This document shows positions 1-64,000 of a DNA stretch of 64,000 nt, one piece after another (position 1 is the first letter of the stretch; each line of letters starts with the position of its first letter). Under the pieces are notes generated by a model. The model saw only the letters and a list, made by a program, of their open reading frames with translations, ran no database searches and was not told the DNA's origin. Source of the DNA: Clostridiales bacterium (GTDB lineage: Bacteria; Bacillota; Clostridia; Lachnospirales; Lachnospiraceae); NCBI GenBank assembly GCA_021204025.1, contig JAJQAC010000072.1, forward strand, positions 1 through 64,000, given 5' to 3'. The position numbers and the translations under genes were made by a program.

Positions 1-1254
1 TCCACATGGATGGTTAGTTGAGTTGAAAGTACTATTTTTCAGCGTTTCCTTAGGTATAATAGAGTAAAAATAAGACGCCTCATGCTCTGCCGACAATATC
101 TGAATCATGTCTGCAGACCTGCGCCGGGATGTGACACTGACATTTCCGGAAATACGAAATTCCAGGGATGTCTCATTGGCACTATACGTATTCTCTTCTT
201 CCGCCTTCCAGTTAATTTTCGGCTGTTCGTTTATCGCTTCCGCTTCCATATCGTAAAAAACATTTGGAAGCATAGTTGTCGTATCTGCTCGTGCAGTCGG
301 CTGTGAACACCCTGTCCAAAAATGATTGTTCAAAAACCACGGTAGTAATCGGGGCTGATTATTAGACCGCTGCATATTTCCCGTAGAAAAAGTCAGGTTT
401 ATATTCTCCCAATCTTCTCCGGTATATTGCTGAATGCTTCCTTTTAAAGCGAAAACCGCACAGCTTGTCAGATCTTTAATATGAATATCATAATGCGGTG
501 TCCATTCGCTTTTGTAATCATAATAGGTTAATTCGAATTTATAATCTCCGTCAGCTTTCACCGTTGTAGCCATATTGAGGACGCCGGTCAGAGAAGCATT
601 CGCCTGATTGTTCCAATCCTTTTCCAAATCTGCGATCTGACTTTCGATCTGTTGGATTTTCTCTTCAAGCGCGGAGATATCATCCAATAATTTTGTCGTC
701 TTCTCTGTCACAAAGTCAATATATTCCCAGGTACTTTCTGCAGAAAATCCATTTCCACTGAGAGCGAGTTCCTGATTTTTCAGTTTTTCAGAGACCGACT
801 TTACCGATGACATCCGGTTCTGCAGTTTTACCTTCTCTTTTCTCAAATTTTTGAGCTCATCCGGTTCTGCGGATACAGTATTTTCATCAGAATCTTTCGC
901 TTTATTCGGATTGTAGTGCACCTGACTGCAGGAAATTTTTTCAGCCATCGCAATCTGTAATGTCTCAGGCACGATTGAATCCGACAGATCTGTAAAACGA
1001 AGCAGATTTCTGCCTTTTTTCAGACAGACTTTGGCCTGTCTGGTAATCAACGCCCCCTTTGGATAAGCCGTCACTTTAACTACGCTCGAATTTACTTCAA
1101 TTTCGTAATTTTCTTCCGTCATCCATTCACTTTCCGAGCCGTATAATTCATTGTCAGATTCTGTTTTCTGTTTTTTCAAAGGCCTACCGCATGAAACACA
1201 GAATAATGAATCATCACTCTGCATTTGTCCGCAATTTGAACAAAATTGAGCCAT
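1..1254 (-). CDS. Zinc-ribbon MuiA-like protein (DUF4140/DUF4139), 3' end outside window
   Basis: The frame is open from an ATG at 1254 to the window edge, giving 418 residues without a stop. AAGGAGA lies just upstream of the ATG. Cys5, Cys8, Cys19 and Cys22 form a double-CxxC zinc ribbon. A region starting VTAYPKGALITRQAKV resembles the N-terminal DUF4140 domain of 'mucoidy inhibitor MuiA' family proteins. A heptad-rich, probably coiled-coil stretch follows, then a beta-rich DUF4139-like part with WTPHYDIHI. The family has no settled biochemical function. The zinc ribbon in front matches the other members of this array and is not what I expect for plain MuiA proteins. No signal peptide or membrane helix is seen in the visible part, so it may be cytosolic. 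It is the last visible gene of the minus-strand array, 47 bases after the transglutaminase-like gene. Confidence 0.75.
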   Translation of the reverse strand, partial: MAQFCSNCGQMQSDDSLFCVSCGRPLKKQKTESDNELYGSESEWMTEENYEIEVNSSVVKVTAYPKGALITRQAKVCLKKGRNLLRFTDLSDSIVPETLQIAMAEKISCSQVHYNPNKAKDSDENTVSAEPDELKNLRKEKVKLQNRMSSVKSVSEKLKNQELALSGNGFSAESTWEYIDFVTEKTTKLLDDISALEEKIQQIESQIADLEKDWNNQANASLTGVLNMATTVKADGDYKFELTYYDYKSEWTPHYDIHIKDLTSCAVFALKGSIQQYTGEDWENINLTFSTGNMQRSNNQPRLLPWFLNNHFWTGCSQPTARADTTTMLPNVFYDMEAEAINEQPKINWKAEEENTYSANETSLEFRISGNVSVTSRRRSADMIQILSAEHEASYFYSIIPKETLKNSTFNSTNHPCG

Positions 1255-1301
1255 ACATCATTCTCCTTCCGTTTTTTATAATTTCTTCTATCTTATCTCG
1301 T

Positions 1302-2123
1302 TTAGCTTGCAAGCGACCATGTTGCTGTCGCTCCATTTTCCAGTTCGATCGTAATGGAATCTCCGCTCGCCCAGCCGTCGCCATACATCGCCAGTCCAGC
1401 CATACCATCCGCAAACCCGGTTTGTCCATCCATAGTAAGGACACACCATTGGTGCTGATACTGGTTCTCATTTACATGCTGCCAGGTATATCCCATGTAG
1501 TCCAGAATCCTTCCTGTCGCCCTCGCTGTTCCTGCGCAGGTATAATTACCGCTGATGAACACGCCATAAGGAGACCGATAATACCTGGCGGCATCGTTTC
1601 CGTATACGCCTTTTCGCGTATATGAAAGTACGGCAATCGCCGCTGCCCTGACTTTGGCAAGATCAGTATCGTAATCTGGATTCGATAAAATGGATTCCGC
1701 AATCCCTTTTGCAACTGCATCCGCCTGTGCCGCCTGCTCTGCAGTCAGATATTTATAATAGCTGTGGGTTGCCGCCGCATTCTGTAAAAATTCGTCTGTC
1801 ACAGTAATTACACTTCCTGTGTTATTCTCCGCTTCTTCTGCAGTGTTTTCAGAATTCTCCGATGCACTCTCCGTATTTCCGGTATCCCCTTCATAAGCGA
1901 GCCGTCCTTCCGCTTTCCCGAACTGAACATAATGATTGTAAAGGGCGGCCTCATCCGTGCCAATTGCAGCTGCTACATCCGGGTTTACAGCAGCATAATA
2001 TTCCGCGTCAAACGTCTGTCCATCCGGCATTACGTTCGGCGCCGCATACGCGCATATCGATAATACTGCCATCATTGCTGATGTTGCTACAACCCTCATA
2101 CCCATTTTCATTTGCTTCCTCAT
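1302..2123 (-). CDS. Secreted transglutaminase-like protein with YYAAVNPDV motif
   Basis: The start at 2123 is chosen because TAAAGGAGGA precedes it and the protein then begins with a signal peptide (MRKQMKMGMRVVATSAMMAV... ending near AYA). The longer frame from 2237 has no ribosome site. The mature protein opens with FDAEYYAAVNPDVAAAIG and HYVQFGKAEGR, a short motif I associate with exported Firmicutes proteins. A Glu/Ser/Asn-rich linker follows. The C-terminal part has a Cys in NYTCAGTARA, a His in QYQHQW and an Asp in GFADGM, in the order and context of a transglutaminase-like Cys-His-Asp triad. The likely place of action is the cell surface. The substrate is unknown; peptide cleavage or crosslinking are both possible. 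Length is 273 residues. Confidence 0.7.
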   Translation of the reverse strand: MRKQMKMGMRVVATSAMMAVLSICAYAAPNVMPDGQTFDAEYYAAVNPDVAAAIGTDEAALYNHYVQFGKAEGRLAYEGDTGNTESASENSENTAEEAENNTGSVITVTDEFLQNAAATHSYYKYLTAEQAAQADAVAKGIAESILSNPDYDTDLAKVRAAAIAVLSYTRKGVYGNDAARYYRSPYGVFISGNYTCAGTARATGRILDYMGYTWQHVNENQYQHQWCVLTMDGQTGFADGMAGLAMYGDGWASGDSITIELENGATATWSLAS

Positions 2124-2191
2124 TTCGTTTTCCTCCTTTATAAAAATTTGTCTTACAAAAAAGCTCCTCTTCTGTTCAGATATCATTGTAT

Positions 2192-2242
2192 TCAAATTAC
2201 GAATGAATGATTTAATTCCTTTCCGCATTTTGGACAATACAT
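2192..2242 (-). pseudogene. Relic start of a zinc-ribbon gene
   Basis: GGAGGAATCACA is followed by an ATG at 2242 and a 16-codon frame reading MYCPKCGKELNHSFVI and then TGA. This is the opening of the array's zinc-ribbon family (compare MYCPKCGKKLKERAKFC at 4007), but it stops after the first CxxC. The ribosome site is intact, so a short peptide could still be made. I read it as the remains of a deleted paralogue. Confidence 0.55.
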
Positions 2243-2261
2243 TGTGATTCCTCCAACATTT

Positions 2262-4007
2262 TTATGTCCCGCTCAATTCCAGTCTGGTTCCCTTAAACAT
2301 ATCTATATCGAATTGTACATTCGACATATCCAGGGCACTGGTGTCCAGACTTTGTAATGACCGGCAACCATTAAACATATCTCTCATATTTGTCACCTGA
2401 GAAGTATCAAAATTACTAATATCTAGTTCCTGCAAAGAACTGCAGTTCCGGAACATACTTCCCATATCCGTCACCTTAGAAGTATCGAAATTACTGACAT
2501 CCAGTTCCTGCAAACGCTCGCATTGCCAAAACATACTACTCATAGAAGTAACTCGTGATGTATTAAAACTGCTGATATTCAACTCCTGCAGGTTAAAGCA
2601 AAACATAAACATCCCTGCCATATTATCCACCTGGGACGTATCAAAGTTGCTTAAATGTAATCCACTTAATGACTCACAGCCATAAAACATACTTGCCATG
2701 TTTTTCACCTGAGACGTATCAAAACTGCCGACATCTAATTCCTCCAGTAATATACACCCGAAAAACATGCCTTTCATATTTGTCACCTGTGATGTATTGA
2801 AATTACTCAGGTTTATTTTTTTCAGTGAAGAGTCAAAGTCTTTCCCCTCCATTTCTTCCCCTGCTTTAAACATGGATTCCATATTTTGCACCCGGGATGT
2901 GTCAAAACTGCTGAGATCCAGTTCCTTTAAAGAAGCGCACTTTTTAAACATAGATGACATGTCTGTAACGTTTTCTGTATGAAAACAGTCATTAAAGTCG
3001 ATTGTCTCCATGTTCTGATATCCGCTGAACAGAGACTTACAGTTTTTCCCCGCATTTACTCCGCCATCTCCAGCGATGTATAAAATATACCATTCTCCTT
3101 CATATCCTCTATTGACAGTTCCCGGCTCGCATATTTCTACCCATGCCCATACGGAACCGTCGCCGCCTGCGGAAATATCCCATGCATCCGACGGCATATG
3201 ATCCAGGCTGTCCAGAAAAATAATATTTTTAATCGCACGTTTATCAATCGTACTCTTAAATACGTATTCATCATCGGATCCGGACATTAAAGTCTTCGCT
3301 TCCGCTCCTGCATCATCATCGGATTTTTTTACAGATTTCGCATCGTCTGGGATCGAATTATTTATATCTGCGTTTTCTTCCGCAGAATCTGACCGTTCGT
3401 TATCGTTATCCGCGGTTACCTGTTCTCTGACCGTTTCTGCCTTTTCAGACAGTTTTCTCTCACCGGTCACCTCATAACCAAACTCCAGGATATCCAAAGC
3501 ACTATCCAAGTCATCCCAGGCTAAATAAACTTCAGATAAAGTTTCATAGGCATCCGTCATCATCTCATCCAAGTCCAGCGCAGCATAATAATCCTCTTCT
3601 GCCTGCAGACTATATGACCACATATCATCTTCCGTCTCAGCTTGTCCAGCCAAGCCGAAATAAGCGTTGCCTCGCCCGTAATACCCTGCTGCCTCTTTCT
3701 CCTCGATCCGGATCGCTTTTGTGAAAGAAACGACTGCTTCATCATAGTTCATCTCCGTCAGGTACCGGTTACCGGTTTTCAAAAACGACTGATACCTCAT
3801 TCGATTTACCACGGGAACCGCCACCAGAGGAACCAGAATGATAAGGATCAACAGGATCACCAACGCGATGATAATCGGCCACTTTGCCTTTCCCTTTGAT
3901 CTATTAATCGGTACATCAACTTGTGAAGTGCCTGGTACGGCGTAACTGCAGTTGGTGCAAAATTTCGCTCTTTCTTTTAATTTCTTTCCACATTTAGGAC
4001 AATACAT
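2262..4007 (-). CDS. Zinc ribbon-TM-TPR protein with DUF285 (BspA-like) ectodomain
   Basis: ATG 4007 (MYCPKCGKK) is preferred over the upstream ATGs because AGGAG sits 8 bases before it. Cys3, Cys6, Cys17 and Cys20 form the zinc ribbon. A Lys-rich stretch and a helix (WPIIIALVILLILIILVPLV) predict a cytosolic N-terminus and an outside C-terminus. A TPR block follows (GNRYLTEMNYDEAVVSFTKA), then an acidic linker. The C-terminal 300 residues carry about eight DUF285 repeats of roughly 24 residues with the pattern MFxxCxxLxELDxSxFDTSxVTNM. DUF285 units resemble BspA leucine-rich repeats of bacterial surface proteins and suggest binding to a host or neighbouring-cell partner; the partner is unknown. 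The stem is nearly the same as in the proteins at 6194 and 9574. Length is 581 residues. Confidence 0.85.
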   Translation of the reverse strand: MYCPKCGKKLKERAKFCTNCSYAVPGTSQVDVPINRSKGKAKWPIIIALVILLILIILVPLVAVPVVNRMRYQSFLKTGNRYLTEMNYDEAVVSFTKAIRIEEKEAAGYYGRGNAYFGLAGQAETEDDMWSYSLQAEEDYYAALDLDEMMTDAYETLSEVYLAWDDLDSALDILEFGYEVTGERKLSEKAETVREQVTADNDNERSDSAEENADINNSIPDDAKSVKKSDDDAGAEAKTLMSGSDDEYVFKSTIDKRAIKNIIFLDSLDHMPSDAWDISAGGDGSVWAWVEICEPGTVNRGYEGEWYILYIAGDGGVNAGKNCKSLFSGYQNMETIDFNDCFHTENVTDMSSMFKKCASLKELDLSSFDTSRVQNMESMFKAGEEMEGKDFDSSLKKINLSNFNTSQVTNMKGMFFGCILLEELDVGSFDTSQVKNMASMFYGCESLSGLHLSNFDTSQVDNMAGMFMFCFNLQELNISSFNTSRVTSMSSMFWQCERLQELDVSNFDTSKVTDMGSMFRNCSSLQELDISNFDTSQVTNMRDMFNGCRSLQSLDTSALDMSNVQFDIDMFKGTRLELSGT

Positions 4008-4115
4008 TTTCATTTCTCCTTCAACTTTTGTTTCCCACTTACATTTCATTTCCGGTATATTTCTTTTAGAATATGCAGTGCCTGATCGTATTCTCCCCTA
4101 CAGAGATTATCTAGC

Positions 4116-4703
4116 TCAATTCACAAAGAGATGCTCCCGTTTTTTAAAATAGATAATATTCAGCGCTATCATGATTCCATCGATCACTACCGTTACTATC
4201 ATTGTTGGTGTCACAATCAACTTACTCAGTACAATCAAATGGAAAAGCACTAAATAAAGCATCGGAATTACCATATTAAAAATAAGAAGATAGATATAGA
4301 GTCGAGGAGCTATCCTCTTAAATCCTGACAGCTGAAATCGGGTATAGATATCTGCTGCTGCAAGCAGCAAATATATTATGCCGATAATAATATCCAACAG
4401 ACGTAACCCTCTGAAATAAGAATAAGGCATATGATATCCTGTGTTTATCTTACTGTACATCCCGCTCAGGTAACCGCACGCACATCCCAAGGACACAAAT
4501 GCCGTTAAAAACAACTGCACCCAGATCACAAATTTAAACCATTTCATTGGCGCATGGTTTTCATATGTATATATCTGTCTTCTTCCAGCAGCTGGTTGTT
4601 TTTCAAATGAATCGTACCCTGAGAGAATGGGTTCTCCACACATCGGGCAGAAGCGAACTGGATACTTCAATGGCGCACCACATTTTATACAATACATAGC
4701 CAA
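4116..4703 (-). CDS. Zinc-ribbon protein with four membrane helices
   Basis: The protein starts MAMYCIKCGAPLKYPVRFCPMCG, a double-CxxC ribbon, and has no TPR stem. Four hydrophobic segments follow: WFKFVIWVQLFLTAFVSLG, LLDIIIGIIYLLLAAADIY, RLYIYLLIFNMVIPMLYLV and MIVTVVIDGIMIALNIIYF. The start is probably the TTG at 4703: GGAGG lies 6 bases before it, against 12 bases before the ATG at 4697. Function is not recognised. It is an all-membrane member of the array and could be a scaffold or sensor. It lies 108 bases before the DUF285 protein and 74 bases after the YD-repeat protein. Confidence 0.7.
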   Translation of the reverse strand: MAMYCIKCGAPLKYPVRFCPMCGEPILSGYDSFEKQPAAGRRQIYTYENHAPMKWFKFVIWVQLFLTAFVSLGCACGYLSGMYSKINTGYHMPYSYFRGLRLLDIIIGIIYLLLAAADIYTRFQLSGFKRIAPRLYIYLLIFNMVIPMLYLVLFHLIVLSKLIVTPTMIVTVVIDGIMIALNIIYFKKREHLFVN

Positions 4704-4777
4704 TTTTTTCCTCCTCTTCTGTTATAAAGCGACCTCTATCAAGAAGTAAATTGAACAAACTCTAGTCCCGACTATTC

Positions 4778-6049
4778 CTAGTTCATCGAATACATTAAAC
4801 TTCCATCCCTTTTATATCTGCGTTTTCCCAGCAATTTCCCATTCTGATCATATTCATAAATTGTATAACCAGACATCGACCCATCTTCATTATAACGACT
4901 GTCCTTTATTCGGTTTCCTCTGGAATCATATTCATAGATTGAATAATATTTCATTTCTCCATTTGGTCTACACTCTGTGCGTTTTATGGCTTTTCCACTT
5001 TCATCGTACTCTGACTCATAAATTGTATTCAGTTCACCATCCGGTTTGTAAACTTCTTCTCGTACCCGATTTCCTGCATTATCATAGCTGTTAATCGTCG
5101 TACTTTTTACACTAAATCCATCTTGAGTATACTTGATTTCCTTAATGCAGTTGCCCGCCTCATCGTATTCCTTATTCACAGGGGCTATTCCCCCAGTTCC
5201 ACCCATATCTATATCCATATCTATATTAGTAACATAACTCTTGGAAAATTGTCCATCCTCCCGGTAAGAGATATCCGCATGTCCATTCTGAGTCCCGGTT
5301 GCATCATAGGATGTTACCTCCGTCAGTTTTTCCGCCATATCATAAGAAAATCTGACAGAAAACCAGAGTTCCCCATTTCCGCCATAATAACGCCTTTCGC
5401 GTATGTTTCCAGACGTGTCAAAGATGCTTCCTGACTCGATCTCCTTAATTTTTTGCACTATGGTTTCATTATTTCCAGACTTTTCAAGAGCCTCTCTCAG
5501 ATTCTCCAACGCCCGATCGCTGTCTCCCTGCCGGATCTCTATATCCGTGATCCCCAGCCATGCCTCCGCTTCAGACTCATCTAATTCCAGTACGGCATCA
5601 TAATCATCCAGCGCCAATGTCAGGTTTTCCTCTGTCTCACCGGAATAGATATACGCGGACGCGCGCCCCAGATAGGCTTCGACCTGTCTCGGATCAATCT
5701 CAATCGCCTTTGTGAAAGCGACGATCGCTTCCTCATAGCTTAATTCCTCCAGATATCGGTTCCCTTCTGCTATAAGATTTTCGTACCGGCGCTGCCTCAT
5801 GCCGGGAAGAACAACGATAATGCCAACGGCAAGCAACAGGCACACCGCCAAACAAACTCCTGCCGCCGCCAGCCATCCCCTGCCGGATCTGCGCCTGTCC
5901 TCTGTCTTCCCTCCGGATTTTCCACCGTTACCGGACGCGCCTTCGATTACCGATTTTAAATACCCTTCCTCTCCGGCTGTCGCTACTCCACAGTAACAGC
6001 AAAATCTCGCCCCTTCTTTTAGTTTTTTTCCGCACTTTGAGCAATACAC
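4778..6049 (-). CDS. Zinc ribbon-TM-TPR protein with YD-like repeats
   Basis: The frame begins with GTG at 6049 (VYCSKCGKK) after a GGGGGA ribosome site. Cys3, Cys6, Cys17 and Cys20 form the ribbon. The helix lies near residues 57-80 (LAAAGVCLAVCLLLAVGIIV). TPR units follow (GNRYLEELSYEEAIVAFTKA). Residues about 225-423 hold five to six repeats of about 30 residues, each with YDxxGN and a charged strand (YDEAGNCIKEIKYTQDG, YDNAGNRVREEVYKPDG, YDSRGNRIKDSRYNEDG). These resemble YD/RHS-type beta repeats, though the fragment is too short to be a toxin-delivery RHS protein. It is probably a surface-exposed beta structure; its role is unknown. Length is 423 residues. Confidence 0.8.
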   Translation of the reverse strand: MYCSKCGKKLKEGARFCCYCGVATAGEEGYLKSVIEGASGNGGKSGGKTEDRRRSGRGWLAAAGVCLAVCLLLAVGIIVVLPGMRQRRYENLIAEGNRYLEELSYEEAIVAFTKAIEIDPRQVEAYLGRASAYIYSGETEENLTLALDDYDAVLELDESEAEAWLGITDIEIRQGDSDRALENLREALEKSGNNETIVQKIKEIESGSIFDTSGNIRERRYYGGNGELWFSVRFSYDMAEKLTEVTSYDATGTQNGHADISYREDGQFSKSYVTNIDMDIDMGGTGGIAPVNKEYDEAGNCIKEIKYTQDGFSVKSTTINSYDNAGNRVREEVYKPDGELNTIYESEYDESGKAIKRTECRPNGEMKYYSIYEYDSRGNRIKDSRYNEDGSMSGYTIYEYDQNGKLLGKRRYKRDGSLMYSMN

Positions 6050-6076
6050 CTCTGTCCCCCTGTTTCTTTCAAACGC

Positions 6077-6193
6077 TTAACAATCTTTATGTATCACCTC
6101 ATTGCATACCATCTCCGCAATCGTACACATTCCACTACGATTCGGATGCGTTCCATCTATTGTGTCATAGGAAATCTTGTATAACAACAGGCA
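6077..6193 (-). pseudogene. Relic of an SGNH/GDSL hydrolase C-terminus
   Basis: Directly after the stop of the 6194 gene, and in the same frame, the minus strand reads 38 codons with no start. They contain YDTIDGTHPNRSGM and IAEMVCNEV before TAA at 6077. The D-x-x-H-P block followed by a helix with IAE is how the last conserved block of SGNH hydrolases looks. The rest of such an enzyme is absent. I infer a deletion remnant; a chance match is possible because the piece is short. Confidence 0.4.
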
Positions 6194-9100
6194 TTAACAC
6201 GGATTCTCCTTCTCCTCGGCAAGCAAAATCCAGTCAAACGAATCATTTGAAAGATAATTGTATCCATCCAGAATCGTCTGCATCTGCACTTTTGTGATAT
6301 AACCGTTTCCATCAAAATAAGTTGCATCGGGGCGTTCTCTGGTATCCTGATCATATTCCTTCCCCTTTTTTTCATATCCGCTGCCAGATACATTGATAAA
6401 CTGGTAGTGACTATGAAAAGCACTGCTTGAATTAAACAAAATAATTGTACCATCATCAGACAATCGGGCATCCGCCCTGTCGCCAATATAACCGCCAGAT
6501 CTCCCATCATAATAATTAAGCGATATCAAAGAACTATTTTCGTCATACGTCAAGATATCTGTCAGGGTTATTTCACCTGTTTGAAGTTGTCCCTGGCCCA
6601 TTAACAGCTCGTCATATCCGTCTCCGTTAATATCATAATAAGCATAATAAATATTTCCTGATCCTCCTTGGTACTTAGAAACCGCCAGGATATTAACCTC
6701 AGGGTATTGCTCTTCATAATATTCCTTTGAATTCCATACATTCTCAGTGAGTTGACATAATGTCCGGTATTGCTTCAGGATGTCCTGATATACGGAGTTT
6801 GGAACGGAATTTGAATATGGGCTTAAATTTTCTTCTAAAACCCAGCCATAATACCTTTCCTTGACATACTCATTTTCGGAATAATAACTTCCATAATATG
6901 TTCTTTTTGTTGTAACCACATTCCATTCTACACATATCCATCCCGGATTCCTTTGGATTATGCCCCGCGCATACACTGTTTCACCCGCAGGAATCGTGAC
7001 GATCTCTTTCTCTCCATCAGGACTCGTATACATAGAAACAGTTACAGTTGTGTTTTGAAACTCATTAACATTCTGATAAAATTCATAAATTTCGCTTTCT
7101 TTTGACGGATAATCAAACGGCATTACTTCAGGATGCTCATCTATAATGTATGAGATATATTCAGTGGAATCTGGTATTTCAGTATCTGCAGGTACTGTCA
7201 ACACGGAAGATATTCCTGCTTTCTGCTTTGCGTCCGCAAGGTCTATGAGTCCCCATAAACCATCCTTTTTCGCCCACAGTTCATTATTATAAGCCGGCGC
7301 CATATCTTCAAACTCACCAAACGCAATCAATGTCTGCCCATTCCGATAAAGAAGCCCTGCTTCTCCATCACGCCACACAACCATAGTGTCACTGGTGCAG
7401 GGATATGCGGCATACTCCATTTCATATTCCCATTCTCCTGAATCAGAATTATAATTATGATCGATGGGATATGCCCAAATACCATCATAAATAAACTCCG
7501 TGATTTCGTTTCCGTTTTCGTCTATGTACCCCCATTTGCCATCGCGTGAGCAGGCAGCAATTCCCTCAGAAAAATCTTCAGCGGCTGTATAAATAAAATC
7601 CGTAATAGGTTGCCCACTTGTATCTACATACCCTTTCGGATACTCTTCGATCGTAGAATATATTGAAGAATAAAACTGTTTGATAAGCTCTGAGCCTTCC
7701 GCAATAGACATCGTTTCATCATCGTTTATCTCTATACCTTCAGTATTTATTCGTCCGGACGGATATGGTTTATGGAGTCCGGCTTTCTTGACAGACGTAA
7801 TAAAAGTACCGTAAAAATCCCCCACAGCTAAAGCCTGTCTCGTCCGAACATCATAATAAATATCCATCTCGCCCATACCGCGTGAATTCAACGTGAAGAG
7901 ATACCAGGGCGATGGATAAACGGGATAACATATATACTGAGATGGATGTTCCTGATCAGTCCCTATGAATCCGGCCTCATTAATGATCCCAGAGGCATCA
8001 AATCGTGACATCATACCATCCTGGTCCATGGGGATATCCCCGCTGTCACTGTGATCCGGCACAAAATATAAACGCCAGCTCCCATCTGCCAGTTGAATCT
8101 GATAATACTGCGGCAAATTTGAGTAGCCCGGAAAACTCATTTCATAAAAATAATCTGCGGCAACCGTTCCTCCGCTTGAATATGGTCCGCACATTACATT
8201 CCGGAAAATAGCTGTTTGCCCGTCCGAGTAATCTCCTTCTATATCGCTGAAGCTGTTTCCTCTCAACGGGACGACACATTGATAATCATATTCCGGTTCG
8301 ATTACCCAGGTTACATCTGCTGCTGACAGGGGAACAAAATCGGCAAATCCCATACCACTCGACCTATCATCAAAATTTGAATCTCCCGAGGGAAGACTCT
8401 TCCGAGCAAAATCAACATCAGATAAATCTTCTTCTGCATCCGTCATTGTTTCATCCAGATCGAGTGCGGCAAGGTAATCTTTCTCTGCCAGCAGATAATA
8501 TGACTGCTTATCGTCTGCCGTCTCAGCCTGATCGGCTAAACCGACATAAGCATTGCCTCGCTCATAATACGCCGCCGCTTCTTTACCTTCCACTCGAATC
8601 GCTTTTGTAAAAGCAACAACTGCTTCTTCATAATTCATTTCCGCCAAATATCGATTGCCGGCTTTCACAAGCGACTGATACCTCATTCGCTTTACTCCGG
8701 GAACCGCCAGAAAAGCAGGTATAATAAGTAACAGGATCACAAGCACTATAATCATCGGCCAGTTTTTCTTATCCTTTGACTTTTTAAATGCTCCGTCATT
8801 CTGAGAACGTTCTGATATTACGCGATAACCACACTTACTGCAGAATTTTGCCCCATCAGCGACTTTATTTCCACAATTCCGGCAATACATTCTATTTCCT
8901 CTATCATCCGTTTTTGCCAGCATATTCCAATTTTCCACTCGTGATTGAAACTGTTTATCTGTCATAATATACTTTCCCTGGCCATCCTTTGCACCCCCAA
9001 CCAGGATTTGGAAAATATCAAACATTTCCCAGCATCCGATAATACCAAACACAAAAAATGAAAAATCGCTATTAAAAGTAACCATACCCAAAGCGAATAC

Positions 9101-9550
9101 ATCTAAAGCCGCAACGATAAAAAATCTTATCCAATGACCCATATACAAATGTTGCAAGCCAAATATTCCTCCAAAAAAAGCCAATAATGCTGCAAGCCAT
9201 GTTTTTTTCTCTGATCGATCAACACGTTGTCTGGCATAGTTTCTTTCTCTGTACAGAATTTTACTACACTCCCCATAAAGGAAATCTGCAGATTGGCTCT
9301 CCCTGATATTTCGATATGTTTTATCCGGAAACCAATAAAACATCCCGCAGTTATCACATTGTGTAAAATACTGCCTGTTCGCCTGCCTGTATGGTATCCG
9401 GAAACCAAAGTAATATCTTACATACATCATATTTGTCCTTTGCATGATATGCGCTGTAAAAGCAGAACCACACTTTGGGCAAATTGCATGCGGAATCACA
9501 AGAATACACTTATCTATTTCCGAAGGTCTTCTTACAAACTCTATTTTCAT
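6194..9550 (-). CDS. TM2 domain plus zinc ribbon-TM-TPR-WG-repeat protein (apparent fusion)
   Basis: This is one uninterrupted frame of 1118 residues. Residues 1-220 form a unit of their own: CPKC and CDNC cysteine pairs, then a TM2-type hairpin of helices (LAALLAFFGGIFGLQHLYMG and a second helix near 160-185). Residue 221 begins the array's standard protein: MYCRNCGNKVADGAKFCSKCG, a helix (WPMIIVLVILLLIIPAFLAV) and the TPR stem (GNRYLAEMNYEEAVVAFTKA). Further on come WG-type repeats (GYVDTSGQPITDFIYTAAEDF, KWGYIDENGNEITEFIYDGIW), an SH3-like region and a C-terminal domain with DINGDGYDELLMG, a Ca-loop-like motif. GAGG lies 7 bases before the internal ATG at 8890, so the second half may also be translated alone. 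The C-terminal domain is shared with the broken gene upstream. Confidence 0.75.
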   Translation of the reverse strand: MKIEFVRRPSEIDKCILVIPHAICPKCGSAFTAHIMQRTNMMYVRYYFGFRIPYRQANRQYFTQCDNCGMFYWFPDKTYRNIRESQSADFLYGECSKILYRERNYARQRVDRSEKKTWLAALLAFFGGIFGLQHLYMGHWIRFFIVAALDVFALGMVTFNSDFSFFVFGIIGCWEMFDIFQILVGGAKDGQGKYIMTDKQFQSRVENWNMLAKTDDRGNRMYCRNCGNKVADGAKFCSKCGYRVISERSQNDGAFKKSKDKKNWPMIIVLVILLLIIPAFLAVPGVKRMRYQSLVKAGNRYLAEMNYEEAVVAFTKAIRVEGKEAAAYYERGNAYVGLADQAETADDKQSYYLLAEKDYLAALDLDETMTDAEEDLSDVDFARKSLPSGDSNFDDRSSGMGFADFVPLSAADVTWVIEPEYDYQCVVPLRGNSFSDIEGDYSDGQTAIFRNVMCGPYSSGGTVAADYFYEMSFPGYSNLPQYYQIQLADGSWRLYFVPDHSDSGDIPMDQDGMMSRFDASGIINEAGFIGTDQEHPSQYICYPVYPSPWYLFTLNSRGMGEMDIYYDVRTRQALAVGDFYGTFITSVKKAGLHKPYPSGRINTEGIEINDDETMSIAEGSELIKQFYSSIYSTIEEYPKGYVDTSGQPITDFIYTAAEDFSEGIAACSRDGKWGYIDENGNEITEFIYDGIWAYPIDHNYNSDSGEWEYEMEYAAYPCTSDTMVVWRDGEAGLLYRNGQTLIAFGEFEDMAPAYNNELWAKKDGLWGLIDLADAKQKAGISSVLTVPADTEIPDSTEYISYIIDEHPEVMPFDYPSKESEIYEFYQNVNEFQNTTVTVSMYTSPDGEKEIVTIPAGETVYARGIIQRNPGWICVEWNVVTTKRTYYGSYYSENEYVKERYYGWVLEENLSPYSNSVPNSVYQDILKQYRTLCQLTENVWNSKEYYEEQYPEVNILAVSKYQGGSGNIYYAYYDINGDGYDELLMGQGQLQTGEITLTDILTYDENSSLISLNYYDGRSGGYIGDRADARLSDDGTIILFNSSSAFHSHYQFINVSGSGYEKKGKEYDQDTRERPDATYFDGNGYITKVQMQTILDGYNYLSNDSFDWILLAEEKENPC

Positions 9551-9573
9551 TTTCTTTGCTCCATCCTCCTTTT

Positions 9574-10888
9574 TTATTCAACAAGAGGAATCCACTGAAA
9601 CGAATCTTCCAAAATATAAGTATATTCATTCAAAATTGCATTCATCTTAGCCTCTGTCAGATAACCGGTTCCATCATAAAACGATCTGTCCGGACGTTCC
9701 CTGGTATCCTGCTCATATCCCTTTTCTTTTTGAAATCCGCCATTTGTCAGTGAAAAAAATGTATATTCCACATTGAAGGCACTGCTGGAACTTATAATGA
9801 TTAACGTTCCGTCAGAGCAAAGCTCCAATTGAGATCTGTCTCCAATAAAAGCTCCCTTCCACCCTCTATTATTATTTAAAGATACCGCTTTTTCGGAGCC
9901 ATCGTATGTAAGCACATCTATGAATGTCATTTCTTCGGGGGATCCAAATCCCATAATCAATTCATCCTGTCCATCCTGATCCACATCATAATAGGTATAA
10001 TAGAACTCCCTACTGTGAAACGCATGATAATAAAAAAATCATCTGGGAATTCACATCCGGATATTCGGTCTCATACAGAGAATCATCCATCAAAAAGTCA
10101 ACTGTTCCGTCATCCGGGAGCGCACACAGCGTCCGATATTGGTTAAGTACGTTTTCATAAGCTGCAATCCGTGCCGGATCTTCTGAAGCCACAGTGTTTG
10201 CATCTTCCTCCAATATATCAGTAGTTCCCGGATCATCATCTGATTCTGCCACAACCCCGTCTCCGTAGTTTCCCTGAATCTGCTCCTGGATTTCAGCCAG
10301 ACGTTCCGATAACTTCTCATTCTTTGTTGCCGAATAACCCTGCTCCAGAATTTTTTCTGCCTTATCTGCCTTATCCTGAGCAAGATAAACCTCCGACAAC
10401 TTTTCATACACGTCCGTAAGAGTTTTATCTAATTTCAATGCCTTTTTATAATCAGCTTCTGCCAACTGATAAGTTGACTGATCGCCGTCACCCGATCCGC
10501 CCTTATCTGCCAGACCCGTATATGCATTGCCTCGCCCTATATATGCGTCCGGCTCTTTCTCCTCAATCCGGATCGCTTTCGTGAAAGCGATAACCGCTTC
10601 TTCGTAATTCATTTCCGTCAGATAACGGTTGCCTTCTTTTATAAGAGATTCATACCGCTTTTGATTTACTTTTGGAACTGCCAGAAAAATGATTGCCACT
10701 ATAAGCAAAATCGCAAGGGAACCAGCAACGATCCATTTTACCCAAGAGCCCCATAACTTCTCATGGGAATTCTGGAGGAATGTTCTTTCCTCAACAATGG
10801 CACTCGACTGACGGGTTATCGGATGACCGCACTTACTGCAATATTTCACGTTATCCTTCAGTTCTTTTCCGCAATTTGAACAAAACAT
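9574..10888 (-). pseudogene. Frameshifted zinc ribbon-TM-TPR protein with Ca-loop-like domain
   Basis: From ATG 10888 the frame reads MFCSNCGKELKDNVKYCSKCG, a helix (WIVAGSLAILLIVAIIFLAV), the TPR stem (GNRYLTEMNYEEAVIAFTKA) and VLNQYRTLC, and stops at 10010. A second frame then continues with DVDQDGQDELIMG to 9574. It aligns throughout with the end of the 6194 protein (DINGDGYDELLMG, EQDTRERPD, Y-DGxGY). Removing one base from the run of seven A (plus strand) at 10032-10038 joins the two frames without any gap in the alignment. The gene is therefore intact except for one base. It may be a true mutation, a slippage-prone contingency tract or a sequencing error. Confidence 0.8.
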
Positions 10889-10935
10889 TGAAAGACACTC
10901 CCCCTGTGATTTAAAATACTTCTTTTGCTAAAACA

Positions 10936-11685
10936 CTATCTGATCCTTGGACTTCCGATACCATAAGAAACTCCGCCATAGGGTATATTATTGACCTGCA
11001 GCTTCAACTGATTTACACCCCTGATGTTCAAAGATATTTCCTGCGGCGCCATATCCGCAGCCACGGAAATCTCTTTTTCTAATTCTCCATCACAGAAAAT
11101 CTGAAACGTTGTTTCTTTTCCTACTGCGCTTCCGTCGACATGACAGAGAGTAAATTTCAAATTACTAAAATTTCCTCCCAGATTATATACTGCCCATGTA
11201 TCTTTCTGGATTGTGAATGTCATACCATTTGTATATTTCATGCCGCCCAGGCCAAACGTTTCTGTTCCTCCGTTATCTGAGTAAATATATTCCTTGTAGG
11301 CCTTTCCGCTGGACTGATATGCCGGAACGATATCCAGCATATTCTGATATTCACCGGCAGATTCCGGATTTGCAACCGTATTTTTACGCTGAATCTGTCT
11401 TTGCACCTCTCCATTCGAAATCCATCTGCCATACGAATCGACCGTATAACCGTCCGGAGTAACGGTATCCGTATACAGGTAACCTGTCCCATCAAAGCAA
11501 TAACATTCTGCTGTTCCATCACTGTCTGCATCAATCCAACACCATGCATTAACAGGATATTCTCCGTTGTCACCCTGCCACCATTTTCCATGTGTGTCTG
11601 ACATCCAGCCGCCTGCAAATGCCGTCATGCTCATTGATAAAACCATTGCTGCAGATAAAAATATTACGAAACCTTTCTTCTTCAT
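10936..11685 (-). CDS. Secreted NPCBM-domain protein
   Basis: It has a signal peptide (MKKKGFVIFLSAAMVLSMSMTAFA) and then Trp/Gly-rich segments (GKWWQGDNGEYPVNAWCWID, YCFDGTGYLYTDT) like wall-binding repeats of choline-binding-type proteins. The C-terminal 120 residues (YIYSDNGGTETFGLGG, YNLGGNFSNLKFTL, INIRGV-type strands) match the pattern of NPCBM/NEW2 carbohydrate-binding modules. It is likely an exported glycan-binding protein held at the wall by the first part. No catalytic domain is visible. It starts the downstream half of the array, after the terminator at 11883. Length is 249 residues. Confidence 0.75.
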   Translation of the reverse strand: MKKKGFVIFLSAAMVLSMSMTAFAGGWMSDTHGKWWQGDNGEYPVNAWCWIDADSDGTAECYCFDGTGYLYTDTVTPDGYTVDSYGRWISNGEVQRQIQRKNTVANPESAGEYQNMLDIVPAYQSSGKAYKEYIYSDNGGTETFGLGGMKYTNGMTFTIQKDTWAVYNLGGNFSNLKFTLCHVDGSAVGKETTFQIFCDGELEKEISVAADMAPQEISLNIRGVNQLKLQVNNIPYGGVSYGIGSPRIR

Positions 11686-11882
11686 GTACTTTCCCTCCTG
11701 ATTTTTTAGTGCTTACATTTTGGTTTCTTATCTTTATCTCAGTCTACTACTTTTGCCCTGTGTTTTTCATGATTCCTGACAGACAACGCAATTTTCTGAC
11801 GAACTGCATGTTTATATCCAATTCAAATACATTTCACCCGACACTTTATAACGTTATTTTGTTTAACGGCCCGTCTGTAATA

Positions 11883-11915
11883 AAAGCCGCCGATTTTTGC
11901 AACATCGACGGCTGT
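11883..11915 (-). terminator. Intrinsic terminator after the TPR-MORN gene
   Basis: On the minus strand AGCCGTCGAT pairs with ATCGGCGGCT (one G-T pair) across a 9-base loop, and TTTATTA follows. It lies 10 bases after the stop at 11926. It is the first clear T-tailed hairpin met downstream of the XRE gene at 22746. Upstream of the NPCBM gene (11686-11882) I see no strong promoter. Confidence 0.65.
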
Positions 11916-11925
11916 TAGCCACTTC

Positions 11926-13200
11926 TTAATTCCAGATATAGCTGTGCCCGCAGTTTGTTTCGGTATAACTCGAGCCTAAGCCCGGGGTATATTGCCTCAG
12001 TTCATAGACCAACCGTTCTCCATCTTCTGTTTCTGCGGTAAACGCCTGTGCCCGGCCATTGGAGAATACATGGATAACTGTTTTATCCTCGCTCCATTCG
12101 CCGTCACCATTGTACCAATAAGAAACGGTTTCCGTTCTGCCATCAGCTTTACCTGATTGGAAATTGAACGTTGTTTCTTCCCATTCCCACTCGACAGGTT
12201 CCGGTTCTTCCGGATCATCCGTATAGGACTGGTAAATCATTTTGACTTCTCCTTCCGGTTTCCCGTCCGTCCAGTTCCCGTCAAAAGTGCTGAGTTCACA
12301 ATAATCTATCGTTATGGTGCTTCCATCGTCGGAATAGAACGTGTCTGTGGATAATCCGGAATAACAGGCATGACAGGCACCATCCCATTTTTCACCATAA
12401 CAGTTCCCATAAATAATGCCTTTCACGCCAAAAACATTTTGAACTGCTACCGTTGTACCACCGAACTCTCCATCCTGAATATCGCCGTATGCAAGATTAT
12501 TGATTACCGTCAGCTCTTCCGCATGTTTGGAATCCTCCAGAAGAGAGGCAGCGCTCTCAACATCCCCGCTTTTCAACAGATGAAAGGCGTTGATAAGCGT
12601 AGCTATCTCATACTCTGCCTCACTGCCGGCAATAGTAGACAGTAGATCCTGTTCGCAGTCATCCGTCATAACAGCTGCGCATGCTTTTACCAGATTGCGG
12701 ACACTGCTCTCTTTCTCCGGATACTTCAGATACATTTCCCTGGAAGCCTGGTAAATCTGAGTATAATCTCCGGTTTTCCAGAGGCAGGCGATCATTTTTT
12801 CCATGACGGTGTCAGAATCCTCGTTGCTTTCAAGGAGCTGTTGATAAGTTTCAACAGCTTCCGGATATTCTTCTAACTGCGTATATGCCGCCGCGAGGTA
12901 ATACATACCTGCAGTCTCCTCCGGATAAACATCCACGATTTTCAGAAGAGTTTCCTTCGCCTCCTCTGGTTTTTCTGCAGCCAGTTGAGCACGGGCTAGA
13001 CCAATCATAGCGATATAGGTTTCCTCCTGAGCCAATTCTTTTTCAAAAAGCGTGATCGCTTCCTCCGCACGATTCTGGTCCATGGCCTGATAAGCACTGT
13101 AGCAGGCATTCGACAGGGAACCGTTACCAATCTGAGCAGAGTCGCCGGCCAGAATCAGTGCGAAAACAGAAAACAGGCTGATGATGAGCTTTTGTATCAT
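11926..13200 (-). CDS. Exported TPR protein with MORN-like C-terminal repeats
   Basis: An N-terminal hydrophobic stretch (LIISLFSVFALILAGDSAQ) looks like a signal peptide. About five TPR units follow (AYQAMDQNRAEEAITLFEKE; YYLAAAYTQLEEYPEAVETY). The second half has beta strands with MORN-like spacing (FDGNWTDGKPEGEVKMIYQ). It ends in ETNCGHSYIWN, close to the end of the neighbour at 13201 (CGHVRSHSYCWDC). ATG 13200 directly abuts the TAA of that neighbour, and GAGGTGG inside the upstream gene serves as ribosome site, so translation is probably coupled. Function is unknown; a paired envelope complex with the lipoprotein is plausible. Length is 424 residues. Confidence 0.7.
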   Translation of the reverse strand: MIQKLIISLFSVFALILAGDSAQIGNGSLSNACYSAYQAMDQNRAEEAITLFEKELAQEETYIAMIGLARAQLAAEKPEEAKETLLKIVDVYPEETAGMYYLAAAYTQLEEYPEAVETYQQLLESNEDSDTVMEKMIACLWKTGDYTQIYQASREMYLKYPEKESSVRNLVKACAAVMTDDCEQDLLSTIAGSEAEYEIATLINAFHLLKSGDVESAASLLEDSKHAEELTVINNLAYGDIQDGEFGGTTVAVQNVFGVKGIIYGNCYGEKWDGACHACYSGLSTDTFYSDDGSTITIDYCELSTFDGNWTDGKPEGEVKMIYQSYTDDPEEPEPVEWEWEETTFNFQSGKADGRTETVSYWYNGDGEWSEDKTVIHVFSNGRAQAFTAETEDGERLVYELRQYTPGLGSSYTETNCGHSYIWN

Positions 13201-14352
13201 TTATTCCACCTCGCTTTCCGCTTCCAGTTCCTGCTGCTGACAATCCCAACAATAGGAATGACTCCTGACATGTCCGCATGTTCCTGGCTTACTCATAGTG
13301 CGCGTCTGGAAAGAATATCCAGAGTTTTTCGTATCATCGGGCGTACAGTGGATCGCCATCCATTCGCCCCATTCGTACAGATTCATCGATGTTGCCACGT
13401 GTCCGCTGGCAAGAGTACCCAGCACTGTGATTGTTCTTTGCAGGATTGTGACGTCTCCGGACGGATAGTCATCCACCCATTGACACTGGATCCGATAGTC
13501 CGCTGATCGATAGGCTCGTCCCGCCCCGGAGCGGACGTTGTGATCCCAGTTTCCTACATAGATTCTGCTGGTGGGTTTCACGTTCTCTCCATAAAAACAG
13601 ACACCAAAACCACTTCTGAGACCATTTTCGTCATATCCGCCCACATAGATCTCACAATCCGCATCAATCATCGGCAGTGCTTCCCCATTTTCATAATAGG
13701 CCTCAAGGAAAGTGATGATTCCATCCTCTCCATTAACACTATATTCCTGCAGCAAAGACAGAACCAGAGATAATCCTTCCTTTTCCTCAATCATTTCTGA
13801 AAGCTGCCCAATAGAAGTATAATCTTCTGTGTTATATAAGACCTGAATCAGCGGAGTCAGATATTCATCCTTGATTCCCCGTACCTGATCGACCTCCCGC
13901 AGCAGATTTCGAACTCCATCCATATCATGATTTTTGCCCTTCAGGGCGAGCAATGTACTGAGGATTCGTTCATCATTGGTCTGTCCATAAGCAATCTGCG
14001 CCAGGACAGCTGCCTGCTCAGAATCTTCCATCGTTGACAGACTGCTGTTTAAGGAGACAAGATCCTCTTCCGTACAATCAGCCATTACAACATTTAATCG
14101 AGCTGCAGCAGCGTCATCTTCCTGACCATTCTCATGATAGGCGGCAGCGATCATACGGTAAGCCTCCGTATTTTTCGGATCCAGCCGGATGACTTTTGAA
14201 AGAGCTACAATTGCTTCCTCATAATTTTCTTCTTCCAGATAACGCTGCCCGAGCTTCAGGTTCTCCGTGATCTTCTGTTCATCCGTCCCGCCGCAGCCGA
14301 CCGTCAACAGTATCACGCCAAGCAGCAGACATGTGACTTTCCATATCTTCAT
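13201..14352 (-). CDS. TPR lipoprotein with MORN-like repeats
   Basis: Signal peptide plus lipobox (LLLGVILLTVGCGG) predicts lipid attachment at the cysteine. One TPR (GQRYLEEENYEEAIVALSKVI) resembles the stem of the zinc-ribbon proteins. Helical repeats come next, then MORN-type strands (YVGGYDENGLRSGFGVCFYG; YVGNWDHNVRSGAGRAY). The C-terminus has CGHVRSHSYCWDC, two cysteine pairs with histidines that could bind metal. The start overlaps the stop of the 14349 gene by ATGA, and its own stop abuts the next ATG. The three genes form a tightly coupled unit. The protein is probably outside the membrane. Its role is unknown. Confidence 0.75.
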   Translation of the reverse strand: MKIWKVTCLLLGVILLTVGCGGTDEQKITENLKLGQRYLEEENYEEAIVALSKVIRLDPKNTEAYRMIAAAYHENGQEDDAAAARLNVVMADCTEEDLVSLNSSLSTMEDSEQAAVLAQIAYGQTNDERILSTLLALKGKNHDMDGVRNLLREVDQVRGIKDEYLTPLIQVLYNTEDYTSIGQLSEMIEEKEGLSLVLSLLQEYSVNGEDGIITFLEAYYENGEALPMIDADCEIYVGGYDENGLRSGFGVCFYGENVKPTSRIYVGNWDHNVRSGAGRAYRSADYRIQCQWVDDYPSGDVTILQRTITVLGTLASGHVATSMNLYEWGEWMAIHCTPDDTKNSGYSFQTRTMSKPGTCGHVRSHSYCWDCQQQELEAESEVE

Positions 14353-14792
14353 ATTGCATCCTTTCCTTCGTACCCCAAAACCTGCTCTGACACTGTTTCC
14401 TCAATTTCGAAAATCGTCTCAAAAGTTATAATTTTATACGAGGCGATCCCAGATACAGCAAGCATAATAATAAGAAGGAAAAACAGTATAATCTGCAAAA
14501 TCCTGTGTCCGCCTCTCTTTTGAGCAAACTTCTCCTGCTCAACTGCCTGTGAATGGATCTCTCTGGCTCTCCGTGGAGTTACGATTCGCTGCGGCTGATC
14601 CGGTTTTTCCGATGATATTTCGTCAAATAACACCAGAACAGAATCTGGAATTAATTTACCGTCCTGTGTACAGTATCGCACCTTCTTTGTTAATACCATT
14701 CCGCAAGAAGGGCATCGGGGAACCGGGCTTCCACATTTTATACAGAATTTTGAATTTTCGTTGATCTCCTGTTTGCATTTCAGGCAAATCAT
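14349..14792 (-). CDS. Small double zinc-ribbon membrane protein
   Basis: It begins MICLKCKQEINENSKFCIKCG and continues CPSCGMVLTKKVRYC, so two zinc-binding Cys sets sit side by side. A basic linker (TPRRAREIHSQAVEQEKFAQK) leads to one helix near residues 98-122 (ILQIILFFLLIIMLAVSGIA) and a short acidic tail. No enzyme motif is present. The stop overlaps the start of the lipoprotein gene (ATGA). It might be a cytosolic anchor or adaptor paired with that lipoprotein; this is inference. Length is 147 residues. Confidence 0.7.
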   Translation of the reverse strand: MICLKCKQEINENSKFCIKCGSPVPRCPSCGMVLTKKVRYCTQDGKLIPDSVLVLFDEISSEKPDQPQRIVTPRRAREIHSQAVEQEKFAQKRGGHRILQIILFFLLIIMLAVSGIASYKIITFETIFEIEETVSEQVLGYEGKDAI

Positions 14793-14843
14793 AGTTTATT
14801 TCCCCCCTGTCATCGCAATCGCACAAAGCATGCGAGATCCGTT

Positions 14844-15815
14844 TCAGTTGATGCGTGCACCACACTCATCGCAGAATTGTTCGTCTTCATAAAATTTTTT
14901 CCCACATTGAGGGCAATATCTGGAAACAACAGGCGGTGCCCCCTGATAGCCTATATCTAAATGCGGCAATCTGCTTCCGCATTCATCACAGAAAGCCTCT
15001 CCATTCGTAAATTTTTTGCCGCAAACCGGACAAAATACCGCATTAAAGTCACTTCCACCGGTTTCGTGCCACGAATTTTTAATATCCGTTTCGACATATT
15101 CCATATCACACTCTTTTACAATCAGCTCCTGCTTTCCGACACGGAGAACGTCGCCGACGTGTAGGGCAACAGGTTCTTCAATCATAACATCATTAACAAA
15201 AGTATGATTATGTGAGTTCAGATCTTCGACATAACAGACTTTGTCTTCTTTAAACAGGCGGCAATGTCTGCGAGAAACGGATTTGTCTCCTTTCAAAATA
15301 ATATCACTGTTTTCAGCGCTTCGTCCGAGGGTCATGACAGTCGTCAGTGGTATCCGATATGTGTCTGCTGGATTTTCCTTTGCTTCCAGGATAATCAGTC
15401 CCGCAGGTTCCGGTTCAATACGGAATGTATCGTCCAACGAGGAAACATCCGTTGTCACATCATCGTCATCCTCCATCTCCAACGGTTTCGGCGAAATATA
15501 ACCAACAGTTTTATCATCATGAAGCTCCGGAGGAGTGAATACCTCATTTTTATTGCCGGGACGTGATCCGGGCGGAATCACTTCATCTCTTGGTGGGATG
15601 TACTCCGGAGGATCCATTTCGTACGGTCTCTGGGGTCCCGTCTTTCTACCATGAAAAATAGAAAGAAATGAATCCCAGAAAGATCGTTTGGCTTTCCTTC
15701 CGTTCCTTACAGATGTATCTGCCATCATGCCGACGTTACTACCAATCGGCTTGCCGCAGTTTTCACAAAAACTGGCGCCATCAGCTATGCGGCTGCCGCA
15801 GTTCTCACAAAACAT
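14844..15815 (-). CDS. FHA-domain protein with three zinc ribbons
   Basis: The N-terminus has CENCGSRIADGASFCENCG, followed by a Pro-rich linker. Residues about 160-235 form an FHA domain with the expected binding motifs: LGRSAENSDI, SVSRRHCRL and DLNSHNHTFVN. The usual Gly in NGTF is His here. Two further zinc ribbons close the protein: CPVCGKKFTNGEAFCDECG and CPQCGKKFYEDEQFCDECG. No membrane helix is seen, so it should be cytosolic. FHA domains bind phosphothreonine, and the PASTA kinase lies two genes upstream, so a kinase-reader pair is likely. The start at 15815 follows GGAGGGAA. Length is 323 residues. Confidence 0.85.
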   Translation of the reverse strand: MFCENCGSRIADGASFCENCGKPIGSNVGMMADTSVRNGRKAKRSFWDSFLSIFHGRKTGPQRPYEMDPPEYIPPRDEVIPPGSRPGNKNEVFTPPELHDDKTVGYISPKPLEMEDDDDVTTDVSSLDDTFRIEPEPAGLIILEAKENPADTYRIPLTTVMTLGRSAENSDIILKGDKSVSRRHCRLFKEDKVCYVEDLNSHNHTFVNDVMIEEPVALHVGDVLRVGKQELIVKECDMEYVETDIKNSWHETGGSDFNAVFCPVCGKKFTNGEAFCDECGSRLPHLDIGYQGAPPVVSRYCPQCGKKFYEDEQFCDECGARIN

Positions 15816-15886
15816 GTTGTTCCCTCCTGCTTTTTTTTAAAATTTGTTCCGGTTGTTTATGAAATCGCTATTTTCGATCTTTCTCA

Positions 15887-16807
15887 TCAATCTTCATCAT
15901 CGTCTTCATCATAATCATAAGTAATTTCATATTCGTAATAATAGTAGTACTCATCATCATCGTCGTTATCATGACTATCATCATAGGTGCCAGCCTTTAT
16001 ATCATTGATAAACGAATCGATCTCTTCCTGTGATACGCCAAGCGCAGAAAGAGATTTCTGCACTTTCGCTTCCCATTTTTCCAGGCGGCCCAGCCACTGT
16101 TTCGTCGATTTTGCGGTATAAACATTATTCTCGTAGTATTCGTACAGACTATCCTTCGTCTCAGTAATTTTCTCATTCAAAAGCGACTGCTGATCAGCGA
16201 TATTGTCGTCCTGATATCCTCCGGCATAAAGAATCTGCCAAGAATTGTCCAACTTCTGTGTATTAGAAGTTTTATACATGATCGTGCCGTCGTCTTTGTG
16301 CCAATAAGCAATACCTGTCTCAGCCTCATCCTCGTTTTCAAGCAGATTTGTGATCAGGGAACCGTCCTCATACGCTTCATAAAGATAGGGGGAGCCATCT
16401 ACCGCGAAAGTACCGGTCTGCATGATGCCGGAACTATCCATGTAATATTTCTTTGCCCCTTTTTTCAGCCACCCGGTGTGCATAACTCCACTGTCGGGAT
16501 CCATATAATACCAGTCCCCATCAGATTCCAGCCACCCTGTCGCCATAGCTCCTGTCTCTTCATTGAAGTAATACCAGGAACCATTGATGGATTGCCAGCC
16601 ATAAAGAAGATAACCGGAGGCATCAAAAGCATACGAAATTCCATCGATTTCAGCGATCTGGTCTCTGGCATATTCACTGCTGTCATATTGATACCAGGTT
16701 CCACCCTCATCGCTTCCCCAGCCAGCATAGGCAGTAAATCCGATTACCGTAGATATTATGACGGTTGCTGCTGCTCTTGTGATTTCTTTGTGCATCTTTT
16801 TTTTCAT
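15887..16807 (-). CDS. Secreted wall-binding-repeat protein with acidic tail
   Basis: ATG 16807 (MKKKMHKEITRAAATVI) is chosen over 16852 because AAAGGAGA precedes it and a signal peptide follows. The mature part has tandem repeats of the choline-binding type (LLYGWQSINGSWYYFNEETG, ATGWLESDGDWYYMDPDSG, HTGWLKKGAKKYYMDSSG), which in related proteins bind wall teichoic acids or glycans. A helical region follows. The last 30 residues are almost all Asp, Glu and Tyr. No catalytic domain is recognised. It sits between the kinase and the FHA gene. Length is 306 residues. Confidence 0.75.
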   Translation of the reverse strand: MKKKMHKEITRAAATVIISTVIGFTAYAGWGSDEGGTWYQYDSSEYARDQIAEIDGISYAFDASGYLLYGWQSINGSWYYFNEETGAMATGWLESDGDWYYMDPDSGVMHTGWLKKGAKKYYMDSSGIMQTGTFAVDGSPYLYEAYEDGSLITNLLENEDEAETGIAYWHKDDGTIMYKTSNTQKLDNSWQILYAGGYQDDNIADQQSLLNEKITETKDSLYEYYENNVYTAKSTKQWLGRLEKWEAKVQKSLSALGVSQEEIDSFINDIKAGTYDDSHDNDDDDEYYYYYEYEITYDYDEDDDED

Positions 16808-16853
16808 TTTTGGATTCTCCTTTCCATTCCTTTTATATGTTGTTTGAATCAAA

Positions 16854-19085
16854 TTACCAGATATTAGTTTTGTCTGATTTCACAGTTTCCGATGGCATCG
16901 TCGCGGCAGGCGTGGTTTCCACCGGTTGTGTTTGGGCAGAAGTTGTCTCCGCCTGCGTTGCCTCCTGCGCCAACGTTTCTGGTGGTGCGGCTGATGCTGC
17001 CTCGGTAGCAGAACGTGTGGAGCTACTGCCGGATTTATGGCTACTGCCAGATTTCTGACTTGTCACAGGAGCTATGGTTGTTTCCTGAGGAGCAGCGCCC
17101 AGGCTAACCGTCAGGATAATCGTCTCTCCTTCGCTCAAAATCCCCGGTTCGACACTCTGCCCGAGGACCGTGCCCGGTGCGGATTCCTCGTCATATCGCG
17201 TGATGCTGTCTCCTGCGATCAATCCAAGACCCTCTAACTGTTTTCTGGCCTCTTCTTCTGACAGTCCGGTGAGATCAGCAAGCTGTACATCCCTGGGTCC
17301 CGCGCTGACAACAACGGTTATCCTGTCACCGGAATTACCGGCAGAATCTGCCCTTGGTTTCTGTGATAAGATCTGTCCGACTCTGGTTCCCGCCTGATAT
17401 TCTACACCAGATTTTTCCATATATAATTCATTCTCCTTCAGAAGCTCCCATGCCTCGTCCTGAGAAAGTCCTGATAAATCTGGAATTGTAACAGAATGAC
17501 TTTCCAAAACTGTTTCATCGCCGGCTATGGTCAGCGTAATGATCGTGTCCTGGCTGACTTCCGCTCCGACAGAAGGCGATACTGCTGTTACGGTGCCTTT
17601 CGGTGCCCATGCTTCTTCTGCTGTTTCAATGTTGACTGCAGTAAGATCCAGACGGTTCATTTCAGCTACAGCAGCCTCCATCGTCATATAAAGGACATCC
17701 GGAATCTGCGCCTGTCCGTTTCCTGAACTGACAATTACCTGGATTGTGGATCCCTCTTCAATCGGATCCCCTCGCATCAGACTGTTTCCGTTTTCATCTA
17801 TCTGACGGAGAACATATCCTTTCAGAGTCGTATCGGATGGTTCCGTACCCGCAATATAGAAAACAAGTCCCATTTCTTCTACACGATTTTTCGCTTCATC
17901 CTGACTGAGATTCAGCAGATTCGGAACTCGCACAAAACCTTCCTGAATTTTTTCAGAAGCAACTGTGCCCGGATGTTCTGGCTTCGCAGTGATAATGCCT
18001 GAGACAAGTACGACAACACCTGCAATAATGGCAATCCCACCGATACCAAATAAAAGTTTCAGCCACAGCGGCCATTTCCAGGAAGCCTGCTCTGTGTCCT
18101 TTTCCTCAGGGTGTGTTCGTTCCACGTGAGAGGAACAGAGATTTTTCTCAAACTCTTCCGCTGATTTCGTGCGGTCTTCAATTCTTACCTGGAGTGCGTT
18201 CAACAAAGCATTTTCCAGATTTTTGTCAATGACTACGCCCAGATCAGATGGTTCCTCTAATGTATCCTTAATTCGCCGATCCCACGAATCCGGTGGCTTT
18301 CTTCCGGTAATCATTTTATAAAAAGTTGCCGCAAGCGCATAAATATCCGTCCACGGTCCCTGTCTCCCGCCGCTCTGGTACTGCTCAACGGGAGCATATC
18401 CGGCCTTTAAAATCACGGTAAGAGATTTGCTGTTGGTTGTTGTTACCTGCCTGGAGGCACCAAAATCAAGCAACTTTACCTCACCGGTTTTCAGCAGATA
18501 AATATTGTCCGGAGCAATATCCCGGTGGATAATATGTTTTGCATGAACCTCTTTTAAAGTTCTGGTCACAGCCAGAATAATAGGGAATGCTTCATCTACA
18601 GTCATCACGCCGGTTCTTTTCAGGCGATCCTTTAACGTCTCTCCCTCCAGCAATTCCATGACGATGTAGGCGGTATTATTTGCCTGAAAAAAATCATAAA
18701 TCTGTGTGATGCCGGAAATCTGGCGAAATTCCGCCAGAAGTTTCGCTTCATCCAGAGATTTATGCATCCCGGCTTCAAACTGTTCCTGTTTTTCACCTTT
18801 ATAGACAGATACTCTGGATTGGTTTGGAATTCTTGTCGCAAATTCCATGGGAAGATATTCTTTGATTGCGTTTTTTTTCTGCAATGTCAGATCATATGCG
18901 ATATAGGTAATACCAAATCCACCGGAGCCCAGCACTCTCCCAACCCGATAACGTCCGTGAATCACGGTTCCTGGTTTTAAATAGTGGGATTCCGCAGGTG
19001 GCGTTGTCTGATCGTAGCCACATATCGGACAGAAACGCCCCTGTCCATCATATTCTTCCATACAACCCAGACACAAAGTCTTCAT
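16854..19085 (-). CDS. Zinc-ribbon Ser/Thr protein kinase with four PASTA repeats
   Basis: Cys5, Cys8, Cys19 and Cys22 form a zinc ribbon before the kinase domain, an unusual addition. The kinase has the Gly-rich loop (LGSGGFGITYIAYD), the ATP lysine (NAIKEYLP), the catalytic loop HRDIAPDN and the metal motif DFGASR. One helix (LLFGIGGIAIIAGVVVLVSG) places four PASTA repeats outside (near VPNLLNLSQDEAK, IPDVLYMTMEAAV, IPDLSGLSQDEAW and LADLTGLSEEEAR). A Ser/Thr/Ala-rich tail ends the protein. PASTA kinases sense muropeptides or lipid II and phosphorylate division and wall proteins. No PP2C phosphatase gene lies next to it, unlike the usual prkC locus, so this may be an accessory kinase. Length is 743 residues. 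Confidence 0.92.
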   Translation of the reverse strand: MKTLCLGCMEEYDGQGRFCPICGYDQTTPPAESHYLKPGTVIHGRYRVGRVLGSGGFGITYIAYDLTLQKKNAIKEYLPMEFATRIPNQSRVSVYKGEKQEQFEAGMHKSLDEAKLLAEFRQISGITQIYDFFQANNTAYIVMELLEGETLKDRLKRTGVMTVDEAFPIILAVTRTLKEVHAKHIIHRDIAPDNIYLLKTGEVKLLDFGASRQVTTTNSKSLTVILKAGYAPVEQYQSGGRQGPWTDIYALAATFYKMITGRKPPDSWDRRIKDTLEEPSDLGVVIDKNLENALLNALQVRIEDRTKSAEEFEKNLCSSHVERTHPEEKDTEQASWKWPLWLKLLFGIGGIAIIAGVVVLVSGIITAKPEHPGTVASEKIQEGFVRVPNLLNLSQDEAKNRVEEMGLVFYIAGTEPSDTTLKGYVLRQIDENGNSLMRGDPIEEGSTIQVIVSSGNGQAQIPDVLYMTMEAAVAEMNRLDLTAVNIETAEEAWAPKGTVTAVSPSVGAEVSQDTIITLTIAGDETVLESHSVTIPDLSGLSQDEAWELLKENELYMEKSGVEYQAGTRVGQILSQKPRADSAGNSGDRITVVVSAGPRDVQLADLTGLSEEEARKQLEGLGLIAGDSITRYDEESAPGTVLGQSVEPGILSEGETIILTVSLGAAPQETTIAPVTSQKSGSSHKSGSSSTRSATEAASAAPPETLAQEATQAETTSAQTQPVETTPAATMPSETVKSDKTNIW

Positions 19086-19276
19086 CTCATATCCCCCCTC
19101 GTACTCGATGCCTGATCCTGATTACGGCGATGAAGGCAGTTCAATGGTACTTTCATCAAGAAATTGATCCAGAAATCCGGCACCGAGGCGAAAGATGTCA
19201 TGCCAAGCACTGACACAGTCAGCAGAATCCCGCTCATCAGCCCTGCAAGTTTTTTTCTGAATCCATAATTCTCCAT
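19082..19276 (-). CDS. Small exported protein, possibly degraded
   Basis: ATG 19276 follows AAGGGGGATGCT. The 64-residue product begins with a signal-peptide-like stretch (FRKKLAGLMSGILLTVSVLG...SFA) and continues SVPDFWINFLMKVPLNCLHR. The stop overlaps the kinase start (ATGA), which supports coupled translation. The part after the signal peptide is short and not recognised. A frameshift is possible because another frame stays open at the same place. Confidence 0.45.
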   Translation of the reverse strand: MENYGFRKKLAGLMSGILLTVSVLGMTSFASVPDFWINFLMKVPLNCLHRRNQDQASSTRGDMR

Positions 19277-19362
19277 AGCATCCCCCTTGTTTTTTACTAC
19301 CGACAAAAATATTCCCAATTAATTCACCCTGATACTTTTTATTCTTACTTTCCTTCTTGAAT

Positions 19363-20271
19363 TTATTTCTTCTTCCGTTTCCGCATCGCCCATATGATCC
19401 GGACCAAAACATCCGACAACAACCAGATCACGACGAGGACGCCAACTCCGAGAGCAGCCCATTTTGTCCAATTTGGGATCTCCTTCGGCTCTGTCTCCGT
19501 TTCTTCCGGAAGCGCTATCGTCTCTTCGGTTTCCTCTTCTGGATAAATCCGACTCCCACGTACCAACAGTCGGTGGCTGTTAATGCCATAGGGTGTGCAG
19601 GTCATCAACGTACAGTAGTCCTTTCCTTGCTCAATATAGAGATTTTCGATTTCCGTCGGAAGAACCGTAAGGATCTGATCAACCTGATAGGTCAGAACCC
19701 TGTTTAAAATCGTAATGGTAAAGACATCGCCCTCAGTCAGGCGGTCTAAGTGAGTAAAGAGCAGAGCGCTCGGCAACCCCGTATGTGCGGAAATGACACT
19801 ATGGGTACTCTCTCCTCCAACCGGCAGGCTCGTACCCTGCATATGTCCTGCACCAACCTGCAAAACAGACGCATCCGTCCCGTGATAAATCGGAAGCTGC
19901 ACATCAATGACGTCGATGGTAACATACCCCATAATGCCCGCCCCGCCGACATTTAAGAGATCCTCATACCCTTCCGGCTGCTCCGGTCTCGTAATGGCGT
20001 TGGCAGAACCCATATCCGCAAGAGCTCGATTATACCTGTCAGCCGCATCAAAATAAGCGTCATAATCTTTTTCATCCATTTGCACCACAGCAGCATCATA
20101 AGCCGCGACAGCTCTGGTCTGGACTCTGGCATTCCACCATTCGCTAACGGATGGATATAGCAGAACGCCAACCCCTACCATGAACACCACCACCAGAAGG
20201 ATCGTTCCGATGATTCCTTTTCTACGCTTTGCCGGAGTCTTTGCTTTGTTCCATCTGCTTTCTGTCTCCAT
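19363..20271 (-). CDS. Class C (pilus-type) sortase
   Basis: The protein has an N-terminal helix (GIIGTILLVVVFMVGVGVLLY), the catalytic His in ISAHTGLPSALLF, the catalytic Cys in TLMTCTPYGINSHRLLVRG with Arg downstream, and a C-terminal helix (WAALGVGVLVVIWLLSDVLV). Class C sortases join pilin subunits through LPXTG motifs. The pilin next door ends in LPSTG. The start is set at ATG 20271 (METESRWNK) after GGGAAGAGG; the open frame from GTG 20343 begins inside a hairpin without a ribosome site. Length is 302 residues. Confidence 0.9.
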   Translation of the reverse strand: METESRWNKAKTPAKRRKGIIGTILLVVVFMVGVGVLLYPSVSEWWNARVQTRAVAAYDAAVVQMDEKDYDAYFDAADRYNRALADMGSANAITRPEQPEGYEDLLNVGGAGIMGYVTIDVIDVQLPIYHGTDASVLQVGAGHMQGTSLPVGGESTHSVISAHTGLPSALLFTHLDRLTEGDVFTITILNRVLTYQVDQILTVLPTEIENLYIEQGKDYCTLMTCTPYGINSHRLLVRGSRIYPEEETEETIALPEETETEPKEIPNWTKWAALGVGVLVVIWLLSDVLVRIIWAMRKRKKK

Positions 20272-20311
20272 AAGCCTCTTCCCTGCCTTTTTTGCTTTTC
20301 TGTCAGCTCTT

Positions 20312-20383
20312 AGCTGCCCATTTCTGTTTTTTGAAATGGGCACCGAACAGCCGGCAATCGGAGCCGATTCGGCTCCGATTGCC
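20312..20383 (-). other. Two hairpins between pilin and sortase
   Basis: A 15-bp perfect palindrome occupies 20353-20367 and 20369-20383 with one base between the arms. A second hairpin at 20315-20341 pairs GCCCATTT with AAATGGGC. Neither is followed by a T-run on the minus strand. They could be stabilising 3' ends of the pilin mRNA, or partial terminators that keep sortase expression below pilin expression. Confidence 0.6.
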
Positions 20384-20393
20384 AGAAGGCAGA

Positions 20394-22127
20394 TTACTCG
20401 CTCTTTCTCATACGCACACGGGTGACCAGCAGAACCACCGCGCCAAGTGTCAATACGCTTCCGATGATATGGAAGATCGCAGTACCCATACCGCCGGTGC
20501 TCGGCAGTTCAGTACCTGTTGAGTTCTGTACATCAGCGGTCAGAGAACCTTCACCGGTAGCCGTACTAAAGCTGATCGCTGCACCGGTTTGTAAATCAGT
20601 CCCTGTAAGCGTAGTCAGATAAGCACTAATGCTGCTAAGGCTATCTCCAGCAACCGGGGTCACACCACTGGACGGTTCATGGTCAGCGCTGATTCTAAAG
20701 TACATATCGTCAATCTTGTTATAGCCATCCGGAACCGTAGACTCAACCAGAATGTAATCACCATCGTCCAGTCCGGTCCAGGTAAATACGTTATTGCCAC
20801 TTCCCGTTGCTGTTGCCGTCCCTTTACAGATATAATAATCTATCGATGAACTATATTGAGTGGTATCTTGATCAACTTCTTCCAATTCTCCATCTGTCCC
20901 TACAATATAATAGGTTTCACTTGAATCAAAAGCAGTAATAGCTACCTTTTTGTACAGGGTAAATCCTGCACCTGCCAAAGCCGCACTGTTTGTATCTACC
21001 TTATTGATAATCACCTGATATGTATACACTACAACAGTATCCCATGCTGTGTATGTTTTGTTCGTGTCGTTATATGCATTGTTGGAATATTCCAGACGAG
21101 CAGTATTCGGGTTACCGTTGTTTCCCATATCTGCATTATCATTCAGCGTAGCTGAGAAGTTTACGGTCACTGTAGTAGTGCTATTCACTGGGATGACACT
21201 GCCGCTTTCTGTGCAAGTTTTCAGATCATTAATGATAACTTCAAATGTGCAGCCATCTGTTGTTGATGTATTTACAGTATAGCAGCTGCTGTCTACTGTG
21301 TAGGTTGTCGTAACATTGCTTTCCGTGGTTGTGATCGTTACGGTTAAAGTACTATTATCTGTCGGATAATCAAACGTCAGCCCGTCACTCATAACATCAT
21401 GGAACGCGTAATAATAAGTAGTATAAGAACTGATATAAGAATCCACTCTACCGGTCAACTGGAAGGGAACGCTATCGCCGATATCATAGTCAGCGGTATC
21501 CTGCCAGTCTGTCGTGCTATTAGCCTCAGAGTCATTGACATCCTGCACCTTTTTGGTCATGGTAACTTCATCATTCTTGTTGGTTACGTTAATACTCGAC
21601 TTGTCAGCCGTATCCAACATAACCAGCGAATAGGTACCGGAAGCTCCGGCGGCTGTCTCCGCGATCAGATAATAGCCATAGGAAACAGTGAATACACCGG
21701 ATGTAGCCGTGTAGTAATCTATATCAGCCGTTAATGTTAAATTATTACTTGTATCTGTAATATACGCATAAACCGCATCAGCAAAGGTTCTTGCCTCGTC
21801 ATCCGTAAGAGCTGCAATTGCCGCAACGATTTCGGCGTTTGTTGAACTGTTTGTTATTGTAGTGTCCGGATCAACCGCCTTAAGCCCGGCAACTATCGCG
21901 TCTATATACGCACTGTTGACCGTGTAAGCGTACTTATCGGGAGTTCCATCATTATCACTGTCGCTTACGGTAACCGTCATCAGCTGATACGCCGTATAAG
22001 ATGATGTAGTATCGCTCATGGTGATGATTGTCGTCTCTCCTGCCGCAAATGCCATAGCACTCACGGAGAACGCCATCACTGCCGCCAGTATGATACTGAC
22101 CAATCTTCTCAATCCTTTTTGTTTCAT
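20394..22127 (-). CDS. LPXTG major pilin subunit with isopeptide-type domains
   Basis: ATG 22127 (MKQKGLRRLV) has GGAGG five bases upstream. A signal peptide (SIILAAVMAFSVSAMAFA) is followed by Thr/Asp/Tyr-rich pilin domains. VTNKNDEVTMTKKVQD resembles the lysine strand of Gram-positive pilin domains, and the E-box (DYILVESTVPDGYNK) marks a domain with a Lys-Asn isopeptide bond. The C-terminus is a sorting signal: ELPSTGGMG, helix, MRKSE. It is the shaft subunit expected to be polymerised by the sortase downstream. No separate tip or base pilin is in the window, so this may be a one-subunit pilus. Length is 577 residues. Confidence 0.9.
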   Translation of the reverse strand: MKQKGLRRLVSIILAAVMAFSVSAMAFAAGETTIITMSDTTSSYTAYQLMTVTVSDSDNDGTPDKYAYTVNSAYIDAIVAGLKAVDPDTTITNSSTNAEIVAAIAALTDDEARTFADAVYAYITDTSNNLTLTADIDYYTATSGVFTVSYGYYLIAETAAGASGTYSLVMLDTADKSSINVTNKNDEVTMTKKVQDVNDSEANSTTDWQDTADYDIGDSVPFQLTGRVDSYISSYTTYYYAFHDVMSDGLTFDYPTDNSTLTVTITTTESNVTTTYTVDSSCYTVNTSTTDGCTFEVIINDLKTCTESGSVIPVNSTTTVTVNFSATLNDNADMGNNGNPNTARLEYSNNAYNDTNKTYTAWDTVVVYTYQVIINKVDTNSAALAGAGFTLYKKVAITAFDSSETYYIVGTDGELEEVDQDTTQYSSSIDYYICKGTATATGSGNNVFTWTGLDDGDYILVESTVPDGYNKIDDMYFRISADHEPSSGVTPVAGDSLSSISAYLTTLTGTDLQTGAAISFSTATGEGSLTADVQNSTGTELPSTGGMGTAIFHIIGSVLTLGAVVLLVTRVRMRKSE

Positions 22128-22392
22128 GTTGACCTCCATGTTTTCATTTCCTTGTTGCTCTTCCCCTTCAGATCCATACCCGGATCCAACGGAGGATTTC
22201 CCTCTTGTTCCCCATTATTCAGTTTTCCTTTGTTGTAAAACCTGCCGCCTGAGACGGCTCCTGGAACGGTTTTTTAATATCAGTCTCCCGTCACCCCCTC
22301 ACCGTCTCAGTGTTATTTATATCGCATAAACCGTATCCCCGGCATCCGCCGGTCGGTTTTCGATACCAACTGGTTAAAAAATGCTCCACTCT
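22128..22392 (-). other. Leader between the XRE gene and the pilin gene
   Basis: These 265 bases contain no gene. On the minus strand GAGACGG near 22305 can pair with CCGTCTC near 22250, enclosing GAGGGGGTGACGGGAG. I looked for a c-di-GMP riboswitch and did not recognise one. No strong promoter is visible, which fits co-transcription with the XRE gene. Confidence 0.3.
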
Positions 22393-22746
22393 TTACTCTC
22401 CCATATAATGTTTCAGATCCACCAGCATCCCTAAGAGCCCGTCCATCCCGCCGTCGTTCACTTTCCGGCGCAGTTCCATGATCTCTCTTTCCGACTCCGT
22501 GTCCTCCATCGGAACCGATAATCTCGTTGCCGGGCGTGCTCCGTCCGTGCCGGTCTCCCGGTGTGCGAGGATGTAGTCTGTCGAAACCCCAAAGTAATCC
22601 GCCAGTGAGAGCAGGTTGTCGATCTCGATTCGGTTGCGGTCCCGCTCCATCCGGCTGATGATCTGCTGGGATACGCCGATGATCTCCCCCAGTTCTGCCT
22701 GCGACAGTTTCCGCTCTTTCCTGAGTTTTCTGATATTACTTGTCAT
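22393..22746 (-). CDS. XRE-family transcriptional regulator
   Basis: Residues 1-60 form a Cro/CI-type helix-turn-helix (IRKLRKERKLSQAELGEIIG, VSQQIISRMERDRNRIEI). The rest is short, charged and without a recognised ligand domain. The start follows AGGAGA. It is the first gene after the invertible segment and lies upstream of the pilin gene in the same direction, so it probably controls the pilus genes or the switch. Length is 117 residues. Confidence 0.85.
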   Translation of the reverse strand: MTSNIRKLRKERKLSQAELGEIIGVSQQIISRMERDRNRIEIDNLLSLADYFGVSTDYILAHRETGTDGARPATRLSVPMEDTESEREIMELRRKVNDGGMDGLLGMLVDLKHYMGE

Positions 22747-22830
22747 TCCGCATTCTCTCCTGTCCTCTTTCTTCGTTGTCCTGCTCTGCGTTTATTCCTA
22801 ACAAAGTCACTCATTTTTTGAACTAACCTA

Positions 22831-23146
22831 CAACATAATGTATGTTATGTGGTATAGAAGAGAGTCAAATCCGCATGATACCTGTCCTGTAGCAGGGATT
22901 TACTATTTTACAAAAAGCCCGAAAAGAATTATATGCATATCTATAATTCAAAATCAGGGCAAGCCAAACATTGCCGGACAGAGAAATTCTGCCTGGCTCT
23001 TTTGCGTGAATAAAAAAACAAAAAATGTTCTATTTTTAATTTCAAAGGGATTGTAATTTTACCAATTTTGATTTATAATAACCTAAATTTGAGTAGATTA
23101 TTTTGATTTAGATTAGGACGTTTACCACATAACATACATTATGTGG
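22831..23146. repeat. Invertible DNA segment with 22-bp inverted repeats
   Basis: Bases 22833-22854 and 23123-23144 are perfect inverted copies of each other (22 of 22). Each copy is itself a dyad around a 6-base asymmetric centre: TGTATG on the left and CATACA on the right. The right copy has 8-base arms, CCACATAA and TTATGTGG. Two arms around a short asymmetric spacer is how tyrosine-recombinase crossover sites are built, and the opposite spacer orientation predicts inversion of the 268 bases between them. A tyrosine recombinase gene starts 14 bases to the right. The segment carries a promoter on the plus strand and no convincing gene. Confidence 0.85.
23051..23079 (+). promoter_or_regulatory. 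Promoter inside the invertible segment
   Basis: TTGTAA at 23051 and TATAAT at 23074 are 17 bases apart, a near-consensus sigma-A promoter reading rightward. In this orientation its transcript meets the right recombination site after about 50 bases and points against the recombinase gene. After inversion the -10 would lie near 22898-22903 on the minus strand and read into the XRE and pilin genes, with a leader of about 145 bases. Confidence 0.75.
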
Positions 23147-23160
23147 TTTTTCTTTTTTCT
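23125..23160 (+). terminator. Right recombination site doubling as a terminator
   Basis: CCACATAA and TTATGTGG pair across six bases and are followed directly by TTTTTCTTTTTTCT. This is a short intrinsic terminator for the rightward promoter at 23051. The left site has no T-run on its outer side. Confidence 0.55.
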
Positions 23161-24011
23161 CAGGCGGCTGTTACCGCAACCAGATCCATCTCATCCAGGA
23201 TCTGCACCTGCTTTTTCCACCCGCTTCGCACATAAATGCGCGTCGTATTCATATTGGAATGCCCTAAGACATCCGCCAGATTTGCCAGATTCTTTTCCTG
23301 CTCGTAATAGATACAGGCAAACAAATGCCGGAAATTATGCGGAAAACCTTTGCTGCCGGCGATGTCCGCAATTTTACACAATTTCTGGATCTCATGATAC
23401 AGATTGCTGCGATCGACCGGCCTGCCGCCTCGCGTGACAAAAACACTTCGTTTTATGATCCCGTTTTCCCGGATATATTCTTTCAATAAAGCGATCAGCT
23501 TTTGCGGAAGGATAATCCGGCGGTTCTTGCCTTTCAGATGCACATCCGCGTACCCTGCTTTTACCGCTTCTACCGTAATAAAACGCAATTCACTCACGCG
23601 GATGCCGGTGGAACAGATCGTTTGCAGGATATGCCAGAGACGCATCTTTCCCGCGGCTTTCGCTACAGCAAGGAGCTTTTTATACTCTTCCCGGCTTAAT
23701 TCTCTGTCCTCTCTTCGGAAAAGCCCTTTCTGAGATTTGATCGTCTTTACCACGCAATCATACCAGCCGAAAAATTTTAAAAATCCATTCACGCCCGCGA
23801 GCATACTGTTGATGCTGGACGTCAGGTAGTTCCTTAATAAATATTCTTTATACCGGATCATCGTCTCCTTATCAATCGGTTTTTCTCCTGCGAAGTCACG
23901 AAAAACGCCCAGGTCATGCAGGTATTTCTGCACAGTCGCCACACTCTTTTCCTCTTTGATCAATGACTGCCTGTAATCCTCTATCATCTGTTCTGTAATC
24001 ACATGTTCCAT
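23160..24011 (-). CDS. Tyrosine recombinase, likely DNA invertase of the pilus switch
   Basis: The N-terminal half is a SAM-like core-binding domain (TVQKYLHDLGVFRDFAG). The C-terminal half has the full catalytic set: Arg in CSTGIRVSELRF, Lys in LKGKNRRI, His and Arg in FPHNFRHLFA, His in VLGHSNMNTT and Tyr in TRIYVRSG. ATG 24011 is chosen because GGAGG lies 8 bases before it. At 283 residues it is a minimal XerC/D-type enzyme without extra domains, a common size for stand-alone invertases. No excisionase or phage gene lies nearby. Its position beside the inverted repeats makes it the best candidate for flipping them. Confidence 0.9.
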   Translation of the reverse strand: MEHVITEQMIEDYRQSLIKEEKSVATVQKYLHDLGVFRDFAGEKPIDKETMIRYKEYLLRNYLTSSINSMLAGVNGFLKFFGWYDCVVKTIKSQKGLFRREDRELSREEYKKLLAVAKAAGKMRLWHILQTICSTGIRVSELRFITVEAVKAGYADVHLKGKNRRIILPQKLIALLKEYIRENGIIKRSVFVTRGGRPVDRSNLYHEIQKLCKIADIAGSKGFPHNFRHLFACIYYEQEKNLANLADVLGHSNMNTTRIYVRSGWKKQVQILDEMDLVAVTAA

Positions 24012-24101
24012 CAAAATTTCCTCCTGTTCCGACTATTATAATTATAATATTTGTAAAATTTGTTTCCATCTTCTGATTAAGTATTTTTGTGCTAAAAAAT
24101 A

Positions 24102-24129
24102 GTTGTCTCAAGAATAACCTTAAGACAAC
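24102..24129. promoter_or_regulatory. Dyad upstream of the recombinase gene
   Basis: GTTGTCTCAAG and CTTAAGACAAC are 11-base arms with one mismatch and a 6-base gap. The dyad lies about 90 bases before the recombinase start, and TATAAT-like sequence is found between the two. It could be an operator. The spacing also resembles a recombinase site, but the sequence differs from the switch repeats. Confidence 0.45.
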
Positions 24130-24149
24130 ATCATAACGCAACAAACCCG

Positions 24150-24344
24150 TTATTGTAAAGAAAAACCGGCGCATAGCGTCGGCTCTCCTTGTTCCTGCAT
24201 CTGCTCAACCTCTCTTCCCTCCGCGCTTAGCACGTCGAATAAAAAACAGTTGGAAATTTTGTTCTTTCCCGTGAACCCTGTAGCATCATAAAGTCCGGTA
24301 ATCTTCGTTCTGAAAATGATGGAAAAACTGATCTCTGGGATATC
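24150..24344 (-). pseudogene. Coding-like remnant after the dehydrogenase stop
   Basis: Directly after the TAG of the dehydrogenase, and in the same frame, 64 codons stay open to a TAA. The product has a protein-like composition (ITGLYDATGFTGKNKISNCF, LFDVLSAEGREVEQMQEQ). There is no start codon or ribosome site. I do not recognise the family. It may be the 3' remnant of a lost gene, or unselected sequence. Confidence 0.3.
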
Positions 24345-25310
24345 CTATGCATTCACCACATGAACCGGCTTCCCCTCCATCACCGACCGGATATTCTCGG
24401 CTGTCGTGTTCATGATCCTCTCCCGTGCCTCTCTGGTTGCCCAGGAAATATGCGGCGTAAGGATACAGTTCTTCGCCTTTAGCAGCACATTATCCGGCCG
24501 GATCGGTTCTGTTGATACCACATCGAGCGCGGCGGCAGCTACTTTGCCGCTCTCCAGAGCGTCCGACAGATCCTGTTCCACGACCAGCGGTCCACGGCTG
24601 TTATTGATGATGATCACGCCATCCTTCATCTTCGCAATGCTGTCCTTGTTGATCATTCCCTGGGTTTCCGGGAACAGTGGACAATGAAGGAAGATAAAGT
24701 CAGACTTTGCCAGCAGTTCATCCAACTCTACATATTTTGCAACAGCTTCTCCGGCCTCAGTGTGTGAACGGCTGTAAGCGATTACATTCACATTCATCGC
24801 ATTGAGAACTTTCGCGGTATTCACGCCAATGCGTCCCAGGCCGATGATACCGGCGGTTTTACCGGACACTTCGATCAGCGGATAATGCCAGTAACACCAG
24901 TCGATATTGCCGGCCCAGTCGCCGTTATGTACAGACATATCGTGATATCCGACACGTGAACATGCTTCGAGCAGAAGCGCGATCGCATACTGGCTGACAT
25001 TATCTGTCCCATACACAGGCACATTCATAACCGGGATACGCTTCTCTCCCGCATAATCATAATCGACCACATTATAGCCGGTCGCCAGCACCGCGATCCC
25101 TTTCAGGTTCGGACAGCGATCAATGGTCTCCCTGCTGATCGGCGTCTTATTCGTCACAGCGATTTCTGCATTTCCGATCCTCTCGGCAATCAGAGGACTT
25201 TCCTCGTAAGCGGTTCTGTCATACACCGTCAAATCGCCCAGTTCTTCCAGCGGTGCCCAGCTGATATCGCCGGGATTCTCTGTGTAGCCATCTAATACGA
25301 CAATTTTCAT
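24345..25310 (-). CDS. D-2-hydroxyacid dehydrogenase (hydroxypyruvate reductase-like)
   Basis: ATG 25310 (MKIVVLDGYTENPGDISW) follows AAGGAATG; the extension to 25364 is unlikely. The Rossmann motif is GIIGLGRIG. Catalytic Arg lies in NNSRGPLV, Glu in STEPIRPDN and His in LTPHISWATREAR. The HISWAT context is like that of glycerate dehydrogenase/hydroxypyruvate reductase rather than D-lactate dehydrogenase. The reaction is NAD(P)H-dependent reduction of a 2-keto acid. It is followed by a probable sugar-phosphate epimerase in the same direction, so a small sugar-acid pathway is possible. Length is 321 residues. Confidence 0.85.
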   Translation of the reverse strand: MKIVVLDGYTENPGDISWAPLEELGDLTVYDRTAYEESPLIAERIGNAEIAVTNKTPISRETIDRCPNLKGIAVLATGYNVVDYDYAGEKRIPVMNVPVYGTDNVSQYAIALLLEACSRVGYHDMSVHNGDWAGNIDWCYWHYPLIEVSGKTAGIIGLGRIGVNTAKVLNAMNVNVIAYSRSHTEAGEAVAKYVELDELLAKSDFIFLHCPLFPETQGMINKDSIAKMKDGVIIINNSRGPLVVEQDLSDALESGKVAAAALDVVSTEPIRPDNVLLKAKNCILTPHISWATREARERIMNTTAENIRSVMEGKPVHVVNA

Positions 25311-25454
25311 ATCAATCATTCCTTCCGTAAAGGTAAAACATAACAAATTTCCTATCATTCTCACAACTTCATTTCAAACGCAGAACCTGTCACCGGCAGT
25401 TAAGCACCCTGCAGATATTTTTCGTCTGCGATAGCAAATAAAAAAACAGACAGA

Positions 25455-26351
25455 CTAGTCCTCAACCATCGCCCACGCGCGGTTCAGACATCTCTTGGTG
25501 TTCGCCAGGATCAGCTCATCATCTTCACCCGGAGCCAGAGTTACTTCCATCGATAAAACCATCGGATCCTTCGCATTAAAGAAGCCCTCCTGCTTCAATA
25601 CATTCAGATAATCGATTAACTGCTCGATATCATTCGCGCTGTTTGGATATCCCAGACGCGGATGTTTGTCCCCATACATCGGACAGTCCTTTCTTACAAC
25701 CGCGTTACCGAAATGAAGATGCGTAATATACGGACGCAGAGTCTGAATCACAAAGCGGGACGTCTCATAGGTAGTCGGGAAATGTGACAGGTCAACCAGC
25801 AGACCGAAGTTATTGTGTGTCATTCTCATATCCGCCGCAAACCGCGCCGCATACGGGGCCGGCCCGATCAGCGCGGCCTTATCCATATCAAAATCAAATA
25901 CCTCAAGCTCCACATTCATGTTTTTTGTCTTCGCATAGTCACAGAGGCAGCGCGTGGTCTTTAATAACTGAGCGTACGCCTCATCCTTAGTCTCCGGTTC
26001 CCACTTGCCGGCCAGAAAAGCGATCCCCTGCGCGCCCAGATACTCAGCTTCATCAATCGCAGCAATCAACGTCTTCTCAGCCTTTTTCCTGCCATCCTCG
26101 TGAATATCATTGGGATTCAGCCCGGCGCCGAGCAACATCGGCTGCGCTCCGAAACAGACTTTCAGATGAGACTGTTCCAGGATCTTTTTTACTTCTTCTC
26201 TCTCTGCCTCATCGGTACATGTTGTCAGTTCAATCGCATCAAAATAATCATCGACCGCGATTCTCCTCACCTGATCGACGACACTTCTCCCCGGAAAGGA
26301 CATCCAGCGGATCGTCCCTACCTGAAAATACTTATGGATGGATTCTCTCAT
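25455..26351 (-). CDS. TIM-barrel sugar-phosphate isomerase/epimerase family protein
   Basis: ATG 26351 (MRESIHKYFQVG) follows GAAGGGA. The sequence has the features of the AP-endonuclease-2 type TIM barrel: DYFDAIELTT near the start, metal-ligand-type Glu, Asp and His residues in NVELEVFDFD, LLVDLSHFPTTYE, ITHLHFGNAV and VLSMEVTL. Members isomerise or epimerise small sugars or inosose compounds with a divalent metal. The substrate is not evident. It lies upstream of the dehydrogenase on the same strand, with a 144-base gap. Length is 298 residues. Confidence 0.8.
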   Translation of the reverse strand: MRESIHKYFQVGTIRWMSFPGRSVVDQVRRIAVDDYFDAIELTTCTDEAEREEVKKILEQSHLKVCFGAQPMLLGAGLNPNDIHEDGRKKAEKTLIAAIDEAEYLGAQGIAFLAGKWEPETKDEAYAQLLKTTRCLCDYAKTKNMNVELEVFDFDMDKAALIGPAPYAARFAADMRMTHNNFGLLVDLSHFPTTYETSRFVIQTLRPYITHLHFGNAVVRKDCPMYGDKHPRLGYPNSANDIEQLIDYLNVLKQEGFFNAKDPMVLSMEVTLAPGEDDELILANTKRCLNRAWAMVED

Positions 26352-26443
26352 AATCTTTTTCCCTTCTGCTTTTATTCTCAACTATTTCCAATAATCTGCA
26401 CAGACTTTAAACCGACCATATACTGTTTCATACTCACTGCCTT

Positions 26444-28027
26444 TTACATCAGCGGTGCGAACAAACGCAACACACTTCCCGCAAGCTGCAGAACCACCGG
26501 ATATTTCTGACATTCTTCTAGGGTAATCAACTGACATTTCTCCAGGGTATCCTGAAAATCCTGATAGATATCGCTTAAAACCTCATTCTGATACAGGTAA
26601 ACCCCACATTCAAAATGCAGATACATACTGCGGAAATCCATATTCACCGAACCGACTGTCGCACGCAGCCCATCGCTTAAAAATACCTTGGCATGAATGA
26701 ATCCAGGCGTATATTCATAGATCCGGACACCCGCGTGGATCAACTCCGCATAATAGGACCGCGCAAGGACATAAGCGTACTTTTTGTCTGGGATATGCGG
26801 CATGATGATGATGACATCTACGCCACGCTTGGCCGCAAAGGTAAGAGCGGTAATCATATCGCTGTCAAGGATCAGATATGGCGTCATGATATAGACATAA
26901 TCCTCTGCCTGATTGAGGATGTCCATGTAAACATATTTTCCTATTGTCTCATCATCCAGCGGACTGTCACCATAGGGCATCATATAACCGCCGAAACGAG
27001 TTTTTTCAGAAGAATCCAACGAAAGATTTCTGTTATCCTTCCAGTATTTATCAAAATGATCCGGCTTTTCCTCCGAGATATTCCACATCTGTAAAAACAT
27101 CATCAGGAAACTGTTGACCGCGCGTCCGCGGATCAGGATACCGGTATCTTTCCAGTGACCGAAGCGCTCTTCCTCATTGATATATTCATCCGCCAGATTG
27201 ATGCCGCCGGTAAAAGCAGTATGACCGTCGATAATCGTTATCTTGCGATGGTCCCGGTTATTCTGATAAGTGGAAAGCGCCGGCCTCACCGGAGAGAACA
27301 TCTTGCAGCGGATACCTAATTTTTCTAATTGTTTCGGATATCCATAGGGAAGCAGTGACAGGGAACACATCCCGTCATACATCACTCGGACCTCAACGCC
27401 TTCCTTCACTTTCTCACACAGGATTTCCAGAATCTCCCTCCACATTTTTCCGCGGCCGATGATGAAATATTCCATAAAAATATATTCTTTCGCGGCTTTC
27501 AGTTCTTCTTTCAGACGCGGGAACATATCATCTCCCAATGGGAAATATTCCGCCCCTGAGCCGTCATAAATGGGGTACCCCCCGTAGCGCGTCATATATC
27601 GCGCCAGCTGTGATTCCCGATGATTATCTTTCTCCAGCTTTTCCATCACCTGTTCATCCTGGCGGAGATAACCTCCGGTCATGCGGATCATGGTCTCCAG
27701 GCGCATCCCGATGCGTTTCGCGCCAACCTGCACCTGCCAGAAGATATAAAACATCGCGCCAAACACCGGAAAGACCAGAACCGGGATCACCCAGGCAAGC
27801 TGATAAGCCGGGTTCTGCCTGCGATTGATAATATAAATCACGACAGCCACACTCAAAATCGTAAAACCGCCGTAAATATAGACCAGCTGATCACTCAGCC
27901 AACGGAACATCGTCATCAGTGCCAGGATCTGTAAAATGATGAAAATCATCACAAATCCAGTTCGCCCGAAAATCACTCTGGTATAACGACCCCATCTCTT
28001 TTTGGCTTTTGTTGTATCTACCTTCAT
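26444..28027 (-). CDS. cls: Cardiolipin synthase (phospholipase D family)
   Basis: Two N-terminal helices (FVMIFIILQILALMTMFRWL and VVIYIINRRQ...VLVFPVFGAMFYIFW) are followed by two PLD motifs: HRKITIIDGHTAFTGGINLA and HAKVFLSDGLRATVGSVNMD. This is the standard ClsA-type layout and length (527 residues). The enzyme joins two phosphatidylglycerols into cardiolipin at the membrane. The start at 28027 follows AGAGGAAG. Confidence 0.93.
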   Translation of the reverse strand: MKVDTTKAKKRWGRYTRVIFGRTGFVMIFIILQILALMTMFRWLSDQLVYIYGGFTILSVAVVIYIINRRQNPAYQLAWVIPVLVFPVFGAMFYIFWQVQVGAKRIGMRLETMIRMTGGYLRQDEQVMEKLEKDNHRESQLARYMTRYGGYPIYDGSGAEYFPLGDDMFPRLKEELKAAKEYIFMEYFIIGRGKMWREILEILCEKVKEGVEVRVMYDGMCSLSLLPYGYPKQLEKLGIRCKMFSPVRPALSTYQNNRDHRKITIIDGHTAFTGGINLADEYINEEERFGHWKDTGILIRGRAVNSFLMMFLQMWNISEEKPDHFDKYWKDNRNLSLDSSEKTRFGGYMMPYGDSPLDDETIGKYVYMDILNQAEDYVYIMTPYLILDSDMITALTFAAKRGVDVIIIMPHIPDKKYAYVLARSYYAELIHAGVRIYEYTPGFIHAKVFLSDGLRATVGSVNMDFRSMYLHFECGVYLYQNEVLSDIYQDFQDTLEKCQLITLEECQKYPVVLQLAGSVLRLFAPLM

Positions 28028-28262
28028 GTCTTGCTTCCTCTTTGCAGATGTTTTTTCTCTGCAGATACTCCAATTCCGAATGAACTACGAAACCTGCTCC
28101 TATCAGCCAGGCGCCCTGCGGGTAAAAATACCCAACAGGTATACTCCTCATGGAATGGCAAATCCGATCTAAAATCCTGCTATTTCGCGTATGTTCATAA
28201 TCGAACATATAATTACGAAACTAACACCATAATAATATCACAATTTTATTCTACTGAACAGA
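28028..28262. other. Intergenic region upstream of cls
   Basis: No gene is visible. TATGTTC at 28190-28196 and GAACATA at 28203-28209 form a 7-base dyad with a 6-base gap, a possible operator. I could not fix the cls promoter. Confidence 0.3.
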
Positions 28263-28291
28263 TTGTAATTTACCCACAAATCTTATATAAT
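28263..28291 (+). promoter_or_regulatory. Promoter of the small export protein gene
   Basis: TTGTAA at 28263 and TATAAT at 28286 are 17 bases apart. The leader to the start codon is about 100 bases. Confidence 0.65.
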
Positions 28292-28397
28292 GATACAGTT
28301 CAGGCAGCAGGAAATGGCATCGAGAAATCGCGCTGTTCCAACCGCTGCCATAATTGTTTCCGGTCTTTGAACCGAATATTTTTCTGAGAGGATGACT

Positions 28398-28907
28398 ATG
28401 ACAACAACCTTTGTGCAACAAATAACCGCCCTGCTGGGCGGCAAGATTTCCCATGAAGCAATTATCTTTATCATTTCCATGATCCCGGTACTGGAGTTAA
28501 GAGGCGGCCTGCTCGCCGCGTCTCCAGCGCTTCTGAATGTACCGATCCTCACTGCGATCCCGCTCTGCATCATCGGAAATATCCTCCCGATCCCGTTTAT
28601 TCTTTTACTGATTGAAAGGATTCTGATCTGGATGGAGGGACTGCCGGTTCTCGGCCGCGTCGCCCTGTGGCTGCGCAACAAAGCGGATAAAAATAAAGGC
28701 CAGATTGAGACCTACGGTTTCTGGGGACTGGTACTTTTCGTCGGTATCCCGCTCCCCGGCACCGGAGCCTGGACCGGATCCATGGTAGCTTCCCTGCTCC
28801 ACATGAGCTTCCGCAAGGCTTTCGCGGCCTGCATTCTCGGCATCATCATGGCTACGGTGATCATGTCCATCATTTCTTATGGACTGCTGGGTGCGTTGGC
28901 TGCATAA
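28398..28907 (+). CDS. Small multidrug-export family membrane protein
   Basis: The protein matches the Sm_multidrug_ex family pattern: ISMIPVLELRGGLLAASPAL near the start, then PILTAIPLCIIGNILPIPFI and WGLVLFVGIPLPGTGAWTGS with its Pro/Gly-rich loop, and a last helix rich in Ile and Met. Four to five helices are expected. The name is historical; a transport substrate has not been shown to my knowledge. ATG 28398 has GAGAGG six bases upstream, better placed than the ATG at 28392. Length is 169 residues. Confidence 0.8.
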   Translation: MTTTFVQQITALLGGKISHEAIIFIISMIPVLELRGGLLAASPALLNVPILTAIPLCIIGNILPIPFILLLIERILIWMEGLPVLGRVALWLRNKADKNKGQIETYGFWGLVLFVGIPLPGTGAWTGSMVASLLHMSFRKAFAACILGIIMATVIMSIISYGLLGALAA

Positions 28908-28930
28908 GAATACCATTTGAAATTTGAAAC

Positions 28931-28992
28931 AGGCTGTCGCATAAGGCTATGGCTATGAAGCAAACAAATACCCACACCTTATCTGACAGCCT
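28931..28992. terminator. Long imperfect inverted repeat between convergent genes
   Basis: Bases 28931-28946 and 28977-28992 pair at 14 of 16 positions around a 30-base loop. It separates two convergent genes and could serve both as a terminator, though no clear T-run follows. A decayed mobile-element end is another reading. Confidence 0.45.
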
Positions 28993-28997
28993 TACAG

Positions 28998-29216
28998 TCA
29001 TATCTTACTGTTGAAATACTCCTGTGACACTTTCAATTGCTTCCTTAAGATTTCCCTCCACATATGCGTATGAATCTCTCCGGAACCTTTTGATACTTTC
29101 GTCATGCGAATCGTACCGTCATCATCGATCTTTCGATAAAAATAATGATCCGTATCTTTATACAACTCCCAGCCGTCCCTGTCACAAAACCGCTTTAGTT
29201 CTTTCCATCTTGGCAT
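28998..29216 (-). CDS. HicA-like toxin
   Basis: The 72-residue product MPRWKELKRFCDRDGWELYK... has the size and opening of HicA-family mRNA interferases, which fold as a small dsRNA-binding-like domain with one catalytic His. DTDHYFYRK occupies the place of the family's GSHHxF. A Ser/Gly-rich segment and a basic C-terminal helix follow. The start overlaps the end of the antitoxin gene by 22 bases and has its own AGGAGA. The gene order antitoxin then toxin is reversed relative to classical hicAB. Activity is not proven. Confidence 0.6.
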   Translation of the reverse strand: MPRWKELKRFCDRDGWELYKDTDHYFYRKIDDDGTIRMTKVSKGSGEIHTHMWREILRKQLKVSQEYFNSKI

Positions 29217-29620
29217 TGAATACTGTCTCCTATCTGTTCCGGGTCATCCATAATCAACGCTTTAAAAATATAGGGAATATGTTTTTTACGGTTCGGACTG
29301 TGACTATATTGCTCATATTCTGCATAATAATCATTGGAATAGTCTAAGATCGACCTTCCCATTTTCGTTCTTGCTTCTTTTTCATCTTTTCCATTTTCAA
29401 CAAGATCCATTTCATTCAGAGAAAGTGTTATAGAGCCATCTTCTTCAACGAACCGATCTGCTGTATACTGATAGGCTGATAAAATCTCAGACATCGTATC
29501 CAGATTTGAAAACCACATCCGATCCCTTGTTCTTTTGATAAATGCCGGTTTTTCATGAATCACACCATCGCAGACCAAGCTCCACTGTTTTCTTACATCG
29601 GTTGCCTGACGCATAAACAT
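29195..29620 (-). CDS. Antitoxin of a HicA-like module
   Basis: ATG 29620 (MFMRQATDVRKQWS) has AAGGAG nine bases upstream; the ATG at 29629 overlaps that site. The first 45 residues (VRKQWSLVCDGVIHEKPAFIKRTRD) resemble a Phd/YefM DNA-binding fold. The middle (EEDGSITLSLNEMDLVENGKD) recalls beta strands of HicB-like antitoxins. The C-terminal part (NRKKHIPYIFKAL) is basic. Overlap with the toxin gene and the operator upstream support an autoregulated module. Length is 141 residues. Confidence 0.6.
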   Translation of the reverse strand: MFMRQATDVRKQWSLVCDGVIHEKPAFIKRTRDRMWFSNLDTMSEILSAYQYTADRFVEEDGSITLSLNEMDLVENGKDEKEARTKMGRSILDYSNDYYAEYEQYSHSPNRKKHIPYIFKALIMDDPEQIGDSIQCQDGKN

Positions 29621-29650
29621 ATCAATCATCTCCTTCGATTACATTTTATA

Positions 29651-29685
29651 GGAAACGTCATAAATCTTTTCCTTATGACGTTTCC
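29651..29685 (-). other. Leader hairpin of the toxin-antitoxin operon
   Basis: Bases 29651-29663 and 29673-29685 are perfect 13-base inverted arms with a 9-base loop. It lies between the promoter and the antitoxin start, so it is transcribed. It may regulate translation or bind the antitoxin. Confidence 0.5.
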
Positions 29686-29754
29686 TGCGCCAATTTTTGC
29701 TGCATGTAAATGCAGATTCTACCTTTCAAAAATCGTGCGCATCCCCCGGAGGGA

Positions 29755-29819
29755 TTATAGTAAACGGCAAATTTATTTGTCGTTTACTATAATATAATGC
29801 AATTATAGTTATGTGTCAA
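29755..29819 (-). promoter_or_regulatory. Promoter and operator of the toxin-antitoxin operon
   Basis: On the minus strand TTGACA (29819-29814) and TATATT (29796-29791) are 17 bases apart. An 18-base dyad with one mismatch (29755-29772 and 29775-29792) covers the -10 edge and the start site. Such placement is typical of autorepressed antitoxin operons. Confidence 0.75.
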
Positions 29820-30060
29820 TCAAAAATGTACGTTATGTATTTTACGTACGTTATGTTTATGATAAATTTCCTGATAATATTTTATGGATGTGGTCAATGA
29901 GATAATTTGGTTGCTGTGTGCCAGTGGCATCTGCACTCCGTTTCGGTCGGTCCTTAACATATGCCACTGGCACACAGGACCGTTTAGCAACGACCGAAGC
30001 GGAGCGTAGACTGGATGCAGCGTCAGCTGCAAAATTTCCGTATCCACCCGTGCGCATAAA
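29820..30060. repeat. Cluster of nested inverted repeats and palindromic unit
   Basis: Two TACGTTATGT copies lie near 29828 and 29846. Bases 29915-29930 and 29961-29976 are perfect 16-base inverted arms. Inside and outside them CTCCGTTTCGGTCG (29936-29949) pairs with CGACCGAAGCGGAG (29991-30004) except at one position. A hairpin GCAGC-GTCA-GCTGC (30017-30030) within GGAT...ATCC follows, ending in CCCGTGCGCATAAAA. The last unit recurs near 39960. No gene is present here. Confidence 0.6.
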
Positions 30061-30062
30061 AA

Positions 30063-30103
30063 CTCCCCCGCTGTCAATCGGTTACCCGATAACAGCGGGG
30101 GAG
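30063..30103 (-). terminator. Terminator of the PFOR gene
   Basis: CTCCCCCGCTGT and ACAGCGGGGGAG form a 12-base perfect stem, followed on the minus strand by TTTTTA. It is 26 bases after the PFOR stop. Confidence 0.9.
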
Positions 30104-30128
30104 CTTTCTCATCTTATATCATTTTCGA

Positions 30129-33100
30129 TTATTTGTCGCCATACAGCGCAACCAGCTTGGACAGATACTCATATCTCTCTTTCGCCTCAGCCTCGTTACG
30201 AGCGAACAGGACTTTTGCTCTCTCCGGATTCTTCATAGTCAGAGATGCATAACGTACCTCACCCTTCAGGAAATCCTGATAGGTCTCGTAATTCGGAGCC
30301 TTGCTGTCCAGAGTGAACTTCTTCTCAGCAGCCGGATTGAAGCGGAAGTTGTTCCAGTAACCGGTCTCAACTGCCAGTTTCTCCTCGGTCTGAGCCTTGC
30401 TCATGCCCTTCTTGATACCATGGTTGATACACGGAGCATATGCCAGGATCAGAGACGGTCCCGGATAAGCCTCAGCCTCAGCCAGTGCCTTAACGGTCTG
30501 ATTGTAGTCAGCACCCATAGAGATCTGTGCTACATATACATAACCATAGGACATTGCCATGCTTGCAAGGTCTTTCTTCTTGACTTCCTTGCCGCCTGCA
30601 GCGAACTGAGCAACTGCGCCGGTCTTGGTAGCCTTAGAAGACTGACCGCCAGTGTTGGAGTAAACCTCGGTATCGAATACCATGACGTTGATATCCTTCT
30701 TGGATGCCAGTACATGGTCAAGTCCGCCGTAACCGATATCATAAGCCCATCCGTCACCACCGAATACCCACTGGGACTTCTTAGCCAGATAGTTCTTATT
30801 TGCAACGATGTACTTGCAGGTCGGGCAGTCGATGCCTTCCAGAGCTGCTACCAGCTTGTCGGTAGCAGCGCCGTTGGTAGCGCCTACGCCAAAGGTATCC
30901 AGCCATTCCTGGCAGGCTGCCTTAACTTCCTCAGAAGCGTTCTCGTTAGCAGCAACGGTCTCAACCTTCTCCTTTAACTCATCACGGATCGCGTTCTGAG
31001 CCAGCAGCATACCGAAACCAAACTCAGCGTTGTCCTCAAACAGGGAGTTATCCCATGCCGGACCCTGACCTCTTGCGTTTACTGTGTAAGGAGTAGACGG
31101 TAAAGAGTTGCCCCAGATCGAAGAACATCCGGTAGCGTTTGCAATGTACATTCTGTCACCAAAGAGCTGGGTGATCAGTTTTGCGTACGGAGTCTCACCG
31201 CAGCCTGCGCATGCGCCTGAGAACTCAAGCAGCGGCTGTTTGAACTGAGAACCCTTAACGGTAGCTTCTTTAAACTTCGCAACTACATCTTCCTTAATCG
31301 GCAGAGTCACAGCGTAATCGAAATCAGGCTGCTCGTCCAGATGCTTTGCCAGCTTGTCCATGGTAAGAGCCTTCTCGCCCTTCTTGCCCGGACATACATT
31401 CGCGCAGGAACCGCAGCCGGTGCAGTCCAGAGCGGAGATCGCGATGGTGAACTTGTACTGCGGCATACCGGTCAGCGGAAGTACGCTTCCCTGGATCTTA
31501 GCAGCCTCATCCTCGGTCATGGCAACCGGACGGATCGCTGCATGCGGGCAGACATAAGAACAGAAGTTACACTGAATGCAGTTAGCGGAATTCCATACCG
31601 GAACATCAACCGCAATACCACGCTTCTCAAATGCAGCAGCGCCGGACGGCGTATTACCATCTACATAAGGAGTGAATGCGGATACCGGAAGATTGTTACC
31701 TTCCTGAGCGCTGACCTTGGTCTGAACGTTGTTAACGAAATCAACAACATCTTTTCTGCCCTCAGTAACAACCTTGTAATCCAGACCCTCGTCCTCGCAA
31801 TCCTTCCAGGACTCCGGAACATCGATCTTTACAACGCCGGTAGCGCCGGCATCGATCGCTGCCCAGTTCTTCTTAACAACATCTTCGCCCTTACGGCCAT
31901 AGGTCTTCTGAGCTGCATCCTTCATCAGCTGGATCGCATGCTCCTCCGGGATAATGCCGGTCAGCTTGAAGAACGCGGACTGAAGGATCGTGTTGATACG
32001 GGTCGGGCCCATGCCGGTCTCGATACCGATCTTAACACCATCGATGGTGTAGAGGTTGATGTTATGATCTGCAATGAATTTCTTCATCTGGCCCGGCAGA
32101 TGCTCATCCAGTTCCTCAGGGCTCCATGCGCAGTTCAGCAGGAACGTACCGCCGTCAACCAGCTCCTGAACCATGTTGTACTTACGTACATAAGCCGGGT
32201 TGTGGCAGGCTACGAAGTTTGCCTGATGGATCAGATATGTAGATTTGATCTTCTTGTGGCCGAAACGAAGGTGAGACATCGTAACGCCGCCGGACTTCTT
32301 GGAGTCGTAATCAAAATATGCCTGAGCATACATATCGGTGTTGTCGCCGATGATCTTGATGGAGTTCTTATTCGCGCCTACGGTACCATCAGCACCAAGA
32401 CCCCAGAACTTGCAGTTGGTGGTTCCTTCCGGAGTGGTAACCAGCGGAGCACCCTTCGGCAGAGACAGATTGGTCACATCATCAACGATACTGAGCGTGA
32501 AGGTCTTCTTGGTTGTATTCTTGAAGATCTCAACAACTTCGCTCGGGGTCGTATCCTTAGATCCAAGGCCATAACGTCCGCCAAAGATCTCAACCTGATC
32601 AAACTTGCTGCCCTTGAGAGCTGCAACAACATCCAGATACAGCGGCTCACCAAGAGAACCCGGCTCTTTGGTACGGTCAAGAACAGAAATCTTCTTAACG
32701 GTATCCGGAATTGCATCGATCAGAGCCTGTGCGGAGAACGGTCTGTAAAGACGAACCTTGACAACGCCGACCTTAGCGCCCTGAGTCTTCATCAGATAGT
32801 CAATGGTCTCCTCGATGGTCTCATTAACAGAACCCATAGCAATGATGATCTGCTCAGCATCCGGAGCACCATAGTAGTTAAACAGTTTGTAATCGGTACC
32901 GATCTTGGCATTAACCTTATCCATATAGCCCTGGACAATCTCCGGAAGAGCATCATAGAACGGGTTGCATGCCTCACGAGCCTGGAAGAAAATATCCGGG
33001 TTCTGTGCGGAACCCTTCTGAGAAGGATTGTTTGGGTTCAGAGCTTTCGCACGATAGTCAGCGATTGCATCCCAGTCAGCCATCTCAGCCAGATCGTCAT

Positions 33101-33662
33101 AATCCCACTCTTCGATCTTCTGAATCTCATGAGAGGTACGGAAGCCATCAAAGAAATTGATAAACGGAACTTTGCCCTTAATTGCGGACAGATGAGCAAC
33201 CGGCGTCAGATCCATAACTTCCTGTACGCTGGACTCGCACAGCATTGCACAGCCGGTCTGACGGCATGCGTATACATCGGAGTGATCGCCGAAAATGTTC
33301 AGAGCGTGAGTAGAAACGCAACGGGCGGAAACATCAATAACACCCGGAAGCTGCTCACCAGCGATCTTGTACAGATCAGGAATCATCAGTAACAGACCCT
33401 GAGAAGCGGTATAGGTAGTCGACAGAGCACCTGCTACCAAAGCACCGTGCAGAGCACCTGCAGCGCCGCCCTCGGACTGCATCTCCGTAATCTGAACTGT
33501 ACGCCCGAAGATATTCTTTCTACCCTCGGTAGCCCACTCATCGGTGTGCTCCGGCATGACAGACGACGGAGTGATGGGGAACACTGCAGCTACTTCGGTA
33601 AATGCATAAGAAGCATGAGCAGCGGCCTGGTTTCCATCCATGGTCTTCATTTTTCTTGCCAT
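30129..33662 (-). CDS. nifJ: Pyruvate:ferredoxin (flavodoxin) oxidoreductase
   Basis: ATG 33662 (MARKMKTMDGNQAAAHASYA) follows TTAGGAGGA. The 1177-residue length fits the single-chain enzyme. The pyrimidine domain (FTEVAAVFPITPSSVMPEH), the gamma region, two [4Fe-4S] motifs (CIQCNFCSYVCPHA and CTGCGSCANVCPG), the cysteine-bearing GACAGCGETPY and the thiamine-diphosphate domain (GGDGWAYDIGYGGLDHVLA) are in the usual order. It oxidises pyruvate with CoA to acetyl-CoA and CO2 and reduces ferredoxin, the central step of clostridial fermentation. It stands alone with its own promoter and terminator. The long open frame on the other strand is a codon-bias shadow. Confidence 0.97.
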   Translation of the reverse strand: MARKMKTMDGNQAAAHASYAFTEVAAVFPITPSSVMPEHTDEWATEGRKNIFGRTVQITEMQSEGGAAGALHGALVAGALSTTYTASQGLLLMIPDLYKIAGEQLPGVIDVSARCVSTHALNIFGDHSDVYACRQTGCAMLCESSVQEVMDLTPVAHLSAIKGKVPFINFFDGFRTSHEIQKIEEWDYDDLAEMADWDAIADYRAKALNPNNPSQKGSAQNPDIFFQAREACNPFYDALPEIVQGYMDKVNAKIGTDYKLFNYYGAPDAEQIIIAMGSVNETIEETIDYLMKTQGAKVGVVKVRLYRPFSAQALIDAIPDTVKKISVLDRTKEPGSLGEPLYLDVVAALKGSKFDQVEIFGGRYGLGSKDTTPSEVVEIFKNTTKKTFTLSIVDDVTNLSLPKGAPLVTTPEGTTNCKFWGLGADGTVGANKNSIKIIGDNTDMYAQAYFDYDSKKSGGVTMSHLRFGHKKIKSTYLIHQANFVACHNPAYVRKYNMVQELVDGGTFLLNCAWSPEELDEHLPGQMKKFIADHNINLYTIDGVKIGIETGMGPTRINTILQSAFFKLTGIIPEEHAIQLMKDAAQKTYGRKGEDVVKKNWAAIDAGATGVVKIDVPESWKDCEDEGLDYKVVTEGRKDVVDFVNNVQTKVSAQEGNNLPVSAFTPYVDGNTPSGAAAFEKRGIAVDVPVWNSANCIQCNFCSYVCPHAAIRPVAMTEDEAAKIQGSVLPLTGMPQYKFTIAISALDCTGCGSCANVCPGKKGEKALTMDKLAKHLDEQPDFDYAVTLPIKEDVVAKFKEATVKGSQFKQPLLEFSGACAGCGETPYAKLITQLFGDRMYIANATGCSSIWGNSLPSTPYTVNARGQGPAWDNSLFEDNAEFGFGMLLAQNAIRDELKEKVETVAANENASEEVKAACQEWLDTFGVGATNGAATDKLVAALEGIDCPTCKYIVANKNYLAKKSQWVFGGDGWAYDIGYGGLDHVLASKKDINVMVFDTEVYSNTGGQSSKATKTGAVAQFAAGGKEVKKKDLASMAMSYGYVYVAQISMGADYNQTVKALAEAEAYPGPSLILAYAPCINHGIKKGMSKAQTEEKLAVETGYWNNFRFNPAAEKKFTLDSKAPNYETYQDFLKGEVRYASLTMKNPERAKVLFARNEAEAKERYEYLSKLVALYGDK

Positions 33663-33789
33663 TTTGTTTTTTCCTCCTAACAATGTGAATATTACCTTAT
33701 CCGGAAAGGCCCTCCGGAATATCACGTCCCGGAAAAATGCAGACGTATTCATCTTTCTTCTGTAAATAAAGAAAGACTGACCTGATACT

Positions 33790-33817
33790 ATTATATCAAC
33801 TTTTTATCAAATTGCAA
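33790..33817 (-). promoter_or_regulatory. Promoter of the PFOR gene
   Basis: On the minus strand TTGCAA and TATAAT are 16 bases apart. The leader to the start is about 120 bases and contains a GC-rich inverted sequence around CCGGAGGGCC. No known riboswitch is recognised. Confidence 0.65.
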
Positions 33818-33899
33818 ACAATAAAACCCTGATTTTTCGTATTATTTTGAATACAATGTGGGGATTTAAAAATCAAAAAGAAAGCGGATATGGCAAAAA

Positions 33900-33935
33900 T
33901 AGACAAAGAACTCTCAATCAGGAGTTCTTTGTCTA
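33900..33935 (-). terminator. Terminator of the VanW-family gene
   Basis: Fourteen-base perfect arms (33900-33913 and 33922-33935) with an 8-base loop are followed by TTTTTG on the minus strand. Confidence 0.85.
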
Positions 33936-33998
33936 TTAAGGGTTTCAGACTCATGATACCTATGTCATGGAATGATCCTGTTAAGTCGGTTCTGATCA

Positions 33999-35762
33999 TC
34001 AGCCTCCCGGCATCGGCGCGATCGTCTCAACCACAGGGACAGATGATGTTGTCTCCTCGGCAGTCGTTTCCGCTGCAGCGGTAGGCGCATTCTGCGATGA
34101 AGCCGTTGTCTCCGCGGCGCTTGTCGTTGACGATCCTGGTCCCTGCTGCACTTCGCTCGTTCCTGTACCGGACGCGGACGGAGGTCCGGAAATCACCGCA
34201 GATGTGCTCTCCTGCGAGCTATCCGACTCAGTTTCTTCTGATGAAACCTGAGACTCTTCTGATCCATCGCTTTCTTCGATCTCTTCAATCGTACTCTCTG
34301 CTTCTGTGGATGCCTCTGTTGACGCAGCAGCCGCGGCGTCATTTTCCGTCGTATGGCTCTTATAAGTAGTCGTATAGAGCACATCCCGGCTCGTTACTTC
34401 ACCGTCCTTCTTTACAACCAGACGCACTTCCCATTTACTCTGCAGGCCGCTCGCTCGCTCTGCTTCCGTTCCCGTAGTATAATCTTTAATCTTCTCCGCT
34501 GACAAAGACTGCGTCACACCATCCCCCAGAATGGGAATTGCATAAATAGATACCGTACAGGTCTGATTGGAATAGCTTGCACGGATACCAATCGCAGTGC
34601 TGGAGTTATTCATAAATTTATAATCAGGTCCGCCCCAACTCACAGTCGCGTCTGTTCCCGGCGTTACATAAGTTGGTTCAAACGTATGAGATTGGCGGGA
34701 AACCGTCTTTAATCCTGCCTTCACCACTGCATTATATAAAGTAGAGGAAACCTGGCAGACACCGCCTCCGATCTCCTGAACGACCTCTCCGTTACTGTAG
34801 GCTGCGGCTTCCTGATATCCTTTTTCTTCTGTCCGCTGCCCCACCGTCCCATTAAAGGAAAACGTCTCACCCGGCTGAACGATCGTTCCGTTTACTGCTT
34901 TCGCGGCCAGCCGCACATTGGTATTTCGCTTACTGTTCGCTGTTGTATTCGTCGTAAAGCTCGCAACTGTCTTATACTTTTCTCTCGCGGATGCCTCCGA
35001 GATCTCCGGCTCAACCGTATCTGCAGATGCTGTGATCTCAGCATCAAAATCCTTAACGCTTACCGCGCTCAGGATATCTTCAGCAAGTTTCTCCTGGTCA
35101 ATGGAAATACCGCTCTGCGCCCCTGTAAAAAGAAACTTATCACTGTCAGCGTCATAACTGGATATTGAACCGTTCTTTGCGCTTTTATTCCACTTAGAAG
35201 CCGCTGCCGCCGCTTCTTCAGCCGCTGCGGACTCCATGCCGGACAGATCAAGTTCATAAGACTCATCCGGTATCGTCGAATAAATCTCATCCAGCAGACT
35301 GGCAATCCGTCCGGAAATCAGGTTTGATACTTCATAGGTATCGTCCTCATAAACAACAGTCATTGACCATGGGAAGCGTTCTGCAAGTGCTTCCTCCGCC
35401 TCACTTCTGGACATACCGGTAATATCCACACCCTCTACTTCTACTGTCGTCTGGATGGCCGTTGTCTCGACAATCGCCTCGACCGTTGTTTCCTCTGCTT
35501 CGGTTTTACTTTCCGAAGTCTGTCCCATATTTTTAACTATACCTGCGATCAGAGCGACCGCAACAATCAGGATAACACCGCCAGCTGCAATACGAACAAA
35601 GCCGTCATTGTTCTTTTTATGGTTTCCATTATTATGACCTGTGTTATGTCCTGAATTTCTTCCCCTTTCCGATGCGGAAGAATTGTATGATGAACGGCTT
35701 CCCTTAGCCCGTGACGCGGACTTTGCACGGGAACGACCGGCTGATGACTGATTCTGACTCAT
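33999..35762 (-). CDS. VanW-family envelope protein
   Basis: A basic, Ser-rich cytosolic start precedes one helix (IAAGGVILIVAVALIAGIVK). Outside the membrane come a peptidoglycan-binding-4-like region (VEGVDITGMSRSEAEEALAE) and the VanW domain (NRTVN-type start NTNVRLAAKAVNGTIVQPGE, IGGGVCQVSSTLYNAV, SHTFEPTYVTPGTDATV). The last 130 residues are a low-complexity Ser/Thr/Glu tail. The family is linked to the cell wall and its biochemical role is unsettled. A probable promoter lies at 35801-35828 (TTCCAA, 16 bases, TATACT on the minus strand). Length is 587 residues. Confidence 0.85.
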   Translation of the reverse strand: MSQNQSSAGRSRAKSASRAKGSRSSYNSSASERGRNSGHNTGHNNGNHKKNNDGFVRIAAGGVILIVAVALIAGIVKNMGQTSESKTEAEETTVEAIVETTAIQTTVEVEGVDITGMSRSEAEEALAERFPWSMTVVYEDDTYEVSNLISGRIASLLDEIYSTIPDESYELDLSGMESAAAEEAAAAASKWNKSAKNGSISSYDADSDKFLFTGAQSGISIDQEKLAEDILSAVSVKDFDAEITASADTVEPEISEASAREKYKTVASFTTNTTANSKRNTNVRLAAKAVNGTIVQPGETFSFNGTVGQRTEEKGYQEAAAYSNGEVVQEIGGGVCQVSSTLYNAVVKAGLKTVSRQSHTFEPTYVTPGTDATVSWGGPDYKFMNNSSTAIGIRASYSNQTCTVSIYAIPILGDGVTQSLSAEKIKDYTTGTEAERASGLQSKWEVRLVVKKDGEVTSRDVLYTTTYKSHTTENDAAAAASTEASTEAESTIEEIEESDGSEESQVSSEETESDSSQESTSAVISGPPSASGTGTSEVQQGPGSSTTSAAETTASSQNAPTAAAETTAEETTSSVPVVETIAPMPGG

Positions 35763-35950
35763 ATTACCCCTTCCTTCACGTTTTTCTTAACGTTCCATCA
35801 AGTATAACATACTTTCACTTATTTGGAACACCAAAATTTATTTTTTGTCGTTATATGCGCCAAATTTATTTTTCTCTCTCTTTTTTATGAAACTCTGACA
35901 TGCCCGTACTCATAAGATGAAGTGTAAATCAATTCTCTGGAGGCGTTCCT

Positions 35951-36211
35951 ATGAGTGATATCGCGGCAACAAACTGCGGCTGTGACGGTGGACCCGGAGG
36001 TCCTGGTGGCCCAGGCGGTCCCGGCTTTTGCGGAGGCGGTTGTGGCAATCTGATCTGGTTGATTCTCATTCTGTCGTGCTGCGGAGGCGGCTGTGACCGC
36101 GGCCCGGGCGGTCCCGGTTTCTGCGGACCCGGCGGCAACAGCTGTGACCTGATCTGGTTGATTCTGCTGATGAACTGTTTCTGCGGAGGCGGTCCCAGAC
36201 CGTTCTGCTAA
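35951..36211 (+). CDS. Gly/Cys/Pro-rich small protein (HCB 13-like)
   Basis: GGAGG lies 7 bases before ATG 35951. The 86-residue product MSDIAATNCGCDGGPGG... alternates GPGG and CGGGC runs with two near-identical hydrophobic segments (NLIWLILILSCC and DLIWLILLMNCF). Clostridial genomes carry such proteins, often named 'chorion class high-cysteine HCB protein 13'. The role is not established; a cysteine-crosslinked coat or envelope is a guess. The opposite-strand frame (Pro-rich) lacks a ribosome site and is rejected. Confidence 0.8.
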   Translation: MSDIAATNCGCDGGPGGPGGPGGPGFCGGGCGNLIWLILILSCCGGGCDRGPGGPGFCGPGGNSCDLIWLILLMNCFCGGGPRPFC

Positions 36212-36225
36212 ATCAGCCAATCCAG

Positions 36226-36249
36226 GGCGGGAGGCTTATGCCTCCTGCC
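36226..36249 (+). terminator. Hairpin after the Gly/Cys-rich gene
   Basis: GGCGGGAGGC and GCCTCCTGCC pair with one G-T pair around TTAT, 15 bases after the stop. The T-run is poor. Confidence 0.55.
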
Positions 36250-36264
36250 TCATCATTGACAACC

Positions 36265-36417
36265 TTATCGATTGACAGCCTGATTTTTTATCAATGTCTC
36301 ATTTCCCTGCTTCTTATTTCGTTGTTCTTTTTCCTGTCGTGCTTTTTCTTTACATCGCAGGCATTCTTCATCAATCTCATACACATCATTTCCATCTATA
36401 ATCAATTTCGTTTTCAT
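36265..36417 (-). CDS. Small Cys-containing protein of 50 residues
   Basis: ATG 36417 begins MKTKLIIDGNDVYEIDEECL, continues RCKEKARQEKEQRNKKQGNE and ends in QAVNR. AGGAG lies 12 bases upstream. A beta hairpin start, a CxxC pair (ECLRC) and a Lys/Glu helix are visible. Its codon use is good and it points opposite to its neighbours. I recall similar tiny proteins in related genomes but cannot assign a function. Confidence 0.6.
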   Translation of the reverse strand: MKTKLIIDGNDVYEIDEECLRCKEKARQEKEQRNKKQGNETLIKNQAVNR

Positions 36418-36489
36418 ACTGTCACACACTCCTGTAGTTTTCTTTACGTCCCAGCATATGATTTTCTTACAGAGACGGGAACTTTACTT

Positions 36490-36521
36490 TTATCGGCAGT
36501 TGCTGACGCAACTCCCGATAA
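36490..36521. repeat. Hairpin with TGAC/GTCA loop
   Basis: TTATCGG and AGTTGC pair with GCAACT and CCGATAA around TGAC, leaving one unpaired base on each side. On the minus strand the core reads GTTGC-GTCA-GCAAC, the same loop as in the units at 30017 and 39961. It lies between divergent genes. Confidence 0.55.
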
Positions 36522-36641
36522 GCTATTATATGAATCGTATCTGAAAACAGTCCCCTCTTTGCATCATGAATCCGTCTTTTTCATCATATATTAAAAATGA
36601 CAATCATGAAAGCAGGACAAATCCGGTAATTCAGTGTAATG

Positions 36642-36983
36642 ATGAACGAACACAAAAATCAGGATATTGGTCTTACGGAATTTGACTATCAGATGATCTC
36701 ACCTCAGCTGCAGATGATGAAAGCGGCAATTCCCTATCTCCCCGGCAGGCAGCAGAAATATGTCGCTTTCTATATCCGGCTGCTGGAAGCCAGACGCACA
36801 GCAGAACTTTTTCGGGAAAGCGACCTGTCCGCAACCGGCCTTTCACAGGATTCCGACAATCCGGCCTCACCATTTGAGATGCTTCAGGCCATGAAACCCT
36901 TTGCCGGTCCGCACGAACGAGATACCATCGAAATGCTCGAAAATATTCAGCTTATGATGCATGCCATGCAAAATCCGACATAA
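36642..36983 (+). CDS. Hypothetical helical protein
   Basis: The product MNEHKNQDIGLTEFDYQMIS... is 113 residues, mostly helical, with LQMMKAAIPYLPGRQQKYVA, FYIRLLEARRTAELFRE and an end rich in Met. No helix is hydrophobic enough for a membrane. The ribosome site is weak. It lies 10 bases before the next gene in the same direction, and both carry patterns about moderate helix pairs, so they are probably one operon. I do not recognise the family. Confidence 0.6.
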   Translation: MNEHKNQDIGLTEFDYQMISPQLQMMKAAIPYLPGRQQKYVAFYIRLLEARRTAELFRESDLSATGLSQDSDNPASPFEMLQAMKPFAGPHERDTIEMLENIQLMMHAMQNPT

Positions 36984-36993
36984 AGGAGGAACT

Positions 36994-37278
36994 ATGAATA
37001 CTCAGCAAAATCAACATTGGCAAAAAGATCCACGTCTTGCATCGATGGATCCGGAGAAAATCAGATTCCTCACAGATTTTTCAGACAGATTGCGTTCTCT
37101 CCCCAAAGATAAAATCATGCCGTTTCTTCTGCTGTTGCGTCAGGAAGCGGAACAAAAACACATCCGCTTCACAGACCAGGAGGCACTGCTTATCGCATCT
37201 GTTCTTAGCACTGACATGACCGCGGAACAAAAACATTGGATGGAAACCATGCGCAGTGTCCTGCAGAGACGCTCATAA
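36994..37278 (+). CDS. Hypothetical helical protein, partner of the preceding gene
   Basis: AAAGGAGGAACT precedes ATG 36994. The 94-residue product has LASMDPEKIRFLTDFSDRLR, IMPFLLLLRQEAEQKHIRFT and ALLIASVLSTDMTAEQKHWM. It resembles the upstream protein in style: short helices, Met and Gln rich, soluble. Function is unknown. The start is better supported than the 36961 alternative. Confidence 0.65.
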   Translation: MNTQQNQHWQKDPRLASMDPEKIRFLTDFSDRLRSLPKDKIMPFLLLLRQEAEQKHIRFTDQEALLIASVLSTDMTAEQKHWMETMRSVLQRRS

Positions 37279-37348
37279 AGTCTCTCTTTGTCGCCGCAAG
37301 GTCTCCATACACCGGCGAAAACAGCCAACCGGCAGGTTTTGCGCAAGG

Positions 37349-37410
37349 AAGCGGGATGTAATGGTGGCAACAGGTGTCCATTTGGCTGCCGAGCCGATTA
37401 CTTCCCGCTT
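37349..37410 (-). other. Long stem-loop downstream of leuS
   Basis: AAGCGGGA (37349-37356) pairs with TCCCGCTT (37403-37410), and adjacent GTAAT with ATTAC, around a loop of about 35 bases. It starts 8 bases after the leuS stop. No T-run follows, so its terminator role is uncertain. Confidence 0.4.
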
Positions 37411-37417
37411 TCACTTT

Positions 37418-39820
37418 TTACTTCACTACAAAATTAACCAGTCTTTTCGGAATATAAATCTTTTTAATAAAGGTCTTTCCTTCCGTCATCGCGGCGATCT
37501 TCTCGTCCGCCAGAGCTGCCTGAAAAGCCTCATCCTCAGCAGCATCCGTCGGAATGACAACGGTCGCGCGGAGTTTTCCATTTACCTGCACCGCAATCTC
37601 TGTCTGTGCATCCACAGTCTTGCTCTCCTCATACTGTGGCCATGGCTGATTTGCCAGCAGACCCTCGCCTCCGGTTACCTCCCAGATCTCCTCGCAGACA
37701 TGCGGAGCGATCGGGTTTAACAGTGCCGCAAAGGTCTGGAGCTGTTCCTTACTGATCTTACCAACCGCGTAGATCTCATTGGTCAGAGCCATGAGAGCTG
37801 CAATCGCTGTATTAAACTTCATATCTTCCAGATCCGAAGATACCTTTTTGATCGTCTTGTGCAGCGGTGTCTCCAGCTTCGCGGTATCCGGATCATCCGA
37901 TACCAGATCGACAAACCCGCATACTCGTTCCAGAAAACGCTTGCATCCTTTCACGGAATTCTCATTCCACGGTGTTGCCGCGCTGTAATCTCCCATAAAG
38001 AGTACATAAGTTCTCAGCGTATCCGCGCCATAGTCTTCCACAATATCCAGCGGATCCACAACATTTCCTTTGGATTTGCTCATCTTATCGCCATCCGATC
38101 CCAGAATCAGTCCCTGGATCGAACGCTTCGCGTAAGGCTCAGGCGTATTGACCACTCCGATATCATACAGGAAATGATGCCAGAAACGAGAGTAAATAAC
38201 GTGTCTGGTTACATGCTCCATACCGCCGTTATACCAGTCCACCGGCATCCAGTATTTTAATTTTTCCGGATCAGCCAGCGCCTTATCATTGAACGGATCA
38301 ACATAACGCAGGAAATACCACGAAGAACCGGCCCATTGCGGCATCGTATCGGTCTCCCGTTTTGCCGGGCCGCCGCACTTCGGGCAGGTGCAGTTCACAA
38401 AGGAATCGATCTTTGCCAGCGGTGACTCTCCATCAGAACCCGGTTCGAAGTTTTCGACTGTCGGCAGTCTCAACGGAAGTTCCTCATACGGAACCGGTAC
38501 GACTCCGCATTTCTCACAGTGGATCAGTGGAATCGGCTCCCCCCAGTATCTCTGGCGGTTAAATGCCCAGTCCTTCATCTTATACTGGATTCCCTTATGT
38601 CCTGCCCCCATCTTTTCCAGTTCTTCAAGTATACGGGCAATCGCATCTGCCTTATTCTCATATGCGTTCAGATAATCGGAATTAATATATCTTCCCTCTC
38701 CGGTATAAGCCGCTGTCTCTATATCGCCGCCCTCAATGACCGGAATGATATCCACACCAAACTTTCTGGCAAATTCATAGTCTCTCTCATCATGAGCCGG
38801 CACCGCCATGATCGCGCCTGTGCCATATCCCATCATGACATAATCAGAGATAAAGATCGGAATCTTTTTGCCGGTAATCGGATTTACAGCCTCCATACCG
38901 TCAAGTCGTACGCCAGTCTTGTCTTTAACCAACTGTGTCCGTTCAAACTCCGTCTTCTTCGCACATTCCGCACGGTATGCCTTTACCGCATCCATATTGG
39001 CAATACGATCGGCATACTTGTCAATCAGCGGATGCTCCGGAGCCATAACCATAAAAGTCACCCCGAAAAGCGTATCCGGACGGGTCGTATAGATCTCCAT
39101 CTGATCCTCAACACCATCAATGGCAAAATTTACAAACGCACCGGTCGATCTGCCGATCCAGTTCTGCTGCTGCTGCTTTACATTCGCCGGATAATCCACG
39201 TCCTTCAATCCGTCCAGGAGTTTATCCGCATACGCGGTTATCTTCAGATACCAGACGTTCTTTGACTTCTGAATCACATCGCTATGACAGATATCACACT
39301 TGCCGCCCTGGCTGTCTTCATTAGAAAGAACCACCTTGCAGGACGGACAATAGTTGACCAGGGCGTTACTCCGGAAAACCAGTCCATGCTCAAAAAGTTT
39401 CAAAAAGATCCACTGGGTCCATTTATAATAATTCTCATCTGTCGTATCAATAACGCGGCTCCAGTCAAAGGAGAACCCTACCCGCTTTAACTGATTGGAA
39501 AATTTTTTAATATTGTCATCCGTAATTTTACGCGGATGCGTACCGGTCTTGATCGCGTAGTTTTCCGTTGGGAGTCCAAACGCGTCAAAGCCGATCGGAA
39601 ACAGGACATTATATCCCTCCATCCGGCGCTTCCTGCAAATCACCTCAAGGCTGGAATATGCCTTGATATGACCCACATGCATACCCGCCCCACTCGGATA
39701 CGGGAACTCCACCAGCCCGTAAAATTTCGGTTTATCGCTTCCGTCAACTGCCTGAAATACCTTACTTTCTTCCCATCTCTGCTGCCACTTTGGCTCTATT
39801 TTTTTAAAGTTATGCTTCAT
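37418..39820 (-). CDS. leuS: Leucyl-tRNA synthetase
   Basis: ATG 39820 (MKHNFKKIEPKWQQRWEESK) follows AGGAGG at 9 bases. Signature HIGH lies in FPYPSGAGMHVGHIKAY and KMSKS in GDKMSKSKGNVVDPLDI. The editing domain and zinc-like cysteines (CPSCKVVLSN, CDICHSDV; CEKCGVVPV, CPKCGGPAK) are present. The enzyme charges tRNA-Leu. At 800 residues it is full length for a bacterial enzyme. I looked for a T-box upstream; the 220-base gap holds only repeats and the terminator of the next gene. Confidence 0.97.
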   Translation of the reverse strand: MKHNFKKIEPKWQQRWEESKVFQAVDGSDKPKFYGLVEFPYPSGAGMHVGHIKAYSSLEVICRKRRMEGYNVLFPIGFDAFGLPTENYAIKTGTHPRKITDDNIKKFSNQLKRVGFSFDWSRVIDTTDENYYKWTQWIFLKLFEHGLVFRSNALVNYCPSCKVVLSNEDSQGGKCDICHSDVIQKSKNVWYLKITAYADKLLDGLKDVDYPANVKQQQQNWIGRSTGAFVNFAIDGVEDQMEIYTTRPDTLFGVTFMVMAPEHPLIDKYADRIANMDAVKAYRAECAKKTEFERTQLVKDKTGVRLDGMEAVNPITGKKIPIFISDYVMMGYGTGAIMAVPAHDERDYEFARKFGVDIIPVIEGGDIETAAYTGEGRYINSDYLNAYENKADAIARILEELEKMGAGHKGIQYKMKDWAFNRQRYWGEPIPLIHCEKCGVVPVPYEELPLRLPTVENFEPGSDGESPLAKIDSFVNCTCPKCGGPAKRETDTMPQWAGSSWYFLRYVDPFNDKALADPEKLKYWMPVDWYNGGMEHVTRHVIYSRFWHHFLYDIGVVNTPEPYAKRSIQGLILGSDGDKMSKSKGNVVDPLDIVEDYGADTLRTYVLFMGDYSAATPWNENSVKGCKRFLERVCGFVDLVSDDPDTAKLETPLHKTIKKVSSDLEDMKFNTAIAALMALTNEIYAVGKISKEQLQTFAALLNPIAPHVCEEIWEVTGGEGLLANQPWPQYEESKTVDAQTEIAVQVNGKLRATVVIPTDAAEDEAFQAALADEKIAAMTEGKTFIKKIYIPKRLVNFVVK

Positions 39821-39875
39821 TGCAACACGTCCTCCTGCACTAGAAAAATATAGCATAAAGAAAGAATGGTGTCAA

Positions 39876-40006
39876 TCGAGTAGGGGGATTTTTCCCTATC
39901 CGCCCGTGCGATCGAGTAGGAGGCGGCTTTTTCGCCTCATACTCGCCGCGCGGGTCGGGTGCGGCATCAGCCGCAAAAATTCCTTACCCGGCCCTGCGCA
40001 TAAAAC
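39876..40006. repeat. Tandem palindromic repeat units upstream of leuS
   Basis: ATCGAGTAGG occurs at about 39876 and 39910, each time followed by a hairpin with a TTTTT centre (AGGGGGA/TCCCT; GAGGCG/CGCCTC). The third unit has GGGT, GCGGC-ATCA-GCCGC (39961-39974) and ACCC, then CGGCCCTGCGCATAAAA. It matches the unit at 30013-30058 with paired changes in both stems. This is a REP-like family. Confidence 0.6.
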
Positions 40007-40008
40007 AC

Positions 40009-40026
40009 GGCGGCCTTTTGGCCGCC
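40009..40026 (-). terminator. Terminator of the EF-G-like gene
   Basis: GGCGGCC and GGCCGCC pair around a 4-base loop; GTGTTTTATG follows on the minus strand. Confidence 0.7.
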
Positions 40027-40043
40027 GCTCATATATTTCATTT

Positions 40044-42146
40044 TTATGCGTCGATCTGATCTACCTGAGAAGCTCTTGCCTCCACTTCTTTCTTCTGGAT
40101 ATCGCCCGGCGCCTGCTCGTAACGGGAAAACTCATATTCAAATACACCGATACCGCCAGTCATCGCGCGCAGATCCGTGTTGTAACCATACAGCTCAGAC
40201 ATCGGGATATCCGCTTCAATAATCTGCTTACCCTTATGATCTGGATTCATTCCCAGCACACGTCCGCGTCTGCGGTTCAGATCACCCATGATATCACCCG
40301 TAAACTTGTCCGGTACGGTAACCTTCAGAGAAGCAATCGGTTCAAGCAGAACCGGATTTGCATCCATAAACGCTTTCTTGAAAGCCATCATGGACGCAGT
40401 CTTAAACGCAAGCTCGGAGGAGTCTACCGGATGATAGGAACCGTCCAGAAGAGTCGCTTTCACTCCTACAACCGGATATGCCGCCATCGGTCCCTTTACG
40501 CAGCTTTCCTGTACGCCCTTTTCAACTGCCGGGAAATAGTTTTTCGGCACAGAACCACCAAAAATCTTCTCTTCAAAGATATAAGGAGTCTCCATATCGC
40601 CGGATGGTTCAAAACTCATCTTAACATCGCCGAACTGTCCATGACCGCCGGACTGTTTCTTATATCTGGCCTGAACCTCCACTTTCTTGCGGATCGTCTC
40701 GCGGAACGCGATCTTCGGCTTGCTCAGCTCGATTGCTACTTTATAACGGTTCTGCAGTTTACTCACCACAACCTCAAGCTGCTGCTCGCCAATCCCGTAC
40801 AGCAGGAGCTGACGGTTTTCCTGATCATTCACTGCCTTTAACGTCAGATCCTCTTCCATCAGCTTGGACAGAGCGCTGGATACCTTATCGTCATCCCCTT
40901 TATTGACCGTCTTATAGCGCATATAGGTATAAGGGGTAGAAATCTGCGGTTTGTGATAGACGATCGGGGCTGTACGAACTGCCATCGTATCTCCTGTCTG
41001 CGTCACTGTCAGCTTGCCGACTGCGCCGATATCTCCGGCGCGCAGCTCCGGCACCTCAATCGCGTCCTTGCCGCGCAGGATATATACCTTGGCAACCTTT
41101 TCTTCCGTATCTTTATTAACATTATAAATCACACTATCCGGTTTTAAGGTACCTGTGCAGACCTTCATCAGAGAATACTTGCCAATGAACGGATCCACGA
41201 TCGTCTTAAACACTTTTGCAGAAAGAGAAACCTCATCGTTGTATCTGGCTGTAAAACGCTCACCGGTAGAAACATCAACGCCGACGCACTCAGACTTATC
41301 CGGCGAGGGCAGATAGCGATCGATTGCTTCGAGCAGTACGCGGAATCCCTGACAGTTAATGCCGGAACCCATCAGAACCGGTACGATCGTTCCGTCAGAT
41401 ACATGCATATGAAGCGCTTCGGATATCTCCTCCTCCGTAAACTCCTCACCGGAGAAATACCGTTCCATATATTCTTCACTTGTCTCTGCAACTGCCTCGA
41501 TCAGTGCCTCACGCGCGATACCCAAGTTTTTCTGGCTGTATTCCGGAATCTCACACTCCACATAATCGCTGAGGTTGGTAAAGCGACGACCGGACATCTT
41601 TACGACATCAACAAAACCGACAAATTTTTCATTTTCACGGATCGGAAGCTGGAACGGCGCGATACTGCGGCCAAAACGCTTCTCAAGTTTCAATACAAGT
41701 TCACGATAGCTTGCATGATCATCATCCATATTCGTCACAAAGAATATTCTCGGCAGACTATAACGCTCGCACATCTCCCAGGCTTTCTCTGTGCCGACCT
41801 CGATACCCGCCTTGCAGTTTACCACAATAATTGCGGCATCCGCAACACTGATCGCTTCCTCTGCCTCTCCGACAAAATCAAAGTATCCGGGAGTATCAAG
41901 CAGATTGATCTTGACCAGACCATTCTCCCCTTCATATTCCAGCGGTACTATGGAAGTAGACAGGGAAAACTGACGCTTGATCTCCTCTTTATCGTAATCG
42001 CTGATGGTATTGCCGTCCGTAACCTTACCCATGCGCTTGATCGCGCCGGTAAGGAGTGCCATAGCTTCGACTGCGGTTGTCTTGCCTGACCCCCCATGTC
42101 CAAGAAGCGCGACGTTACGGATCTGACCGGTTCCATATACATTCAT
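40044..42146 (-). CDS. Elongation factor G-like GTPase (paralogue)
   Basis: ATG 42146 (MNVYGTGQIRNVALLGHGGS) follows AGGAGG. The P-loop is GHGGSGKTT, G3 is DTPGYFDF, and the G4 site reads TNMD where NKxD is usual. Domains II-V follow, including FSRYEQAPG at the end. At 700 residues it has EF-G size, but divergence at the N-terminus and G4 and a stand-alone position away from rpsL-rpsG-tuf suggest an EF-G paralogue of the FusA2 type. Such proteins may work in ribosome recycling or a special translation state. It has its own promoter and terminator. Confidence 0.85.
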   Translation of the reverse strand: MNVYGTGQIRNVALLGHGGSGKTTAVEAMALLTGAIKRMGKVTDGNTISDYDKEEIKRQFSLSTSIVPLEYEGENGLVKINLLDTPGYFDFVGEAEEAISVADAAIIVVNCKAGIEVGTEKAWEMCERYSLPRIFFVTNMDDDHASYRELVLKLEKRFGRSIAPFQLPIRENEKFVGFVDVVKMSGRRFTNLSDYVECEIPEYSQKNLGIAREALIEAVAETSEEYMERYFSGEEFTEEEISEALHMHVSDGTIVPVLMGSGINCQGFRVLLEAIDRYLPSPDKSECVGVDVSTGERFTARYNDEVSLSAKVFKTIVDPFIGKYSLMKVCTGTLKPDSVIYNVNKDTEEKVAKVYILRGKDAIEVPELRAGDIGAVGKLTVTQTGDTMAVRTAPIVYHKPQISTPYTYMRYKTVNKGDDDKVSSALSKLMEEDLTLKAVNDQENRQLLLYGIGEQQLEVVVSKLQNRYKVAIELSKPKIAFRETIRKKVEVQARYKKQSGGHGQFGDVKMSFEPSGDMETPYIFEEKIFGGSVPKNYFPAVEKGVQESCVKGPMAAYPVVGVKATLLDGSYHPVDSSELAFKTASMMAFKKAFMDANPVLLEPIASLKVTVPDKFTGDIMGDLNRRRGRVLGMNPDHKGKQIIEADIPMSELYGYNTDLRAMTGGIGVFEYEFSRYEQAPGDIQKKEVEARASQVDQIDA

Positions 42147-42219
42147 AAAAAAACCTCCTGCTAGTTTTGTAGTTTTGCGTAGATGCCTTGAATTCCGGCA
42201 CAAAAAACATTATGCTAAC

Positions 42220-42248
42220 ATTCTACTAAAAAAGTAAGCCGATTACAA
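42220..42248 (-). promoter_or_regulatory. Promoter of the EF-G-like gene
   Basis: On the minus strand TTGTAA and TAGAAT are 17 bases apart, about 70 bases before the start codon. Confidence 0.65.
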
Positions 42249-42319
42249 GTCGTTTTAGCGATTTGCACAATAAAAATTTTACTATACTTTTATTGATTAA
42301 AGTTTTGTCAATTGAAGTG

Positions 42320-42348
42320 TTGACATCCTTTTTTCCTTGCTGTAGAAT
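42320..42348 (+). promoter_or_regulatory. Promoter of tyrA-aroA
   Basis: TTGACA at 42320 and TAGAAT at 42343 are 17 bases apart. The leader is about 35 bases, so no attenuator fits. Confidence 0.75.
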
Positions 42349-42387
42349 GGTAACCGTTCCATTATCAATCAGAAAAGAGGAAATATT

Positions 42388-43485
42388 ATGGACCATATCT
42401 TTGGATTTATCGGACTGGGGCTGATCGGCGGCTCTATCGCCAAGGGCATCAAACGCTCTATGCCATCCGCGAAAATCATGGCTTATATGCGCACCCGTTC
42501 CAAACTCGAAAGGGCGCATGAGGATGGTATTGTAGATGTCATCCTGGAAGGTGTCACCGAGGAGCTGAGGGAATGCGACGTTGTTTTTCTTTGCACTCCA
42601 GTGGAATATAATGCCCGTTATCTGGAAACCGTCCGGCCTTTTCTTCGCTCCGGCGCCATCCTGACCGATGTCGGGAGCACAAAATCAGATATACACAGGG
42701 TTGTAACCGAGCTGGATATGGAGGACTGCTTTATCGGAAGTCACCCAATGGCCGGTTCTGAGAAAACCGGCTACGAAAACGCTACCGACCATCTCCTGGA
42801 AAATGCATATTATATTATTACACCGACCGCAAAAACCCGACAGGAGGATATTTACCGCATGGTAACCGTCGCCCACCTGATCGGCTCCATCCCCATTGTC
42901 CTCGACTGTGAGGAACACGACCGGATCGCAGCAGCGATCAGCCATTTACCGCATATTATCGCTTCCAGTCTGGTTAATCTGGTGCGCGACTCGGATTCTC
43001 CGGATGAGATGATGAAACGGCTGGCTGCGGGCGGTTTTAAGGACATCACGCGAATCGCTTCCTCTTCTCCTGTTATGTGGGAACAGATCTGCATGACCAA
43101 CACCGACAATATCATCTCCATGCTGGAAGCCTATATCCACTCTCTTGAGGATACCCTGGAAGATCTGAAAGAGCATAACGGCAGCGCAATCAATCAGCTG
43201 TTTGATTCTTCGCGCACCTACCGGAATTCTTTTGTCAGCACATCCCGGGGTTCCGTCACTCCGGATTATTCATTTACTGCTGACGTTGTCGATGAACCCG
43301 GCGCAATCTCCACGCTCTCAGCGATTTTGAGTGCGCGCGGCATCAATATCAAGAATATCGGCATCAATCACATCCGGGATCACGGCGAAGGCGCCTTAAA
43401 AGTCAGCTTCTATGACCGTGAATCTATGGAACTCGCCTGGAAACAGCTTTTAAAGTTCAATTACCAGCTGATCCGGTTTCAATAA
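42388..43485 (+). CDS. tyrA: Prephenate dehydrogenase with ACT domain
   Basis: The Rossmann motif is GFIGLGLIGGSIAKG. Catalytic His lies in GSHPMAGSEKTG, and LTDVGSTKSDI is typical. The C-terminal 75 residues (VDEPGAISTLSAILSARGIN) form an ACT domain for feedback by tyrosine. The reaction is NAD-dependent oxidative decarboxylation of prephenate in tyrosine synthesis. GAGGAA precedes the start. The aroA gene follows after 33 bases. Length is 365 residues. Confidence 0.93.
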   Translation: MDHIFGFIGLGLIGGSIAKGIKRSMPSAKIMAYMRTRSKLERAHEDGIVDVILEGVTEELRECDVVFLCTPVEYNARYLETVRPFLRSGAILTDVGSTKSDIHRVVTELDMEDCFIGSHPMAGSEKTGYENATDHLLENAYYIITPTAKTRQEDIYRMVTVAHLIGSIPIVLDCEEHDRIAAAISHLPHIIASSLVNLVRDSDSPDEMMKRLAAGGFKDITRIASSSPVMWEQICMTNTDNIISMLEAYIHSLEDTLEDLKEHNGSAINQLFDSSRTYRNSFVSTSRGSVTPDYSFTADVVDEPGAISTLSAILSARGINIKNIGINHIRDHGEGALKVSFYDRESMELAWKQLLKFNYQLIRFQ

Positions 43486-43518
43486 AAAGGAGAAACATCT
43501 ATAAAAGGAGAAACACCT

Positions 43519-44796
43519 ATGAAATTCAGCGCAGTCAAACGTTTGCGCGGAGAAATTACCGTGCCGGGAGATAAATCCATTTCTCATCGAAGCGTCATGT
43601 TTGGATCCCTTGCGAAAGGAACCACGGAAATCCATCATTTCCTGCGGGGAGCCGATTGCCTCTCTACCATTTCCTGTTTTCAGGCTATGGGAGTTACCAT
43701 TGACATTTCCGGCGATATGGTCACTGTCCACGGCAATGGCCTGCACGGCCTGAAAAAACCGGAATCAATCCTTGACTGCGGAAACAGCGGGACCACAACC
43801 AGGCTGATTGCCGGAATCCTCTCCGCGCAGGATTTTGATGTCACACTAACCGGTGATGCCTCCATCCAAAAGCGCCCGATGAACCGTATCATCACTCCGC
43901 TTTCCCGGATGGGCGCAAGGATCCGCAGTCTCCATGACAACGGTTGTGCCCCGCTTGCCATAACCGGTACCCATCTAAACGGCATTCATTATCTTTCTCC
44001 TGTTGCTTCGGCGCAGGTCAAATCTTCCATCCTGCTGGCCGGACTTTACGCAACAGGCGAGACTCGCGTGTCCGAGCCGTATCTGTCCAGAAATCACACC
44101 GAACTGATGCTTTCTTCTTTTGGCGCTGACGTCCGTACAGAAGACACGACAGCAATCATCCAACCGGCAGATGAACTCTACTGTCAGAAGATTGAAGTAC
44201 CCGGGGATATCTCATCCGCCGCATTTTTCCTGGCCGCCGGGCTGATGATTCCTGATTCCGAGATCCTGATCCGAAACGTCGGCATCAATCCGACCCGCGA
44301 CGGCATCCTGCGTGTATGCCGTGATATGGGCGGAAATATCGAACTTCTGAACATTCGCGATAACGGCCATGAACCGAATGCAGACATCCTGGTAAAGACC
44401 TCTTCCCTTCATGGAACTGTGATCGGCGGGGCTATAATCCCGACCCTCATCGATGAGATTCCGATGATTGCAGCACTCGCCTGTCTGGCCGATGGCGAAA
44501 CCATCATCCGGGATGCCGCTGAACTGAAAGTAAAGGAATCCAACCGGATAGAGGTTATGGTGCGCGGCCTTTCTGCCATGGGCGCAGATGTCAGAGAAAC
44601 CGACGACGGCATGGTGATCCGCGGAGGCAGACCACTGCATGGAACTGTTATTGACAGCCATCTGGATCACCGCATCGCAATGACCTTTGCGATCCTTGGA
44701 TGCTGCGCCGAAGGAGAGACCGAAATCATCGGTGCTGATTGCGTAACGATTTCTTATCCGCAGTTTTATCAGGATCTGAAAGGACTCATTCAGTAA
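43519..44796 (+). CDS. aroA: 5-enolpyruvylshikimate-3-phosphate synthase
   Basis: Conserved segments include VPGDKSISHRSVMFGSLAKG (PEP/shikimate site), DCGNSGTTTRLIAGIL, GDASIQKRPMNRIITPLSRM, QVKSSILLAGLYATGETRV and the Lys/Arg site LKVKESNRIEV. DHRIAMTFAILG closes the protein. It joins shikimate-3-phosphate and PEP in the chorismate pathway. The upstream AAAAGGAGAAAC is present twice in tandem (43482-43500 and 43501-43518). Length is 425 residues. Confidence 0.96.
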   Translation: MKFSAVKRLRGEITVPGDKSISHRSVMFGSLAKGTTEIHHFLRGADCLSTISCFQAMGVTIDISGDMVTVHGNGLHGLKKPESILDCGNSGTTTRLIAGILSAQDFDVTLTGDASIQKRPMNRIITPLSRMGARIRSLHDNGCAPLAITGTHLNGIHYLSPVASAQVKSSILLAGLYATGETRVSEPYLSRNHTELMLSSFGADVRTEDTTAIIQPADELYCQKIEVPGDISSAAFFLAAGLMIPDSEILIRNVGINPTRDGILRVCRDMGGNIELLNIRDNGHEPNADILVKTSSLHGTVIGGAIIPTLIDEIPMIAALACLADGETIIRDAAELKVKESNRIEVMVRGLSAMGADVRETDDGMVIRGGRPLHGTVIDSHLDHRIAMTFAILGCCAEGETEIIGADCVTISYPQFYQDLKGLIQ

Positions 44797-44860
44797 CTCG
44801 TGTCCTTTGTGCCAACAAGATCTGTTCGTCACTTAAATATTACATTTTTGTTAATCTTAT

Positions 44861-44888
44861 TTGCAAAGTAAAAAGAATCCTGTATAAT
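44861..44888 (+). promoter_or_regulatory. Promoter of the SGNH esterase gene
   Basis: TTGCAA at 44861 and TATAAT at 44883 are 16 bases apart; the leader is about 70 bases. Confidence 0.65.
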
Positions 44889-44961
44889 TGATACCAGTTA
44901 GGACGGGATTTTTTTTATTCCATATTTCACTTCCGGCTTGTCCGGGTCAGGAGAATGAATC

Positions 44962-46560
44962 ATGTACATCAGAAAAACCAATTTTATCCAAACAGCCAGA
45001 AGACTGATCAGCGCTCTTACTGCCGCAGCCATTTTTTCCATCGGTTGTTTATCGATTTCTTATGCCGACGAAATTGCCACGGCGTCCGACACCACCGCAA
45101 CACCGACACTATGGGTTGCCGGAGATTCTACAGCTGCGGAGTTCAGCGACAATTATTATTACCCCAGATATGGCTGGGGTACACAATTATACCGCTATTT
45201 CCAGGGCCTTGACATCCGTAATCTGGCTGTGTCGGGTACCAGCACCAAAAGTTATACCTCAACCGATTCTTATACTACTCTCCTGTCTGATATGAAAGAG
45301 GGAGATTATCTGCTGATCGGCTTTGGACATAATGATGAAAAGGCCGAGTCTGCCCGTTATACCAATCCCAACGGGTCCGTAACCACGCCAGGTTCTACCC
45401 GCTACTATCTCTACGAGAATTTTATCCGTCCCGCTCAGGAAGCCGGAGTTACTCCAATTGTCTGCACTCCGATTGTCCGCAGAGATCCCGACGGCAACTA
45501 TAACGGCGCGAGCGCCCACATCATAGAAAGCCAGACCACGATCGAAGGAACTTTTGAAGGCGGCGACTACGCCAAGGCGATATCCTCCGGAGCCGTAGGA
45601 AAGAACGCCCTGGTTATCGATCTCACGACAAGGACCAAACTTCTCTATCAGTCGCTCGGTACGCAGGGGTCAAAATGGCATCACGCCTTTTCCTCCCCTA
45701 ACGAGGTCAGTATTGACAACACTCATACCAACCTGTATGGAGCCGCTTACAACGCCTATCTGATTGCGGATGAGATCGCAAAGAGCAGCAGTTCACTGAA
45801 AGATTATCTGATCGATACTCCGGAGCCTCCGGATTTCTCGATCCTGATTCCCAATCCGGATTATACCTTCCAGACCTACGTCCGTCCGGAAAGTGACAGT
45901 ACGAAATGGACAGCTGCGGGCGACTGGAAGCCGACGGTATTTGGCGATGTGGAAGCTCTCGAATACCTGAATGATATTTACTTTCATTTTATTCCCTATG
46001 AAAATGGTGCGATCCGCATCGCTGCAGGCAGACAGGGCGGCACCACATCAGACATCGTCGGCGCCAGCGTCGGAAAAATTTCCACAGATACAGATGGGAT
46101 TGCCATGTACTATCAGGCAGTACCTGCGGATCAGAATTTTACATTGACTGCCTATGCCACCATTAACTCCATCGATCCCAATAACCAGGCTTCTTTCGGT
46201 CTGATGGCCCGGGACGATATTTATGTGGATTATGTAACCAATGACACTTTAGGCGACTACGTGGCCGCCGCTTCTCTGATGATGGGTTCCGATACCCCCT
46301 GGAACTGCTTTGCCCGCAAGAGCGGCGTATTGACCCGCGGAGATTACACAGAACGCAATTACATTGACGGAGAAACCGTCCGTCTCGAAATCCGCAAAAC
46401 CTCAGACGGGTATACCTGCACATACGGCAGCAACCCTCCGGTCTCGGCTGGTTTTGACTTTCCGCTCACCAGACTGGATCCCGAATATATCTATGTGGGA
46501 ATGTTCGCCGCACGCAGCGCGGATGTTACTTTCTGGGATGTACAGCTGACACTCGATTAA
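44962..46560 (+). CDS. Secreted SGNH-fold esterase (rhamnogalacturonan acetylesterase-like)
   Basis: AGGAGAATGAATC precedes ATG 44962. The signal peptide is about 36 residues (LISALTAAAIFSIGCLSISYADE). The catalytic domain has the Ser block LWVAGDSTAAEF, the Gly block in NLAVSGTSTKSY, the Asn block IGFGHNDEK and the D-x-x-H block DNTHTNLYG, with spacing like rhamnogalacturonan acetylesterases. The C-terminal 200 residues form a beta-rich domain (NPNNQASFGLMARDDIYVDY; WDVQLTLD), which resembles a DUF1349-type jelly roll. It probably deacetylates plant or host glycans outside the cell. Length is 532 residues. Confidence 0.85.
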   Translation: MYIRKTNFIQTARRLISALTAAAIFSIGCLSISYADEIATASDTTATPTLWVAGDSTAAEFSDNYYYPRYGWGTQLYRYFQGLDIRNLAVSGTSTKSYTSTDSYTTLLSDMKEGDYLLIGFGHNDEKAESARYTNPNGSVTTPGSTRYYLYENFIRPAQEAGVTPIVCTPIVRRDPDGNYNGASAHIIESQTTIEGTFEGGDYAKAISSGAVGKNALVIDLTTRTKLLYQSLGTQGSKWHHAFSSPNEVSIDNTHTNLYGAAYNAYLIADEIAKSSSSLKDYLIDTPEPPDFSILIPNPDYTFQTYVRPESDSTKWTAAGDWKPTVFGDVEALEYLNDIYFHFIPYENGAIRIAAGRQGGTTSDIVGASVGKISTDTDGIAMYYQAVPADQNFTLTAYATINSIDPNNQASFGLMARDDIYVDYVTNDTLGDYVAAASLMMGSDTPWNCFARKSGVLTRGDYTERNYIDGETVRLEIRKTSDGYTCTYGSNPPVSAGFDFPLTRLDPEYIYVGMFAARSADVTFWDVQLTLD

Positions 46561-46601
46561 AAATCTCATCGACCAGGACGCATTCCCCTATAAACGAAAA
46601 G

Positions 46602-46630
46602 AAGATTCCCAACATCAGGGAATCTTTTTT
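46602..46630. terminator. Bidirectional terminator
   Basis: AAGATTCCC and GGGAATCTT pair across 7 bases and are followed by a T-run on the plus strand and by T-rich sequence on the minus strand. It serves the esterase gene and the GntR gene. Confidence 0.85.
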
Positions 46631-46634
46631 CGTT

Positions 46635-47309
46635 TCAGGAATTCTGATACCGGTTATGATTGTAAAGCAAATGAAACCGCATCTCCATTTCCGCCTCAAA
46701 GGACCTGTGGTCACGGATGGATTCATAAATCTTCCGGTGAGAAATCCGCGTCTGCTCATAATCCGTTTCGCTCACTTCTCCTGCGAACACCTGAATCCCT
46801 TTCATAATGACGGGAATCAGATTTCCCATCACGGTATTGCCCGTACAGTCAGCAATCTTCTCATGAAAGCGACAATCTGCCTCAGTGAAATCCTGTCTCC
46901 GGCGGATCTGATCCTCCATTTCTTCTAAAATCTCCTGTAATTCGACAATGTCTTTTTCCGATACTTCCTGAGCCGCCAGACCCGCGACCGGAGGCTCAAT
47001 AATCAGACGCAACTGGAGCAAATCGACAGTCAGTTTTTTTCGATCGGCCACCATGGCAAAACCGAGCGGATCATCTGCGACTCCCTGCTTTTCAGAAATA
47101 TAAGTACCGGCACCCTGACGGATTGTGATAATGTTTTTTGATGTCAGAATTTTCAGAGCTTCGCGCACCGTATTTCTGCCCACACCCAGCATTTCACATA
47201 ATTCTTTTTCTGTTGGAAGTTTTTCCCCCGGCAGGAAAGGACGATCCTGAATCAACCTCAGGATCTCATCCGATACTTTTTCCGCAAGTGTTTTCGCCTG
47301 TACCGTCAT
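46635..47309 (-). CDS. FadR-type GntR-family regulator
   Basis: Residues 1-70 form a winged helix (LPGEKLPTEKELCEMLGVGR NTVREALKIL in two parts). The C-terminal FCD domain shows its helical metal-site residues (EADCRFHEKIADCTGN; RISHRKIYESIRDH). It is the last gene of the glp operon and starts 3 bases after the DUF1667 gene, so it likely controls that operon in response to a small acid or glycerol-related metabolite. Length is 224 residues. Confidence 0.85.
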   Translation of the reverse strand: MTVQAKTLAEKVSDEILRLIQDRPFLPGEKLPTEKELCEMLGVGRNTVREALKILTSKNIITIRQGAGTYISEKQGVADDPLGFAMVADRKKLTVDLLQLRLIIEPPVAGLAAQEVSEKDIVELQEILEEMEDQIRRRQDFTEADCRFHEKIADCTGNTVMGNLIPVIMKGIQVFAGEVSETDYEQTRISHRKIYESIRDHRSFEAEMEMRFHLLYNHNRYQNS

Positions 47310-47312
47310 CCG

Positions 47313-47678
47313 CTACCTCCGCACGCCAACATTCTTCGTCACAATCACGTTTGCACCCAAACCAAGTACATTTTCAATCACCAGATCTCCAATCGAAACC
47401 GGCGCTTCCAGTTCAATCTCGCGTATTTCCTTCATTACATCGAAGATCCGCCCCCTGGGAACAGGCGCGTCCAAACGAACACTGACAAGAGGCAGTTCCC
47501 CATTCTTAAGCCGCACGGAACTTGCAATCGTCCTGCGTGGATCACTTATCTCCTGACGGGCATAGTCTTCTCCCCGTCTGCAGCCTGCGCCTCTGATCGT
47601 GACTGCCTTTCCATCTTCTGTCTCCACCTCGATCCCGCATCCGTTCGGACACACAATGCATGTAAATTCCTTCAGCAT
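47313..47678 (-). CDS. DUF1667 redox protein of the glp operon
   Basis: The 121-residue protein has CIVCPNGCGI and GCRRGEDYA, four cysteines that could hold a metal centre, and a C-terminal ENVLGLGANVIVTKNV. DUF1667 proteins stand with GlpA/GlpB-like flavoproteins in Clostridia and are thought to replace the GlpC subunit. The start overlaps the end of the preceding gene by 7 bases. Confidence 0.85.
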   Translation of the reverse strand: MLKEFTCIVCPNGCGIEVETEDGKAVTIRGAGCRRGEDYARQEISDPRRTIASSVRLKNGELPLVSVRLDAPVPRGRIFDVMKEIREIELEAPVSIGDLVIENVLGLGANVIVTKNVGVRR

Positions 47679-48910
47679 AATACGCTCACCTCGATTTCTG
47701 TATTTCCCGTCAGCATTTCTTTTTTAACCGGGATCCGGATCATTTCCGCGGGCAGCGCTTTCTTCATCCTTTTCTCTGCGACTACCTGATCTCCCTGTCT
47801 GACCACAATGACACAGTTTTCCAGCTTTTTGGATACCCGCATAGTAAGATCGACATCCTGTTTTCCACTGATCTTCTGGGGCACCGTATGATTGATATCC
47901 GGAGACGTATGAACCGCAACCGGGCATTCCGGAAGGGAACCGTTTTTTACATATTCAGCTACGCCATCTGCCAGTTTCTCTGCCTCTAATGACACAAAGT
48001 CCACCAGGTCATGGACATGCAACACATTACCCGCCGCGAAAAATCCCTCCTGATCTGTCTGAAAATACTCATCAACCACAGCGCCGCGCGTCCTTGGATC
48101 AAGGCTGATTCCCGCGTCAATCGAAAGTTCATTTTCCGGAATCAATCCAACCGAAAGAATCACTGTATCACAGGAATATTCCTTTTCCGTACCCGGAATC
48201 GGCTGCAGATGATCGTCAACCTCCGATATCGTCACTCCTGTCACCCGCTCATTTCCATGAATACTGGTAATCGTATGGCTCAGGTACAGAGGGATCCCAT
48301 AATCATTCAGACACTGTTCGATATTTCTGGGAAGTCCGCTTGGAATCGGCTGGATTTCAAATACTGCCTGCACATGTGCTCCCTCCAGTGTCAGCCGACG
48401 CGCCATAATCATACCGATATCGCCGGAACCAAGAATCACAATTTCCTTTCCCGGCATCCGATTATACAGATTGATATAAGCCTGAGCGACGCCCGCTGTA
48501 AAGACTCCGGCCGGCCGTTCCCCCGGTATGCCCAATGCTCCTCTTGTCCGTTCCCGGCAGCCCATCGTCAGAATCACTGCCCTGGCCTGAATCTTGCGCA
48601 GGCCATCCTCCGACGCAATGGTTACAACCTTATCCCTGCTTACATTAAGAACGGTCGCATTCCGTATAAACGGGATTCCTTTATCCATTACCTCCCGGAT
48701 AAATCGTTCCGCATATTCCGGTCCGCTTAAAGTTGTGCCAAAGCGTGTCAGTCCAAAACCATCATGGATACACTGGCGCAGGATGCCTCCCAGTGTTTTC
48801 TCTCTTTCTACTATTAATACATCATGGATTCCCTTCGCATGCAGCTCTGCCGCAGCGGCCAGACCGGCGGGACCTCCGCCTATAATCACTACGTCTCGCT
48901 TTTCCATCAT
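47672..48910 (-). CDS. FAD-dependent oxidoreductase, GlpB-like partner
   Basis: ATG 48910 (MMEKRDVVIIGGGPAGLAAA) has GGGAGGAG 7 bases upstream. The dinucleotide motifs are VIIGGGPAGLAAA for FAD and VILGSGDIGMIMA for NAD(P). CRERTRGALGIPGERP lies in the middle, and an end domain resembles those of small pyridine-nucleotide oxidoreductases. In this operon it should accept electrons from GlpA and pass them to NAD or another carrier. It starts 4 bases after glpA. Length is 412 residues. Confidence 0.85.
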   Translation of the reverse strand: MMEKRDVVIIGGGPAGLAAAAELHAKGIHDVLIVEREKTLGGILRQCIHDGFGLTRFGTTLSGPEYAERFIREVMDKGIPFIRNATVLNVSRDKVVTIASEDGLRKIQARAVILTMGCRERTRGALGIPGERPAGVFTAGVAQAYINLYNRMPGKEIVILGSGDIGMIMARRLTLEGAHVQAVFEIQPIPSGLPRNIEQCLNDYGIPLYLSHTITSIHGNERVTGVTISEVDDHLQPIPGTEKEYSCDTVILSVGLIPENELSIDAGISLDPRTRGAVVDEYFQTDQEGFFAAGNVLHVHDLVDFVSLEAEKLADGVAEYVKNGSLPECPVAVHTSPDINHTVPQKISGKQDVDLTMRVSKKLENCVIVVRQGDQVVAEKRMKKALPAEMIRIPVKKEMLTGNTEIEVSVLC

Positions 48911-48914
48911 CTGT

Positions 48915-50366
48915 CTACTCCTCCCGCACTTTTCCGGTAAATATCCACGAGTTTTGTCTGGCGTACCGGATCTCAGTCTCCGGAATGCCCAGTTCGTCCT
49001 CAATCATCTTCGCTACGCGCATCTGACAGTATCCTCCCTGGCAGCGTCCCATCATGGAACGAGTCCGGTATTTGATCCCCGTCATGGTATGTACGCCAAG
49101 CGGATTATGAATTGCTTCCAGGATCTCAGCCTTTGTCACTTTTTCACAACGGCAGACCACCTCTCCGTAATCCGGATTTTCTTTTATCAGCCGTGCTTTC
49201 GTCTCATCATCCTGCTCTTCAAAACGGATAATCGCTTTACGAACCGGGTTGAAATCCGCATTTTCTTCGAGCTTTTCATATTCCTGAATCATGCGCACAA
49301 CCTGTCTTCCGATCGGAACAGCAGCCGTAAGTCCGGGCGATTCAATACCGACAAGGTTTACCGCATTGGGAGCGATTTCCGGACGTATCTCAATCTTAAA
49401 GTCCTGAATCACACCATTTTCATCCACCCATTTCGGCAATATTCCTGAATAATTACGTATATAATCTCCTTTTTTGATACATGGCCAGATATCGGACGCA
49501 CTTCTCGCCAGATAATCCATATTTTCCTGAGGTACCCCATAATAGGTAAAATCTGTTACATTTTCCGCATTCGGCCCGATAATTACATTGCCATCTGTCG
49601 TATTCGTCACATGAATGCCCATATAGGTATTGCTCGGAACCGGATATACCGGCATCGGCAGCAAATCTCCTGTCCTGCGGTCCAAAATGATATAATCCCC
49701 CTTCGAACCGATCACGCGATAGCCTTTGATCCCCAGCAGATCAGAGATCTTTCCACATCCCAGGCCCGCCGCATTTACAACCCAGCGAGAATGATAAGTC
49801 CCCTGGGTCGTTGTGACCTCGTATCCATCCTCCTTTTGCTCAATTGCCGTCACCTCATTGTCAAAAAAATACCGCACCCCGTTCTGGGCCGCGTTTTCCG
49901 CCAGAGAAATGGTGTAAATAAATGGATCCAGAATGCCGGATCGTTCGGAAAACATGGCAAATTCGCCCACGGCAGCCGGCACCAGGCGATTCAGTTCTTC
50001 CTTTTCAATCAGACGCAGGCCGGTCGCTCCGTTCTTTTCTCCCTGAGCCATGGTACGTTTTAATGATTCCCTGTCCTCTGCGCTCTTTCCCACAAGAACT
50101 TTCCCGCAGCGTTTAAAAGAAAACCCCAGTTCCTTTGCCAGCTGATCCATCCCCTGGTTTCCTTCTACACAGAGCTTTGCCTTCCATGTGCCGCTGTCAT
50201 AAGCGAAACCGCCATGCACGACCCCTGAATTGCGTCCGCTTGTCTCGTAACACACATCCAGGTTTTTTTCCAGCACACCAATCTTTAAACGGTATCTGGA
50301 TAATTCTCTGGCGGTGGCGCTTCCGACCGCGCCCCCGCTAATAATCAGAACATCAAATGGTTTCAT
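48915..50366 (-). CDS. glpA: Anaerobic glycerol-3-phosphate dehydrogenase-like flavoprotein
   Basis: The FAD motif is LIISGGAVGSATARELSRY, and the DAO-fold contains SGRNSGVVHGGFAYDSGTWK. The C-terminal BFD-like [2Fe-2S] region has the four cysteines in VVCRCEKVT and MMGRCQGGYCQM. Layout and length (483 residues) match the clostridial GlpA type that oxidises glycerol-3-phosphate to DHAP. No glpK or glpF is in the window, so another 2-hydroxy acid substrate is possible. Confidence 0.85.
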   Translation of the reverse strand: MKPFDVLIISGGAVGSATARELSRYRLKIGVLEKNLDVCYETSGRNSGVVHGGFAYDSGTWKAKLCVEGNQGMDQLAKELGFSFKRCGKVLVGKSAEDRESLKRTMAQGEKNGATGLRLIEKEELNRLVPAAVGEFAMFSERSGILDPFIYTISLAENAAQNGVRYFFDNEVTAIEQKEDGYEVTTTQGTYHSRWVVNAAGLGCGKISDLLGIKGYRVIGSKGDYIILDRRTGDLLPMPVYPVPSNTYMGIHVTNTTDGNVIIGPNAENVTDFTYYGVPQENMDYLARSASDIWPCIKKGDYIRNYSGILPKWVDENGVIQDFKIEIRPEIAPNAVNLVGIESPGLTAAVPIGRQVVRMIQEYEKLEENADFNPVRKAIIRFEEQDDETKARLIKENPDYGEVVCRCEKVTKAEILEAIHNPLGVHTMTGIKYRTRSMMGRCQGGYCQMRVAKMIEDELGIPETEIRYARQNSWIFTGKVREE

Positions 50367-50402
50367 CTTTCCCCTCCAGATTCATCCTATAAATTTACCG
50401 AT

Positions 50403-50431
50403 ATATTAGCATTAATTCTCAGTATGGTCAA
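50403..50431 (-). promoter_or_regulatory. Promoter of the glp operon
   Basis: On the minus strand TTGACC and TAATAT are 17 bases apart, about 35 bases before the glpA start. I could not identify the GntR operator. The stretch 50435-50590 upstream holds only small inverted sequences such as ATGCGC-GAAT-GCGCAT. Confidence 0.7.
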
Positions 50432-50591
50432 GTATTTGTCTTAAATTCATGGGATGTATTTATCGACTTCGAATGGATACAGATCATAAGACTTACTCCT
50501 ATGGAAGAACAAAGAATGCGCGAATGCGCATCTACACTCCGCCCGGAGGGCTTTTTATCTTATAGGACGAACTTCCTAATAAGATAAAAAA

Positions 50592-50621
50592 CCGGGAATC
50601 CTCAATCTCAGGGGTTCCCGG
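50592..50621 (-). terminator. Terminator of yebC
   Basis: CCGGGAA and TTCCCGG, extended by CC/GG, form a hairpin followed by TTTTTTATC on the minus strand. A second AT-rich inverted repeat (TTTTTATCTTAT...ATAAGATAAAAA) sits beside it. Confidence 0.85.
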
Positions 50622-50639
50622 CATTATTATCTTACTCGT

Positions 50640-51368
50640 CTACTCGTCCCAGTTATGATACACAGCCTGCACATCATCATCGTCATCCAGCAGATCCAGA
50701 ATCCGATTCATCTTTTTGATATCATCCTCATTCGATAACTCTACCCATGTCTGGGGAATCATCGTCACATCTGCGGAGGCCATCTCAATTTTCTGCGCTT
50801 CCAGCGCCTCACGAACCTGACTGAAATCATCCGGATCCGTAATAATCTCGTAGCTGTCTTCTTCTTCGGAAAAATCCTCCGCACCCGCATCCAGAGCAAT
50901 CATCATCAGTTCATCCGGATCCAGATCACATTCTTCCTTGTCAATGACGATCTGTCCCTTTTTATCAAACATAAAGGAAACGCTTCCCGGAGTGCCGACA
51001 TTACCGCCACCTTTGGTAAAAGCACTTCTGACATTAGCCGCGGTCCGGTTTTTATTATCCGTCAGAGTATCCACAATGATGGCTACGCCGCTCGGACCAT
51101 AGCCCTCATATGTAAGCATTGCATAATCTACCGAGTTTGCATCACCCGCTGCTTTTTTGATGCCGCGTTCAATCGTATCATTCGGTACATTATTGGCTTT
51201 TGCCTTGGCAATGACGTCACGCAGCTTGCTGTTATTGGCCGGGTCGGGGCCTCCGGCCTTCACAGCCACCGCGATCTCCCGGCCTATAACCGTAAAGATC
51301 TTGCCTTTGGCAGCGTCGTTCCTTTCTTTTTTATGTTTGATATTCGCAAATTTCGAATGTCCTGACAT
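50640..51368 (-). CDS. yebC: YebC/PmpR family protein
   Basis: The start [20 protein letters not shown] and the segments [20 protein letters not shown] and FMFDKKGQI are the family signature. YebC proteins were called DNA-binding regulators; recent work also links them to translation of proline stretches. The 242-residue length is normal. Confidence 0.95.
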
Positions 51369-51430
51369 AATATCCTCCTATCTGACGTTTCTTTTTTTCA
51401 TCCCAAAAACACATAGAACATAACCTGTTA

Positions 51431-51459
51431 ATTTTAACACGCTTTTTTTCTCTTAGCAA
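51431..51459 (-). promoter_or_regulatory. Promoter of yebC
   Basis: On the minus strand TTGCTA and TAAAAT are 17 bases apart. Confidence 0.55.
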
Positions 51460-51547
51460 GAGCAGACTCCACGATTTTCTTCGATTTTATTTACTCAGGG
51501 ATTTCCCGGGATCTGACTCATGATTTTACATACCTCGGCTTACGGTT

Positions 51548-51895
51548 TTATGTAGAAAGCTCAAGGCTTACTCGCAGAGCCTGATCTACCCTCTGCAACA
51601 GTTCGGAATCAATATGACAGATTTTTTCTTTCAAGCGCTGCTTATCAATCGTACGCAGCTGCTCCAGCAGGATCACAGAATCCTTAACCATATCGCATTT
51701 TCGCGTATCCAGTTCCACATGAGTCGGCAGCTTGGCTTTGTTCATTCTTGAGGTGATCGCCGCGCAGATCACAGTCGGACTGTGCTTATTTCCGACATCA
51801 TTCTGGATAATCAGTACCGGGCGCACGCCGCCCTGCTCTGAACCTACCACCGGTCTCAAATCTGCATAATAAATATCTCCTCGTCTGATCAGCAT
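51548..51895 (-). CDS. ndoA: MazF/PemK-family endoribonuclease (NdoA type)
   Basis: ATG 51895 ([20 protein letters not shown]) follows [48 protein letters not shown] and [11 protein letters not shown] are typical. The Arg and Thr of the active site are present. It cleaves single-stranded mRNA at short motifs. The place downstream of alr is the standard Firmicutes one, but the antitoxin gene that is often between them is absent: only 134 bases without a gene lie there. Length is 115 residues. Confidence 0.9.
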
Positions 51896-52029
51896 CCGAA
51901 TTTCCTCTCCGAATCTAACTTTGATAAGTATAGTATGAGCCAAATTTCAAAAAGATATACTCATCAGACGAAAGTCTTTGCGAAAGAATCTTTCAACAAA
52001 AGCTAAAATTCACAGGCTCACAACCTGTA

Positions 52030-53214
52030 TCAATCCATAAAATCCTCATAGCGGTCCCGGAAATAATCTTTCCTTCCTGCAATCAAACCTCCCCGCAAAT
52101 ACACTCTTGGCACCCGCTTTCCGATATCGCAGACCAGTTCATAATGAAATCTTCCACTGATACGGGCAATCTCCTCTGCCGTAATCTGCTCTTCTCCATC
52201 TCTTCCCATCAATGTTACCTCTGATCCAACCTCCACATCCGGGATTTCCGTCACATCCACCATAAACTGATCCATACAGACACGTCCCCGGATCGGCGCT
52301 TTCTTTCCCCCGATCAACACATAGCCGCGGTTGGACATCCCCCTCGGATAACCATCGCCGTAGCCAACCGGCACTGTGGCGATTCTGGACTCTGTTTCTG
52401 TCACAAACGTGCAGCCATAGCTGATTGGTGTCCCTGCCGACACCTTTTTGACATAGGTAACAAAGCTTTTTAATCCCATCGCCGGTTTCAACGGGACTCT
52501 TTTCTGCTCTACTTCATCCGATGGATACAGACCATAAATTGAAATACCTGCGCGTACCGTATGCAGATGTGCCTGCGGCAGATCAATAATTGCGGCGCTG
52601 TTCGCAATATGCAAAACTGGAATTTTGATTCCCTGTTCCTTTAAAAGGGAAAGAAAACGCAGATATCTCTCCTGCTGCCTCTCAGCGTAAGACTTATCTG
52701 TCTCATCCGCTTTCGCGAAATGAGTAAACATCCCTTCGATCTCAATACCCGGTAAAGACGCAATCTCACACGCAATCTTCACTCCTTCTGCATCCGGAGA
52801 CATTCCGATACGGCCCATGCCGGTATCGACGGCCAAGTGGATCTTAGCCTTTTTTCCACAGTGTGACGCCAGCTCCGATAATGGTCTTGCCTGCGCAACG
52901 GTAAAAACAGCCGGACGAATCTCCTGTTCAATCAGGTCCTGCGCATGAGACGGATGTGTCACACCCAGAACCAGGATTGGCTTTGTGATTCGGTGAGTTC
53001 TGAGGTTGAGTGCTTCCTCAATCGTCGCCACCGCATAGCCATTCACATAAGGATCGATGGTTTTTGCTATGGGTACCGCCCCATGCCCATACCCATCCGT
53101 TTTTACCACACCAATCATATTGGTACCAGACCGAAGGTTCTTCTGCATTGACCGCATATTAAAATCGACCGCATCCAGGTCAATCGTTGCAAATACTCTC
53201 GTGTATGAATTCAT
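52030..53214 (-). CDS. alr: Alanine racemase
   Basis: ATG 53214 (MNSYTRVFATIDLDAVDFNM) follows GGAGGGTGAAG. The PLP lysine is in MIGVVKTDGYGHGAVPIA (commonly VVKANAYGHG), and the catalytic Tyr lies in the second half (SAGTPISYGCTFVTETESRI, with TVPVGYGDGYPRG after). It converts L- to D-alanine for peptidoglycan. It starts 5 bases after the nnr gene stop, so translation is probably coupled. Length is 394 residues. Confidence 0.94.
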   Translation of the reverse strand: MNSYTRVFATIDLDAVDFNMRSMQKNLRSGTNMIGVVKTDGYGHGAVPIAKTIDPYVNGYAVATIEEALNLRTHRITKPILVLGVTHPSHAQDLIEQEIRPAVFTVAQARPLSELASHCGKKAKIHLAVDTGMGRIGMSPDAEGVKIACEIASLPGIEIEGMFTHFAKADETDKSYAERQQERYLRFLSLLKEQGIKIPVLHIANSAAIIDLPQAHLHTVRAGISIYGLYPSDEVEQKRVPLKPAMGLKSFVTYVKKVSAGTPISYGCTFVTETESRIATVPVGYGDGYPRGMSNRGYVLIGGKKAPIRGRVCMDQFMVDVTEIPDVEVGSEVTLMGRDGEEQITAEEIARISGRFHYELVCDIGKRVPRVYLRGGLIAGRKDYFRDRYEDFMD

Positions 53215-53219
53215 TTTCT

Positions 53220-54764
53220 TCACCCTCCGATACAATCCGCAATATCATGTGCAAGCACACCACGCGGACCTTTTTCCTGCGCTGCTTTCTCACCGGCAAG
53301 TCCATGTACATATACACCATAAGCCGCCGCTTCGATCCCGTCCATACCCTGAGCGACCAGCGCTCCGATCACTCCGGTCAGAACATCTCCGGAACCACCT
53401 TTTGCCATCGCACAACATCCGCTGGTATTGATATAAACCCTGCCATCCTTATCCGCTATCACCGTCGACGCGTCTTTGAGCACACAGACGGCTCCGGTTC
53501 TGGCACTGTACTCTCTCGCAGTACGAATCCGATCTTCCTTGATCTTCTCGGAAGCCAGATTCATCAGCCGGGACATTTCTCCGATGTGAGGCGTGAGAAT
53601 CATATTTTCAGTAAGATATCGTGTCAGCTGCGGATATGCGGCAATCGTATTTAAAGCATCCGCGTCCAGTATAATCGGCACATAAGCGTACTCAAGAACG
53701 GTGCGCACCAGGATCTCCACGTAAGGCTCTCTCCCCAGTCCCGGTCCCAGTACGATTGCATCTGCCCACTCACATTGTCTTTCAATCAGTTCCGGACTCC
53801 CATCGATCTGGTCCGGATCATACGACGCGACAATCGCTTCCGGAATCTGTGACTGCAGAATCATCCGATTTGCATCGACAGTCAGGATCTTAACCAGACC
53901 GGCACCGGTACGATATGCGGCGAGTGCAGACAGATAAGCTGCTCCGCTCATACCCTTACACCCGGAGATAATCAGGACCTTGCCAAATGTTCCCTTATTA
54001 CCATCCGCCGGGCGTTCGGGAAGCGATGCCAGATCTTCCGCTTCCAGATATCTCGCATCGGGTTTTGTCTGGCTGAGACTACATCCCGCAAATCCGATAT
54101 CTGCAATCCTCACCAGCCCCGCATAACCTCTGCCCGGATACAGGAGCAGACCATTTTTCGCATAACCGAAGGTTACGGTGACCTCTGCCTTCAGCGCAAT
54201 TCCCATCACTGCTCCGGTATCTGCATGAATCCCTGACGGGATATCCACTGCAAGAACCTTTGTCCTGGCATTCTCCTCCTTCTTTGTCATCAGCCATTCA
54301 ATCAGGCTGCGGTACGTTCCACCGATCTCACGCGTAAGACCGATGCCAAAAAGCGCGTCAACAATCAGATCCGGCCATCCTTCCGGCAGCTCCGGCAATA
54401 CTGCCATCTGGATATCCAGTCTCTGCGCAATCTGCTTCTGGATCCGATACTCCGCTGACGCATGCTCTTCATTTCCTGCCAGGATCAACACAATCTGCAT
54501 CCCACGCGACTGAAGGATCCTTCCCATCGCGATCCCGTCCGCACCGTTATTACCGCTGCCGCAGGCAATCCAGCAAACCTGTGTGCCGCAGGCATTCGAA
54601 AGCGGCGGAATGTCCGTACTCTCTGAACTTAGCAATTCACAGGCCACGTCTGCCGCTGCTAACGCCGCCCGCTCCATCAGCACCAATGACGGAATCCCGA
54701 TCTGCTGGATCGTATACCGGTCCACTTCTTTCGCCTGTGCTCCTGTCAAGGAATTCTTCATCAT
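53220..54764 (-). CDS. nnr: Bifunctional NAD(P)HX epimerase/dehydratase
   Basis: The N-terminal YjeF domain has CGSGNNGADGIAMGRILQSR and DALFGIGLTREIGG. The C-terminal carbohydrate-kinase-like domain has DGNKGTFGKVLIISGCKGMS, GPGLGREPYVE, LTPHIGEMSRLM and the GAKGGSGDVLTGVI-type end. It repairs hydrated NADH and NADPH. AGGGGGATTG precedes the start; ATG 54761 is an equal choice. Length is 514 residues. Confidence 0.93.
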   Translation of the reverse strand: MMKNSLTGAQAKEVDRYTIQQIGIPSLVLMERAALAAADVACELLSSESTDIPPLSNACGTQVCWIACGSGNNGADGIAMGRILQSRGMQIVLILAGNEEHASAEYRIQKQIAQRLDIQMAVLPELPEGWPDLIVDALFGIGLTREIGGTYRSLIEWLMTKKEENARTKVLAVDIPSGIHADTGAVMGIALKAEVTVTFGYAKNGLLLYPGRGYAGLVRIADIGFAGCSLSQTKPDARYLEAEDLASLPERPADGNKGTFGKVLIISGCKGMSGAAYLSALAAYRTGAGLVKILTVDANRMILQSQIPEAIVASYDPDQIDGSPELIERQCEWADAIVLGPGLGREPYVEILVRTVLEYAYVPIILDADALNTIAAYPQLTRYLTENMILTPHIGEMSRLMNLASEKIKEDRIRTAREYSARTGAVCVLKDASTVIADKDGRVYINTSGCCAMAKGGSGDVLTGVIGALVAQGMDGIEAAAYGVYVHGLAGEKAAQEKGPRGVLAHDIADCIGG

Positions 54765-54796
54765 TCAATCCCCCTTTTGTCTGTATCGGCAACCGT

Positions 54797-56761
54797 TCAG
54801 ACAGCATCTTCTGCCAATACCTCCCATTCCTCATATAAGGCTTCCAGCTCGCTTTTCAGTTTTTCCTTCTCCTGATTTAATTCCACCAGGCGTTCTACAT
54901 TTGTATAGACTTCTTCTTCTCCCAGAAGATGATCGATCTCATGATCACGAACCTCCCGCTCGTGGATCTTTTCCTCTACTTTCTTTAAATCATTCTGCCT
55001 TTTGCGAATTTTCGCCTGTTCTTCCTTATGGAGCTTCCAGTCCTGTTTTCCTCCGGAGGCAATAGGATCCTTCGCCATATCAATACCATCCGGATCTTTA
55101 CCTGTCGCCACAGTACCCGCATTCCCCATGGGCTCTGTAGCATACAGGTGGTTCATCTGTTCTTTTTTCTCCAGATAATAATCATAATTTCCAATATACG
55201 GGATCAGCATATGTCCGGTCAGTTCCAGGATACGCGTCGCAGTCTGATTAATAAAATACCGGTCGTGAGATACATAAAGCACCGTTCCTGTATAATTTTT
55301 CAGTGCTTCTTCCAGGATTTCCTTGGACATAATATCCAGATGGTTCGTCGGCTCATCCAGGATCAGGAAATTTGCCTCCGAAAGCATCAGCTTCGCTAAC
55401 GATACTCTTCCCCGTTCTCCGCCGCTTAGATCAGCAATCCGTTTAAAAACATCATCTCCCGTAAAAAGAAACGCGGCCAGATGATTGCGAATCTGCGTGT
55501 TGGTCAGTCGGGGAAACGCCTCCTGTACTTCTTCAAAAATTGTCTTTTTCATATGAAGGACATGATGTTCCTGATCATAATATCCGATATGAACTTTCGC
55601 GCCCAGTAAGATCTTTCCGGTATCCGCCGGGATAAGCCCGTTAATCAGCTTCAGGATCGTCGTCTTGCCGACGCCGTTATTGCCGATAATCGCGACCCGT
55701 TCTCCCCGCTTGATCTCCATCCCCAGATGCTGAAATAACAGACGGCCGTCAAAAGACTTACTCAGATCCGTTACCGTCAGCACATCATTTCCACTGAGAA
55801 TATTGGGTTCCAGATGAATCCGCATCTCGTCGTTAAACTCTGCCGGTTTGTCCAGAAGTTCTACCCTGGAAAGCATCTTTTCCCGGCTCTCCGCCCGCTT
55901 AATCGATTTTTCTCTGTTAAACTGCTTCAGCTTCGCAATCACTTCTTCCTGATGCCGGATCTCCTGCTGCTGGTTGAGCCATGCCTTTCTCTGCGCGCTG
56001 CGAACCAGAGCTTTTTTCTCACTGTAAGCGGTGTAATTGCCGGGATATACCGTCGACTTCCCTGACTCCAGTTCAACCACCTTTGTGACAACCCGATTCA
56101 GAAAATACCGGTCATGCGCGACAATCACAACCGCCCCCTGATAATTCAGCAGATAATTTTCCAGCCAGGAAATCGACATCATATCCAGATGATTGGTTGG
56201 CTCGTCCAACAGGATAACATCAGCACGGGAAAGCAGAAGTTTGCCCAGAGAAACCCGTGTTTTCTGTCCTCCGGACAAGGTACGTACTTCCTTGGAAAAC
56301 TCATTTTCCTCAAATCCCAGTCCCTTTAAAACGCCGACGATTTCGCTCTTCCATGCGTAACCATCCTCCATCTCAAAGGTATGATTGAGTGTCGAATATT
56401 CCGCCAGCATCTCCTCCAGTTTTTCACCCTGAGCATGTTTCATCTCACGCTCCAGTCTCCGGATTGCTTCTTCCATCTCGATCACCGGCCGTTTTACCTC
56501 CATCAGCTCCTCGTAGATCGTACGGTCGCTCTCCAGATCCTGCTGCTGCGCGAGATATCCCAGCGATTTCCCTTTTGCGAGAGTAACCTCACCCGAATCG
56601 GATTCCATCTCACCGACAATAATCTTAAGAAGTGTCGATTTCCCGGCTCCGTTGATGCCGATGACCGCTGTCTTCTCATGATCCTCCACATGAAAAGTAA
56701 CATCGGATAAAACCTGCTCTGTGCCAAACGCCTTCTTGATATGATTGCATGATAATATCAT
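54797..56761 (-). CDS. ABC-F family ATPase
   Basis: ATG 56761 (MILSCNHIKKAFGTEQVLSD) follows GGGAGAAAATC. Two ABC domains are present: Walker A VIGINGAGKSTLLKII and IIGNNGVGKTTILKLI, signatures LSGGQKTRVSLGKLL and LSGGERGRVSLAKLM, Walker B VILLDEPTNHLDM and FLILDEPTNHLDI. The linker between them is charged and helical, and a coiled-coil tail ends the protein. There are no membrane helices. ABC-F proteins act on the ribosome; the YdiF/Uup-like layout is the closest. Resistance is not shown by sequence alone. Length is 654 residues. Confidence 0.93.
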   Translation of the reverse strand: MILSCNHIKKAFGTEQVLSDVTFHVEDHEKTAVIGINGAGKSTLLKIIVGEMESDSGEVTLAKGKSLGYLAQQQDLESDRTIYEELMEVKRPVIEMEEAIRRLEREMKHAQGEKLEEMLAEYSTLNHTFEMEDGYAWKSEIVGVLKGLGFEENEFSKEVRTLSGGQKTRVSLGKLLLSRADVILLDEPTNHLDMMSISWLENYLLNYQGAVVIVAHDRYFLNRVVTKVVELESGKSTVYPGNYTAYSEKKALVRSAQRKAWLNQQQEIRHQEEVIAKLKQFNREKSIKRAESREKMLSRVELLDKPAEFNDEMRIHLEPNILSGNDVLTVTDLSKSFDGRLLFQHLGMEIKRGERVAIIGNNGVGKTTILKLINGLIPADTGKILLGAKVHIGYYDQEHHVLHMKKTIFEEVQEAFPRLTNTQIRNHLAAFLFTGDDVFKRIADLSGGERGRVSLAKLMLSEANFLILDEPTNHLDIMSKEILEEALKNYTGTVLYVSHDRYFINQTATRILELTGHMLIPYIGNYDYYLEKKEQMNHLYATEPMGNAGTVATGKDPDGIDMAKDPIASGGKQDWKLHKEEQAKIRKRQNDLKKVEEKIHEREVRDHEIDHLLGEEEVYTNVERLVELNQEKEKLKSELEALYEEWEVLAEDAV

Positions 56762-56869
56762 GATTTTCTCCCATAAATGATATCCGGGACTCCATGGATT
56801 TCCGGACAAATATTTGTATTACCGCATATCGGCTCTGTGTTATTTCATATATACCGCAAACTGCTATCC

Positions 56870-56898
56870 ATTATAATATAGCAATCGTTTTTTTTCAA
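56870..56898 (-). promoter_or_regulatory. Promoter of the ABC-F/nnr/alr unit
   Basis: On the minus strand TTGAAA and TATAAT are 17 bases apart, about 105 bases before the ABC-F start. The rest of 56900-57025 holds nothing I recognise. Confidence 0.7.
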
Positions 56899-57026
56899 CA
56901 CGCAACCAATCGAAGCAAGTATCAAAAGATTCCTGCCCCAAAGACCTTTTATCTTACATGACATACTTTCTATCAGGCAAAAGTGACACTTTTAACAAAA
57001 GTATACAATATAACTTTGCAATCAGT

Positions 57027-57055
57027 TTGACAAGAATTAGACAATGTATTATAAT
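57027..57055 (+). promoter_or_regulatory. Promoter of rex
   Basis: TTGACA at 57027 and TATAAT at 57050 are 17 bases apart, a full consensus. I do not see a clear Rex box (TTGTGA-N6-TCACAA). Confidence 0.85.
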
Positions 57056-57089
57056 GAACGAAGGATACATTGCAAAAGAGGTGGTAGTT

Positions 57090-57743
57090 ATGGAAACCCG
57101 GGAAATCTCCAAAGCGGTCATTGCACGTTTACCGAGGTATTATCGATATCTCGGCGAATTAATGGAGTCCGGAGTAGATCGCATTTCCTCCAACGAATTA
57201 AGCCGGAGGATGAACGTCACTGCGTCTCAGATTCGTCAGGATTTAAATAATTTCGGCGGTTTTGGTCAGCAGGGATACGGATACAATATTAAGTATTTAT
57301 ACAGTGAGATCGCCAAGATTCTTGGAATTGACCGACAGCACAATCTGATTATTATCGGCTCCGGCAACCTCGGACAGGCACTTGCGAATTACGCGAATTT
57401 TGAAAAACGTGGATTTCTGATCAAGGGCATGTTCGATATCAACCCCAGACTGATCGGCCTGGTGGTTCGCGGGATCGAGATTCGCGGCGTAGAAGATCTG
57501 GAAACTTTTATCAAAGAAAATGAAGTTCAGATGGCTGCTCTGACGATCCCCAAAACCAAGGCTCCGGAGATCGCGGATCGTCTGGTAAATGCAGGGATTA
57601 AGGGGATCTGGAATTTTGCTCATGTCGATCTGCAGGTGCCAGATGATGTAGTCGTGGAAAATGTTCACCTTTCAGAAAGCCTGATGCGGCTTTCTTATCG
57701 GGTCTGCAATATCCAGGAGGAAAAGAAAAAGAAGCGCAGCTGA
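57090..57743 (+). CDS. rex: Redox-sensing transcriptional repressor Rex
   Basis: ATG 57090 (METREISKAVIARLPRYYRY) is chosen after AAGAGGTGG. The winged helix (VTASQIRQDLNNFGGFGQQG YGYN region) and the Rossmann motif (IIIGSGNLGQALANYANFEK) are standard, as is the final swapped helix (ESLMRLSYRVCNIQE). It senses NADH/NAD and represses fermentation genes, such as those in this type of organism. Length is 217 residues. Confidence 0.96.
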   Translation: METREISKAVIARLPRYYRYLGELMESGVDRISSNELSRRMNVTASQIRQDLNNFGGFGQQGYGYNIKYLYSEIAKILGIDRQHNLIIIGSGNLGQALANYANFEKRGFLIKGMFDINPRLIGLVVRGIEIRGVEDLETFIKENEVQMAALTIPKTKAPEIADRLVNAGIKGIWNFAHVDLQVPDDVVVENVHLSESLMRLSYRVCNIQEEKKKKRS

Positions 57744-57745
57744 TA

Positions 57746-57787
57746 AAATCGGGAGAGGATCTCTATACGGATCTTCTCCCGATTTTT
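57746..57787 (+). terminator. Terminator of rex
   Basis: AAATCGGGAGA pairs with TCTCCCGATTT around a short internal stem; TTTTTTCT follows. Confidence 0.9.
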
Positions 57788-57822
57788 TCTGTCCCGCCGG
57801 AGCTTATCTTTATTCTTTCATG

Positions 57823-57853
57823 CCTGGTGTGCGCCGCGCCAGCGGCGCATGCC
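57823..57853. repeat. GC-rich hairpin between convergent genes
   Basis: GCGCCGC and GCGGCGC pair around GCCA, and GGTGT with ATGCC adds G-T pairs. It lies next to the stop of the ABC gene at 57879 and may protect or end that transcript. Confidence 0.5.
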
Positions 57854-57878
57854 CGTTTACTTTGAGAATCTATATTTC

Positions 57879-59822
57879 TCACGCCGGCTTTGGCTCATTC
57901 TTTGCCGCATTTCCGGTATAAAGCTGATAATACCTTCCCTCTTTTTCAAGAAGCTCTTCATGGTTGCCCCGCTCGATGATCTGCCCCTGCTCCAGGACAA
58001 TGATGCAGTCAGAATTGCGGATCGTGGAAAGCCTGTGGGCGATCACGAACGTGATCCGCCCCTTCATCAGTCCGTCCATGCCCTTCTGAACCAAGGCCTC
58101 TGTCCGCGTATCAATCGAACTGGTTGCTTCATCCAGGATCAGAACCGGCGGATCCGCTACCGCCGCCCGTGCGATCGCGATCAGCTGTCTCTGTCCCTGA
58201 GACAGATTCGCTCCGTCTCCCTTTAGTACCGTATCATATCCGTGAGGCAGACGCGTGATAAATCCATCCGCGTTTGCCAGCTTTGCCGCAGCGATACACT
58301 CCTCATCCGTAGCGTCCAGGCGCCCATAACGGATATTTTCCATCACGGTTCCGGTGAAAAGATGAGTGTCCTGGAGAACAATCCCCAGACTTCTGCGCAG
58401 ATCCGCTTTTTTGATCTTATTAATATTGATCCCGTCATAGCGGACTTTTCCGTCTGCGATATCGTAAAAACGATTAATCAGATTGGTAATTGTCGTCTTG
58501 CCCGCTCCGGTGGAACCGACAAAAGCGATCTTTTCACCCGGCCGTCCAAAGAGCGTAACGTCATGCAGCACGACCTTCTTACCATCATAACTGAAATCCA
58601 CATGATCAAACTGAATATTTCCACGCACCAGCTCATAAGTCAGTGTACCGTCATGATGCGGATGTTTCCATGCCCAGATACCGGTCCGTTCCTTCACTTC
58701 CGTAATTTTCTGATCGGCGTCTACTTTGGCATTTACCAATGTCACATAACCATCGTCTACCTCTGGTTCCTCATCCAGCAGATCAAAGATCCGTTTCGCG
58801 CCGGCCAGAGCCATGACAACACTGTTTGCCTGCATGGAGATCTGATTGATCGGCATGTTAAAGCTCTTGCTTAACGCAAGGAAAGAAACCAGGGTTCCCA
58901 CGGTGACGCCGCCGATCCCGTTGACTGCCATCACTGCGCCGATCATCGCACACAGAGCGTAGCTTAAATTGCCCAGCTGCGCATTAGCCGGCATCATCAT
59001 ATTGGCATATTTATTCGCGGTGTCAGCGCTTTCCCGCAGCTTTTCATTTAACACACGGAAATCATCCCGCACCTTACTCTCATGAGTGAAAACCTTGACC
59101 ACTTTCTGTCCGTTGATCATTTCCTCGATATATCCGTTCACCCGGCCCAGATTCTGCTGCTGCGCTATGAAATATCTGCCGGAAAGTCCGGCCAGATTTC
59201 TCGCATTTACCAGCATGATAAAGACCATAAACAAGGTAAACACGGTCAGTGGGACGCTTAATACACACATGCTGATAAATACACTGACGATCGTGATCAG
59301 GCTGTTAATCAGCTGAGGAATCGACTGGCTGATCATCTGACGCAGCGTATCAACGTCATTGGTATAGATCGACATGATATCTCCATGCGGATGCGTGTCA
59401 AAATATCGGATCGGCAGACTTTCCATATGATGAAAAATCCGGTTTCTTAAATTGCGCAACGAACCCTGTGTAACCGTCGCCATGATCCGGAAATATCCCC
59501 ACACGCTGAATATTCCCACCGCATAGATCCCGGCCAGTGTACAGAGTGCACGAAACAGCGGGCCGTAATCGGCAGTCTCCTGTTGCAGCAGCGGCGCAAT
59601 ATAACCGTCAATCAAGATCCTCAGAAACATGCTCGAAGCAACAGTCGTCAAAGCTCCGACCGCGATCCCGATCAATACAAAGATACAGTGAATCCAGTAA
59701 TCATGTAAAATTTCCGAAAGGATCCTCTTTAACAGTTTTCCCGGATGATCGACAGAAGCTTTCACACCGATCGGCGCGCCGCCGCGGGGTCCGCGGACTT
59801 CTTTTACTTTTTCCTCTGCCAT
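57879..59822 (-). CDS. ABC exporter half, catalytic-site subunit
   Basis: The start ATG 59822 overlaps the previous stop as TGATG. Six helices precede an ABC domain with Walker A FVGSTGAGKTTITNLI, signature NLSQGQRQLIAIARA and Walker B VLILDEATSSIDT, with a normal catalytic Glu. Together with the 59822 gene it forms a heterodimeric exporter of the BmrCD/LmrCD kind. The substrate cannot be read from the sequence. Length is 647 residues. Confidence 0.9.
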   Translation of the reverse strand: MAEEKVKEVRGPRGGAPIGVKASVDHPGKLLKRILSEILHDYWIHCIFVLIGIAVGALTTVASSMFLRILIDGYIAPLLQQETADYGPLFRALCTLAGIYAVGIFSVWGYFRIMATVTQGSLRNLRNRIFHHMESLPIRYFDTHPHGDIMSIYTNDVDTLRQMISQSIPQLINSLITIVSVFISMCVLSVPLTVFTLFMVFIMLVNARNLAGLSGRYFIAQQQNLGRVNGYIEEMINGQKVVKVFTHESKVRDDFRVLNEKLRESADTANKYANMMMPANAQLGNLSYALCAMIGAVMAVNGIGGVTVGTLVSFLALSKSFNMPINQISMQANSVVMALAGAKRIFDLLDEEPEVDDGYVTLVNAKVDADQKITEVKERTGIWAWKHPHHDGTLTYELVRGNIQFDHVDFSYDGKKVVLHDVTLFGRPGEKIAFVGSTGAGKTTITNLINRFYDIADGKVRYDGININKIKKADLRRSLGIVLQDTHLFTGTVMENIRYGRLDATDEECIAAAKLANADGFITRLPHGYDTVLKGDGANLSQGQRQLIAIARAAVADPPVLILDEATSSIDTRTEALVQKGMDGLMKGRITFVIAHRLSTIRNSDCIIVLEQGQIIERGNHEELLEKEGRYYQLYTGNAAKNEPKPA

Positions 59823-61582
59823 CACGCTTCACCTCCCTGTCTGTCAAAATCTCCTCCGCCTTCCATCTGCCCATAATAAACTTCCTGGTAGATCTGGTTC
59901 GACGCGAGAAGCTCTTCATGTGTACCGATTCCGTTGATCTGTCCTTCATCCAGCACAACGATCCGATCCGCATCCTGCACAGAAGCAATTCGCTGTGCGA
60001 TAATCAGTTTGGTTGTTCCCGGGATCTCTTCCCGGAACGCCCTGCGGATCTTTGCGTCCGTCGCCGTATCAACCGCACTGGTCGAATCATCGAGAATCAG
60101 AATCTTCGGTTTCTTAAGCAGTGCTCTTGCGATACATAGTCTCTGCTTCTGACCGCCAGAGACATTGGAACCTCCCTGCTCAATATAGGTATTGTAGCCA
60201 TCCGGGAAACGGGAAATAAACTCATCCGCACAGGCCAGTTCACACGCATGTCTGCACTCTTCGTCTGTCGCCTGCAGATCTCCCCAGCGCAGGTTGTCAT
60301 AAATCGTACCGGAGAAGAGGACATTTTTCTGCAGCACCATGGATACCTGATTGCGCAGAGCCGGCATATCATACTCTCGCACATCCAGTCCGCCAACCTT
60401 AATGGTACCGGAAGACACATCATAAAGTCTCGGAATCAGCTGCACCAGACTTGATTTTGAACTTCCGGTTCCGCCGATGATGCCGATCGTCTCTCCCGCT
60501 TTGATGTGTAGATTAATATCTTTGAGAACCGGTGCTCCTTTTCCGTAAAGATAATGAAAGTTTACATGTTCAAAATCGATACTTCCGTCCGCAACTACCT
60601 TGACCGGTTCCTTCGCCCAGACCAGGTCGCTGTGCTCGTTAATGACCTCGCTAATTCGTCTTGCCGACGCCGAACTCATCGTCATCATGACAAACACCAT
60701 CGAGAGCATCATCAGACCCATCAGGATATTCATGACATAGCTGAAAAGACTTGTCAGCTCACCGGTAGTCAGCTGACCGCCCACAATCATATGCGCACCC
60801 ATCCAGCTCAGCGCGATATTGCAGCCATAAACCGCAAGAAACATCGCCGGACTGTTAAAGCTCAGTCTTGCTTCCGCCTTGACAAACAGACCGTACAGGC
60901 GATTGGATTCGGATGAATATTTCTCATCCTCAAAAGGCTCCCGTACAAAACTCTTTACCACACGGATCGCGGAGACATTTTCCTGCACGGAAGCATTTAA
61001 CGCGTCGTACTGATCAAACACACGGTTAAAGATCGGGAACGTCCCTGACATAATCAGTGCCAGCACGCAGACAAGAAAGATCATCGCCACCAGGAAAATC
61101 ATCGACATCCGGCGGCTGATCGTAACTGCGAGGAAAAATGCACAGATCATTGACACCGGCGCCCGCGCACACATACGGATCAGCATCTGAAACGCGTTCT
61201 GCAGATTTGTCACGTCTGTCGTCAGTCTCGTCACAAGACCGGCAGTACTATACTTATCAATATTAGAAAAAGAATAGGTCTGTATATTCGAAAACATCGC
61301 ATCCCGCAGATTACAGGCAAAGCCCGAAGACGCCCGCGCAGAGAAACGACCGGCGACCACCCCGCAGGTCAGCGCACAGGCTGCGATAAAAACAATAATC
61401 AGGCCATATTTGATAATCTGCCCCATATCTCCCGGCTCGATCCCTTTATCAATCACACTTGCCATAAAAAAAGGAATCAGCGTTTCACAAATACCCTCCA
61501 ATACAGATAAAATCGGTGATACCAATGCGTCTTTCCTGTACTGCTTTAACTGTGCTCCGAGGGTTTTTAAAATCGTTAACAT
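59822..61582 (-). CDS. ABC exporter half, degenerate-site subunit
   Basis: Six helices are followed by an ABC domain with Walker A IIGGTGSSKSSLVQLI, signature NVSGGQKQRLCIARA and Walker B KILILDDSTSAVDT. Asp in place of the catalytic Glu marks the degenerate site of heterodimeric exporters. AGGAGG precedes ATG 61582. It starts 24 bases after the HAD gene and is probably in one operon with it. Length is 586 residues. Confidence 0.9.
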   Translation of the reverse strand: MLTILKTLGAQLKQYRKDALVSPILSVLEGICETLIPFFMASVIDKGIEPGDMGQIIKYGLIIVFIAACALTCGVVAGRFSARASSGFACNLRDAMFSNIQTYSFSNIDKYSTAGLVTRLTTDVTNLQNAFQMLIRMCARAPVSMICAFFLAVTISRRMSMIFLVAMIFLVCVLALIMSGTFPIFNRVFDQYDALNASVQENVSAIRVVKSFVREPFEDEKYSSESNRLYGLFVKAEARLSFNSPAMFLAVYGCNIALSWMGAHMIVGGQLTTGELTSLFSYVMNILMGLMMLSMVFVMMTMSSASARRISEVINEHSDLVWAKEPVKVVADGSIDFEHVNFHYLYGKGAPVLKDINLHIKAGETIGIIGGTGSSKSSLVQLIPRLYDVSSGTIKVGGLDVREYDMPALRNQVSMVLQKNVLFSGTIYDNLRWGDLQATDEECRHACELACADEFISRFPDGYNTYIEQGGSNVSGGQKQRLCIARALLKKPKILILDDSTSAVDTATDAKIRRAFREEIPGTTKLIIAQRIASVQDADRIVVLDEGQINGIGTHEELLASNQIYQEVYYGQMEGGGDFDRQGGEA

Positions 61583-61606
61583 GGCAACCCTTTTACCTCC
61601 TTTCCT

Positions 61607-62416
61607 CTATTTCCTGTCGTTTTCAAACGTCCTGAGTATTTTCATGACACCGTCCTCGTCATTGGATGCCGCAATGTATTTTGCAGCTGCTTTCAGGTCC
61701 GGATGTCCATTTGCCATACAGTAACTTTCACCACTGTTTAAAAGCAACGTCATATCATTCAGATAATCTCCAAATGCCATACACTCCTCTTTGCGGATCC
61801 CATAGCTTTGCTGAATGGCCTTTAACGCCATACCCTTACTGGTTTCGCGGTTCGCCACATCAATCTAGTCCGTACCGGAAAGCACCGCCCTTGCCCGCTC
61901 TCCCTCATCGGCAAACAGAGCAAATTTTGTTTCCGCATCATGTTCCTTAAAATACAGCGCAATTTTCACAATCCGATCCTGCTTTGCACAGGCTTCCAGA
62001 TCATCGACAATCGCTCTCTTTTCATAATAAATGTCAATCTCTTTCAGCACATCCGCCGGGACTTCGCGCACATAGGCAGATTTCGCCCCGCACAACACCG
62101 GCACAACCTCCGGTCTTTGTTCTGCCAGTCTGAGACAGTTTCTGATATCATCAAAAGCCATCTCGTCACAGTATATCATCTCATCCTGCGCAAATACAAG
62201 CCCGCCATTCTCCGCAATAAAAGTCAGGTGATCGCGGATCTCATCAAAATCTCTCAAAAGAGCGGCATACTGTCTGCCGCTTGCGATTACCGTCCGGATC
62301 CTCGGATGCGACAGCACCCAGGGAATAAAATCTTCCGGCTTTCTCTTCTTACTGTCCAGCAGCGTACCATCCATATCCAGCGCTACTAATCGTATTTTTG
62401 AATTTTCTGTTTTCAT
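61607..62416 (-). pseudogene. HAD-family (Cof-type) hydrolase with in-frame amber codon
   Basis: The frame from ATG 62416 (MKTENSKIRLVALDMDGTLL) reads 183 codons to TAG at 61865-61867, then continues in the same frame with IDVANRETSKGMALKAIQ to 61607. Motif I (DMDGTLL) lies before the stop and motif IV (AFGDYLNDMTLL) after it, so the short product would lack the metal-binding Asp. Relatives usually have a Trp-like residue at this site (GTDWIDV is the expected reading), so TGG to TAG is the simplest change. The full length, 269 residues, is normal for Cof-type sugar phosphatases. It overlaps the preceding gene by ATGA. Confidence 0.8.
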
Positions 62417-63048
62417 TTCTCATCCTCACTGTGGATTTTCTTCTTATCCGGCAACCGATACAAAATCAGACCGCCTCTGCGCTGATAACCGGTATCCCAC
62501 AGTTCATCCATATCCAGCCATTCATACTCTCCGTACGTAACTACCTTCACCATCAGTCTGTCTCCGGTGCTGTCATAACCATTCAGGAGAAACCAGTGCC
62601 ACTCATACTCCTTGATTGCCGGTTTCACATGATTTAATATCAGACATGGAACCGGCAGTCCTGCGTCAACCTGCGCAGTCAGCAGCTTCTTTGCTTCGTC
62701 CACAGAGCGGCTTCCATCCAAAGTTTCCATTCGGATATCAAAAACTCCACGATCTCTCATATAACGGTCAAAACCCGTTATATAAAGTTCCAGCCGGTCC
62801 ACACCGCCTGCGCGAGGTTTCAGATAGGGCTTCATCACCTCAGAAAACCGGATATAATCTTCTTTTCTGATCTCGTCCGGATCATAAGGATAGAGTACCG
62901 GATATCCCAGATTGCGCGCCAGACAGATACTACTATCACAGGCTGTGGCGGCTGCGCAGCCGCCAATCTTCATCCAGTAATCCGTAAACCAGTCCTGACA
63001 GCCTCCATAGGAAGAACCGATCTCAAAATATGGAAGCTCTTTTCGCAT
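62413..63048 (-). CDS. Papain-like-fold (C39-type) protein
   Basis: The start is ATG 63048 (MRKELPYFEIGSSYGGCQDW), 7 bases after GGAGG. A Cys in MKIGGCAAATACDSSICLAR and a His in KEYEWHWFLLNGYDSTGDRL are spaced as in peptidase C39-like or BtrH-type cysteine proteins. SVDEAKKLLTAQVDAGLPVP is also typical. It has no signal peptide, so it is cytosolic. The substrate is unknown. The gene ends inside the HAD start (ATGA). Length is 211 residues. Confidence 0.65.
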   Translation of the reverse strand: MRKELPYFEIGSSYGGCQDWFTDYWMKIGGCAAATACDSSICLARNLGYPVLYPYDPDEIRKEDYIRFSEVMKPYLKPRAGGVDRLELYITGFDRYMRDRGVFDIRMETLDGSRSVDEAKKLLTAQVDAGLPVPCLILNHVKPAIKEYEWHWFLLNGYDSTGDRLMVKVVTYGEYEWLDMDELWDTGYQRRGGLILYRLPDKKKIHSEDEK

Positions 63049-63111
63049 CATTCTCCCTCCATAGACAGGATTCTCCCTGTCGTGATTCACAAAAATGCCT
63101 TTTCTGCTTTA

Positions 63112-64000
63112 TCAGAGAGTTTCATACACCTCAACAATATGATCTGCCGTAAATCCAAACTCGCGGAACAGCCGATCTGACGGAGCGCTCGCACCAAATC
63201 TTCTCATAATCACTTCAGCGCCGTCAAGTCCGGTATATCTTGCCATGCCGAAACCTGCAGACGCCTCGATACCAACTCGCCTGCGGACACTCTTCGGAAG
63301 GACGGATTCGCGGTACTCCTCGCTCTGTTCCTCAAAAACATCCATGCTTACCATACTTACAACCCGCACGTCCTGTCCTTTGGCTGACAATCTTTCAGCA
63401 GCCTCCACTGCCAGATGCGTCTCAGAACCGCTGGCAATCAGGATACCGTCCGGCTCCTCTTTCACAGAATCTCTCAGAACATACGCACCTTTCAGCGCCT
63501 TCCTGCCATCCCCGCCGACCTGCGGCACACTCTGTCTCGTCAAAATGATCGCGGTCGGAGTATGTTTCGATGTCAGGGCACTGTACCACGCCCCGATCGT
63601 CTCATTGGCATCCGCCGGCCGGAATACATGAAAATTCGGAATTGACCGGAACATCGTGAGCTGTTCGATCGGTTCATGCGTCGGTCCGTCCTCACCTACA
63701 CCGATCGAGTCATGCGAAAACACAAAGATTGTCGGAATCTTCATAATCGCGGACAACCGGGCCATCGGTTTTGTATAATCACTGAAAATAAAGAAAGTCG
63801 CGCAATACGGACGCAGACCGCCATGCAGCAGCATTCCGTTTGTCTCAGCCGTCATCGCCATCTCGCGGACACCAAAATGGATATTTCTTCCCGCGTAACT
63901 CCCCGGATAAAAATATGCCTCATGATCCATAACTGTTTTATTGGACGGTCCCAGATCCGCTGATCCGCCGATCAGATTTGGCATCACATCCTTGATCCGG
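63112..64000 (-). CDS. tkt: Transketolase, 5' part outside window
   Basis: The visible 295 codons cover the pyrimidine-binding and C-terminal domains: PNLIGGSADLGPSNKTV, GRNIHFGVREMAMTAETNGM, FSHDSIGVGEDGPTHEPIEQ and the end domain (GILIASGSETHLAVEAAERL). The frame continues upstream of 64000 (RIKDVMPNL). It transfers two-carbon units in the pentose phosphate pathway. The C39-like gene follows after about 63 bases in the same direction. Confidence 0.96.
   Translation of the reverse strand, partial: RIKDVMPNLIGGSADLGPSNKTVMDHEAYFYPGSYAGRNIHFGVREMAMTAETNGMLLHGGLRPYCATFFIFSDYTKPMARLSAIMKIPTIFVFSHDSIGVGEDGPTHEPIEQLTMFRSIPNFHVFRPADANETIGAWYSALTSKHTPTAIILTRQSVPQVGGDGRKALKGAYVLRDSVKEEPDGILIASGSETHLAVEAAERLSAKGQDVRVVSMVSMDVFEEQSEEYRESVLPKSVRRRVGIEASAGFGMARYTGLDGAEVIMRRFGASAPSDRLFREFGFTADHIVEVYETL

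Follow-up and report, generated by a model that had tools for sequence, protein, structure and literature searches.

The stretch of DNA analysed here (the window, 64,000 nucleotides of contig C42 in a 91-contig, 3.04-Mb draft genome, G000) carries a tyrosine recombinase gene beside a short segment bounded by inverted repeats, with a pilus operon on the other side of this segment. The repeats are 22 bp long and perfect (22833-22854 and 23123-23144, 268 bases apart), as the original prediction had described them, and they stretch to 25 nt if one mismatch is allowed (22830-22854 and 23123-23147). Each is itself nearly palindromic, two 9-bp half-sites being placed around a 6-bp spacer (ACCACATAA-N6-TTATGTGGT), and the spacers of the left and right sites, TGTATG and CATACA, are reverse complements. 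The cargo-side recombination site (IR2, 22830..22853) reads ACAACATAA-TGTATG-TTATGTGGT with its spacer at 22839-22844 and the recombinase-side one (IR1, 23124..23147) reads ACCACATAA-CATACA-TTATGTGGT with its spacer at 23133-23138, neither being assigned to a strand. Judged by this layout the 22-bp repeats are recombination-type sites, and the segment that would be expected to invert, given these repeats and the oppositely oriented homologous segments of another genome (G008), is 22854..23123, likewise without strand. The repeats also enclose, again as predicted, a sigma-70-type promoter, TTGTAA-17-TATAAT (23051..23079, + strand), which faces the recombinase end and is kept in homologues; a promoter bounded by inverted repeats, the arrangement that marks a promoter inverton, is what the segment holds.

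The recombinase gene (23160..24011, - strand, stop codon included) encodes 283 aa from an ATG starting at 24011, and its stop codon occupies 23160-23162. It had been placed directly to the right of the repeats with a gap of 14 bases; the adjacency stands, but the gap between the stop codon and the repeat end at 23144 is of 15 bases. A probable promoter of the gene, TTTACA-18-TATGAT (24130..24159, - strand), comes with a GCGTTATGATG block common to most of eight aligned upstream regions. The protein scores 86.7 bits against Pfam PF00589 (phage integrase, gathering score 27.1), and R138, K162, H225, R228, H251 and Y260, which we take to be catalytic-type residues, are kept in all 15 aligned relatives. 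By sequence its nearest solved structures are Xer-type. The NCBIfam cut-offs for XerC, XerD and archaeal XerA are missed (93.9 of 335, 92.1 of 329.6 and 120.9 of 220 respectively), as are those of the FimB/FimE-type DNA invertase models PRK09870 and PRK09871 (22.5 of 221 and 18.7 of 222). Relatives in plasmid and phage collections amount to 5 and 1 records, all below 60% identity.

To the left of the segment, and all on the - strand, lie the XRE, LPSTG pilin and sortase genes that had been foreseen. The XRE-type (HTH_3) regulator (22393..22746) is the first gene of the switched operon, and with it stand a major pilin with an LPSTG anchor and isopeptide-type pilin domains (20394..22139) and a class C (pilus) sortase (19363..20343). 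The pilin exceeds the cut-off of TIGR04226 (69.0 of 30) and the sortase that of NF033745 (268.5 of 160), while the score against the SpaH/EbpB model NF033902 stays below its own (78.9 of 95). An LPXTG major pilin with isopeptide domains is found here together with a class C sortase, which is the make-up of a sortase-assembled pilus operon. The gap that separates the sortase gene from the pilin gene contains a hairpin (20353-20383) with 15 perfectly paired bp and a loop of one base, a possible attenuator by which more pilin than sortase would be made. Beyond the sortase, on the same strand, 14844-19085 encodes a PASTA-domain Ser/Thr kinase, a choline-binding-repeat protein and an FHA/zinc-ribbon protein; at their place two sister cassettes of the same genome, on C49 and C77, have genes for a minor pilin and for a further sortase-like protein.

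Relatives of the recombinase at E 1e-60 were found in 12 of 24 genus genomes and in 27 of 150 family-sample genomes, the window's genome being included in both, and a scan of named genomes confirmed 573 stretches, of which the best 80 were used. With identical copies removed there were 158 recombinase loci (78 named, 7 from the window's genome, 19 from the genus and 54 from the family), and 22 of them with less than 250 nt after the stop were set aside, leaving 136. An inverted-repeat pair with a score of at least 16 follows the recombinase stop in 113 of these 136 loci, which were chosen by likeness to the window's recombinase, are not independent and have recent duplicates among them; in 111 the pair starts between -60 and +110 of the stop. 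Given that no such pair occurred in 408 first-order Markov shuffles or in 106 stretches taken 1.2-1.9 kb downstream, its presence is not due to chance. A score of at least 14 was passed by 120 loci, which were used further, while 16 of the 136 had no such pair. The consensus of the sites is ACnACATAA-TNNNNA-TTATGTnGT, and the recombinase stop codon lies inside the site in 32 of the 120 loci. At L157 (Fournierella massiliensis An912) the repeat arms reach 134 nt and extend into the last (3') part of the recombinase gene, which looks as though this part had been duplicated, together with the site, onto the opposite flank.

In order to avoid bias, sites were then sought by their half-sites alone in the 133 loci with at least 400 nt. 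Two sites were found in 111 loci, and their spacers, one being inverted, are identical at 6/6 bases in 108, at five bases in one and at two bases in two, these last being L203, where the sites are identical but direct, and L212, where the second site is poor. Spacers of different loci match in 74 of 12,210 comparisons. When the two arms of the 109 real pairs are compared, identity is 99-100% in the spacer and drops to 62-92% at the outer half-site bases. Furthermore, self-palindromic spacers number 0 of 118 against 6.3 expected by column shuffle (P 0.0014), as expected if the asymmetry of the spacer sets inversion rather than deletion. At L203, in the family member G172, two identical 24-bp sites stand beside the recombinase in direct orientation, for which deletion rather than inversion is predicted.

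Promoter hexamers alone, in a single sequence, are at chance level (5 found against 4.4 expected), but the position and direction of the promoter are repeated among homologues much more often than in shuffles. With simple promoter scores, and a near-site promoter defined as lying 15-75 bp inside a site with a score of at least 10, 78 of 119 loci show one near IR1 facing the recombinase (OFF), 16 show one near IR2 facing the cargo (ON), 4 show both and 21 neither, compared with 4.0 OFF and 3.8 ON per set in Markov shuffles; L105 was left out of this count as its repeat is not a site. The commoner assembled state is OFF (78 against 16), and a looser orientation call over 120 loci gives 80 OFF, 16 ON and 24 unclear. 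In the window the promoter points away from the pilus operon, as originally read, which supports OFF as the assembled state of this switch for the operon. The expectation that inversion would place the promoter about 145 bases before the XRE start also holds up, the end of the -10 box coming to lie 152 nt from the XRE ATG with a leader of ~ 145 nt. A second, leftward motif, TTGGCT-16-TATAGA, had been thought to make the OFF state leaky; it is present, but the promoter scan does not list it and the homologous segments, when aligned, do not conserve it, and it was rejected as support for a leaky OFF.

Aligned homologous inner segments lie the same way (plus) in 88 of 91 pairs and the opposite way (minus) in 3, a small count formed by L075/L076, L072/L074 and L096/L098. 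Both switches of the L075/L076 pair belong to G008, where they lie in opposite orientation and are 71% alike over 180 nt. All five homologous segments that were aligned within the window's own group are OFF, with no other orientation seen, and G172 shows one common direction for 12 of its 13 called switches, judged by their aligned segments. The ends of contigs are at best suggestive of mixed orientation: they fall within 250 nt after the recombinase stop in 8 of 78 cases and before the start in 1 of 78 (Fisher P 0.034). C17 ends 2 bp beyond its site, as expected from a mixed population. C25, C71 and C85, however, continue 31-38 bp further in, which the mixed-population model does not predict, and contig ends were rejected as proof.

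The right site is followed by TTTTTCTTTTTTC, and IR1 with this outer T-tract (23124..23159, + strand) makes a 9-pair hairpin with a T-rich tail, which has a folding z of -5.03 and passes the terminator scan, while the left site has no T-tract and a folding z of -1.31. Among the 120 loci at least 6 T of ten are found outside IR1 in 66, outside IR2 in 3 and inside either site in 4 each, the asymmetry between the outer sides of IR1 and IR2 having a Wilcoxon P of 3e-12 for loci that are related and whose kinship is ignored. Since IR1 is so often followed by a T-tract it looks like a terminator of the OFF transcript, and the recombinase-side repeat likely doubles as one; with the T-tract fixed outside the segment at one site only, one end would say stop and the other go. 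A conserved hairpin beyond the promoter (22973..22997, + strand), drawn from the homologue alignment and weak in folding (z -0.71 for 22950-23015), is a possible insulator.

We regard the locus as a promoter-inversion (phase-variation) switch with a probability of about 0.9, a reading built on sequence comparison, and we infer that the window's own copy flips. The recombinase would bind the half-sites, exchange strands within the spacer and flip the segment. In the OFF state the promoter transcript would end at the IR1 terminator as an RNA of ~ 70 nt, and this terminator would spare the recombinase gene antisense transcription. In the ON state the promoter would stand ~ 145 nt before the XRE gene and read through IR2, which has no T-tract, into the XRE, pilin and sortase genes.

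Several other readings have to be weighed against this one. A copy that was once invertible and is now locked OFF, or flips too rarely to matter, would fit the common orientation of the five segments aligned with the window's and of the G172 set, and some loci are indeed decayed or odd (the direct sites of L203, the partner mismatch of L212, and C72); however, the sites, the spacer identity, the promoter and the recombinase reading frame of the window are all intact, and spacer identity would go first in a decaying site, so that a locked copy appears improbable. The recombinase-facing promoter might instead have a role of its own, for instance through a small or antisense RNA by which the recombinase is tuned, with pilus control secondary. 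The promoter is directed at the recombinase's 3' end in 78 of 119 loci, and a ~ 70-nt transcript is predicted up to the IR1 terminator, both of which would suit such a role. But 16 of 119 loci have a promoter that faces the cargo, and the transcript would be stopped by the T-tract after IR1 ahead of the recombinase gene; we consider this role very improbable. There is hardly any room for a third reading, which would make the recombinase a common integrase or a resolvase of Xer type and leave the repeats as mere terminators or remnants of an excised element: every NCBIfam Xer model is far below its cut-off, and matched, non-palindromic inverted spacers (108/111) with an enclosed promoter are unexpected for terminators or attachment sites, even though the solved relatives nearest by sequence are Xer-type and IR1 is terminator-like.

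The comparison goes beyond the original prediction in pointing to the window's switch as one of several in its genome, with a spacer unlike that of most sisters and a recombinase-side repeat that is likely a terminator. Besides the window's recombinase the genome encodes four that are 81-82% identical to it, two at 48-53% and two weak matches, the five close ones being 81-83% alike. The half-site pattern with a free spacer finds ten sites on the + strand (2 with the reversed-pattern control), namely site pairs on C42, C49 and C77 and single sites on C17, C25, C71 and C85. Those of C17 and C71 have one spacer in common and both are at contig ends; C71 carries a recombinase and C17 carries XRE, pilin and sortase genes, and the two are presumably halves of one cassette. 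This makes three complete pilus switches and a fourth split between contigs, and C42, C49, C77 and C17 each have an XRE, a pilin and a class C sortase. Among the sister cassettes the XREs are 84-90% alike, the pilins 39-47% and the sortases 66-78%. The site cores at six loci show five distinct spacers, C25 having that of C77. Elsewhere in the window, 29821-29856 contains two weak matches to the inner site pattern, each with 3 mismatches, which adjoin each other tail to head. Given that an XRE gene comes first in each pilus operon, cross-talk between the pili is suggested, for which UpxY/UpxZ in Bacteroides is a precedent; an inspection by eye of the promoter region and of the DNA upstream of the recombinase gene revealed no common palindrome as an XRE operator.

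A fifth XRE gene, ahead of a giant surface protein (L084, G000:C72, 5899-6444), has two poor sites and a promoter-like stretch facing the gene. Its spacers read TTTGCA against TTTTCA after inversion, and no site of score 12 or more was found in the G006 relative. C72 was rejected as a further switch, and looks like a decayed, locked one. Between G000 and G006 the single clearly syntenic switch pair is that of C85 and G006:C18, with an identical spacer; the other pilus cassettes show no synteny within the stretches compared.

Because the half-sites are the same, cross-action between sister switches is possible, and only the spacers would stop their sites from recombining with each other. One recombinase might then flip all switches in trans, in the manner of RecV, with the adjacent gene not dedicated to its neighbour. 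The likeness of the five close recombinases (81-83%), the half-sites they have in common and the presence of orphan C68 and C85-type copies speak for this, but each switch core, whether complete or half-assembled, comes with a recombinase copy of its own next to it, always on the same side, and we find trans action doubtful, though worth keeping in mind. Sister switches share half-sites and mostly differ in the spacer, and the spacer may therefore be an address that keeps each switch independent, a proposal that we put forward more guardedly than the inversion itself. Distinct spacers within a genome amount to 6/6 in G069, 11/13 in G172, 3/3 in G006 and 3/3 in G007. Against an address stands the repetition of some spacers (C25 and C77; 11 distinct of 13 in G172), and recent duplicates account for part of the pattern. 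Taken alone, the one-base spacer differences between similar inner segments (L072/L073, L207/L208) are no proof of selection, and the address idea stays conjectural. Tentatively, and at somewhat less than even odds, the genome may hold an address-coded set of at least four distinct sortase pili, each with its own invertible promoter and recombinase, with half-sites in common and mostly private spacers, flipping independently without scrambling the chromosome; the conserved XRE of the active pilus would regulate the others and the site would act as the OFF terminator. If true, one gut bacterium keeps related DNA switches together without cross-recombination, a natural counterpart of orthogonal lox sites, and phase variation is linked to sortase-built pili in gut Clostridia. 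Half-sites that bracket a free but matching spacer where a recombinase gene ends would moreover be a signature by which switches could be called from assemblies without reads.

Among the 94 loci with at least 2.5 kb beyond the second site, 5 have a pilin-like hit, 9 an LPXTG-like protein and 4 a homologue of the window's sortases; pilus cargo was rejected as a family rule. The Pfam families of the first cargo gene are mixed (signal peptidase, HTH, LRR, GGDEF/EAL, SLH and capsule) in tallies that cover 53 and 42 of 114 listed first-cargo proteins, some longer ones and fragments being omitted. Peptidase_S26 accounts for 14 of the 53 first cargo genes scanned in a mixed-locus set. G172 has 16 close recombinase relatives, 13 of them with called switches, and many of these switches have a first cargo gene about as long as a signal peptidase gene.

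In E. coli, fimS is an invertible promoter beside the tyrosine recombinase genes FimB/FimE and drives a pilus operon. The window resembles it in joining an invertible promoter, an adjacent tyrosine recombinase and a pilus operon, but fimS serves chaperone-usher pili whereas the window's are sortase-assembled, and the window's recombinase reaches 22.5 against a cut-off of 221 in the FimB/E-type model. The closest characterised relatives in working are, from the parts of the reports used here, the RecV switches of Clostridium difficile (cwpV, PMC2784873; flagellar, PMC5386303), where a short segment with ~ 21-bp inverted repeats is turned by a tyrosine recombinase. At cwpV, too, an intrinsic terminator beside the repeat was proposed to end the OFF transcript (PMC2784873). 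However, as described there, the cwpV segment is without a promoter, while in the window the promoter is inside and the terminator T-tract is fixed outside the segment. RecV is moreover described as remote from cwpV and as serving several switches with unlike repeats, and the window does not have this global arrangement, its recombinase being adjacent and the half-sites held in common. SZO08560 of Streptococcus zooepidemicus is, in the account consulted (PMC2654543), a Gram-positive surface protein with a promoter flanked by short inverted repeats and a recombinase nearby in a related strain; its repeats are of 10 bp and its cargo is a single surface protein instead of a pilus operon. Orthogonal Cre/lox spacers (PMC10850332, as far as consulted) are alike in that half-sites are in common and the spacer decides pairing, but those are engineered, while variation in the window's family is natural and its insulating role conjectural.

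Promoter invertons are already published, among them a group from Clostridia that is linked to a tyrosine recombinase (PMC11892184). In the main text of that study (Jin et al. 2025), hCom2 inverton group 139 and invertase group 35 are found in Clostridia in 32 of 33 cases with a tyrosine-type recombinase nearby, and reads are reported to show orientation shifts of group 139, Clostridium sp. D5 and Intestinimonas butyriciproducens being two examples. Since these are Clostridia invertons with a nearby tyrosine-type recombinase and read-based orientation shifts, the window's switch, likened by the main-text description, probably belongs to the same family. The terms 'sortase', 'pili' and 'palindrom' are absent from that main text, which raises termination solely as something that motifs downstream of genes might do. 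In the open-licence literature searched we did not find sortase pili under such switches in Clostridia, a spacer code, a multi-pilus set, or a built-in terminator in the form of a recombinase-side T-tract as a family rule.

Two further kinds of locus were observed. L013 (G000:C68, 2826-3671) and L070 (G006:C52) hold a recombinase 52-54% identical to the window's without an adjoining repeat pair, in a gene order conserved in both genomes; the switch of this recombinase may have been lost, or its target may be at another place. Finally, an IMG/VR contig filed as viral (L233, 1-1403) carries the whole recombinase-and-switch module near a serine recombinase gene, and its promoter faces away from the recombinase, that is, ON by eye.
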